Source of the DNA: Thermoleophilia bacterium
GTDB taxonomy: Bacteria; Actinomycetota; Thermoleophilia; Gaiellales; SKUG01
Assembly (NCBI GenBank): GCA_025964435.1
Contig: JAOPYV010000174.1
Coordinates: 1 to 40,453 of the forward strand
Direction of reading: 5' to 3'
DNA length: 40,453 nt
Part shown: one piece after another, positions 1 through 40,453 of the stretch
Numbering within the stretch: position 1 is the stretch's first letter
How the letters are laid out: the number at the start of each line of letters is the position of its first letter
The notes under the pieces: model-generated
What the model saw: the letters and a program-made list of their open reading frames with translations, nothing else
What the model was told of the DNA's origin: nothing
Databases searched by the model: none
Position numbers and translations under genes: made by a program

Positions 1-55
1 GACCGTGACGGAGACTGACCCGCGCGAGCCGTGAGGCCGCGGGCCCGGGCGGATC

Positions 56-1852
56 TCAGCTCTCGACGAGCTCCGAGTGCTCGAGCCAAGCGGCTTCGGC
101 CTGCTCGCGCTCGGCGCCGAGCGCATCGAGCTCATCCTGCAGCTCGCCGAGCTTGACGTGGTCGGTCGCCTGGTCGGCCATCTGGGCGTAGAGCGCGGTC
201 GTCTGCTCGTCGAGCTTGGCGATCACGCGCTCGAGCCGGGCGACTTCCTTCTTGAGGACCTTGAGCGAGGCGTTGCTGCCCGCACCAGGGCTGCGGTTCG
301 TGCCGGCGCCGATGCTCTTGGGCCCGGATTCCTCGTCGCCGCGACGCTCCTCGAGGTACTGGTCGATGCCGCGCGGCAGGTGCCGCACCTCGCCCTTGTT
401 GCCGATCGCGTAGACGTTGTCAGTGACCCGCTCGACGAAGTAGCGATCATGGCTGATCACGATGAGCGTGCCGGGCCAGCTGTCGAGCAGGTCCTCGAGC
501 GCGGTCAGCGTGTCGATGTCGAGATCATTGGTCGGCTCATCGAGGATGAGCACGTTCGGCTCCTCCATGAGCAGGCGCATCAGCTGCAGGCGGCGGCGCT
601 CGCCACCGGAGAGGTCCTTCACGAGCGTGCGTGACTTGGGACCGCGGAAGCCGAAGCGCTCGCACATCTGGCCGGCGCTCAGCTGCAGGCCGTCGCTCGT
701 CTTGGCGGACTGGCGCACATCCTCGAGCGCCTCGAGCACGCGCAGGTTGCCGGGAATCTCGGCCGTGTCCTGCGAGAGGTGGGCGAGGCGCACGGTCGCG
801 CCGCGCTCGACGTGACCGGAGTCGGGCGTGATCTCTCCACCGAGCACGCGGATCATCGTCGTCTTGCCGGAGCCGTTGGCACCGACGAGGGCGACGCGAT
901 CACCCGGGCCGAGGCGCCAGGTCGCGTCCTCGAGCAGCACGCGCTCGCCGAACTTCACGGAGATGTCGACGGCGTCGAGCACCTTGTTGCCGAGGCGCGC
1001 GGAGGCGAAGCGCAGCAGCTCGACCGTGTCGCGCACGTCGGGCTCGTCGGCGATCAGCTCGTTCGCGGCCTCGATGCGGAACTTCGGCTTGGAGGTTCGC
1101 GCCGGTGGCCCGCGGCGCAGCCATGCGAGCTCCTTGCGCAGCAGCTGGCGGCGACGCTGGTCCTGCGAGGCAGCCTGGCGATCGCGCTCGGCGCGGGCCA
1201 GCACGTAGGCGGCGTAGCCACCCTCGAACTGGTGGACGGTCGTGTCGACGACCTCCCACGTCTCGGTGACGACGGCGTCCAGGAACCAGCGATCATGGGT
1301 GATGACGACCATCGAGCCGCGTCGGTTCGCGAGGTGGCGGGCGAGCCAGTCGACCGCCTCGACGTCAAGGTGGTTGGTCGGCTCGTCCAACAGCAGCAGC
1401 TCGGGGCTGTCGATCAGCAGCTTCGCCAGCGCGATGCGGCGGCGCTCACCACCGGACAGCGGGCCGATCACGGTGTCGAGGCCGAGCGGGAAGCTCTTGA
1501 GCTCGACGCCGCCGAGCAGCCCTTCGAGCACGGAGCGGAAGCGCGGATCGCCGGCCCACTCGTGGTCGGCGCGGCCACCGACGAGCTCCTCGCGGATCGT
1601 CTTCTCCGGATGCAGCGAGTCGCCCTGACCGAGCAGCTCGTGCGAGAGACCAGCGGTGCGCACGACGTTGCCGTCATCCGGCTCCTCGAGTCCCGCGATG
1701 AGTCGCATGAGCGTCGACTTGCCGTCGCCGTTGCGCCCCACGATGCCGATGCGATCTCCAGCACTGATGCCGAGCGTCACATCCTCGAGGACGTTACGGC
1801 TTGCATAGCGCTTGCCGACTGCATTGAGATTCACGAGGTTGCGAGGAGCCAT
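56..1852 (-). CDS. ABC-F family ATP-binding protein (duplicated ATPase domains)
   Basis: Two Walker A (GRNGDGKST, GANGSGKTT), two LSGGERRR signatures and two LLLDEPTN/LILDEPTN motifs, no TM domain; start taken at MAPRNLVNL (ORF extends to 1885). Confidence 0.93.
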   Translation of the reverse strand: MAPRNLVNLNAVGKRYASRNVLEDVTLGISAGDRIGIVGRNGDGKSTLMRLIAGLEEPDDGNVVRTAGLSHELLGQGDSLHPEKTIREELVGGRADHEWAGDPRFRSVLEGLLGGVELKSFPLGLDTVIGPLSGGERRRIALAKLLIDSPELLLLDEPTNHLDVEAVDWLARHLANRRGSMVVITHDRWFLDAVVTETWEVVDTTVHQFEGGYAAYVLARAERDRQAASQDQRRRQLLRKELAWLRRGPPARTSKPKFRIEAANELIADEPDVRDTVELLRFASARLGNKVLDAVDISVKFGERVLLEDATWRLGPGDRVALVGANGSGKTTMIRVLGGEITPDSGHVERGATVRLAHLSQDTAEIPGNLRVLEALEDVRQSAKTSDGLQLSAGQMCERFGFRGPKSRTLVKDLSGGERRRLQLMRLLMEEPNVLILDEPTNDLDIDTLTALEDLLDSWPGTLIVISHDRYFVERVTDNVYAIGNKGEVRHLPRGIDQYLEERRGDEESGPKSIGAGTNRSPGAGSNASLKVLKKEVARLERVIAKLDEQTTALYAQMADQATDHVKLGELQDELDALGAEREQAEAAWLEHSELVES

Positions 1853-1919
1853 TCGGACATTCTCGCATGCGCGGGCAACTGGCACGGCACGAGCAGGTAC
1901 GACAGTGACTGCGCTGGGC

Positions 1920-2771
1920 CTAGAAGGTGCGCTCGACGTGGCTGACCTGCATGAGCAGGACGAGGCCGACGACCATGCCGATCCACGCGATGGCGAGGCC
2001 GACGCGGAAGGCGGGATGCACGGCCTCGTAGTAGGCGGTGGCCTCCGGCGAACGGTCGCGCAGGCGGCGCCAGCTGTCGAAGCCGCCGAGGATCACGATG
2101 AGCAGCAGCACCGGGTTCGGGCTCAGCAGGAACATGCCGAGGAGCAGCACGAGACCGCCGATCCAGAGCTTCGGGCTGAGCGCTGCGGCGATGCGGCCGC
2201 CGTCGAGCGGTGACAGCGGCACGAGGTTGAAGAGGTTGAGGAAGTAGCCGGTGAAGGCGAGCGCCATCAGCATCTCGGAGTCGAGGGCGATCGCCGCACC
2301 ATGCACGGCCAGGGCACCGAGGCTGCCGAGGATCGGCCCGGCGATGCCGACGCGCGCTTCCATCGCGGCGTCGCGCGGCAGCTCCTTCATCGCGATTGCC
2401 GCACCGACGAACGGGATGAACACCGGCATGCCGGCATCGATTCCCTCGCGCTTGAGCTGGATCGCGTGACCGAGCTCGTGCACGAGGATGAGCAGCACGA
2501 AGCCGACGGCGAAGGGCCAGCCGAAGATGAACGAGTAGGCGGCGATCGAGACGAGCATCGACGCTGCGGTGCCGAAGAACTTCAGGCCCTTCACGGCGAT
2601 GAAGGCGATCTTGCCGAACTTGAGCAGCAGGAAGCCGATGAAGACGACCGGACCGAGCACGGCCCTGAGCACCGAGGTGCGCGGTACTTCGTGGGTCTGG
2701 TGCTCCAGCGGTTGGTACTCGAGCGGCTGGGGCTCGAGGGGCTGCGGCGGCTGCGGTTCGAGATGCGTCAT
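1920..2771 (-). CDS. Site-2 protease family (M50) membrane metalloprotease
   Basis: HELGH in a TM context plus NLVPLSPLDGGRIAAAL motif; several hydrophobic segments; Pro/Gln/Leu/Glu-rich N-terminal tail. Confidence 0.88.
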   Translation of the reverse strand: MTHLEPQPPQPLEPQPLEYQPLEHQTHEVPRTSVLRAVLGPVVFIGFLLLKFGKIAFIAVKGLKFFGTAASMLVSIAAYSFIFGWPFAVGFVLLILVHELGHAIQLKREGIDAGMPVFIPFVGAAIAMKELPRDAAMEARVGIAGPILGSLGALAVHGAAIALDSEMLMALAFTGYFLNLFNLVPLSPLDGGRIAAALSPKLWIGGLVLLLGMFLLSPNPVLLLIVILGGFDSWRRLRDRSPEATAYYEAVHPAFRVGLAIAWIGMVVGLVLLMQVSHVERTF

Positions 2772-2804
2772 CTGTCCATCACCGTAGCACTCCGGGCCCG
2801 CTCC

Positions 2805-3356
2805 CTACAGCGGATCGAGCCGGTCGTAGTTGGCGCGCATCGTCGCCGCGAGGGCGACGGCGGCGGCCTGCGCGTCGCGCACGCTCGCCGGGGTGTCCGC
2901 GCGCGGCACGATGAAGCGCGCCTTCGCACCGGATTCGCGGCGCAGCCAGATCTCGAATGTGTCGGGGTCACGCGGCAGGCGGCCGTTCTGCTCGACGCGG
3001 AATCGCTCGAGGTCGGCGGAAGCGCGCTCGACCGACGAGGTCAGTGCCGCGACGCCGCGCTGGGCGGCCTCGAGCGCGGCGATCGGATCCACGCCCGGGC
3101 GCAGCAGGTGCTCGCTCGACTCGTACCAGAACTCGGTCGTGCCGCCATCGCTCGGGTACGTCATGCGCCCGTCGATGAGCGTCGCGAGGCTGCGCACCCA
3201 GGGCTCGAGCTCGATCGTCGTCAGCGCGTAGCGGTCGCCGTCGAAGCCCTGCATGCCGCGCTGCTCGACGAGCATCCAGGCGATCGGGTCGGCAACGGGC
3301 GGCGCGGTGAACCCAACTGGGGCCGTGGCGGGTGCATGTCCGGCGGCAAGCTTCAT
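2805..3356 (-). CDS. Hypothetical protein
   Basis: 183-aa ORF between divergent/tandem neighbours; coherent protein composition; no recognised family. Confidence 0.6.
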   Translation of the reverse strand: MKLAAGHAPATAPVGFTAPPVADPIAWMLVEQRGMQGFDGDRYALTTIELEPWVRSLATLIDGRMTYPSDGGTTEFWYESSEHLLRPGVDPIAALEAAQRGVAALTSSVERASADLERFRVEQNGRLPRDPDTFEIWLRRESGAKARFIVPRADTPASVRDAQAAAVALAATMRANYDRLDPL

Positions 3357-3411
3357 TCGAGCATCCTACGGACGGCATCCTCGTCGCGAGGCGGTTGCGA
3401 TACTGCAGCCG

Positions 3412-3960
3412 ATGACCCGCCGCCTCGCAGCACTCGCCGTCGCCACCCTGGGATTCGCCGGCTGCACCGAGTCAGGGCCACGGGAAGACAGCAAGGTGTT
3501 GCGAGCGGACGAGCGGGCGGTCGTCGCGTCGGTGACCGACGGCGACACGATCCGGCTGCGCGACGGACGGCGTGTGCGCCTCGTGCAGATCGATGCGCCG
3601 GAGGTGAACGGTCGTGCCGAGTGCGGCGGTCAGGAGGCCGCGGCAGCCCTCCGCCGAGAGCTTTCGCCCGGCACCAGGGTGCAGCTCGAACACGAGCTGA
3701 CCGCCACCGCAGTCGACGACTTCGACCGTCTGCTGCGCTACGTCTACGTCGGTGACACGAACCTCAACGCGTGGATGGTGGAGCACGGCCATGCCGCTCC
3801 CTACTTCTACGACGGCCAGCGCGGCCGCTTCGCCGCACAGCTCGAGCGCAGCGCCCGTCAGGCGCGTACGAGCAAGGCCGGCTTCTGGCGCCACTGCCCG
3901 AACGCCACACTCAATGCCTCGCGCGGCGTGAATACCGGACCACTGCTGCGCGCCCACTAA
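3412..3960 (+). CDS. Thermonuclease (SNase)-like lipoprotein
   Basis: Lipobox-like GFAGC; VTDGDTIRLRDGRRVRLVQIDAPE motif typical of the SNase fold; start at ATG 3412 (MTRRLAALAV). Confidence 0.85.
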   Translation: MTRRLAALAVATLGFAGCTESGPREDSKVLRADERAVVASVTDGDTIRLRDGRRVRLVQIDAPEVNGRAECGGQEAAAALRRELSPGTRVQLEHELTATAVDDFDRLLRYVYVGDTNLNAWMVEHGHAAPYFYDGQRGRFAAQLERSARQARTSKAGFWRHCPNATLNASRGVNTGPLLRAH

Positions 3961-4007
3961 CCCCGGCGCGCCCAACCGCGGTCCAGAAGTGTGGTCTCCG
4001 TTGGGAA

Positions 4008-4050
4008 GTGTGGCGGCTGAGTCGTCACATACGCGACTCAGCCGCCACAC
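4008..4050. terminator. 17-bp perfect-stem hairpin (loop TCACATACG) between convergent genes
   Basis: GTGTGGCGGCTGAGTCG / CGACTCAGCCGCCACAC exact inverted repeat; lies between the SNase (+) and selO (-) stop codons; no T-tract. Confidence 0.6.
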
Positions 4051-4111
4051 CTGCGCCGCGTGCGGGGCGGCGGGGCAGCGGGGCGGCGGCGAGGGGCGGC
4101 GAGGCGGGGCG

Positions 4112-5725
4112 CTAGGAGCTGCACGACAGCATCGAGCTGCCGACGCGGGTGCGGGCCCACTCGGGGCGGCGCTGGGCGAAGTGCTCGCGGCTGGGCTGCT
4201 CGGCGTAGGGGCGGCGCAGGACGTCGAGCAGCTCCGTGATGCGCGTGTAGTCGCCGGCCTCGGCGAGGTCGATCGCCTCCTGCGCGAGCCAGTTGCGCAG
4301 CACGAACTTCGGGTTGACCGCGTCCATCTCCGCGCGACGCTGCTCGTCATCCTCCACGCCGCCCTCGAGCACGCGCTCGGACCAGCTGCGCAGCCACGCG
4401 ACGAGGTCGCGCTCGATGTCGCCGCGCACCTCCTCCGGCCGATAGAACGCCTCCGTCAACGGCGCCAGCAGCTCGGCGTCGGACAGCTCCTGGTCCGGGT
4501 CGAGATCCACCAGGGCGAGGCGACGGAAGAAGATGACCTGGTCGATCTCGGTGCTCGTCAGCACGCGGAACAGCTCGGCGGTCAGGTCACTGTCGCCGGC
4601 GAGCGGCGTGTCCCAGCCCAGCCGGCGAGCGAGCATCTGTCCGAAGCAGTCGTCGTACACGTCGGCGTAGTGCTCGAGCGATTCGCGCAGCGGCTCGACA
4701 TCGCCGACCAGCGGCATCAGCGCTGCGGCGAGCTGCGCCAGGTTCCACTGCGCGACGTGCGGCTGTGCGCCGTAGCGGTAGCGCCGCTCGCGCGCGTCGG
4801 TCGTGTTCGGCGTCCAGCCAGGATCGAAGTCCTCGAGCCAGCCGTACGGGCCGTAGTCGATCGTCAGGCCGAGGATCGACATGTTGTCGGTGTTGAGCAC
4901 GCCGTGGACGAAGCCGACGCGCATCCAGTCCACGACCAGCCGCGCCGTGCGCTCGCAGATCTCCCGGAACCAGGTCTGGACGTCCGGCGCATGCGGATAG
5001 TCGACGCGCATCGTGTAGTCGACGAGCTGGCGCAGCAGCGCGGTGTCGCCGCGCGAGGCCGGCAGCTCGAAGGTGCCGAACCGGATGAAGGAGGGCGCGA
5101 CGCGACAGACGACCGCGCCCGGCTCGGGTGCGGCGTTGCCGTCGTAGAGCATGTCGCGCACGACCTGGTCGCCGGTCGTGACGAGCGACAGCGCGCGCGT
5201 GGTCGGAATACCGAGGTGGTACATCGCCTCGCTGCAGAGGAACTCGCGGATCGAAGAGCGCAGCACGGCGCGACCGTCGGCCGTGCGCGAGTACGGGGTC
5301 GGCCCGGCGCCCTTGAGCTGCAGCGTCTGGTGGGCGCCGTCGACGTCGAGTACCTCCCCCAGTGCGATCGCGCGCCCGTCACCGAGCTGGCCCGCCCAGT
5401 TGCCGAACTGGTGTCCGCCGTACGCCATCGCGAAGGGCTCGGCGCCGGCCGGCACGCGGTTGCCCGCGAGCACCTGGGCGAAGTCCTCCGACTCGATCTC
5501 GGCGGCATCGAGCCCGAGCTGCGCCGCGAGCTCCGGCGACCACGCGATCGTTCGTGGCGCCGCGACGGGGGTCGGCGCGACCCGGCTGAAGGCGGCACCT
5601 TCGACCTGGCGCACCGCGTTCGCCTCGATCGGATCCGCCGGTAGCTGGTGCGTGAAACGATTGTCGAAGTCGAGCTGGTCGAGCTCGAAGGAGGTCGCAT
5701 CGGGGGCGGATCCAGTCATGCCCAC
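4112..5725 (-). CDS. selO: Protein adenylyltransferase SelO (YdiU/UPF0061)
   Basis: [23 protein letters not shown] signature, [30 protein letters not shown]-terminal ...SCSS. Confidence 0.95.
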
Positions 5726-5876
5726 AGGCTAGTGGTTGCGGGCTCGGAATGGGCGACTGCGGTGCGCGAACCTGCAGGAGCTACCGAAGCGCATCCAGCT
5801 CGGCCGCCGCGTAGCGCACGGCACGGGATATATCGACTGACACCCCATCAGCTGCTTCCCCCGGAGGACCACCGTG

Positions 5877-6317
5877 ATGATCGTCAACCCCCTCGAAGTC
5901 GAAGACTTCACACAGGAACTGCTCCACCGCCTCGACGATGCGTCCAAGCGCGACGCGGTCGGCCTGCACGTCCAGCTCACCGTGCCGCGCGAGTGCGCGT
6001 ACGAGTGGCTCGACGAGGACCTCCACTCCCACACGGTGCACCTGCCGTCGATGGTCCGCACCACCGAGCTGCACCACAACGCAGCGCCGACCGAGGATGG
6101 CGGCCCGGCTGCCGTGTTCACGCTGCACTCCGGCGGCATGGCGCCGCCGCCGGACGCGGTGCGCGAGATCGCCTTCGAGATGTACCGTCAGGGGGTGCGC
6201 TGGGGCCGCGTGCACCACACGCCGTGGGACCACATGCCCGGCGATGACATCCCGATGCTGCCGGCGCGGTTCGACCGCATCGTCGAGGCTGCCGTGATGA
6301 GCGACGCCCCCGTCTGA
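5877..6317 (+). CDS. Hypothetical protein (~146 aa)
   Basis: ORF with GGAGG at 5863-5867 upstream of ATG 5877 (alternative GTG 5874); no recognised family. Confidence 0.65.
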   Translation: MIVNPLEVEDFTQELLHRLDDASKRDAVGLHVQLTVPRECAYEWLDEDLHSHTVHLPSMVRTTELHHNAAPTEDGGPAAVFTLHSGGMAPPPDAVREIAFEMYRQGVRWGRVHHTPWDHMPGDDIPMLPARFDRIVEAAVMSDAPV

Positions 6318-6330
6318 TCCGTCGTTTTCG

Positions 6331-6361
6331 CCCACTCGGCGCAGGGTACGCGCCGAGTGGG
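6331..6361. repeat. Inverted repeat/hairpin CCCACTCGGCG-CAGGGTACG-CGCCGAGTGGG
   Basis: Exact 11-bp arms, 9-nt loop; between the hypothetical gene stop and the ABC ATPase start. Confidence 0.7.
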
Positions 6362-6377
6362 CAACGAAGGGTTCGAC

Positions 6378-7358
6378 ATGGACGACACGACACCGGCAAT
6401 CAAGGCGCGCGGGCTGGTCAAGCACTACGGCGAGACGCGCGCCGTCGATGGCGTCGACCTCGACATCCCACGGGGCATCGTGTTCGGACTGCTCGGCCCC
6501 AACGGCGCCGGCAAGACGACGATCATCCGCATGCTCGCGACGCTCGTCACGCCTGATTCGGGCAGTGCCGAGGTGCTGGGCCACGACCTGCGCGATGGCG
6601 ATGCCGTCCGCAGCGTCGTCAGCCTGACAGGACAGTTCGCGTCGGTCGACGAGGACCTGACAGGGTCCGAGAACCTGATCCTGCTCTGTCGACTGCGTGG
6701 CTTCGCGCGTGCGCGCGCGCGAGAACGAAGTGCACAGCTGCTTGCCGCCTTCGGGCTCGAGGAAGCTGCGGCGCGACAGGTGAAGACCTACTCCGGTGGC
6801 ATGCGGCGCAGGATCGACATCGCCGCGAGCATCGTCGTCACGCCGGAGGTGCTGTTCCTCGACGAGCCCACGACCGGACTGGATCCGCGCAGTCGCAACC
6901 AGGTCTGGTCGATCATCCGCGCGCTCGTCGCCGCCGGCACCACCGTGCTGCTGACGACGCAGTACCTGGACGAGGCCGATCAGCTCGCCGACCAGATCGC
7001 CGTGATCGAGCACGGCAAGGTGATCGCGCTCGGGACGAGCGGCGAGCTCAAGGCGTCGGTCGGCAGCGGCTCGCTCACCGTTCGGCTCGTCAACGCCGAA
7101 GACCGTCCCGCCGCACTCGAGCTGCTGGCGCGCGAGCTCGACATCGACGTGGAGACCTCCACCGACCCGGTGGCACTGGTCGCGCGCGGCGTGCAGCCAG
7201 ATGCTGCAGCGGCAGCGCTCGGCGAGCTGGCCCGCGTTGGCATCGCCACCAGCGACTTCGCCCATGGACAGCCCAGCCTCGACGAGGTCTTCCTCGCCCT
7301 CACCGGTCGACCGACGTCGTCCTCGGACGACCACTCGCACGCGGAGGTTCCGGCATGA
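6378..7358 (+). CDS. DrrA-type ABC exporter ATP-binding protein
   Basis: Walker [22 protein letters not shown] signature, [16 protein letters not shown]-terminal DrrA-like domain; GAAGG upstream of ATG 6378. Confidence 0.92.
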
Positions 7359-8200
7359 CCATGACACCCGAAGCACCGATCAGCGCGCTCGTGATCGACG
7401 ACGCATTCCGCGACACGATCACCCTGCGCGAGCGCCCACCACAGCCCGGCCCGATCGCCGTGTCGCTGACCTTCGGCTGGCGCGCGCTGCTCAAGATCAA
7501 GCACGTGCCCGAGCAGCTGTTCGACGTCACGGCGTTCCCGATCATGACGACGCTCATGTTCACGTACCTGTTCGGCGGTGCGCTCGCGGGATCGACCGCC
7601 GAGTACCTCGACTTCCTGCTGCCGGGCATCCTCGCCCAGACGATCGTGCTGATCACGATGTACAGCGGCATGGGCATGCGCCTGGACATCGAGAAGGGCG
7701 TGTTCGATCGCTTCCGCTCGACGCCCGTCTGGCAACCGGGCGTGCTCGTCGGCATGCTGCTGGGCGACCTCGTGCGCTACCTGCTCGCCTCGACGATGGT
7801 GTTCGGGCTCGGGCTCATCCTCGGCTTCCGTCCGGATGGTGGCGTGCTCGGCGTGCTCGCGGCGATCGGGCTGGTGCTCGCCTTCGCCTTCAGCCTGTCG
7901 TGGGTGTGGCTGCTCGTCGGGCTCTACGCCCGCACCGCGCAGTCGGTCATGGGCATCTCGATGATGGTGCTCTTTCCGCTCACCTTCATCAGCAGCGTGT
8001 TCGTCGACCCGACCACGATGCCCGACCCGCTCGAGTGGGCCGTCGACCGTAACCCGATCACCTTCCTGGCCGACGGCTCGCGCGCGCTGATGCAGGGTGA
8101 CCCGGTGGGGAACACGGTCACGGTCGTGCTGCTCAGCTGCATCGGGCTCGTCGCCGTGTTCGGTCCGCTGACGATGCGACGCTTCCGCACCGCGAGCTGA
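7355..8200 (+). CDS. DrrB-type ABC-2 permease
   Basis: ATGA overlap with the ATPase; multiple TM segments; [29 protein letters not shown] typical of ABC-2/DrrB permeases. Confidence 0.9.
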
Positions 8201-8211
8201 GCCGATCGGGG

Positions 8212-9900
8212 ATGATCAGTCGCATGCCCTTCGCTCCGACACGGCTGCTGCGCACGACGCCGATCCTGGTCGGCTCGGCCGTGCTCGCGCTGGCCGCGTG
8301 CGGCACCGGCAACTCGGGCACCGCGGCGTCGCGTACGGCAGCCTCCAGCGACGCGGCACCGACCGCACCGGTGGCCGACGCGCTGACCCTGCGTGATGCG
8401 TTCTCCGGCGGCCTGGCACCGACCAGCAGCGGCTGGTCCGATGCAGCGAAGCCGAGCGGCATGCGCTGGAGCGCCACGCGCACCGGCCGGCTCGGGGCCA
8501 CCTCCACGGACGATGGCGACACGGGCCTGCTCGTGATCGGGCGCCCGAAGTGGACCGATTCGAGCATGGCGATCGACCTGCGCGTGGAGCGGCGCGGCGA
8601 GGCGGGCGTCGTCGTGCGCCACTCCGCCAGCGGCGACTATCGACTGACGTGGGACGGCGCTGCCGGCAAGCTCGCACTGACGCGCTGGGGCGCCGACGGC
8701 CAACGCGAGCAGCTCGCGACCCACGACCTGGCGCTCGCGGCAGGCACCTGGCACCGGCTCGAGCTGCGCGCCGTCGGCAACCAGCTCGGCGGCTTCGTCG
8801 ATGGCGAGCTCGTCGTGTCGGCCACCGACGACGCGCATGGCTCCGGCGTTGCGGGCATCGCACTGCGCCAGGCCGCGGGAGCGACGACCTACCTCGACGA
8901 GGCCGAGGCGCGCGCGACGGTCGACTCGTTCACGATCGCCGTGCTGCCCGACACCCAGTACTACGCGAAGGGCGCCGCCAAGGGCAACCGCCCGGACACC
9001 TTCGGGAAGCAGACCGCCTGGCTCGCCGCCAACCGCGGCCGCGAGGACATCGCCTTCGTCCTGCACGCCGGTGACGTCGTCGACGGCATCTGCAGCACGA
9101 AGCAGTGGGCGATCGCCTCCCGAGCGATGCGCACCCTCGAGGGTCGGCTCGGCTATGCGATCACCCCGGGCAACCACGACATCCTCGACTACGACAGCTG
9201 CCCCGCACCGGGCGGCCTGCGCGGCAGCCGCGAGCGCGTCGACACCGCGGCCTTCCTGCGCACCTTCCCGGTGCAGCGACTGCGCGACGCATCGCCGACG
9301 ACCTGGGCCGGTGCCAGCCCGCCGAAGAGCTCCGGCACGAGCCTGCATCGCTTCGAGGCTGCAGGCGCACGGATGTCAGTCGTCACGCTGCCCTTCGGGC
9401 CGACCGCGAGCCAACTGACCTGGGCGGCGAGGGTGGCGAAGGCCGAATCCGCGAAGGGCCGAACCAGCGCCCTGCTGACCCACGACTTCCTCGACTCCGA
9501 TGGCCGCCTGCGCGGGACGCACGCCGACCACACGCAGCTGCCCGAGCTGCCCGGCCAGCTGCGCGGCGTCGAGATCTGGAATCGCCTCGTCGCACCGACC
9601 CGCGACCTGCGACTCGTCTTCAGCGGCCACATCTACCGCTGTGCGCTCCGGCCCGCCTCGCGCTGCGACGACGTCGGCGCCGTCGCCCGCCGCGTGACCG
9701 ACAACCGCCACGGCCAGCCGGTCGTGCAGCTGATGGCCGACTACCAGATCATGCCCTCCGGCGGCGGCGGATTCCTCCGCCTCGTGCGCATCTTCCCCAG
9801 CGAGGATCGCATCGAGGTCCGCACCTACTCGCCCAGCTCGCGGAGCTTCCTGCGCGACGCGTCGAACGCCTTCACGCTCCGCGACCTCGAGCTGCGCTGA
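8212..9900 (+). CDS. Lipoprotein with N-terminal LamG/jelly-roll-like domain and C-terminal calcineurin-like metallophosphoesterase
   Basis: Lipobox LALAACG; LPDTQYY, HAGDVVD, TPGNHDILDYD, FSGHIYR metallophosphoesterase motifs; preceding ~200 aa beta-rich module. Confidence 0.85.
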   Translation: MISRMPFAPTRLLRTTPILVGSAVLALAACGTGNSGTAASRTAASSDAAPTAPVADALTLRDAFSGGLAPTSSGWSDAAKPSGMRWSATRTGRLGATSTDDGDTGLLVIGRPKWTDSSMAIDLRVERRGEAGVVVRHSASGDYRLTWDGAAGKLALTRWGADGQREQLATHDLALAAGTWHRLELRAVGNQLGGFVDGELVVSATDDAHGSGVAGIALRQAAGATTYLDEAEARATVDSFTIAVLPDTQYYAKGAAKGNRPDTFGKQTAWLAANRGREDIAFVLHAGDVVDGICSTKQWAIASRAMRTLEGRLGYAITPGNHDILDYDSCPAPGGLRGSRERVDTAAFLRTFPVQRLRDASPTTWAGASPPKSSGTSLHRFEAAGARMSVVTLPFGPTASQLTWAARVAKAESAKGRTSALLTHDFLDSDGRLRGTHADHTQLPELPGQLRGVEIWNRLVAPTRDLRLVFSGHIYRCALRPASRCDDVGAVARRVTDNRHGQPVVQLMADYQIMPSGGGGFLRLVRIFPSEDRIEVRTYSPSSRSFLRDASNAFTLRDLELR

Positions 9901-9942
9901 GCGGCGCGTTCACCACGGGCGGCAGGCGGGGATGATCACGGC

Positions 9943-10809
9943 ATGGGAACTGCCAAGGCCGCGGAACATGACGGGAGTTGGCGCACCGAGCTCAACGACC
10001 TGACGAAGGCGTTCGCTGGTGCGTTCCTGTTCGGCATCCCGCTGCTGTTCACCATGGAGATGTGGTGGATCGGCGAGCACCTGCACCGTGGCCGACTCTC
10101 GGCCTTCCTCGCACTCGGGCTGCTCGTCAACGCGGCGCTCGCCTACTTCTCCGGTTTCCGCCGGGAAGGCGGCATGCGCGAGGCCCTGGCCGAGGCCGTC
10201 GAAGCCCTGGCGATCGGCGCCGTCGCCGCCGTCGCGATGCTCTTCGCGCTCGGGCAGCTGTCGACCTCCGGCTCGCTCGAAGGGATGCTCGGCATGATCG
10301 CCGTGCAGGTCGTGCCGCTGAGCCTGGGCGCATCGGTCGCCAACCTCGTCTTCTCCGGGAATTCCGGGCGCTCCCTCGAGGAGGACACGCCCGGTGACGG
10401 CAGTGCGCAGGAGCTGCTCGACGACATGCTCGCGACCTTCGCCGGCGCCGTCTTCTTCGGATTCGCCATCGCACCCACCGAGGAGATCCCGATGATCGCC
10501 GTCGGCCTGCAGAGCCCGGGCGCCCTCGCCGCAGCGATCGCCCTGACGCTGCTGGTCAGCTACCTGATCGTCTTCGCCAGCGGCTTTGATCCGAGCCATC
10601 GCGCAAGCCGCGAGGCCGGGGGCTACTTCCAGCACCCGCTCAGCGAGACGGTGGCCGCGTACGTGGTCGCGATGTTCGCGTCCGGGCTGCTGCTGGCCAG
10701 CTTCGGTCAGCTCGACTTCGCAGATCCACCGATGTGGAACCTCACCAAGGTCGTCGTCCTGGCGATCCCCGCAACCGTCGGCGGCGCTGCCGGCAGGGTC
10801 GTCGTATGA
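9943..10809 (+). CDS. TIGR02587 (DUF2391) family membrane protein
   Basis: FLFGIPLLFTMEMWW and multi-TM pattern; overlaps a TIGR02588-like gene as is usual for this pair. Confidence 0.8.
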   Translation: MGTAKAAEHDGSWRTELNDLTKAFAGAFLFGIPLLFTMEMWWIGEHLHRGRLSAFLALGLLVNAALAYFSGFRREGGMREALAEAVEALAIGAVAAVAMLFALGQLSTSGSLEGMLGMIAVQVVPLSLGASVANLVFSGNSGRSLEEDTPGDGSAQELLDDMLATFAGAVFFGFAIAPTEEIPMIAVGLQSPGALAAAIALTLLVSYLIVFASGFDPSHRASREAGGYFQHPLSETVAAYVVAMFASGLLLASFGQLDFADPPMWNLTKVVVLAIPATVGGAAGRVVV

Positions 10810-11231
10810 ACATCCCCGACAAGCTCCCGTTCGCGAAGAAGAAGACCGGGCGCGAACGCCCCGAACGCGTGACGCTCATCGTCTCGATCGTCCTCCTCAT
10901 CGTGCTGTTCGGCGGCCTCGCGGCGTTGCATCTCACCCGCGACACGCCCAAGCCACCGGAGATCGAGGTCGTGCCCGACTTCGACAAGGCGAGCCAGCGC
11001 GGCGACGCGTGGTACCTGCCGGTCGAGGTCACCAACGTCGGTGACGAGCCGACCGACACGGTACGCGTCGCCCTCGAGCGGCCGGACGAGGATGGCGGCG
11101 AGCCCGAGGTCGCGGAGCTCGACTTCACCTTCGTCGCCGGCGGCGAGTCGGTCGCGGGCGTGGCCGTCTTCGACGAACGACCGACGGCGTCGACCGTCAC
11201 GATCGACGCGATCAGCTACTCGGAGCCCTGA
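10806..11231 (+). CDS. TIGR02588 family protein
   Basis: N-terminal TM followed by a small beta domain; ATGA overlap with the TIGR02587 gene. Confidence 0.75.
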   Translation: MNIPDKLPFAKKKTGRERPERVTLIVSIVLLIVLFGGLAALHLTRDTPKPPEIEVVPDFDKASQRGDAWYLPVEVTNVGDEPTDTVRVALERPDEDGGEPEVAELDFTFVAGGESVAGVAVFDERPTASTVTIDAISYSEP

Positions 11232-11701
11232 ACCGTGGCGTCGACGGTCGGGAGGCGCCCGCCCAGGCGCAGCAGCGCGTCATAGGAGTCGTCGGCGCCG
11301 TGCCAGTTGGCACGCAGCGACTCCTCCGGGATGTTGCGCAGCGCCCAGCGGATCGCCAGCAGGATGAGCGCGACGTCGTCGAGCGCACCGATCACCGGCA
11401 GGAAGTCGGGGATGACATCGATCGGGCTGACCGTCAGCACAGCGACGCTCAGCAGCGCCGCGCGATAGCGCAGCGGCACCGATCCATCGCGCACGACGCC
11501 GTACAGCAGGCGCGGCACGTGCGGCAGCGACCGCATGAGGTCGGCCGCGAACGGCGCCGTGCCGCCCGCAGCGGCTGGACCGCCGCCGAGCGCGCGCAGC
11601 GAATCACGCACGCCCTCGGCGCCTCCCAGCACACGGACGATCGGCACGCGGCCGACCACCCGATCGATGACGCCGGCCCTGCGACCCATCACCCCCGTCA
11701 C
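11216..11701 (-). CDS. DUF1232 (YkvA-like) protein
   Basis: VLTVSPIDVIPDFLPVIGALDDVALILLAIR motif characteristic of DUF1232. Confidence 0.85.
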   Translation of the reverse strand: MTGVMGRRAGVIDRVVGRVPIVRVLGGAEGVRDSLRALGGGPAAAGGTAPFAADLMRSLPHVPRLLYGVVRDGSVPLRYRAALLSVAVLTVSPIDVIPDFLPVIGALDDVALILLAIRWALRNIPEESLRANWHGADDSYDALLRLGGRLPTVDATVQGSE

Positions 11702-12117
11702 TGATCCTCCAGCGCGTGGCGACCTTCGCCCTCGAAGGTGCGTTCGTCGCCCTGGAGCTCGACGCCCGCATCCTCCGGTGGAGGAGCGTTCGTCTCGCCG
11801 TGCGACGTCGCGGTCTCGCTCGGGTCGGTGCCCGCGCCGGGATTGGTCATGCCAGCGCCGTCGGCCTCGGCGTTGCCCGACGTGCCGGGCAGTCCCTGCC
11901 CGGCGGTGATCACCGAGCGTCCGTCATCATGCGCGTCATCGCCCATGTCAGCCTGCTCGACGATCGGCACGCCCGTGCCGGCCTCGAGCAGCTGCTCCTG
12001 CGCGATGAGCCCCTGTTCGAGCTCGACCTCGGCCTGGTGGCGCTCGCGCGCCGCCTGCTCACCGTCGCGCAGTGCGTTGACGGCGAAGTCGAGGTCCTGT
12101 GTCGTCTGGTCTCCCAT
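11698..12117 (-). CDS. Hypothetical, low-complexity acidic protein
   Basis: Strong SD (GGAGGGTTCCCATG on the minus strand); ATGA overlap with the DUF1232 gene; disorder-like composition. Confidence 0.65.
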   Translation of the reverse strand: MGDQTTQDLDFAVNALRDGEQAARERHQAEVELEQGLIAQEQLLEAGTGVPIVEQADMGDDAHDDGRSVITAGQGLPGTSGNAEADGAGMTNPGAGTDPSETATSHGETNAPPPEDAGVELQGDERTFEGEGRHALEDQ

Positions 12118-12174
12118 GGGAACCCTCCATCAAGTCGATGGATATCGGATCCCCGTCCTGCCAGCTGCTACACG

Positions 12175-12642
12175 TCAGGGACGGATGGCGCGCACGAAGG
12201 CGCCACCGCCGGGTACCGGCGCGAGCTGCACGCGGCGGCCGCGGCCGGGGGCATGGACGTAGCGGTTGCGGCCCACGTAGATGCCGACGTGCCCGAGGCT
12301 GCGATCGTGCGTGAACACGAGGTCGCCCGGCTTGAGGCCCTTGCGGGAGATGCGGGCGCCGAGGCGAGCCAGCTGGTAGGTGGTGCGTGCCTGGAGTGGG
12401 CGCTTCGCGGATCGATAGGCGTATGCGACGAGCCCGGAGCAGTCGAAGGTCGACGGCCCGGATGCGCCCCAGCTGTACCAGCTGCCGACCTTGGTGGCGG
12501 CAACCTTGGCTGCGAGCGCTCGCTGCTTCGGCGTGGTGACGACGGGCGCCGCCTCGGCCTTGTTGGTTGTGATGACGCTCATTGCGATTGCGCCTGCAAT
12601 TGCGGCGAGCCTGGTTCCTGGGGTAGTTCTGAGAGTTCCCAT
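12175..12642 (-). CDS. Secreted NlpC/P60 family peptidase
   Basis: STFDCSGLVAYAYR (Cys), KPGDLVFTHDRSLGHVGIYVG (His) motifs; N-terminal signal-like region (alternative start 12666). Confidence 0.88.
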   Translation of the reverse strand: MGTLRTTPGTRLAAIAGAIAMSVITTNKAEAAPVVTTPKQRALAAKVAATKVGSWYSWGASGPSTFDCSGLVAYAYRSAKRPLQARTTYQLARLGARISRKGLKPGDLVFTHDRSLGHVGIYVGRNRYVHAPGRGRRVQLAPVPGGGAFVRAIRP

Positions 12643-12728
12643 GAGTGCCCCAGAGCGGCATCCCAATGGGAACCTAAAGCGTCACGACGATGCTGGAATC
12701 ATCCTGCAACACGAACAGATTGCAATAA

Positions 12729-12748
12729 GGGTGAGTATTCGCTCACCC
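12729..12748. promoter_or_regulatory. Dyad GGGTGAG-TATTCG-CTCACCC in a divergent promoter region
   Basis: Exact 7-bp inverted repeat between divergent NlpC/P60 and secreted-protein genes. Confidence 0.4.
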
Positions 12749-12816
12749 AATGCCGGATTCCACGCTAACCTTTCCGGAGTCACCTGCACCAATGCAAACA
12801 AATTGGAGTCCATTCC

Positions 12817-13503
12817 ATGAAGCTGCGTCACCTCACGCTCATTGCAAGCATCGCCGCATTGTTCGCCCTGCCCGCCGCCGCACAGGCCGGCACCGCACCC
12901 GTCCTCAATGCCCCGACGCCCTACTCGCTCCAGCAGAGCTGGCCGCTCTTCACGTGGGCCACGGGTCCCGCCGGCGAGTACGTCTCGAGCATCTCCGTGA
13001 GCCGCAAAGGCGCCACAGATGCAGACGGCGATCTCGCAACGACGACCGGCGGAAGCTTCCTCTATCCGCTCAAGGGCCTCGCCACCACGAAGACGACTGG
13101 CAAGCTCTACTCCGGCCAGTACTTCTACAACGCAGAGTGGGTCCTCGACGAGCCGTACGAGCGTGGCTACACGCCGGTGCAGTCGTTCGTCATCCCGACC
13201 TACCTGACCAAGCTTGCCGGCACGATCACCCAGTACAGCTCGATCACCGCGCTCAGCGTGGATGGCAGCTACATCACGAATGCCGAGAAGGCGGTCGTGA
13301 CGTGCCGGATCTACAGCGGCAAGCGCGCGATCGCGAAGCAGGTCAAGTTCAACACGTACGCAAGCCTGACCAGCAAGAACCGCTTCTACTGCAGCGACAT
13401 GAAGGTGTCGGAGCGGCTCGACGGCAAGCGCCTGCGGCTCAACGTCATCGTCAAGGCCGGCGGCAGGACCAGCGTCGCGAACAAGTTCTTCATCGCCAAG
13501 TAA
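12817..13503 (+). CDS. Hypothetical secreted protein
   Basis: Clear signal peptide (MKLRHLTLIASIAALFALPAAAQAG); TTGGAG upstream; intrinsic terminator directly after; no recognised family. Confidence 0.8.
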   Translation: MKLRHLTLIASIAALFALPAAAQAGTAPVLNAPTPYSLQQSWPLFTWATGPAGEYVSSISVSRKGATDADGDLATTTGGSFLYPLKGLATTKTTGKLYSGQYFYNAEWVLDEPYERGYTPVQSFVIPTYLTKLAGTITQYSSITALSVDGSYITNAEKAVVTCRIYSGKRAIAKQVKFNTYASLTSKNRFYCSDMKVSERLDGKRLRLNVIVKAGGRTSVANKFFIAK

Positions 13504-13534
13504 GGCCCAGGCCGCACACGCGATCGTTCGATCA

Positions 13535-13573
13535 CGAGGGGGGATGCAGGACTTCGGTCCGCATCCCCCCTCG
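13535..13573 (+). terminator. Strong hairpin with TTCG tetraloop
   Basis: CGAGGGGGGATGC-A-GGAC-TTCG-GTCC-GCATCCCCCCTCG, located 32 nt after the stop codon of the secreted-protein gene. Confidence 0.8.
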
Positions 13574-13594
13574 CGTCTTCGGTATCGTCTGGCA

Positions 13595-14011
13595 ATGACC
13601 GAGTCGCCCGAGCCACAGATCCACCGCTTCGACGACGCGGAGTCCGCCACGGCGTTCGCCGCCGAGCACCACCGTCGCGACCGCGAGCGCACCGAGGTCG
13701 GCCTGCACGTCGTCGTGCTCGTGGTCGCGGGCGAGACCACGGCCTACGCACGCGTGCAGGACCCCGAATCGGTCGGCCACCTGACCGGCCGCTGGCTGCG
13801 CGTGCAGCGTCGCGGCGTCAGCCCCGCCGCATGGAGCGAGCTGCACCACCCACGCGCCGAGGCGCCCGTCGGCCCATGGAAGGCCGACCACGAGCTCGCG
13901 CTCGACCGCCTGCTGATCGAGCACGGCAAGCGCGCGTGGCACATGCTCGGCGAGCCGCCGTACGTCGTCGAGTTCCCGACCCTGCCAACCAGCTCGTTCG
14001 ACCTCGTCTGA
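13595..14011 (+). CDS. Hypothetical protein
   Basis: 138-aa ORF from ATG 13595 (MTESPEPQIHRFDD), tightly followed by the next gene. Confidence 0.65.
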   Translation: MTESPEPQIHRFDDAESATAFAAEHHRRDRERTEVGLHVVVLVVAGETTAYARVQDPESVGHLTGRWLRVQRRGVSPAAWSELHHPRAEAPVGPWKADHELALDRLLIEHGKRAWHMLGEPPYVVEFPTLPTSSFDLV

Positions 14012-14012
14012 C

Positions 14013-14423
14013 ATGGCGTTCGATCGGATCCGAGCCGAGCTGGACCTGCTGCGTGACGACGAGCCGGGTCGCCGCTTCGAGTCGGGCTTCGACCGCACGC
14101 ACGTGCGCAACCAGGCGCTGCGGCTGACGCTCGTCACGGTCGGGGTCCTGTTCATGGCGACCGCCATGGCGACGTTCTGGCTCCCCGGGCCGAACTTCGT
14201 GCTCGTGCTCGCCGGGCTCGCCCTCGTCGGCGGGCAGTCCCGCTTCGTCGCCCGCGCCCTGGACCGCGTCGAGGTGGCCGCGCGACGCTGGCATCGCGAC
14301 GTGTGGGAACCGTACGAGCGCAAGAGCGCCGTGCTGACCGTGTTCGGGCTGGTGCTGGCGATCCTCGTGGCGCTCATCGCGTGGTACGCCTGGCAGCGCG
14401 GCTGGATCCCCTTCCTCGACTAG
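14013..14423 (+). CDS. Small membrane protein, PGPGW-like
   Basis: WLPGPNFVLVLAGLALVGGQSRFVARALDR between two TM segments. Confidence 0.65.
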   Translation: MAFDRIRAELDLLRDDEPGRRFESGFDRTHVRNQALRLTLVTVGVLFMATAMATFWLPGPNFVLVLAGLALVGGQSRFVARALDRVEVAARRWHRDVWEPYERKSAVLTVFGLVLAILVALIAWYAWQRGWIPFLD

Positions 14424-14444
14424 GTGATCGACTAGGATTGCCCG

Positions 14445-15002
14445 ATGGAATCCACGCGCGCCGCCTTTCCCACGTTCATCGGCAAGACGATCTTCTTCAG
14501 CCGCTGGCTCCAGGCGCCGCTCTACCTCGGCCTGATCATTGCCCAGCTCGTCTACGTCGTGCAGTTCATGCGCGAGCTCGTGACGCTTGTCAGTGACGTC
14601 GCGAGCGACCTGCTGCACGGCACCCACCACATGGCCGAGGCCGACATCATGCTCGTCGTGCTCGGGCTCGTCGACGTGGTGATGGTCGCGAACCTGCTCA
14701 TCATGGTGATCGTCGGCGGCTACGAGACGTTCGTCTCGCGCATCGACCTGGACCGGCACCCCGACCAGCCCGAGTGGCTCTCCCACGTCAACGCGAACGT
14801 GCTCAAGGTGAAGCTCGCGATGTCGATCGTCGGCATCTCGTCGATCCACCTGCTCAAGACCTTCATCGACGCAGGCCAGTACACGGAGAAGGAGCTGCTC
14901 TGGCAGACCATCATCCACCTGACCTTCGTCGTCTCGGCCATCGCACTCGCCTGGATCGATCGCCTGATGATCCGCCCCGGTCACGACGTTCCAGCGGTCT
15001 AG
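14445..15002 (+). CDS. UPF0114 (YqhA/TIGR00645) family membrane protein
   Basis: IVGGYETFVSRIDLDRHPDQPEWLSHVNANVLKVKLAMSIVGISSIHLLKTFI matches the family pattern. Confidence 0.9.
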   Translation: MESTRAAFPTFIGKTIFFSRWLQAPLYLGLIIAQLVYVVQFMRELVTLVSDVASDLLHGTHHMAEADIMLVVLGLVDVVMVANLLIMVIVGGYETFVSRIDLDRHPDQPEWLSHVNANVLKVKLAMSIVGISSIHLLKTFIDAGQYTEKELLWQTIIHLTFVVSAIALAWIDRLMIRPGHDVPAV

Positions 15003-15215
15003 AGGTTGTGGCCACTACGTCGGTGGATGCTGGCCGAGTGTGAATGTGGGGCTGGCAAGGAGCAGGTCGTCGTTCGTAGCCGTAGCTACGGGCGACGGCG
15101 TGCGACGCAGTCCAGCGTCGCATGCACGCCGGAGCGATCGCGACATGCCGAGCGGCGCAGCCGCGACGCATGGCGCAGCGTCCAGCGCCGCCGAGGTAGT
15201 GGCCACAGCCTCTAG
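14999..15215. repeat. Structured intergenic element framed by 25-bp inverted repeats
   Basis: CTAGAGGTTGTGGCCACTACGTCGG (14999-15023) versus reverse complement of CCGAGGTAGTGGCCACAGCCTCTAG (15191-15215), 23/25 identical; internal hairpins at 15068-15097 and 15101-15122. Confidence 0.7.
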
Positions 15216-15224
15216 CGACTCGAG

Positions 15225-15608
15225 CTACTCCGCGGGCGGTGTCCAGTCCGACTTGGGTAGCAGCGGGCGACGCGCGGCGAGCACGCCGTTGGCGACGTCG
15301 AGCGCGCGCGCGGCGAGCTCCTCGTCATTGGCTGCTCCGAGGATGTCGAGGTTGGCGAGCGTCTCGTCGAGCCACTCCTCCTTGTCCTCGCCGACGAGCT
15401 TGCAGAAGCGTGCGACGCCGTTGCTGACGTCGACGCTGAAGCCCATGTCGGGGTCGGAGCCGAAGAGCAGCTCGCAGTCGATGTTCGACCCGTCGGTCTC
15501 CATGCCGATGTCGACGAGCCCCCACGAGAGGGCGCGCTGCTGGAGCAGGTCATAGAGGGCGTCGGCGAAGGCGTCGACGCGGTCGTCGAGCGAGGGAGGC
15601 TTAGGCAT
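15225..15608 (-). CDS. Hypothetical protein
   Basis: 127-aa acidic ORF overlapping the end of the upstream GNAT gene by 8 bp. Confidence 0.7.
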   Translation of the reverse strand: MPKPPSLDDRVDAFADALYDLLQQRALSWGLVDIGMETDGSNIDCELLFGSDPDMGFSVDVSNGVARFCKLVGEDKEEWLDETLANLDILGAANDEELAARALDVANGVLAARRPLLPKSDWTPPAE

Positions 15609-16515
15609 CGGTGGCGATCAACATTCCGGTGTACTCCTGGGTGACGTGCATGCCAATGCGCTCGTAGAGGCCGAGCGCGCCGGTGCGCGAATCTGTCGAG
15701 AGCCCGCCCGTGGCGCGGCCACGGCGAGCGAACTGTCCGAATGCTTCCCGCAGGAGCGAGCCGCCAAGCCCGCGCCCGCGCTCGTGCTCGACGACTGCGA
15801 GCTGCTGCACCCAGCCTTCGGAACCGGCCGCGTTGTCGATGCAGTACGCCGCTCCGATCGCGGTGCCATCGCGCTCGAGCACGCGCAGCATCCAGGGCTC
15901 GAAGCCGGTGCGCTGGATCGTCACGGCGGCCCAGCCCTCGAGCGTCGTCGGCGGCCGATTCGGCCACGCGGAGAAGGCGTCCTCGATGATGCGCCAGACG
16001 ATCGCATCGTCGACGCCGGGCGCGAAGTCACGGACGGTCACGCCCGCCGGCAGCGCGGGGCCGGCCTCAAGCTCCTCCAGCGCGACCTGCAGCACCCACG
16101 CGGTGTAGCTCGCCTCGTAGCCCGCTCGGGTCAGGAGCTCGACGCGGTCGGTCGCGGCGGCCGGCACGACCTGGCGCACGTAGGCCGCGCCCTGCTCGCG
16201 CGCGCGGTGCAGGATCCAGTCGGCCAGCCAGCTGCCGATGCCGTACCCGCGGAACTCCGGCAGCACGTTGCCTTCGGCACGACTGGCGAAGACCTCCGCA
16301 TAGGCGGCGACGGCGCCGGACGGGTCGAGCACGAACGTGGCGTCGCGATCAAGGTCGACGCCGGGTCGATTCCAGTCGCCCTCGATGTCGGCGCGGTCCA
16401 CCTCGACGATGGCGATCTCATGCCGCTCGCAGGCGGCGACGACCTGCAGGACGCGACCTGCGTCGTCGCGCGTGGGCGCGCGCTGCGTGTAGCCGGCGGG
16501 AAGCGAGGACGTCAT
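15601..16515 (-). CDS. GNAT family N-acetyltransferase (probably two GNAT domains)
   Basis: LPEFRGYGIGSWLADWILHRARE and VVEHERGRGLGGSLLREAFGQFARRG acetyl-CoA-binding motifs. Confidence 0.85.
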   Translation of the reverse strand: MTSSLPAGYTQRAPTRDDAGRVLQVVAACERHEIAIVEVDRADIEGDWNRPGVDLDRDATFVLDPSGAVAAYAEVFASRAEGNVLPEFRGYGIGSWLADWILHRAREQGAAYVRQVVPAAATDRVELLTRAGYEASYTAWVLQVALEELEAGPALPAGVTVRDFAPGVDDAIVWRIIEDAFSAWPNRPPTTLEGWAAVTIQRTGFEPWMLRVLERDGTAIGAAYCIDNAAGSEGWVQQLAVVEHERGRGLGGSLLREAFGQFARRGRATGGLSTDSRTGALGLYERIGMHVTQEYTGMLIATDA

Positions 16516-17000
16516 GAGTCGGCTGGTGCACCCGCGCCGGTGTCGTAGCCCTTGTCCTCCAGCGCGTTGATGGTCTTCTCGAGGTCCTCGGTCGTGCCGG
16601 AGAAGTCCTTCGCCACGGCCTGCAGCTCCGCTCCTGCGGCGGCGCCAGCCTTCGGATCCTTCTCGACGCGCGCCAGGATCGGCGCCATGCGACCGAGCTG
16701 ATCGCCGAACTCGCGGATGCCGGCGACGAGGTCGCCGTGCAGCTCCTTGACGTCGGCCGGCGGCTCGATCTCGGCGAGGTCGCTGGCAGCGGTCTCGATC
16801 ACGTCGGAGCCCTTCTGCAGGTCGCTCGACTTCGGCTGGCCGCCACTGAAGACATCGCTGTCGCGCACTTCGACCATGACCGAGCGCACTTCCTTCTCGT
16901 ACTCCGACTTGGTCAGCTCGTCGCCGCCGCCGCAGGCCGCGAGCAGCAGCGCGGCAGGGACCACGAGCAGGGCGAAGGTGATGGAGTTGCGACGGCGCAC
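16512..17000 (-). CDS. Small lipoprotein (KSEY-type family, member 1)
   Basis: Lipobox LLLAACGGG; ATGA overlap with the GNAT gene; GTG start at 17000 with an upstream GAGG. Confidence 0.75.
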   Translation of the reverse strand: MRRRNSITFALLVVPAALLLAACGGGDELTKSEYEKEVRSVMVEVRDSDVFSGGQPKSSDLQKGSDVIETAASDLAEIEPPADVKELHGDLVAGIREFGDQLGRMAPILARVEKDPKAGAAAGAELQAVAKDFSGTTEDLEKTINALEDKGYDTGAGAPADS

Positions 17001-17116
17001 GACGAACCTCGTTGCTGGGAAAAATGAACGGTTCGCACAGCCTCGCACATCGGCTCGGAAGCGGCGACCAGCGGGGAGTTGCAGGTGCCTGATACCCGCG
17101 CTACAGTCGGAGGTTA

Positions 17117-17740
17117 GTGACCACTCACAACAGTGCGCGCGCCCCCGGCACCATGCTCGACGATTCCGAGACACCCGACACCTCCGCTCCGCACTCCCGC
17201 AGCACTGCAGCGGAACGGCGCGAGCGCGTGCTCGAGGTCGCGATGCACGAGTTCTCCGAGCGCGGCTACGAAGGCGGGTCGACGCAGCGAATCGCTGCTG
17301 CGGCAGGCATCAGCCAGGCGTATGTCTTCCAGCTCTACGGATCCAAGCCGCGGCTCTTCCTCGCCGTCATCGAGCGCTGCATGGAGGACATGCTCACGCT
17401 CTTCGAGACGGCGAGCTCGGGCCGCGGAGGCTCGGCGGCGCTTCGCGCGGTCGGCGATGCGTACCTCGAGATGATCGCGAATGATCCGGTGCGCTTCCAG
17501 ATGCAGCTCGTCGGCTACGCCTCCTGCGCGCAGCCGGACGTGCGCGCCGCGATGCGGACCGGATTCGGCCGCGTGGTCGAGCTGGCCGAGCAGCGGAGCG
17601 GCCTGCCCAACGCGGAGGTCGCGCGCTTCTTCGCCGACGGCATGCTGCTCAACGTCGTGACGGCGATGGGACTGACGAGCGAGCCGACGCCGTGGGGCGC
17701 CCGCCTGATCGACGGCTCGATCGGACTCGGACGCGGCTAG
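17117..17740 (+). CDS. TetR/AcrR family transcriptional regulator
   Basis: RRERVLEVAMHEFSERGYEGGSTQRIAAAAGISQAYVFQLYGSKPRLFLAVIER HTH; GTG start 17117 or ATG 17153. Confidence 0.88.
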   Translation: MTTHNSARAPGTMLDDSETPDTSAPHSRSTAAERRERVLEVAMHEFSERGYEGGSTQRIAAAAGISQAYVFQLYGSKPRLFLAVIERCMEDMLTLFETASSGRGGSAALRAVGDAYLEMIANDPVRFQMQLVGYASCAQPDVRAAMRTGFGRVVELAEQRSGLPNAEVARFFADGMLLNVVTAMGLTSEPTPWGARLIDGSIGLGRG

Positions 17741-18045
17741 CGCGAGCCGACGAACCGCCCGAGCGCGGCGACGAGCTCCTCGGCGCGCGCCTCGCGGGCA
17801 TCCGCCGGAGCGTGGACCACGCAGTGGTTGACGTGCTCGCCGACCACGCCGAGCGCAACCTTGTCGACCGCGGCACGCACGGCGGAGAGCTGGGTGAGGA
17901 TGTCGAGGCAGTAGCGATCCTCCTCGACCATGCGTGAGATGCCGCGCACCTGGCCCTCGATGCGGCGCAGCCGGCGCAGCAGCGCGACCTTGTCGTCGGA
18001 GTAGCCCGGGAGTTCCTGTGCGTGGGTGTCGGAGGAGGCGGCCAT
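17737..18045 (-). CDS. csoR: CsoR-type copper-sensing repressor
   Basis: RRLRRIEGQVRGISRMVEEDRYCLDILTQLSAV...HVNHCVVH with the C-H-C ligand set; adjacent to copZ-copA. Confidence 0.9.
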   Translation of the reverse strand: MAASSDTHAQELPGYSDDKVALLRRLRRIEGQVRGISRMVEEDRYCLDILTQLSAVRAAVDKVALGVVGEHVNHCVVHAPADAREARAEELVAALGRFVGSR

Positions 18046-18060
18046 GCAGCTCAGCGTAGC

Positions 18061-18077
18061 ATACCCCCGGGGGGTAT
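18061..18077. promoter_or_regulatory. CsoR operator (ATACCCCCGGGGGGTAT)
   Basis: Near-perfect palindrome matching the ATACCCCC...GGGGGTAT CsoR box type, between divergent csoR and copZ. Confidence 0.85.
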
Positions 18078-18106
18078 TTGACCGGGCTTGGAGCACCGAC
18101 TACGAT
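18078..18106 (+). promoter_or_regulatory. Predicted copZA promoter
   Basis: -35 TTGACC (18078-18083), 17-bp spacer, -10 TACGAT (18101-18106). Confidence 0.6.
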
Positions 18107-18149
18107 GCAGGGGAGGTGGGCACGACCCACGCGACCGAGGGAGCTTTCC

Positions 18150-18380
18150 ATGAGCACGCCGAATCCAGGACCGACCGAGCTGCATTTCGCCGTCTCTGGC
18201 ATGCACTGTGGAGGCTGCTCGAACGCGGTGAGCCGTCGCCTCGGCAAGCTCGACTCGGTCGATTCGGTCGAGGTGTCGCTCGATGACAAGCTCGTGCGGG
18301 TCCTCGGGACGGCGCTGGTCGCGCAGGAGCTGCGCGCGGCGATCACCGAGGCGGGCTACGAAGCACGGCTGTTGGCATGA
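18150..18380 (+). CDS. copZ: Copper chaperone, HMA domain
   Basis: SGMHCGGCSNAVSRRL metal-binding motif; ~76 aa; directly precedes copA. Confidence 0.88.
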   Translation: MSTPNPGPTELHFAVSGMHCGGCSNAVSRRLGKLDSVDSVEVSLDDKLVRVLGTALVAQELRAAITEAGYEARLLA

Positions 18381-20572
18381 CCGGTGCGACCACCACCGAC
18401 CTGCGCATCGAGGGCATGACCTGCGCCGCGTGCGCGCAGCGGGTCGAGCGCTCGCTCGGGTCGGTCGACGGCGTGGCTGCACATGTCAATTTCGCGACGG
18501 GCATCGCGCACGTCGAGCACGGGCACGACGTGGACGTGGCCACGCTGGTGGATCGGGTCGACCACGCGGGCTACGACGCGCACGTCCATGACACGGGCGG
18601 CGGGGGCCATGCCCACCACGAGGAAGATCCGCGCGGGCTGCGGCTGCGGCTGCTCGTCGCCATCCCGTTGACGCTGCCGATCGTGCTGCTGATGTTCGCC
18701 ACGGCGCTTCGCTTCGAGGGCTGGGAGCTGGTCGCGCTCGCGCTCGGCACGCCCGTCGCGCTCTGGTGCGCCGCGCCGTTCCATCGCACCGCACTGCGCA
18801 GCGCGCGCCACCGCGCCGCGAACATGGACACGCTCGTCTCGATGGGCGTTCTGGCCGCGTGGAGCTGGTCGGCCGTCTCGCTGCTGCTGCTCGGCGGCAA
18901 GGATTCCTACGTCGAGGTCGCGGCGGTGACAACGACGCTGCTGCTTGCTGGCCGCGTGCTCGAGGCGCGGGCGCGCACGAGCGCGGGCGATGCGATTCGC
19001 AGCCTGCTCGAGCTCGCGACGAAGTCGGCGCGCGTGCTCGGCGACGATGGCACTGAACGCGAGGTCGAGCCGGGCGCGCTGCGCGTCGGCGATCGGCTCG
19101 TGGTCCGCCCGGGCGAGCGGATCGCGACCGACGGCATCATCGACCAGGGCGCGTCGGCGATCGACCGCTCGATCGTGACGGGCGAGACCGTGCCCGAGGC
19201 GGCGGGCGTCGGCGATGAGGTGCTGGGCGGCACCGTCGTCGTCGATGGACGCGTCATCGTGCGCGCCACACGGGTCGGCGCCGACACCGCGCTCGCCCAG
19301 GTGGCACGCCTCGTGGAGGCGGCGCAGGCGGGCCGCGCGCAGATCCAGCGCCTGGCGGATCGCATCTCCGCCATCTTCGTGCCGATCGTGATCCTCCTGG
19401 CCGCCGCGACGCTTGCCGGCTGGCTGGTCTCGGGCGCCGAGGTGGGCGTCGCCATCACGGCCGCGGTGGCGGTGCTCATCGTCGCCTGCCCCTGCGCGCT
19501 CGGCCTCGCGACGCCGGCGGCGCTGCTGGTCGGGACGGGCCGCGGCGCGCAGCTCGGCATCGTGATCGGTGGACCCGAGGTGCTGGAGCGCGTCCGTGAC
19601 ATCGACACCGTGCTGCTGGACAAGACCGGCACGATCACGACCGGCGAGTTCGCGCTGGAGCAGGTCGTGCCGGCTGGCTCGACCGATGTCGACGATGCGT
19701 TGCGCACGGCATGGGCGCTCGAGGCGGCGAGCGAGCATCCGATCGCACAGGCGGTCAGCCGCGGCGCGCAGGAGCGCTTGGCAGTGGGCGCGGACGCGGC
19801 GGGCAGCGCCCCCGAGGTCGAGGACTTTGCGAACCATGCAGGACGCGGCGTCGTCGGCGTCGTCGATGGACGTCGCGCCGTCGTCGGCCGCGAGCCGCTC
19901 TTCGTCGAGCTCGGCCTCACCATCCCCGAGGAGCTTGCGGCAACCGTTGCGGCGGCGCGGGGCGATGGTGCGACCAGCGTGCTCGTCGGGTGGGACGGTT
20001 CCGCGCGCGCCGCGCTCGTGCTGCGCGACCAGGTCAAGCCCGACAGCGTCGCTGCCATCGCAGCGCTGCATGGATTGGGACTGCGCACCGAGCTCGTCAC
20101 CGGGGACGCGAGCGCCGTGGGCCACGCGGTCGCGCAGCGCGTCGGGATCGCCGATGTCACTGCGGAGACGATGCCGGCTGACAAGGACGCGCTCGTCGCC
20201 GCCCGTCAGGCCGACGGCCGGCGCGTGGCGATGGTCGGCGACGGCATCAACGATGCACCGGCGCTCGCACGCGCCGACCTCGGCATCGCGATCGGCACGG
20301 GCGCGGACGTCGCCATCGAGGCGAGTGACCTGACGCTCGTCTCGGGCAGCCTGTGGGCCGCCGTCGATGCGATCCGCCTCGCCCGCGCGACCCTGCGCAC
20401 GATCCGCGGCAACCTGTTCTGGGCATTCGCCTACAACGTCGCAGCGCTGCCGCTCGCCGTCGCCGGACTACTCAGCCCGATGGTCGCCGGCGCGGCAATG
20501 GCAGCATCCAGCCTCTTCGTGCTCGGCAACTCGCTCCGCCTCCGCAGCTTCCGCACCGCCCGCCCGCACTGA
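18377..20572 (+). CDS. copA: P1B-type copper-translocating ATPase
   Basis: N-terminal HMA GMTCAACA, CPCALGLATPAAL, DKTGTIT, GDGINDAPALARADLGIAIGTG; ATGA overlap with copZ. Confidence 0.93.
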   Translation: MTGATTTDLRIEGMTCAACAQRVERSLGSVDGVAAHVNFATGIAHVEHGHDVDVATLVDRVDHAGYDAHVHDTGGGGHAHHEEDPRGLRLRLLVAIPLTLPIVLLMFATALRFEGWELVALALGTPVALWCAAPFHRTALRSARHRAANMDTLVSMGVLAAWSWSAVSLLLLGGKDSYVEVAAVTTTLLLAGRVLEARARTSAGDAIRSLLELATKSARVLGDDGTEREVEPGALRVGDRLVVRPGERIATDGIIDQGASAIDRSIVTGETVPEAAGVGDEVLGGTVVVDGRVIVRATRVGADTALAQVARLVEAAQAGRAQIQRLADRISAIFVPIVILLAAATLAGWLVSGAEVGVAITAAVAVLIVACPCALGLATPAALLVGTGRGAQLGIVIGGPEVLERVRDIDTVLLDKTGTITTGEFALEQVVPAGSTDVDDALRTAWALEAASEHPIAQAVSRGAQERLAVGADAAGSAPEVEDFANHAGRGVVGVVDGRRAVVGREPLFVELGLTIPEELAATVAAARGDGATSVLVGWDGSARAALVLRDQVKPDSVAAIAALHGLGLRTELVTGDASAVGHAVAQRVGIADVTAETMPADKDALVAARQADGRRVAMVGDGINDAPALARADLGIAIGTGADVAIEASDLTLVSGSLWAAVDAIRLARATLRTIRGNLFWAFAYNVAALPLAVAGLLSPMVAGAAMAASSLFVLGNSLRLRSFRTARPH

Positions 20573-20589
20573 CATCGCCGCTATCGCAT

Positions 20590-20743
20590 GGGGTTCTGCG
20601 ATTTTGTCACGACATACGTGACAAACGTGAGACAGCACAGGGCCGAAATCGTCTGACGCAGGCGAGCGCAGGTGCATTTCGGCGCGCAGGGCCCGCGGTG
20701 TCGCACGAAACTCACGATATACGTGACAAAATCGAGGAACCCC
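20590..20743. repeat. Nested inverted-repeat element
   Basis: Outer arms GGGGTTCTGCGATTTTGTCACG (20590-20611) versus reverse complement of 20722-20743, 20/22 identical; inner arms GCCGAAAT (20642-20649) / ATTTCGGC (20676-20683); left arm holds TTTGTCACG-ACATA-CGTGACAAA (20603-20625). Confidence 0.75.
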
Positions 20744-20800
20744 GATCGATACGCGGGGCTGCTGCACGAACGCTCACCCATGGCGACCAAAGTCGAGTCA

Positions 20801-20818
20801 CCCCCGCCGAATCGGGGG
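20801..20818. terminator. GC-rich hairpin between convergent copA and purD
   Basis: CCCCCG...CGGGGG with inner CCGA/TCGG pairing; no T-tract. Confidence 0.4.
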
Positions 20819-20819
20819 C

Positions 20820-20883
20820 GTTCAGTGCGGCGGCTCAGTGCGGTGCGGGCTCAGCGCGCGGGCGGCTCAATGGCGCGGCTCAG
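20820..20883. repeat. Degenerate tandem repeat, CTCAGYGCGS-like units
   Basis: TCAG/TCAA-containing units at about 20820, 20834, 20850, 20866 and 20879, spaced 13-16 bp. Confidence 0.5.
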
Positions 20884-22187
20884 CGCGCGGCGCTGGCGAG
20901 GCCGGCCTGGCCGATGTCAGTGCGCATCTGGCGGCCGGGGACCCGGATGTGCGTGGCGGCTGCGTAGGCGCGCTCGATCGCGAGCTCGAGCTGCGGCGCC
21001 CATGCGCTCACGGTGACCACACGCCCACCGAGCGCATCGATTTCGTCGGTCGATCCATCGACACGCGTCGCGAGCCCGAGGAAGAGCTCCACGCCGTCGA
21101 TCGCGCGGGCGGCATCGAGCCCGGTCACGCGCACCGGCTGCGGCTCCAGCTGGAGCGTCGGGTAGTGCTCCGCAGCGACGCAGACGGCGACCGCATGCCC
21201 CGTGGCGGCGACATCGACGTCTGTCGGCAGCGTTCCGTGCGCGGCCCGATCGAGCAGGTCGAGCAGGTCGGCGTCGAGCACGCGCACCAGCGCCTGCGTC
21301 TCCGGGTTTCCGAAGCGCGAGTTGTACTCGAGCACCTGCGGGCCGTCGGACGTCAACATCACGCCGGCGTAGATGACGCCGTGGAACGGCGTCCCCGCCT
21401 CGCGCAGCTGGTCGACGATCGGCTGGATCACCGCGCGCGCAAGTCGCGCCGCCTCGGCCGGATCCAGCTCGGCGCTCGGCGCATAGGCGCCCATGCCGCC
21501 CGTGTTCGGGCCGGCGTCGTCATCGCCGAGCCGCTTGTAGTCACGAGCCGCAGGCAGTGGGACGACGGAGCTGCCGTCGACGATCGCCATCACGCTCGCC
21601 TCCTCGCCGGTCACGAGTTGCTCCACGAGCACGCGGTCGCCACTGACACCGAAGCGACGCTCGACCATCAGCACCTCGACCGCCTCGCGGGCGAGCGCGG
21701 GCGTGGGACACACGAACGCGCCAAGTCCGGCCGCCAGGCCGTCCGCCTTGACCGCCACGGCGCCACCGAGCTCCTCGATCGCGGCGTGCGCCGCCTCGAC
21801 CGAGTCGCAGCTGCGCCAGGCCGGCGTCGGCACGTGCGCGCGCTCCATCAACTGCTTCGCGAAGCGCTTGCTGCCCTCCAGCTGCGCCGCCGCTCCGCTC
21901 GGTCCGAGGCAGGTCAGCCCGGCAGCGGCCATGCGCGACGCGAGCCCCGCGACGAGCAGGTCTTCGGCACCGATGATGACGAGGTCCGGCGCCAGCTGGA
22001 TCGCCACGGCAACGAGGCCGTCGAGGTCACCGAGGTCGACATCCGGATGGCACGTCGCGAACTGCGCGATGCCTGCGTTGCCGGGTGCCACATGCAGCTC
22101 CGCCAACCGCGGCGATACGGCGAACGCGTGGCAGAGCGCGTGATCGCGGCCTCCGCCACCGATGACGAGGACACGAAGACGGGACAT
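20880..22187 (-). CDS. purD: Phosphoribosylamine--glycine ligase
   Basis: VLVIGGGGRDHAL, VKADGLAAG, AARDYKRLGDDDAGPNTGGMGAYAP, VLEYNSRFGNPETQ motifs; start MSRLRV at 22187. Confidence 0.95.
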   Translation of the reverse strand: MSRLRVLVIGGGGRDHALCHAFAVSPRLAELHVAPGNAGIAQFATCHPDVDLGDLDGLVAVAIQLAPDLVIIGAEDLLVAGLASRMAAAGLTCLGPSGAAAQLEGSKRFAKQLMERAHVPTPAWRSCDSVEAAHAAIEELGGAVAVKADGLAAGLGAFVCPTPALAREAVEVLMVERRFGVSGDRVLVEQLVTGEEASVMAIVDGSSVVPLPAARDYKRLGDDDAGPNTGGMGAYAPSAELDPAEAARLARAVIQPIVDQLREAGTPFHGVIYAGVMLTSDGPQVLEYNSRFGNPETQALVRVLDADLLDLLDRAAHGTLPTDVDVAATGHAVAVCVAAEHYPTLQLEPQPVRVTGLDAARAIDGVELFLGLATRVDGSTDEIDALGGRVVTVSAWAPQLELAIERAYAAATHIRVPGRQMRTDIGQAGLASAAR

Positions 22188-22337
22188 TTCGGGATGCGAA
22201 TTCGATGCGGGCATGCTGGGAAGCTTCGCAGGTCGAGCCCAGATCAGCAGCATTTCGTACGGAACCTGTCTATTCCACCCCGACGATACGCAAACCGGAC
22301 GACGCTGGATTACGAACGGGGTAGTGGTGTTTCTGTC

Positions 22338-22889
22338 ATGAACTTTTTCGCAAAGCCAAGGGGGGTGGGCAGCATCGTTGCCCGTCAAGATACGAATCCT
22401 CGAGCTGGACGCGCTGCGTTCGGAGATCCGCGCCGCGACCTGCCCGAGATGGTGGACCGCATGGGCGTGGCGATCGAATCGTTGCGCACGCAGTGGCGCA
22501 CGCAGGCGCACCTCGGCACCCACGAGCGCATGGCCATCTCCCAGCTCCGCGTGCACGGCCCGATGCCGATGAGCGAGCTCGCCGCCCGCATCTCACTCTC
22601 GCGCGCCGCAGTGACCAGCCTGATCGACCGCCTCGAGCAGGATGATTGGGTCAAGCGCGAGCCCGACGACCACGATCGTCGACGCACCGTGCTGAGCCTG
22701 CTGCCCAAGGCCACGACGGCATTCGACAGCGTCTCGGAGGACTATTCCGCGCACCTGGCCACGCTGGCCGGGGACCTGTCGGATGATGAGTGGCGCACCG
22801 TTGCCACGTTCGTCGGCGGGATCACGGAGCTCTCCCAGCGCCATGCCGATCGCCTGCGCGCCACCGCGGTGGAACGTTCGCTCACGTAG
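22338..22889 (+). CDS. MarR family transcriptional regulator
   Basis: GPMPMSELAARISLSRAAVTSLIDRLEQDDWVKREPDDHDRRRTVLSLL winged HTH; start ATG 22338 or 22449. Confidence 0.85.
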   Translation: MNFFAKPRGVGSIVARQDTNPRAGRAAFGDPRRDLPEMVDRMGVAIESLRTQWRTQAHLGTHERMAISQLRVHGPMPMSELAARISLSRAAVTSLIDRLEQDDWVKREPDDHDRRRTVLSLLPKATTAFDSVSEDYSAHLATLAGDLSDDEWRTVATFVGGITELSQRHADRLRATAVERSLT

Positions 22890-22942
22890 CGGCGCGAGCC
22901 GGTGTAGGGTAGGGCGACCGTCATCCTTGGAGGATCCAGCAG

Positions 22943-23035
22943 ATGCGCGACTTCGACGCTCTCTTTCCCGCAGCCTTCGTCACGGCGTGCGTCATTGCCC
23001 TCGTCGTCATGACGCTCAAGGGCCTGCTGATCTGA
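22943..23035 (+). CDS. Putative 30-aa single-TM microprotein
   Basis: MRDFDALFPAAFVTACVIALVVMTLKGLLI*, with GGAGGA (22929-22934) ~8 nt upstream; sits in an otherwise unexplained intergenic gap; absent from the supplied ORF track. Confidence 0.55.
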   Translation: MRDFDALFPAAFVTACVIALVVMTLKGLLI

Positions 23036-23039
23036 CTCG

Positions 23040-23489
23040 TCAGTCCTCGTCCTCGTCGGCGTCAAGCTCGCTCAGGCCGTCGAGGATCTGCTCCCAGGCG
23101 TCCTCCACGTAGCGCCACGTTGCCGTACGTCCGGCGAAGCCGTCGTGCACGAGCAGCACGTGCGTGCCCTCGTCGCTCGGCTCCAGTGCCCACGTGACGC
23201 GCGACGGCGCGTCGCTCGCAGCAGCTGCATCGCCCTCGGCGGTGACGGCGAAGGAGTGGACCAGCCGATGCGGCTCGTCGACCTCCTCCACGACGCCTTC
23301 GACGGTGACGACGCCGTCCTCGGTGACGTAGCGCAGCGCGGCGCCCGGCATCAGCGAGGAATCCATGCCGCTGTCGTAGAAGTGGCAGCGCACGTCGTCG
23401 GAGTCCGTCAGCGTGCGCCAGACGTCCTCGATCGGCGCCTGGATCGTCCGCTCGTGACGGTGGGAGATGCGGATCTGTGTCTCGGACAT
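23040..23489 (-). CDS. SRPBCC/AHSA1-like domain protein
   Basis: RTIQAPIEDVWRTLTDSDDVRCHFY ... WALEPSDEGTHVLLVHDGFAG pattern; start MSETQIRI at 23489. Confidence 0.75.
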   Translation of the reverse strand: MSETQIRISHRHERTIQAPIEDVWRTLTDSDDVRCHFYDSGMDSSLMPGAALRYVTEDGVVTVEGVVEEVDEPHRLVHSFAVTAEGDAAAASDAPSRVTWALEPSDEGTHVLLVHDGFAGRTATWRYVEDAWEQILDGLSELDADEDED

Positions 23490-23611
23490 GTCGGGCGCTC
23501 CGTGGGCGACAGCGTGGATGCACTCCCACTGCCCGCAACCCGGAACGACCGAACCTATTCGATGATCAATGCTTCGGCTTTCGTCTCGGCGAAATCGGGC
23601 ACACTCCCGGG

Positions 23612-23983
23612 GTGAATCGACCAACGCAACGCAAGGGCAGTTTCATCGAGCGCGTGCTCGATGGCGTGACCCGTCTCGACCAGCTCGAGACGGAGGTCGC
23701 CGCATGGGGCGCGGGCGCGCATGCGCAGCCGCTCCATGAGGCGCTCGGGCTCGATGCCGCGGAGCTGCTGCTCGTCGCGCGCTCACCCGACGCGCTGCGC
23801 TACGTCCTGCATGCGCGGCGCTTCGGCCTGGCGCTCAGCGCGCCGCTCGATTCGCAGGACCGGGTCCGCGCCTACGCCACGATGCTGGCCGCCGAGGCGA
23901 TCGATCCCCAGGAGCTTGCGGCGATCGACTCGTGGCAGCGCACGATCGCCCGCCGACCGGAGCACGAGCCGACCCATGCCTGA
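23612..23983 (+). CDS. Small hypothetical protein paired with the ImmA/IrrE-like gene
   Basis: GTG 23612; W...LHEALGLDAAELLLVARSPDALRYVLHARR; overlaps the next gene by 8 bp. Confidence 0.65.
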   Translation: MNRPTQRKGSFIERVLDGVTRLDQLETEVAAWGAGAHAQPLHEALGLDAAELLLVARSPDALRYVLHARRFGLALSAPLDSQDRVRAYATMLAAEAIDPQELAAIDSWQRTIARRPEHEPTHA

Positions 23984-24965
23984 TCCCGCTTACCGAGTCG
24001 CACGCGATGTCGCGCGCCGCCTGCTCGAGCAGTACGAGCTGAAGCCGCCGTTCGACGTCGCCAAGCTCGCGGCCCGCTTCGCGGTCGTCCTCGAGGACGA
24101 GATCCCGACGCGCGCCGATGTCATCGCCGTCCACGCCGCGACGCCCGGCGCGAAGCCGCGCATCGTCCTGGACTCCTCGCTCGTCCACTCCGACGATCGT
24201 CGCCGCTTCGCGCTCGCCCATGCGCTCGGGCACGTGCTGCTGGGTTGGCACCCGCTCGGTGAGCCGTGTGACGTCTCGCATGCGCCGCAGGAGCTGCCCG
24301 TCGCGGTCCACGACCTGATCGAGGGCGAGGCCAACGCCTTCGCCCGCGAGCTGCTGACGCCGACCTCCTGGATCGCCGGCTTCAACGCCTTCGAGCGACC
24401 GGCCGAGCTGATGCGCCACGTCAGCGAACGTGCCGGCGTGCCGCTGATGGCCGCCGCGCGCGCCGTCACGCTGCAGCTGGATCCGGGACACGTCTGGATG
24501 GTCGCCGACCAGTGGGGTCACGTCCTCGATTCCGGCCGCTCCCCCGGCACCTCCGTGAAGGTCCCGAGCGCAGGCGCCGAGTTCGACGGCCGCAGCTACG
24601 CGCGCCACGCGACCGAGCGCCAGCGCGTCGACCTCGAGGGTTGTCAGCTGACGGTCTGGCACTTCAACGCGGCAGCGGCCGAGCAGCTCCCGCGCGACCG
24701 CACCGCGCGCGAGATGGCGCGGCTGATCGGCGACGACCTCGGGCTCGACGCCGCCGCAGGCTCCGAGCTCGTGGCACGGGTCGACGGGATCGCCGGCTGG
24801 GCGAACGAGCAGCTCGGCACGGCATCGATGATCGGCATGGCGCACCTGCTCGGCGAGCGCGCGCGGTCACTGCCGGAGCTCGCCGACGCGGCGACGCACC
24901 CGCGCTTCGGCGAGCTGCTCAACGCCAAGGCGACCGAGCTCGTCACCAAGCGCATCGCGCGCTGA
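23976..24965 (+). CDS. ImmA/IrrE (DUF955)-like protein, catalytic Glu replaced (HALGH)
   Basis: FALAHALGHVLLGW ... EGEANAFARELLTP pattern of the ImmA/IrrE family; codon at the expected Glu is GCG (Ala). Confidence 0.8.
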   Translation: MPDPAYRVARDVARRLLEQYELKPPFDVAKLAARFAVVLEDEIPTRADVIAVHAATPGAKPRIVLDSSLVHSDDRRRFALAHALGHVLLGWHPLGEPCDVSHAPQELPVAVHDLIEGEANAFARELLTPTSWIAGFNAFERPAELMRHVSERAGVPLMAAARAVTLQLDPGHVWMVADQWGHVLDSGRSPGTSVKVPSAGAEFDGRSYARHATERQRVDLEGCQLTVWHFNAAAAEQLPRDRTAREMARLIGDDLGLDAAAGSELVARVDGIAGWANEQLGTASMIGMAHLLGERARSLPELADAATHPRFGELLNAKATELVTKRIAR

Positions 24966-24968
24966 CGC

Positions 24969-26275
24969 TCAGGCTGCGACGCGTTCGGTGCCGTCGCGCA
25001 GCGGGCGGATCACGAGCAGGCCGAGCAGCGTCGAGATGGCGAGCAGCCCGAGCGAGACACGGCTCGCATCGAGTGCGCTGAGCCAGCCGGTGGCGTCATG
25101 CAGCAGCCAGATCGTGCCACCCCAGAGCACGAACGGCCCCAGCGCCTGGGCGACGCGCCCGATCAGGTTGAAGAAGCCGAACAACTCGCCACGCAGCTCC
25201 GGGGGCGTCAGCGCAAGCATGAAGACGCGGTCGACCGTGTAGACGGTGCCGAGCGTGATGCCGACCACCGGGGCGAGCACCCAGACCGTCCACGGCGCAC
25301 CGGCGATCGCCACGATGGCGATGCCGAGCGCGAACATCGGCATGATGCGCAGCAGCGTGCGGCGCGGGCCGAGCAGGCCCGACACCCACCCCGAGCCGAT
25401 CGCACCGGCGCCCGCGCAGGCGACCACGAGCAGCAGGATCAGGTTCTTCTCCCGCTCGCTGAAGTCACCGACGCGCCCGATGTAGATGATCGCGTAGATG
25501 TTCACCTGCCGACCGCATCGGTGTAGAGGAAGCGCCCCGCCAGCAGGCGCAGGATCTGTGGGTGCTGGCGCAGGCGCTGGATCGCGAACTGCATGCGCCG
25601 CCACGCCGTGCGCATCAAGCCCGTGCCGAAGCGCCCGGCGAGGATCGGCTCGTCGATCGGATGGCGCCGCTCGCGCGCGAGCAGCAGCAGGGGCACCGCA
25701 CTGGCCAGGAAGATGAGGCTGGCCGGCGCGAAGGCGGCCTGCTTGTCGTCCTCCCCCACGATGACGTCAGCGAGCAGCACGAGCCACGCGACGATGCCGA
25801 GGTAGCCCGCCGCGACGGCGTAGCCGGACATCGAATCCCAGCGCCGGCGCGGGGCGATCGAGGGCAGCAGGGGATCGAACTGCGCGAACGCGAGCGCCGT
25901 ACCGATCGCGCTCACCGTGCCGAGCGCGAGGATCGGGAAGACGCCGAGCGAGCCGATGTCAGGGGAGATGACGCTCAGCAGGGTGCCCGCTCCCGCGGCG
26001 ACGGCGACGAACGCGGCGAGCAGCGGAACATGCCGGCCCATCACGTCGGCGAGCACGCCCGAGAGCGGCATCAGGATGAGCAGGGCCAGGGCGGCGACCG
26101 CCTGTGCGCTCGTGTAGTAGTAGTCCGGATGCCCGAGATCGGTGATGAGCCAGTCGCCGAGATAGCGCGCGAAGATGACGAACGCGAAGAGCGAATAGCC
26201 GAAGTCGAACAGCGCCCACGCGCTTGCCGACCAGCCAAGGCGCTCGGGTTCGATTGCTGGCTCGGCGTCAGGCAC
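24969..26275 (-). pseudogene. MFS transporter (UMF1/Atg22-like) interrupted by a -1 frameshift near 25506
   Basis: N-terminal half in frame 25502-26275 (ends ...LYTDAVGR*), C-terminal half continues in another frame (...VNIYAIIYIGRVGDFSEREKN...) to 24969; together one 12-TM-like protein. Confidence 0.8.
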
Positions 26276-26335
26276 GCGAGCATCATGCCACGCGGATCAC
26301 TCACCGCACTCCACTCCCTCCGGTAGCCTGCATGC

Positions 26336-26680
26336 ATGTCCGCCGACGTCTTCGAACGCACCGTATCGCGCACGCTCGATGAGCTGCCCGCTCAGTTTCG
26401 CGACCTGCTCGAGAACGTCGAGATCCTCATCGAGGGGGAACACTGGGACGAGCCCGACCTCTACGGCCTGTACGAGGGGATCCCGCTGACCGAGCGCAGC
26501 AGCGGCTCGACCGACTTCCAGCAGCCCGACCGCGTCTACGTCTTCCGGCGCCCGCTCACCGAGGACTTCGGACACGACGCGGCGACGCTGACACATGAGA
26601 TCCGCGTGACGCTGCTGCACGAGCTCGCGCACTTCTTCGGCATCGGTGAGGATCGACTCAGCGAGCTGGGCTGGGCGTAG
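26336..26680 (+). CDS. Minimal zincin-like metallopeptidase (DUF1025 type)
   Basis: VTLLHELAHFFGIGEDRLSELGW: HExxHxxG motif in a ~114-aa protein. Confidence 0.88.
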   Translation: MSADVFERTVSRTLDELPAQFRDLLENVEILIEGEHWDEPDLYGLYEGIPLTERSSGSTDFQQPDRVYVFRRPLTEDFGHDAATLTHEIRVTLLHELAHFFGIGEDRLSELGWA

Positions 26681-27770
26681 CAGCTGCTGCGCCCGCCGAC
26701 GCCGGCGGCGTGAACTGTATTACGCGTGCGCCCTCGGAGGCGGTCGCCGCGCCCGCGACGCCATGTGGGGCGACCGCGAAGGTGTCGAACGTCGAGCCGA
26801 GATCGTCGACGCCGCGCACGACCATGCGACCGGCGTCGAAGGAAAGCTGCAGGTGGTGGTGCCGCGTCGAGCGCACCTCGCTGCGCTCCGGCAGCCCCTT
26901 GAGGTAGCGGAAGGCCGAGGCGCCACCGCCGCCCGTCACGACATACGTCGTGCCGTCGAGCTGCTTGGAGCGTTCGTAGCCGTGCTCGTGGCCCTGGAGC
27001 ACGAGCTGCACGCCGTACTTCGCCATGAGCGGGGCGAGCGAGCCTTCGAGGTCTGCGCCGCTGCGGCCCGCGTTCGACGCCACCATCGGGCGGTGCATCT
27101 GCACGACCTTGTACGGCGCATCGCTGGCGGCGAGCTCCTGCTCGAGCCATGCACGCTGCGCGCTGGCGATGTCGAGGCGCTGCTCGGTGTCGAGCACGAA
27201 GAAGTCGGCCTCGCCGAGCTTCCACGAGTAGTAGGCGTGGCTCTTCGCTTCCGGGAAGCGGTTGAAGTACGGCTCGAGCGTGCCGGAGTAGTAGTCGTGG
27301 TTGCCGAGCGACGGCTTCCATGTCGCGGTGCGCATCAGGTCGGCGAACTCGGGATCGAAGCGCTTCTGGAAGTCGACCTCGCGGCCGAGCGGATAGACGT
27401 TGTCGCCCGTCGTCGCGACGTGCGTCGGTTTCCACTTGAGCGCCTGCGTGGCGTTGCGCGCCTGGGCGGGTGAGCCCTCTCCCATGTCGCCGAAGACGGC
27501 GATCCGATGGGTCGCGCCGGCGTCCGGCAGCGGCGCGCCGGGGCGGCCTTCGATCTTCGCGGGCTGGTTGCCGTCCATCCACTCGTTGAAGCGGGCGAGC
27601 AGCTTCGGCCCGGGCGTGGCGAACCAGCCCTTCACCGCCGTGACGGTGAGCCAGTCGGTGATCGCGTTGCGCATGCCGATCATCGGCTGGTACGGGACCA
27701 CGGGATCCATGCCGGGCGGTCGATTGACCGGCGCCGCATAGGTATTCGGGTTGATTTCGATGCCGCTCAT
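26658..27770 (-). CDS. Metallophosphoesterase (purple acid phosphatase-like)
   Basis: AVFGDMGEG, TTGDNVYPLG, LGNHDYY, QMHRPMVAS, LQGHEHGYER motifs. Confidence 0.87.
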   Translation of the reverse strand: MSGIEINPNTYAAPVNRPPGMDPVVPYQPMIGMRNAITDWLTVTAVKGWFATPGPKLLARFNEWMDGNQPAKIEGRPGAPLPDAGATHRIAVFGDMGEGSPAQARNATQALKWKPTHVATTGDNVYPLGREVDFQKRFDPEFADLMRTATWKPSLGNHDYYSGTLEPYFNRFPEAKSHAYYSWKLGEADFFVLDTEQRLDIASAQRAWLEQELAASDAPYKVVQMHRPMVASNAGRSGADLEGSLAPLMAKYGVQLVLQGHEHGYERSKQLDGTTYVVTGGGGASAFRYLKGLPERSEVRSTRHHHLQLSFDAGRMVVRGVDDLGSTFDTFAVAPHGVAGAATASEGARVIQFTPPASAGAAAATPSPAR

Positions 27771-27798
27771 CCGGGCGGATCGTACCGGCTCGGAACCG

Positions 27799-29514
27799 TC
27801 AGCTGCGGCACTTGGCGGAGTCGCCGCTGGCCTCGATCACGTCGAAGGCCACGTCGCGCAGCTCGGCAACGTCGGCTGCATCGGCATCGAAGCTCGTCAT
27901 CGAGGGCGCGATGGCCGTCGTGAGACCACGCAACCGTGCGCGTTGGGCGGCAGTTCCGCCGCAGGTGGCCATCGTCAACAGGTCGTGGTCGTCGATCCCG
28001 TCACGCAGCTGGAGCAGGCGCACGCTCGGTGCGGGGATGCCCGGCTGCCCGATCGGCGCACCCGGATACAGCAGCACGCCGTCGCCGTTGCCGACCGCGT
28101 CGGTCTCGACGTAGGTCGCGGGGTCGCGCCACGGGTCCGTGACCTCGTTCCAGTGGTTCGCGCTCCAGTAGAGGAAGCCGTCGACGCCGTAGCGCCACGC
28201 GAGCCAGCCGAGCGCACGCGGCGCGGGACGCAGCTCGTCGATGAACAGGTCGGGCTGCGGCTGCCACGTCGTGATCGACGGGTACCACCAGGTCTCGTGG
28301 CCGCGGCGGTGCTCGGCGACGACGTCGGCGGGGCGGAAGCGGGTCGCGTTGATGTTCGGGGACCAGATGTCGACGCTGCCCTGGAAGGCGCGGGCGCTCG
28401 CCTCGCGAGTGACGAGCAGGCGCAGGCGCGGGTCAGCCTCGTGGACGAGCTCGTGCAGCTCGCGCACGCGCCCGGCGTCCTGGTCACCCGGCTCGTCGAT
28501 CGCGTAGACGTAGGACTGCTCGAAGACGCCGAGCCGACGCGCCCAGTCGGCGACGGCGCGCAGGTAGCGCACTGCGGCGGTGCGGTCACGGCCGAGCGGA
28601 TCCTCGAACGGGTACGTGATGTAGAAGGGCAGCCGCACGCTGGCGACGCCGCGCCGCGTGAACTGGCGCTGCAGGTAGGCGGCGTCGCCGGGAGCTGCGG
28701 CCTGTCCGGGCAGCGTCCCGGGCGGCAGCACGCCGACGTCGGCGATCGAGAGCCGCGCATCCGCCAGCTGCTGCCCGTAGGCATCGAGCGCGGTGCGCAG
28801 CTTGGCGCTGCCCTGCTCGAGCTGCTCGAACTTGGCGACCTGCGCCGTCTCGACTCCCATGTTCGACTTGAGCGTCGGCTGGTGCGGCAGCGTCGCGCCG
28901 CGCACCGTCACGCGCAGCGGCACCTCGGCGAGCACTGCGGTGTCGGCGCGGACCTTCCCATCCTCGGTCGCGTAGCGCAGCTGCACCGAGCCGGCGTAGG
29001 CCCCGGGCGCGGCGGCGACAGGGACCGCGACATCGACCCAGACCGGCAGCCGCGCGTCCGGGCGCACCTCCACGTCGCGACCAGCTGCCGGCACGAGCGG
29101 ATCGAGGTAGGAGCCGGCGCGGCCCGCGGGCGAGCCCTGCTCGACCTCGATCGACTGCTCGAGCCACGTCTCCACCAGCCGCGCCGGGATGGTCGCGGTG
29201 CCGGGACCCTCGAGCGCCGAGGCGACCACCACGATGCGCGCCGGCGCCTTCGCGAAGACCGCAACGAACTGGCCACCCTCGCGTTCCCCGCGTGCCGCGA
29301 CGAGCTCGATCGCGTCTTCTCCGGTCGCGAGGTCGACGCTCGGTGTCAGTCGCTGCAGCGACGGGAAGGTGGCGACGCGCGCCGTCGTGGCATCTGCGCG
29401 ATCGAACTCCTGCGCGGAGCCGTCGGCCGGCTTGGAGCCGCCGCCACAGCCGACCACGCCGAGCAGCAGCAGGGGCATGAGCAGGGTGAGGGCTGTGCGG
29501 GAAGGTCGTGGCAT
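27799..29514 (-). CDS. DUF4091 domain lipoprotein (predicted glycoside hydrolase-like)
   Basis: Lipobox LLGVVGCGGG; YVYAIDEPGDQDAGRVRELHELV and WRYGVDGFLYWSANHW patterns; start MPRPSRTAL at 29514. Confidence 0.8.
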   Translation of the reverse strand: MPRPSRTALTLLMPLLLLGVVGCGGGSKPADGSAQEFDRADATTARVATFPSLQRLTPSVDLATGEDAIELVAARGEREGGQFVAVFAKAPARIVVVASALEGPGTATIPARLVETWLEQSIEVEQGSPAGRAGSYLDPLVPAAGRDVEVRPDARLPVWVDVAVPVAAAPGAYAGSVQLRYATEDGKVRADTAVLAEVPLRVTVRGATLPHQPTLKSNMGVETAQVAKFEQLEQGSAKLRTALDAYGQQLADARLSIADVGVLPPGTLPGQAAAPGDAAYLQRQFTRRGVASVRLPFYITYPFEDPLGRDRTAAVRYLRAVADWARRLGVFEQSYVYAIDEPGDQDAGRVRELHELVHEADPRLRLLVTREASARAFQGSVDIWSPNINATRFRPADVVAEHRRGHETWWYPSITTWQPQPDLFIDELRPAPRALGWLAWRYGVDGFLYWSANHWNEVTDPWRDPATYVETDAVGNGDGVLLYPGAPIGQPGIPAPSVRLLQLRDGIDDHDLLTMATCGGTAAQRARLRGLTTAIAPSMTSFDADAADVAELRDVAFDVIEASGDSAKCRS

Positions 29515-29527
29515 GGCTAGGCGGAAA

Positions 29528-30568
29528 TCAGCGCAGGGTCCACAGGTCGGTGCGCGCGAACTCGACCCGAAGCGTCGATCGCGCGCCCTCGGATTCGGTG
29601 ACCGCACAGCCATATACCCGCGGATCGTCGGTCCGTTCACAGTCGATCGACAAGTCGCCTCCGGCCGACTCGTCAGCAGCAGCCTCGATCCGCGATCCGA
29701 GCAGCGGCGCGACGATGCTGCCGCGCAGCTCGGCCGCCCCGTCCGGCAGCACGCGCGGACCCACGGCCAGCACCGCCACCAGCACACTGCCGACGGCGAA
29801 CAAGATCGCCAATCCCCCGCGCCGCGGACCGCCGACGTCGGCGCCGACTTCCTGCTCGACCTCGGGCGGCTGCACCACGCCGCGCCGCCAGGCGACGAGC
29901 CCGACGAGTGCGCCGCCCACCAGCCCGCCAAGATGCCCGCCGATCGAGATGCCGGGGATGACGAAGGTGCCGATCACGTTGACGATCGCGAGCTGGCGCG
30001 CAATCACGCCGACGGCGGTGCGCGCCCGCGGGTCGACCGCCAAGGCGCAGCCGACGAGCCCGAAGCCGACGCCCGACGCGCCGATCGTCACGCTCGCGTC
30101 GTCGATCAGGATCGAGCCGCCGCTCGCGAGCAGCGCCGACCAGACGATCACGCCGACGGTGACGAGCCGCCCGACGAAGTGCTCGAGCCAGCGTCCCATC
30201 AGGTAGATGACGAAGACGTTCATCGCGAGGTGCCCGATCCCCGAATGCAGCAGGTTAGCCGCGAGCAGCTTCCACCAGGAACCGTTGGCGATCGCGCCGA
30301 GGCTCGAGCCGCCGGCCTCGGTCAGCTCGAGGACCGTCGGGCTCGTGCCGAAACGGCTGAACTCGATGAGCGTCATCAGCAGTGCCAGGAGCAGGAACAG
30401 CAGCGTGACGCGCGGCAGCCCGGGCTCACCGATATCGACCTCGGCCTGCACCCGCCACGCCGCGCGCCGATGTGCGTCGCGCGTCTCGGCACCGATCCGT
30501 GCACCGCGCCACCCGTCGGCCGGGCCGCTCTCGGTCGCGCGCGTCCGCATCGGATCCTCAGGGCGCAT
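29528..30568 (-). CDS. Rhomboid family intramembrane serine protease
   Basis: HSGIGHLAMNVFVIYLMGRWLE, TIGASGVGFGLVG (catalytic GASG), GISIGGHLGGLVGG (catalytic His). Confidence 0.9.
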   Translation of the reverse strand: MRPEDPMRTRATESGPADGWRGARIGAETRDAHRRAAWRVQAEVDIGEPGLPRVTLLFLLLALLMTLIEFSRFGTSPTVLELTEAGGSSLGAIANGSWWKLLAANLLHSGIGHLAMNVFVIYLMGRWLEHFVGRLVTVGVIVWSALLASGGSILIDDASVTIGASGVGFGLVGCALAVDPRARTAVGVIARQLAIVNVIGTFVIPGISIGGHLGGLVGGALVGLVAWRRGVVQPPEVEQEVGADVGGPRRGGLAILFAVGSVLVAVLAVGPRVLPDGAAELRGSIVAPLLGSRIEAAADESAGGDLSIDCERTDDPRVYGCAVTESEGARSTLRVEFARTDLWTLR

Positions 30569-31118
30569 GGACCAGCTTCTCGCGCAGCGCATGCAGCTCG
30601 ACGAGTGCGTCGAGCGAGGTGGAGTTGGAGTGCGCGAGGCTCGAGCTCAGGATCGTCGAGCAGGCCGCCGCGTCGCTGAGCGCGTCATGGTGCAGCAGCT
30701 CCGCGCCGACGTGTTCGGCGACGATCGGCAGCTTGTGCGCCGACAGCTCGGGCCACGTCTTGCGCGCGATCTGCACCGTGCAGTAGTAGCTCGCCTGCGG
30801 GTGCGGCATCGAGAACAGGTCGCAGCAGCCGCGGATCACGCCGATGTCGAAGGCGGCGTTGTGCGCGATGAGCGGGCGGTCACCGATCATCGACATCGCC
30901 TCACCCCAGACGTGCGGGAACTCCGGTGCGTCCTCGGTGTCCTCCGGCCGGATGCCGTGCACCTGGATGTTGCGCCAGAAGTAGGCATTGCCGGGCGGGC
31001 GGATCAGCCACGCCTGGCGATACAGCTCGCGCCCGTCCTCCACGACGACGACGCCCAGCGCGCACGCGCTCGCCCGGTCGTGTGTAGCGGTCTCGAAGTC
31101 GACGGCGGCCCAACGCAT
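30558..31118 (-). CDS. DnaQ-like 3'-5' exonuclease
   Basis: AVDFETAT (ExoI), LIAHNAAFDIGVI (ExoII), HHDALSDAAA (ExoIII) motifs. Confidence 0.9.
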   Translation of the reverse strand: MRWAAVDFETATHDRASACALGVVVVEDGRELYRQAWLIRPPGNAYFWRNIQVHGIRPEDTEDAPEFPHVWGEAMSMIGDRPLIAHNAAFDIGVIRGCCDLFSMPHPQASYYCTVQIARKTWPELSAHKLPIVAEHVGAELLHHDALSDAAACSTILSSSLAHSNSTSLDALVELHALREKLVHAP

Positions 31119-31171
31119 GTTCGACCCATGGTAGACGTCGCGTCAGCGCCGTGCGACACCTCACCGCAACC

Positions 31172-33967
31172 TCACTCCTCGATTCGACGCTGCAGTGGGA
31201 ACCGGCTGGGCGTGCAGAGCGCGGCGACGACCATCGCGAGGAGTGGCACGAGCACAAGCGTGGCACCCAGGCTGCTCCACGGGATCGTGAATTCCGGTGC
31301 ACCGAACGTCGAGCGTGCGGCGTAGGCGAAGCAGCTGCCGAAGAGGACTCCCGCCACGACACCGAGCGAAGCGACGAACAGCGCCTGGGCAGCGACGATC
31401 GCTCGGCGACGACGCGGAGGCGCACCAACGGCAGCCATCGTCGCGAGGTCGGCTCGCCCCTCGGCCGCCGAGAGGGCGATGGTGATCGCCACCCCGACGA
31501 GCGTCACGAGCCCAGCGATTCCCGAGATGAGCAGGTACACGCGACGGTCCAACGCTTCCGGGCCGTCCTCCACCTGGATCGATCCACCTGCGTCGGCTGC
31601 AATCCGGGCCGCGGAATCGATGTCGCCCTGCGTGGTTCCCGAGCCAGGGGTGATGAGGACCGTGTCCACGTGCGTGTCCGCATCCAGCGCTGCGAGGTGG
31701 CTGGGTGAGATCACGACTGCAGGCAGGGTCGCGTAGGCCTGCTCTCGGCTCACGTAGAACGCGTCAAGGAGGAGCGTGGGCTCGATTCCCAGATCTGGCG
31801 AGGTAGGTCCACGAGGAGCTGGCGCTGCGTTGGGGCCGAGCGGTCCGATCCGCACGTGGTCGCCATCCTCGACGAGCGCGCGCGAAAAGACGATGGCTGA
31901 GCCCGCTTCGAATGCATCGCGCGCCTCGGCGCCCAGGCGGGCTCCCGCCAGCTGCTCCAGCTCGGCAACGCCATTCGCGACCGCGATCCCCCCGGCGTAG
32001 ACGCAGTCGATGCGGCAGCTCTCGGCCGTCACCGTCGACAGGGGAAGGCTCTCGTGAGCGACGCAGCCCTGTGTCGTGAGCAGCGCGGCGCCACAGGGGA
32101 GCACCGGGACGCGCAGCTCCACCGACGTTGCTCCCGGCAGCGCTGTCTCGACGGGTCGGCGGGCGGCGGCAACGATCTCGTCACGCGACGATCCCAGGGC
32201 CTCGAAGCCGCGGTCGAGGTCGTAGCCGCGCAACAGGATCGTCCCCTCCCTCGCCTCCGGAACGTACGTCGCCTCGTCCGCGGCCTCGTTACCGGCGACC
32301 GCGAATGCGAGCAGGACGGTTCCCGCGACGGCAATCGCGATGGCCGTGGTCGCCGGGCCGCTCCGATGGCGATTGCGCGATGCGTCACGCACGGCCAATC
32401 GCGGCACGAGCGACAGCCGTGATCCGATGCGCGCAACGAGCCCTATGACGTACGGCATGAGCACCACGAGGCCTGCAGCAACGACGGCTGCGCCCCCGAC
32501 GATGGCAAGGATGGCACCGGTCCCGGCGGGCTGGACGAGGATCGTTCCCATCTCCGCGGCCATCTCCAGCGAGCGCTGGTAGCGACGGAATCCTGCTGAC
32601 ATCGATCGCTCGCCCAGCAGTGCGATGGCACCGCCAGCCAGGATGAGGGATCCACCGATCCATGGCGCGCGAGGACGACGATTCGAGGAGCGTCCCCAGC
32701 GACCGGCGAGCGCGTCGACGACCTGCATCCGCGCCGCGCCGATGGCCGGGATCAGGGCAGCGGCGAGACCCGCAAGGATGCCGATGAGGGCAGCGCCGGC
32801 GATCTCCCACGGGCGCAGCACCCAGCGGTCGATGTCCTCTCCGGCGAGCCGCTCCCATCCGGCGCGCCCTGCATACATGCTGGCCACGCCGAGCAGGACG
32901 CCGAGCCCTGCACCGACCACACCGAGCACGAGTCCCTGGGCGAGCACGACGCGACGGACGTCACGGGGCGAGCCGCCGCCGACCGCGACCAGCCCGATGT
33001 CACGCGCCTGGCGCCGCACGCCGACAGCGAAGGCGGCACCTGCGAGCAGCACGATCTCCAGCAGGCCGAGACCGGCGATCAGCGCGACGGCCGCAGCTGC
33101 CTGGACCGCCTCGAGCGAGACGTTGCGCGGGTCGAGGTCGACGCCCCCGTCGAACCCGAATGCGGAGCGCGGCATGAGCGCGACACCTGCCGCGGCGAGC
33201 TGCGCCTGCACCACCGGGAAATCGGTACCCGGCGGGAGGTCGACCAGCAGGCGACGCTCCGCGCCGACGAGTGGCGTGGACCGCTCGACGGTTGGCGCCA
33301 GGGCCGAGCCGCGCGCCACGAACACCTGGTCGCAGCCGTGGCAGAACGGAGCTCGAGCTACGCCGGTGATGCGAACGCCCTCGACGTCACCGATGCGTAC
33401 CGAATCTCCGATGTCGAGGGCGAGACGATCCATGATGCCGGGTGACAGCAGCACCTCGCGATCCCCTTCGGCGGCGACGCCTGCGCGCAGGCGCACCCGG
33501 TGTCGATCGAGCGGCTCGTGAGGGTTGGCAGCATCGAGCTCTGCGTGGAGCAGGCGCGTTCCAGCCGCGACCGGCGTCATCGTCACGGCGCCGAAGCCAT
33601 CGAGGCCGACCGCACGTGCGCCAGATGGCAGCAACGCATCGATGTCGACGTCGCGCGGATCGCGCTCGTCGTCCGGAGCGGCAGCAGCGGCACTGACAGG
33701 CGCTGCCGGCGTGACACCGGGGAGGCTCCACGCGGCAAGCTCGTTGGATTCGAGCCTGCGCTCACTCGTCACGATCGCCATCGCATCTGCCGAGCCCAGC
33801 TCGCGTGATACGTGGCGGTCGGGATCATCCAGCGATCGCGCGACGATGTCAGCCATCGTGACGCCGGCGACAGGAACGGCGACGATGGCGCAGATCAGCA
33901 GGGAACGCCACGGCGCTCGTACGACCGTTCGTCGAGCGATGCGGAGCGCGGGACGCCAGCGCGACAT
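31172..33967 (-). CDS. FtsX/MacB-like ABC transporter permease
   Basis: ~931 aa with two groups of TM segments and large extracytoplasmic regions; coupled to an upstream LolD-like ATPase; start MSRWRPALRIARR at 33967. Confidence 0.88.
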   Translation of the reverse strand: MSRWRPALRIARRTVVRAPWRSLLICAIVAVPVAGVTMADIVARSLDDPDRHVSRELGSADAMAIVTSERRLESNELAAWSLPGVTPAAPVSAAAAAPDDERDPRDVDIDALLPSGARAVGLDGFGAVTMTPVAAGTRLLHAELDAANPHEPLDRHRVRLRAGVAAEGDREVLLSPGIMDRLALDIGDSVRIGDVEGVRITGVARAPFCHGCDQVFVARGSALAPTVERSTPLVGAERRLLVDLPPGTDFPVVQAQLAAAGVALMPRSAFGFDGGVDLDPRNVSLEAVQAAAAVALIAGLGLLEIVLLAGAAFAVGVRRQARDIGLVAVGGGSPRDVRRVVLAQGLVLGVVGAGLGVLLGVASMYAGRAGWERLAGEDIDRWVLRPWEIAGAALIGILAGLAAALIPAIGAARMQVVDALAGRWGRSSNRRPRAPWIGGSLILAGGAIALLGERSMSAGFRRYQRSLEMAAEMGTILVQPAGTGAILAIVGGAAVVAAGLVVLMPYVIGLVARIGSRLSLVPRLAVRDASRNRHRSGPATTAIAIAVAGTVLLAFAVAGNEAADEATYVPEAREGTILLRGYDLDRGFEALGSSRDEIVAAARRPVETALPGATSVELRVPVLPCGAALLTTQGCVAHESLPLSTVTAESCRIDCVYAGGIAVANGVAELEQLAGARLGAEARDAFEAGSAIVFSRALVEDGDHVRIGPLGPNAAPAPRGPTSPDLGIEPTLLLDAFYVSREQAYATLPAVVISPSHLAALDADTHVDTVLITPGSGTTQGDIDSAARIAADAGGSIQVEDGPEALDRRVYLLISGIAGLVTLVGVAITIALSAAEGRADLATMAAVGAPPRRRRAIVAAQALFVASLGVVAGVLFGSCFAYAARSTFGAPEFTIPWSSLGATLVLVPLLAMVVAALCTPSRFPLQRRIEE

Positions 33968-34656
33968 CAGACCGCTCCCTGCGTGGCGAGCTCGAGGCCG
34001 TCCTGCAGGTACACGATGCGGTCCGCCCATGCGGCGTAGCGAGCCTCATGGGTGACGAGCAGCGCAGCCGCGCCGGCGTCACACGCATCACGCAGCTGCG
34101 TCAGCACGAACTCGCCCGTCGTGGTGTCGAGCGCCCCCGTTGGCTCATCCGCCAACACGAGCTGACGTGGTCCCACCAATGCTCGCGCAATCGCCACGCG
34201 CTGCCGCTGCCCACCAGACATCTCATCAGGGAATCGATCGGCAACCTCGAGCAGGCCGATGCGATCCAACGCCTCAAGGCCCTGCCGCCGTGCGTCGCGC
34301 CACCCGACGCCATCGAGCTCGAGCGGCAGCGCGACGTTCTCGACTGCCGAGAGGGTCGGAACCAGGTTGTAGTCCTGGAACACGTAGCCGACGCTCGTCC
34401 TGCGCAGCGCCGCCAGTGCGGTGGCTGACATGCCCACGATCTCGGTGCCAGCGAGCCGGACGCTGCCACTCGTCGGCGCGTCGAGACCACCGGCGATGTT
34501 GAGCAGCGTCGACTTGCCGGACCCCGACGGACCCATCACTGCGACGAGCTCACCAGGCGCGAGCTGCAGGTCGACACCGCGAAGTGCCTGCACGAGCGCG
34601 TCGCCCGTGCCGTGCTCGCGCGTGACGGCCCGGAGGTCGAGGATCGAGTCGGTCAT
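33967..34656 (-). CDS. LolD/MacB-type ABC transporter ATP-binding protein
   Basis: GPSGSGKSTLLNIAGGLD, MSGGQRQRVAIARAL, LADEPTGALD; start MTDSILDLRAV. Confidence 0.92.
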   Translation of the reverse strand: MTDSILDLRAVTREHGTGDALVQALRGVDLQLAPGELVAVMGPSGSGKSTLLNIAGGLDAPTSGSVRLAGTEIVGMSATALAALRRTSVGYVFQDYNLVPTLSAVENVALPLELDGVGWRDARRQGLEALDRIGLLEVADRFPDEMSGGQRQRVAIARALVGPRQLVLADEPTGALDTTTGEFVLTQLRDACDAGAAALLVTHEARYAAWADRIVYLQDGLELATQGAV

Positions 34657-35195
34657 GTGGTGCCTTCCGTGGGCATCGTCGGGGCTTCGGGGATCTGGGC
34701 GATGCAGTGGTCGAGCCAGCGCACCTCGGCCTCTGCGTGGAACAGCTGGGAATCCAGCACCAGCCGCTGCGCGACATCGCCCGCCTGGGAGGCGACACGC
34801 TTGCGCTGGGTCAGCACCTGCATTGCGCGCATCGTTTCGGCGCGCTGGACGTGGATCACGCGTCGCGCATCCACCGCGGGGTTCGCGACTGCGAGCGCGA
34901 CCTTCGCGACGAGCTCCTCGCGGGCACTGCCGTCCCGCGCGATCGGCTCTGCGTACCAACGCCCGAGCTGCGCACGCCCGTCATCGGTGATGCGGTAGGC
35001 ATTGCGGCCGTGCGCATCGGTGGCGCCGTCGGGCTCCACCATTCCGTCCCGCTCGAGACGCCCCAACGTCGTGTAGACCTGTCCGACATTGAGCGGCCAC
35101 GTGCCGCCGGTCGCAGCTTCGAACTGCTCGCGCAGGCCGTAGCCGTGCTGGGGCCGCTCCTCAAGGAGCGACAGGATGCCATGGGAGACGGACAT
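34653..35195 (-). CDS. PadR family transcriptional regulator
   Basis: ILSLLEERPQHGYGLREQFEAATGGTWPLNVGQVYTTLGRLERDGMV winged HTH; overlaps the ATPase gene start by 4 bp. Confidence 0.92.
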   Translation of the reverse strand: MSVSHGILSLLEERPQHGYGLREQFEAATGGTWPLNVGQVYTTLGRLERDGMVEPDGATDAHGRNAYRITDDGRAQLGRWYAEPIARDGSAREELVAKVALAVANPAVDARRVIHVQRAETMRAMQVLTQRKRVASQAGDVAQRLVLDSQLFHAEAEVRWLDHCIAQIPEAPTMPTEGTT

Positions 35196-35197
35196 AT

Positions 35198-35223
35198 ATA
35201 CTCAGTATACGCATACTGAGTAT
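35198..35223. promoter_or_regulatory. Predicted PadR operator ATACTCAGTAT-ACGC-ATACTGAGTAT
   Basis: Perfect 11-bp inverted repeat ending 2 bp upstream of the padR start codon. Confidence 0.8.
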
Positions 35224-35253
35224 GCACGCAACCCCGGGGCGCGCGGGCGGCGA

Positions 35254-35709
35254 CTACTCCTTGTCGGAGGTCGCCTTGTAGCCCGCCTTGGCCAGCGCCG
35301 TATTGGCTTCCTGCAGGTCGTCGACGATCGGTCCGGCCTCGCCGACGAGCGCGGCTTCCTGCTCCGAATCGCCGTTCGCCTCGACCAGCTTGCCGAACAG
35401 GTCGGCGTAGGCGCCCAGCGCCTTCACGAACTTCGCGTTCGCCTTCTCGGCGTCCTCCGGCGGATCGAGCTTGTCCGCGGCTGCCGCGGCGGCCTTGAGC
35501 GCCGCGTCCTGGTCGCGGATCGCGGCATTGCGCTTGTCGGCATCCAGCTCGCCCGACGCCTTGTCCGATGCCTTCTTGGCGTCGTCGAGGTGCGCCTGCA
35601 CGCCGCGCAGGCCAGCCTCGTAGTCGTCCTTGTTCGGCCCGCCGCCACAGCCCGCAGCCAGCAGGACTGCGAGAAGGACGGTGACGATAAGGGCGATGCG
35701 ACGGTACAT
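35254..35709 (-). CDS. Small lipoprotein (KSEY-type family, member 3)
   Basis: Lipobox LLAAGCGGG; Ala/Asp/Lys-rich helical; GPNKDDYEAGLRG and LDPPEDAEKANAKFVKAL align with the other members. Confidence 0.8.
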   Translation of the reverse strand: MYRRIALIVTVLLAVLLAAGCGGGPNKDDYEAGLRGVQAHLDDAKKASDKASGELDADKRNAAIRDQDAALKAAAAAADKLDPPEDAEKANAKFVKALGAYADLFGKLVEANGDSEQEAALVGEAGPIVDDLQEANTALAKAGYKATSDKE

Positions 35710-35731
35710 GGTGGTGCTTCCTGTCTGGATG

Positions 35732-36151
35732 TCAGAGCTCGACGTCGACGCCGGCTTCTCGGATGGCAGTGACGGCCTGTTCCACGCGGGGGAAGGAGTC
35801 GTCCTCGGCGAATCTTCGCGTCAGCGTCTCGGCCCGCTTGGGGTCGGTCTCGGCGATCTCGCGGGCGTCGGTCAGCAGCCGGATGGCTCCCGACATGTCC
35901 CGCACCGCGTCGACCAGTTCACGGTGCTCGTCGGCCAGCTCTTCCGGTGGTTCGACGAGGTCGAGCTGCTCCGCCGCGTCCGCGAGTGCCACGCGCGTCT
36001 TCTCCGGGTCCGCCGAGGAGTCGCGGTTGGTCGCCTCGACCTCGGCCATCGTGCTGCGCAGCTCGGCGGCGTACTCGGACTTCGTCGGCCCGTTGGAGCA
36101 GGCGCCGAGGAGCAGCGCGAGCGCTGCGATCGTCATCACCGGTCGAACCAT
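35732..36151 (-). CDS. Small lipoprotein (KSEY-type family, member 2)
   Basis: Lipobox ALLLGACSNG; GPTKSEYAAELRSTMAEVEA; start MVRPVM at 36151. Confidence 0.8.
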   Translation of the reverse strand: MVRPVMTIAALALLLGACSNGPTKSEYAAELRSTMAEVEATNRDSSADPEKTRVALADAAEQLDLVEPPEELADEHRELVDAVRDMSGAIRLLTDAREIAETDPKRAETLTRRFAEDDSFPRVEQAVTAIREAGVDVEL

Positions 36152-36156
36152 TGGGG

Positions 36157-37608
36157 TCACGCCTTGCCTCCGGGCACGTAGAGCGGGGCTGCTCCATCCG
36201 GCATTCGACGCGCAGTCCCACTCTCCCGCGCGGCGGCTGCAACGGCGTGTGCGACGGCCGTCGCGACCTCCTCGTTGAAGACCGACGGAATGATGTATTC
36301 CTCGCTCAGCTGCTCGGCCGGGATCACCTCGGCGATGGCGTGCGCGGCGGCCACCTTCATGCCCTCGTCGATCGCGTGGGCCCGCACGTCGAGCGCACCG
36401 CGGAACAGGCCCGGGAAGCAGAGCACGTTGTTGATCTGGTTCGGGTAGTCGCTGCGGCCGGTCGCGACGACGCGCACGTTCGGCGGCACGTCCTCGGGAT
36501 GGATCTCCGGGACGGGGTTGGCCATCGCGAACACGGCGGCGCCGTCGGCCATCCGTGCGACCTGCTCGGTCGTGACGAGGTTCGGTCCCGAGAGGCCGAT
36601 GAAGACGTCGGCGCCGGTGAGCGCCTCGTCGATGCCGCCGGTCACGTTGCGCGGGTTGGTCGTCTCGGCCCACCAGGCGTGCGGCTCGTCCGCCATGTCG
36701 CCGCGGTCGGCGTGGAGGATCCCCTTGCGGTCGATGCCGATCAGGTCGCGCACGCCGCCGTCGTGGAGCAGGCGTGCGACCGCGGTTCCCGCAGCGCCGG
36801 CGCCGAGCACGACGACCTTCAGGTCCGACAGCTCCCGCTCGAGCAGGCGCGCGGTGCCGATCAGCGCGGCGAGCACGACGACTGCCGTGCCGTGCTGGTC
36901 GTCGTGGAAGACCGGGATGTCGAGCTCCTCGCGCAGGCGACGCTCGATCTCGAAGCAGCGCGGCGCGGAGATGTCCTCGAGGTTGATGCCGCCGAAGCCG
37001 GGGGCGATCGCCTTCACGGCCGCGATGATCTCCTCGACGTCGGTCGTGTCGAGGCAGATCGGCCAGGCGTCGACGTTCGCGAAGCGCTTGAACAGCACGG
37101 CCTTGCCTTCCATCACCGGCATCGCCGCCTCGGGGCCGATGTCGCCGAGCCCGAGCACCGCCGTGCCGTCGGAGACGACCGCCACCGTGTTGCGCTTGAT
37201 CGTCAGCGCCCAGGCGCGCTCGGGATCCTCGGCGATCGCCTCGCAGATGCGCCCGACGCCGGGCGTGTACGCCATCGAGAGGTCGTCGCGCGTCTTGAGC
37301 GGCACGCGCGAGCGGATCTCGAGCTTGCCGCCGAGGTGCATGAGGAAGGTGCGGTCGGAGACGTGCTCGACCTCGATGCCGTCGCCGGCCGCGACGATCG
37401 CGTCGACGATGCGCTGCGCGTGCTCGGTGTCGGTCGCGGCGACGGTGACGTCGCGCCAGAGGTGCGCGCTCGAGCTGCGCGCGATGTCGACGGCGCCGAG
37501 GTCGCCGCCGGCCTCGGCGACGGCAGCGGCCACGCGGGCGAAGGTGCCGGGTCGCCGGTCGAGCTGGATGCGGACGGTGAAGCTGTAGGACGCGCTGAGA
37601 TTGGCCAT
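36157..37608 (-). CDS. NAD(P)-dependent malic enzyme with N-terminal ACT domain
   Basis: [78 protein letters not shown]. Confidence 0.94.
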
Positions 37609-37657
37609 GTCGCTAGTCTGCCGGACTCAGCAGTCCATGACACCTGAAGGAGCCACC

Positions 37658-38362
37658 ATGACCGCCACCGACCTCGACGGACGCGTCCTGCTCATCACGG
37701 GCGCCAGCAGCGGCATCGGCGCCGCGATCGCCGAAGCGGCAGCAGCCGTCGGCATGCGCGTGGTGCTCGGTGCGCGCCGGCTCGACCGGCTCGAGGCGCT
37801 CGCCGCGAAGCTCGGCGGCGACGACCACGCCCGTGCCGTGCAGCTCGACGTGACGGACTGGGCCTCCAACGAGGCGTTCGTGCAGGCCGGCCTCGATGCC
37901 TTCGGCTCTGTCGATGCAGTGGTCGCGAACGCCGGCTTCGGCGCGCCGCGCGGCTGGCTCAACTCGACCCCCGAGCACTGGCACGACATGGTGCTGACCA
38001 ACGTGCTCGGTGCCGCGTACACGCTGCGTGCCGCGCTGCCCGCGCTGACGGCGGCGAAGGGAGATGCGGTGCTGACCAGCTCCGTCGCCGGGCGCCGCGT
38101 GCTGCCGGGCTCGCTCTACTCCGCCACCAAGCATGCGGTCACTGCGATGGCCGAGGCCGTGCGCCTGGAGTACGCCGAGCAGGGCGTGCGCGTCACGAGC
38201 ATCGAGCCCGGCATGGTCGACACGCCCTTCTTCGACGATGGCGCGCCGGAGTGGGCGCTCGCCGACGAGGATGTCGCCAATGCCGTGCTCTACGCGCTGT
38301 CCCAGCCGCCGCGCGCGACGGTCACTACGATCACGCTGCGGCCGTCGGCGCAGGTGATCTAG
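37658..38362 (+). CDS. SDR family oxidoreductase
   Basis: ITGASSGIG, VVANAGFG, SLYSATKHAV (YxxxK) motifs; start ATG 37658. Confidence 0.92.
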   Translation: MTATDLDGRVLLITGASSGIGAAIAEAAAAVGMRVVLGARRLDRLEALAAKLGGDDHARAVQLDVTDWASNEAFVQAGLDAFGSVDAVVANAGFGAPRGWLNSTPEHWHDMVLTNVLGAAYTLRAALPALTAAKGDAVLTSSVAGRRVLPGSLYSATKHAVTAMAEAVRLEYAEQGVRVTSIEPGMVDTPFFDDGAPEWALADEDVANAVLYALSQPPRATVTTITLRPSAQVI

Positions 38363-38408
38363 CGCCTACTGGTCTCGTGCGCTGAGCGACGCACGCGGTA
38401 ACGAATTC

Positions 38409-38443
38409 GGGGCCCGACATCCGTGATGGATGTCGGGCCCCGT
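38409..38443. terminator. Perfect 15-bp stem hairpin between convergent genes
   Basis: CGGGGCCCGACATCC-GTGAT-GGATGTCGGGCCCCG between the SDR (+) and ECF sigma (-) stop codons. Confidence 0.75.
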
Positions 38444-38489
38444 GTGCGCTCCCGAACTGCGGCTCGTCGTCGCGCAGCCTGTCCCCCGG

Positions 38490-39143
38490 TCAGGCTGCGG
38501 CGCTGGCGAGCGTCGGGTCGGCACCGGGTGCTACGGCGCGCATGCTCGTGGCGAGCTGGCGACGGGCCCGGAAGATGAGGCTCTCGACGGCGCCCTGCGT
38601 GGTGTGCAGCGCGTCGGCGATCTCGGCGTAGCTCGCACCCTGCAGCTCGCGCAGCACGATGGCCTTGCGCTGCTGCTCCGGCAGGCGCTCGAGTGCGCGG
38701 CGCAGGGCGGTTGCGTGGAGGTGCTGGTCGAACTGGTCCTCGACCTGGCGGTGCGAGGCGACGTCGATGCCGTCGAGCGAGCCGGCCGGCTTGCGGGTGT
38801 GGGTGCGGATCCGGTTGAGGCAGACGTTGCGGGCGATGCGGAACAGCCACGAGGTCTCGGTGCGCGGCACGCGACCGTCGACCAACGCGTTGTAGACGTT
38901 GAGGAAGGTGGTCTGCACCGCGTCCTCGGCGTCCTCGCGGTTGCGGAGCATGGAGATCGAGTAGGCGAACAGCCGCTGGGCGTACTCGTCGTGCAGCTGC
39001 TTGAGCGCGATCTCCGGGTGGGCGTAGTCGATGACGGGGCCGGTCGGCTCCTCGCGCTCGAACAGCTCGACGACGTTGTCGGTGGTGCCACCTGCGAGCA
39101 GTGCCGAATCGGCCTGCGTGTCAGTTGCGAAGAAATCATCCAT
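38490..39143 (-). CDS. ECF-type RNA polymerase sigma factor
   Basis: YAQRLFAYSISMLRNREDAEDAVQTTFLNVYNAL (region 2) and LERLPEQQRKAIVLRELQGASYAEIADALHTTQGAVESLIFRARRQL (region 4); start MDDFFATD with GGAGG upstream. Confidence 0.92.
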   Translation of the reverse strand: MDDFFATDTQADSALLAGGTTDNVVELFEREEPTGPVIDYAHPEIALKQLHDEYAQRLFAYSISMLRNREDAEDAVQTTFLNVYNALVDGRVPRTETSWLFRIARNVCLNRIRTHTRKPAGSLDGIDVASHRQVEDQFDQHLHATALRRALERLPEQQRKAIVLRELQGASYAEIADALHTTQGAVESLIFRARRQLATSMRAVAPGADPTLASAAA

Positions 39144-39381
39144 GGTGTTGCCTCCTGATCGTGCCGGAACTTGTCTGGAATGCCCCCCGGCATCCGGCAC
39201 AGGAAAGATCGGCCCACGGTGTGATCGCTCCAACGAGGGTTTCGCAAGCTGTCCGTGAAGAGCCTGTAAGGCCGTCGACGCCGGAACGGTGCGGATTCCA
39301 CACCGCCGGCATTTCCTGCGCTCGATTTCCCACGCTTCGGCGGGCTTTGCAGGTTTTCGGGGGTCTCGGCTCCCGGGGGCG

Positions 39382-40453
39382 CTAGCCCAAGGCGAGGTCG
39401 TAGCCCGCGGGGGTGCGGGCGGGCGCGCCGAGCGTGCGACGTGCGCGGATGCGGCCCTGCGCGAGGCCGGCGAGCTCGGCCGTGAGCGCGCCGATCGTGA
39501 CCGGCTCGTCCGCATTGTTGATGCGCAGGCGGGCGCCGGCCTCGTCGATCGCATCGAGCGCGGCAACGGCGCGCGGGCCAGCCGGGCCGGCGGCGATCTG
39601 CGTGAGCGCCGCCTGGCGGTCGCGGTTGGCGACGGCCTCGGTGGCACCGGCGGCGAGCGCGAGCACGTCGCGCCACCAGCTGGCGAGGTCGTCGAGGCTG
39701 GCCTGCAGCTCCAGCACGCGAGCGCGGCGGGCGCGGCGCGTCGTGCGGCTCTCGGCGCCCTGCGTGTTCGACTTGGCGTTGAAGGTGCGCTTCTCGGCGG
39801 GTGCCATGCGCTCGGCCATGATCGAGAACTCGGCGGTCGCCTCGGCCGTCGCGGCCTCGCTGGCGGTGTTGGCGCGCGCGAGGATGACGTTGGCGAGCTC
39901 CATCGGCGCGACCTGTCCGGACGCGACCGACTGCATCACCGGCAGCAGGTCGGCGCGACGCTGGGCGTCGATGCCTCCGGTTGCCAGCGAGATGGCACGC
40001 ACCAGGTCGCCGCGCGCCGCGCGCGCGACGCCGGTCAGGTCCATGCCCATCGTCGTGGCGACGGCCGCCTCGTCGATGCCGTGCGCGCGCAGCGCCGCGA
40101 CGAGCAGCGCGTCGGGCACCGGCGGGAAGTCGATCTGGATCACGCGTGAGCGGATCGTCGGCAGGATCCGCGCCGGGCGCTCGGCCAGCAGCACGAATAC
40201 GACGCGGCCTGCAGGCTCCTCGAGCGACTTGAGCAGGCTGTTTCCTGCGCCGGCGTTGTCGCTGGAGAGCGTGTCGGCGTGCTCGATCACGACGACCTGG
40301 CCACTCGCCTCGAAGGGCATGCGGGTCACCGTCTCGGCGACCTCGCGGACCTGGTCGATCGCGATGCTGCCGCCCTCGGGAGAGATCCACGCAAGGTCCG
40401 GGTGCACGCGGCGACGCACGCGGCCGCACACTGCACAGTCGTCGCCGCCACCG
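39382..40453 (-). CDS. holB: DNA polymerase III delta' subunit, 5' end truncated by the window
   Basis: VVVIEHADTLSSDNAGAGNSLLKSLEEPAGRVVFVLLAERPARILPTIRSRV; CAVCGRVRRR zinc-type motif near the window edge; open to the window end. Confidence 0.85.
   Translation of the reverse strand, partial: GGGDDCAVCGRVRRRVHPDLAWISPEGGSIAIDQVREVAETVTRMPFEASGQVVVIEHADTLSSDNAGAGNSLLKSLEEPAGRVVFVLLAERPARILPTIRSRVIQIDFPPVPDALLVAALRAHGIDEAAVATTMGMDLTGVARAARGDLVRAISLATGGIDAQRRADLLPVMQSVASGQVAPMELANVILARANTASEAATAEATAEFSIMAERMAPAEKRTFNAKSNTQGAESRTTRRARRARVLELQASLDDLASWWRDVLALAAGATEAVANRDRQAALTQIAAGPAGPRAVAALDAIDEAGARLRINNADEPVTIGALTAELAGLAQGRIRARRTLGAPARTPAGYDLALG

Follow-up and report, generated by a model that had tools for sequence, protein, structure and literature searches.

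A dispersed palindromic repeat family in a Thermoleophilia genome and its probable partnership with an AbiEi-fold, Vsr-like nuclease

The closest described counterpart of the locus reported here is the REP/BIME repeats with their RAYT (TnpA-REP) enzymes, in which a single-copy gene lies between its own palindromes, units of 20-40 bp are dispersed in extragenic positions in copy numbers of hundreds, inverted unit pairs occur, and several gene-family pairs may be present in one genome (PMC2817692, PMC3733652). The RAYT enzyme is a Y1/HUH transposase; as movers of REP-like repeats the known candidates are HUH tyrosine transposases, and for some REP classes (CGTC) no enzyme is known (PMC3733652). 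Proteins resembling the one discussed below have been described from other settings. EDxHD homing endonucleases are represented by I-Bth0305I (PDB 3r3p), which dimerises on a target of nearly 60 bp (PMC3943268); AbiEi antitoxins belong to the type IV AbiE systems (PDB 6y8q and Rv2827c, 1zel) and bind inverted repeats in their own promoter (PMC7319586); and the DUF559/Vsr-like proteins include Caulobacter VsrA, which has been studied as a nuclease of mismatch-repair type with a tie to cytosine methylation and for which no connection with dispersed palindromes is described (PMC12907096). We found no open-access full text that connects dispersed palindromes with DUF559, AbiEi or Vsr-like proteins, but the pairing could have been described in a preprint or a subscription journal.

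The window, a stretch of 40,453 nucleotides from a Thermoleophilia bacterium (contig JAOPYV010000174.1), contains a convergent gene pair, the copper-ATPase gene copA (18377-20572, + strand, with E1-E2 ATPase and HMA domains) and purD (20880-22556, - strand, with GARS domains). We found that the gap between them holds two imperfect palindromes of about 48 bp, inverted to each other and separated by a 59-nt linker. Unit a, a quasi-palindrome of about 48 nt at 20590..20637 (- strand, from the alignment; 20588-20638 in the covariance model, 59.4 bits), has its CCCC end outward at the left, and unit b, of 47 nt at 20697..20743 (+ strand; 20695-20745 in the covariance model, 65.7 bits), has its CCCC end outward at the right. 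The core dyad of unit a, TCACG-ACATA-CGTGA (20607..20621), lies inside a perfect 9-bp stem, TTTGTCACG/CGTGACAAA, at 20603-20611/20617-20625, and that of unit b, TCACG-ATATA-CGTGA, is at 20712..20726. The linker (20638..20696) contains an 8-bp inverted pair, GCCGAAAT/ATTTCGGC, at 20642-20649/20676-20683. The nine bases CTATCGCAT (20581..20589) adjoin unit a and recur unchanged next to the right-hand one of the two units at the nuclease gene of contig C121 described below. To the left of the element, a TetR-type regulator, a CsoR-type repressor (PF02583), a small HMA-like open reading frame and the copper-type P-ATPase occupy 17117-20572, likely a copper-handling cluster.

The outer arms of the element, 20590-20611/20722-20743, match at 20 of 22 nt; no other 22-nt inverted pair in the 40-kb window combines this spacing with at most two mismatches, and two shuffles gave none. 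The fold is also much stronger than that of shuffled sequences, with z -6.8 for one strand and -7.5 for the other. An earlier note on this DNA had recorded the paired outer arms, the inner 8-bp pair, the 9-bp stem of the left arm and the dyad of the right arm, all of which are present, and had combined them into a single nested element. However, matches within the host genome span both units and leave out the middle of the linker, so that the inner pair lies outside the repeated unit, and the pairing of the outer arms follows from the resemblance of units a and b. The element is best read as two separate homologous repeat units rather than one nested element.

A BLAST search of the host genome (a Thermoleophilia draft of 3.2 Mb in 213 contigs, 88% complete) with the window element gave 20 matches, resolving into 16 units at 12 loci, which we call family F1. 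It is thus multicopy in its own genome, and not the single-copy sequence that the earlier note had set against its own reading. The consensus from the 16 units, GGTGTCGCACGTTNCTCACGAYATGCGTGAGGAAATCGCAGAACCCC, ends in GGTG and CCCC and lacks the GTAG or CGTC tag of known REP classes (PMC3733652). A covariance model recovered the same 16 units in this genome and no convincing extra ones, and each of the five core pairs was kept in 14 to 16 of them. Solitary units were found at C21, C92, C116, C145, C148 and C207, pairs with CCCC outward at C77, C170 and C39, a pair with CCCC inward at C93, and a unit on each side of a gene at C121; the alternating orientation characteristic of REP/BIME elements is thus present in the inverted pairs at C77, C170, C39 and C93. 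At most loci a gene's 3' end lies within about 20-330 bp, as judged from open frames and codon composition, and F1, like REP/BIME elements, is a short, imperfect, multicopy and extragenic palindrome. At C207 (L041, 1501-2985), about 100 bp separate the solitary unit from the 3' end of an apparent second purD-like gene, on whose other side are palindromes of the type found at C10; the window element likewise adjoins a purD.

No copy of F1 was found in relatives, either by BLAST (60 genomes) or with the covariance model (128 other genomes of the order), and pattern scans gave no match in GTDB contigs or IMG/VR. F1 is a dispersed REP-like family private to this genome, with none in 128 others of the order. 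The interpretations offered earlier are partly supported. The MITE/BIME-like one is right in kind, and its BIME-like option essentially correct, the units being multicopy, extragenic and paired as in BIMEs. Units occur singly and in either pair orientation, and no target-site duplication was recognised by eye at F1 loci. A long structured RNA was rejected, since an Rfam search of the element returned no family, no pair among the 16 units had changes on both sides, and most other loci have a single unit. The operator-like dyad forms the conserved core of each unit and may well serve protein binding, probably by the family's own nuclease and not by a regulator of copA or purD.

That nuclease gene, of about 330 codons, is at 7059-8030 (- strand) of C121, between F1 units at 7002-7052 and 8004-8054, and its likely start codon lies in or at the right-hand unit. 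It is the only gene between the two units, with no toxin gene there, and an AbiE type IV toxin-antitoxin system, in which an AbiEii toxin gene adjoins the antitoxin gene, was rejected for this reason. The protein matched the AbiEi_4 profile (E 1e-8), with weak matches to MTES_1575 and DUF559. With its AlphaFold2 model, which was good (pLDDT 86.8, pTM 0.63), Foldseek found the AbiEi antitoxin 6y8q (E 9.9e-6), Rv2827c (1zel) and, for I-Bth0305I, the catalytic domain (3r3p; probability 1.00, TM 0.70 on the target, but E 0.019). When PDB sequences were searched with a profile, the matches were 3hrl (2.8e-10), PvuRts1I (1.2e-5) and again 3r3p (0.0045). Twelve relatives have invariant GSxG..SxxE, D, ExDG..H and D residues, the layout to be expected for a Vsr/EDxHD active site; the EDxHD-type catalytic fold is thus seen by profile and by Foldseek, and the corresponding residues in the 12 relatives. 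It is an AbiEi-type DNA-binding module, making up the N-terminal two thirds, fused to a C-terminal, DUF559-like, Vsr/EDxHD homing-endonuclease-like domain. It shares the fold of its N-terminal two thirds with AbiEi antitoxins but has an extra nuclease domain, and shares its C-terminal nuclease superfamily with VsrA.

Four further genes of this kind occur in the genome, at C30, C73, C10 and, with a broken frame, C1, and five of the five such genes are bracketed by palindromes belonging to five different families, one per gene. A joint query with the families of C30, C73, C10 and C1 gave 75 matches in the genome, all four families being dispersed, with approximate unit numbers (strands merged) of 19 for C30, 6-8 for C73, 20 for C10 and 13 for C1. 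Several units of the C30 family are less than 500 bases from contig ends (C34:467, C156:247, C150:113 and C54:206); contigs may thus have ended at the repeats, with copy numbers possibly underestimated. C10-type units occur in tandem with steps of about 60 bp, and units of different families are often present at one intergenic site (C41, C205 and C207), as if shared intergenic spaces were preferred landing sites; mixed-family clustering was also seen near 39.4, 197 and 909 kb in G249, a complete genome from another family of the class. The fifth nuclease gene (L031/L113, at C1) is split over two frames and its palindromes are still dispersed, possibly representing a dead nuclease gene with a surviving repeat family. 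An outer arm, GTCGCAC, is common to units of F1, of the C30 family and of one family in the sister genome G002 (L089, L100 and C121), and the proteins of these families rank with the more similar pairs, a hint that enzyme and repeat have co-evolved. Similarity of proteins and similarity of units showed a weak though significant correlation (Mantel r 0.23, p 0.009), on which our conclusions are not based.

Based on these data, F1 and the C121 gene probably form a REP-RAYT-like system with an unrelated nuclease that spreads the repeat. REP-RAYT in the strict sense was rejected, since no Y1/RAYT transposase (PF01797) was found in the host genome, where controls matched, and the flanked gene encodes an AbiEi_4 plus DUF559-like protein; with the draft 88% complete, a RAYT could be missed. 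The arrangement matches that of REPs and RAYTs (PMC2817692), with a single-copy gene between its own palindromes, these being dispersed and extragenic, with inverted unit pairs, and with several gene-family pairs in the genome. The system would work like REP-RAYT, yet lacks in this draft the Y1 transposase that defines it. In addition to the different enzyme, the units are longer than REPs (about 45-50 bp), without a GTAG tag, and number tens rather than hundreds.

The relationship of the catalytic domain to I-Bth0305I, its nearest homing endonuclease in fold, raises the alternative that a homing-type nuclease recognises the unit, a long palindrome whose length would suit such an enzyme, in which case variant or empty units would be cut, repair from other copies would keep the family uniform or once have put the gene between two units, and spread to new sites would be rare and by other means. 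We consider this doubtful, since a single gene copy with many units per family is the reverse of a spreading homing gene, and the units on both flanks are complete rather than halves of a split site. Known EDxHD homing endonucleases differ further from the C121 protein, which lies outside any intron or intein, has a DNA-binding region of AbiEi rather than phage type, and is bracketed by full palindromic units that are also dispersed. The same units may instead be viewed as operators of an AbiEi-type protein, serving autoregulation and a scattered regulon, with a nuclease domain that is incidental or degenerate; this would agree with the promoter binding described for AbiEi proteins (PMC7319586) and with the position of the C121 start codon. 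It is nevertheless improbable, because most F1 loci are near gene 3' ends, including the site between convergent genes in the window, units are found downstream of the nuclease gene too, and the catalytic-type residues are invariant in 12 relatives.

The association of such genes with bracketing repeats, on which the REP-RAYT-like reading draws, recurs outside this genome. Of the full-length genes in a set made up of four sister genomes and one more genome from the order, 14 of 18 had similar segments on both sides, scoring above every control (121 window positions, maximum 27; 220 shuffles, maximum 20), and with the four genes of our genome 18 of 22 were bracketed (p 2e-19). A joint query with twelve families of the sister set yielded 64 matches across the other five genomes, showing the families to be dispersed in their own genomes, and 0 in the genome of the window; in G086, the most distant of the set, only the two flanking copies were found. 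The best database match of a gene from one sister genome was in a Thermoleophilia (Actinomycetota) metagenome assembly (JAOPYW010000230.1, 100% identity), an indication that the host genome, too, belongs to Thermoleophilia. More widely, the gene family was present in 91 of 397 sampled Actinomycetota genomes (E 1e-30). Flanks matched (score >=24) at 42 of 88 Actinomycetota loci outside the sister genomes of the order, loci of one genome not being independent, compared with 3 of 211 control positions, chosen arbitrarily on those contigs and not as matched genes (p about 6e-23). Folding was stronger in the shared segments than in segments drawn at random from these loci (median z -2.34 versus 0.00), and at a few loci (e.g. 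L209 and L281) the shared flank segments were long, possibly representing repeats of a different type.

In the 1.2 Mb of G249 that was read, three of the four families tested were dispersed, recurring in up to 13 (L199), 9 (L244) and 4 (L239) places, counted in 60-base bins of which some were adjacent, and none for L240; reversed queries gave 0. A weaker excess was seen among GTDB Thermoleophilia loci picked by short peptide patterns, with 13 of 70 positive at score 22 (two of the 13 seem to repeat genes of a genome already counted) versus 6 of 117 controls. Since a bracketing repeat is lacking at roughly every second locus of the phylum, and at most of those in this GTDB Thermoleophilia set, the pairing is common but not obligatory. 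That the units derive from an unrelated transposon as MITE-like remnants, or act as bidirectional terminators, with nuclease genes nearby through hitch-hiking, is very improbable, for although two inverted units form a strong hairpin between convergent genes in the window and a transposase could be missing from an incomplete draft, the hairpin is followed by no T-run, the two pair orientations and many solitary units are unlike fixed terminal repeats, and hitch-hiking leaves unexplained five genes bracketed by five families, a pattern repeated in other genomes.

Dispersal of the units, their absence from relatives, the bracketing of each gene by its own family, the recurrence of this bracketing across Actinomycetota and the domain folds were observed here; binding, cleavage and transposition are inferred. 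The AbiEi-EDxHD protein probably binds the palindrome of about 48 bp as a dimer, with one subunit per arm, which is the natural reading given that AbiEi proteins bind inverted repeats and that the known enzyme I-Bth0305I is dimeric on its long target. The nuclease domain would then nick or cut at the unit core, and host repair or replication would copy the unit into new extragenic sites, the path from cut to new copies being possibly single-strand hairpin transfer or repair synthesis. The gene would remain single-copy and retain two units in cis, as do RAYT genes with their REPs.

Taken across Actinomycetota, this looks like a second enzyme family, unrelated to RAYT, that is associated with palindromic repeats. 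On balance, we lean towards regarding the DUF559-like AbiEi-fold plus Vsr/EDxHD nucleases of Actinomycetota as a non-HUH class of REP-mobilising enzymes spanning the phylum, in which every enzyme maintains and spreads its own palindrome family of about 50 bp and whose origin is independent of REP-RAYT. The one-to-one tie between nuclease and repeat suggests what a large set of DUF559-like proteins may do, and provides many natural enzyme-target pairs, in which the long palindromic site can be read from the flanks of each gene.
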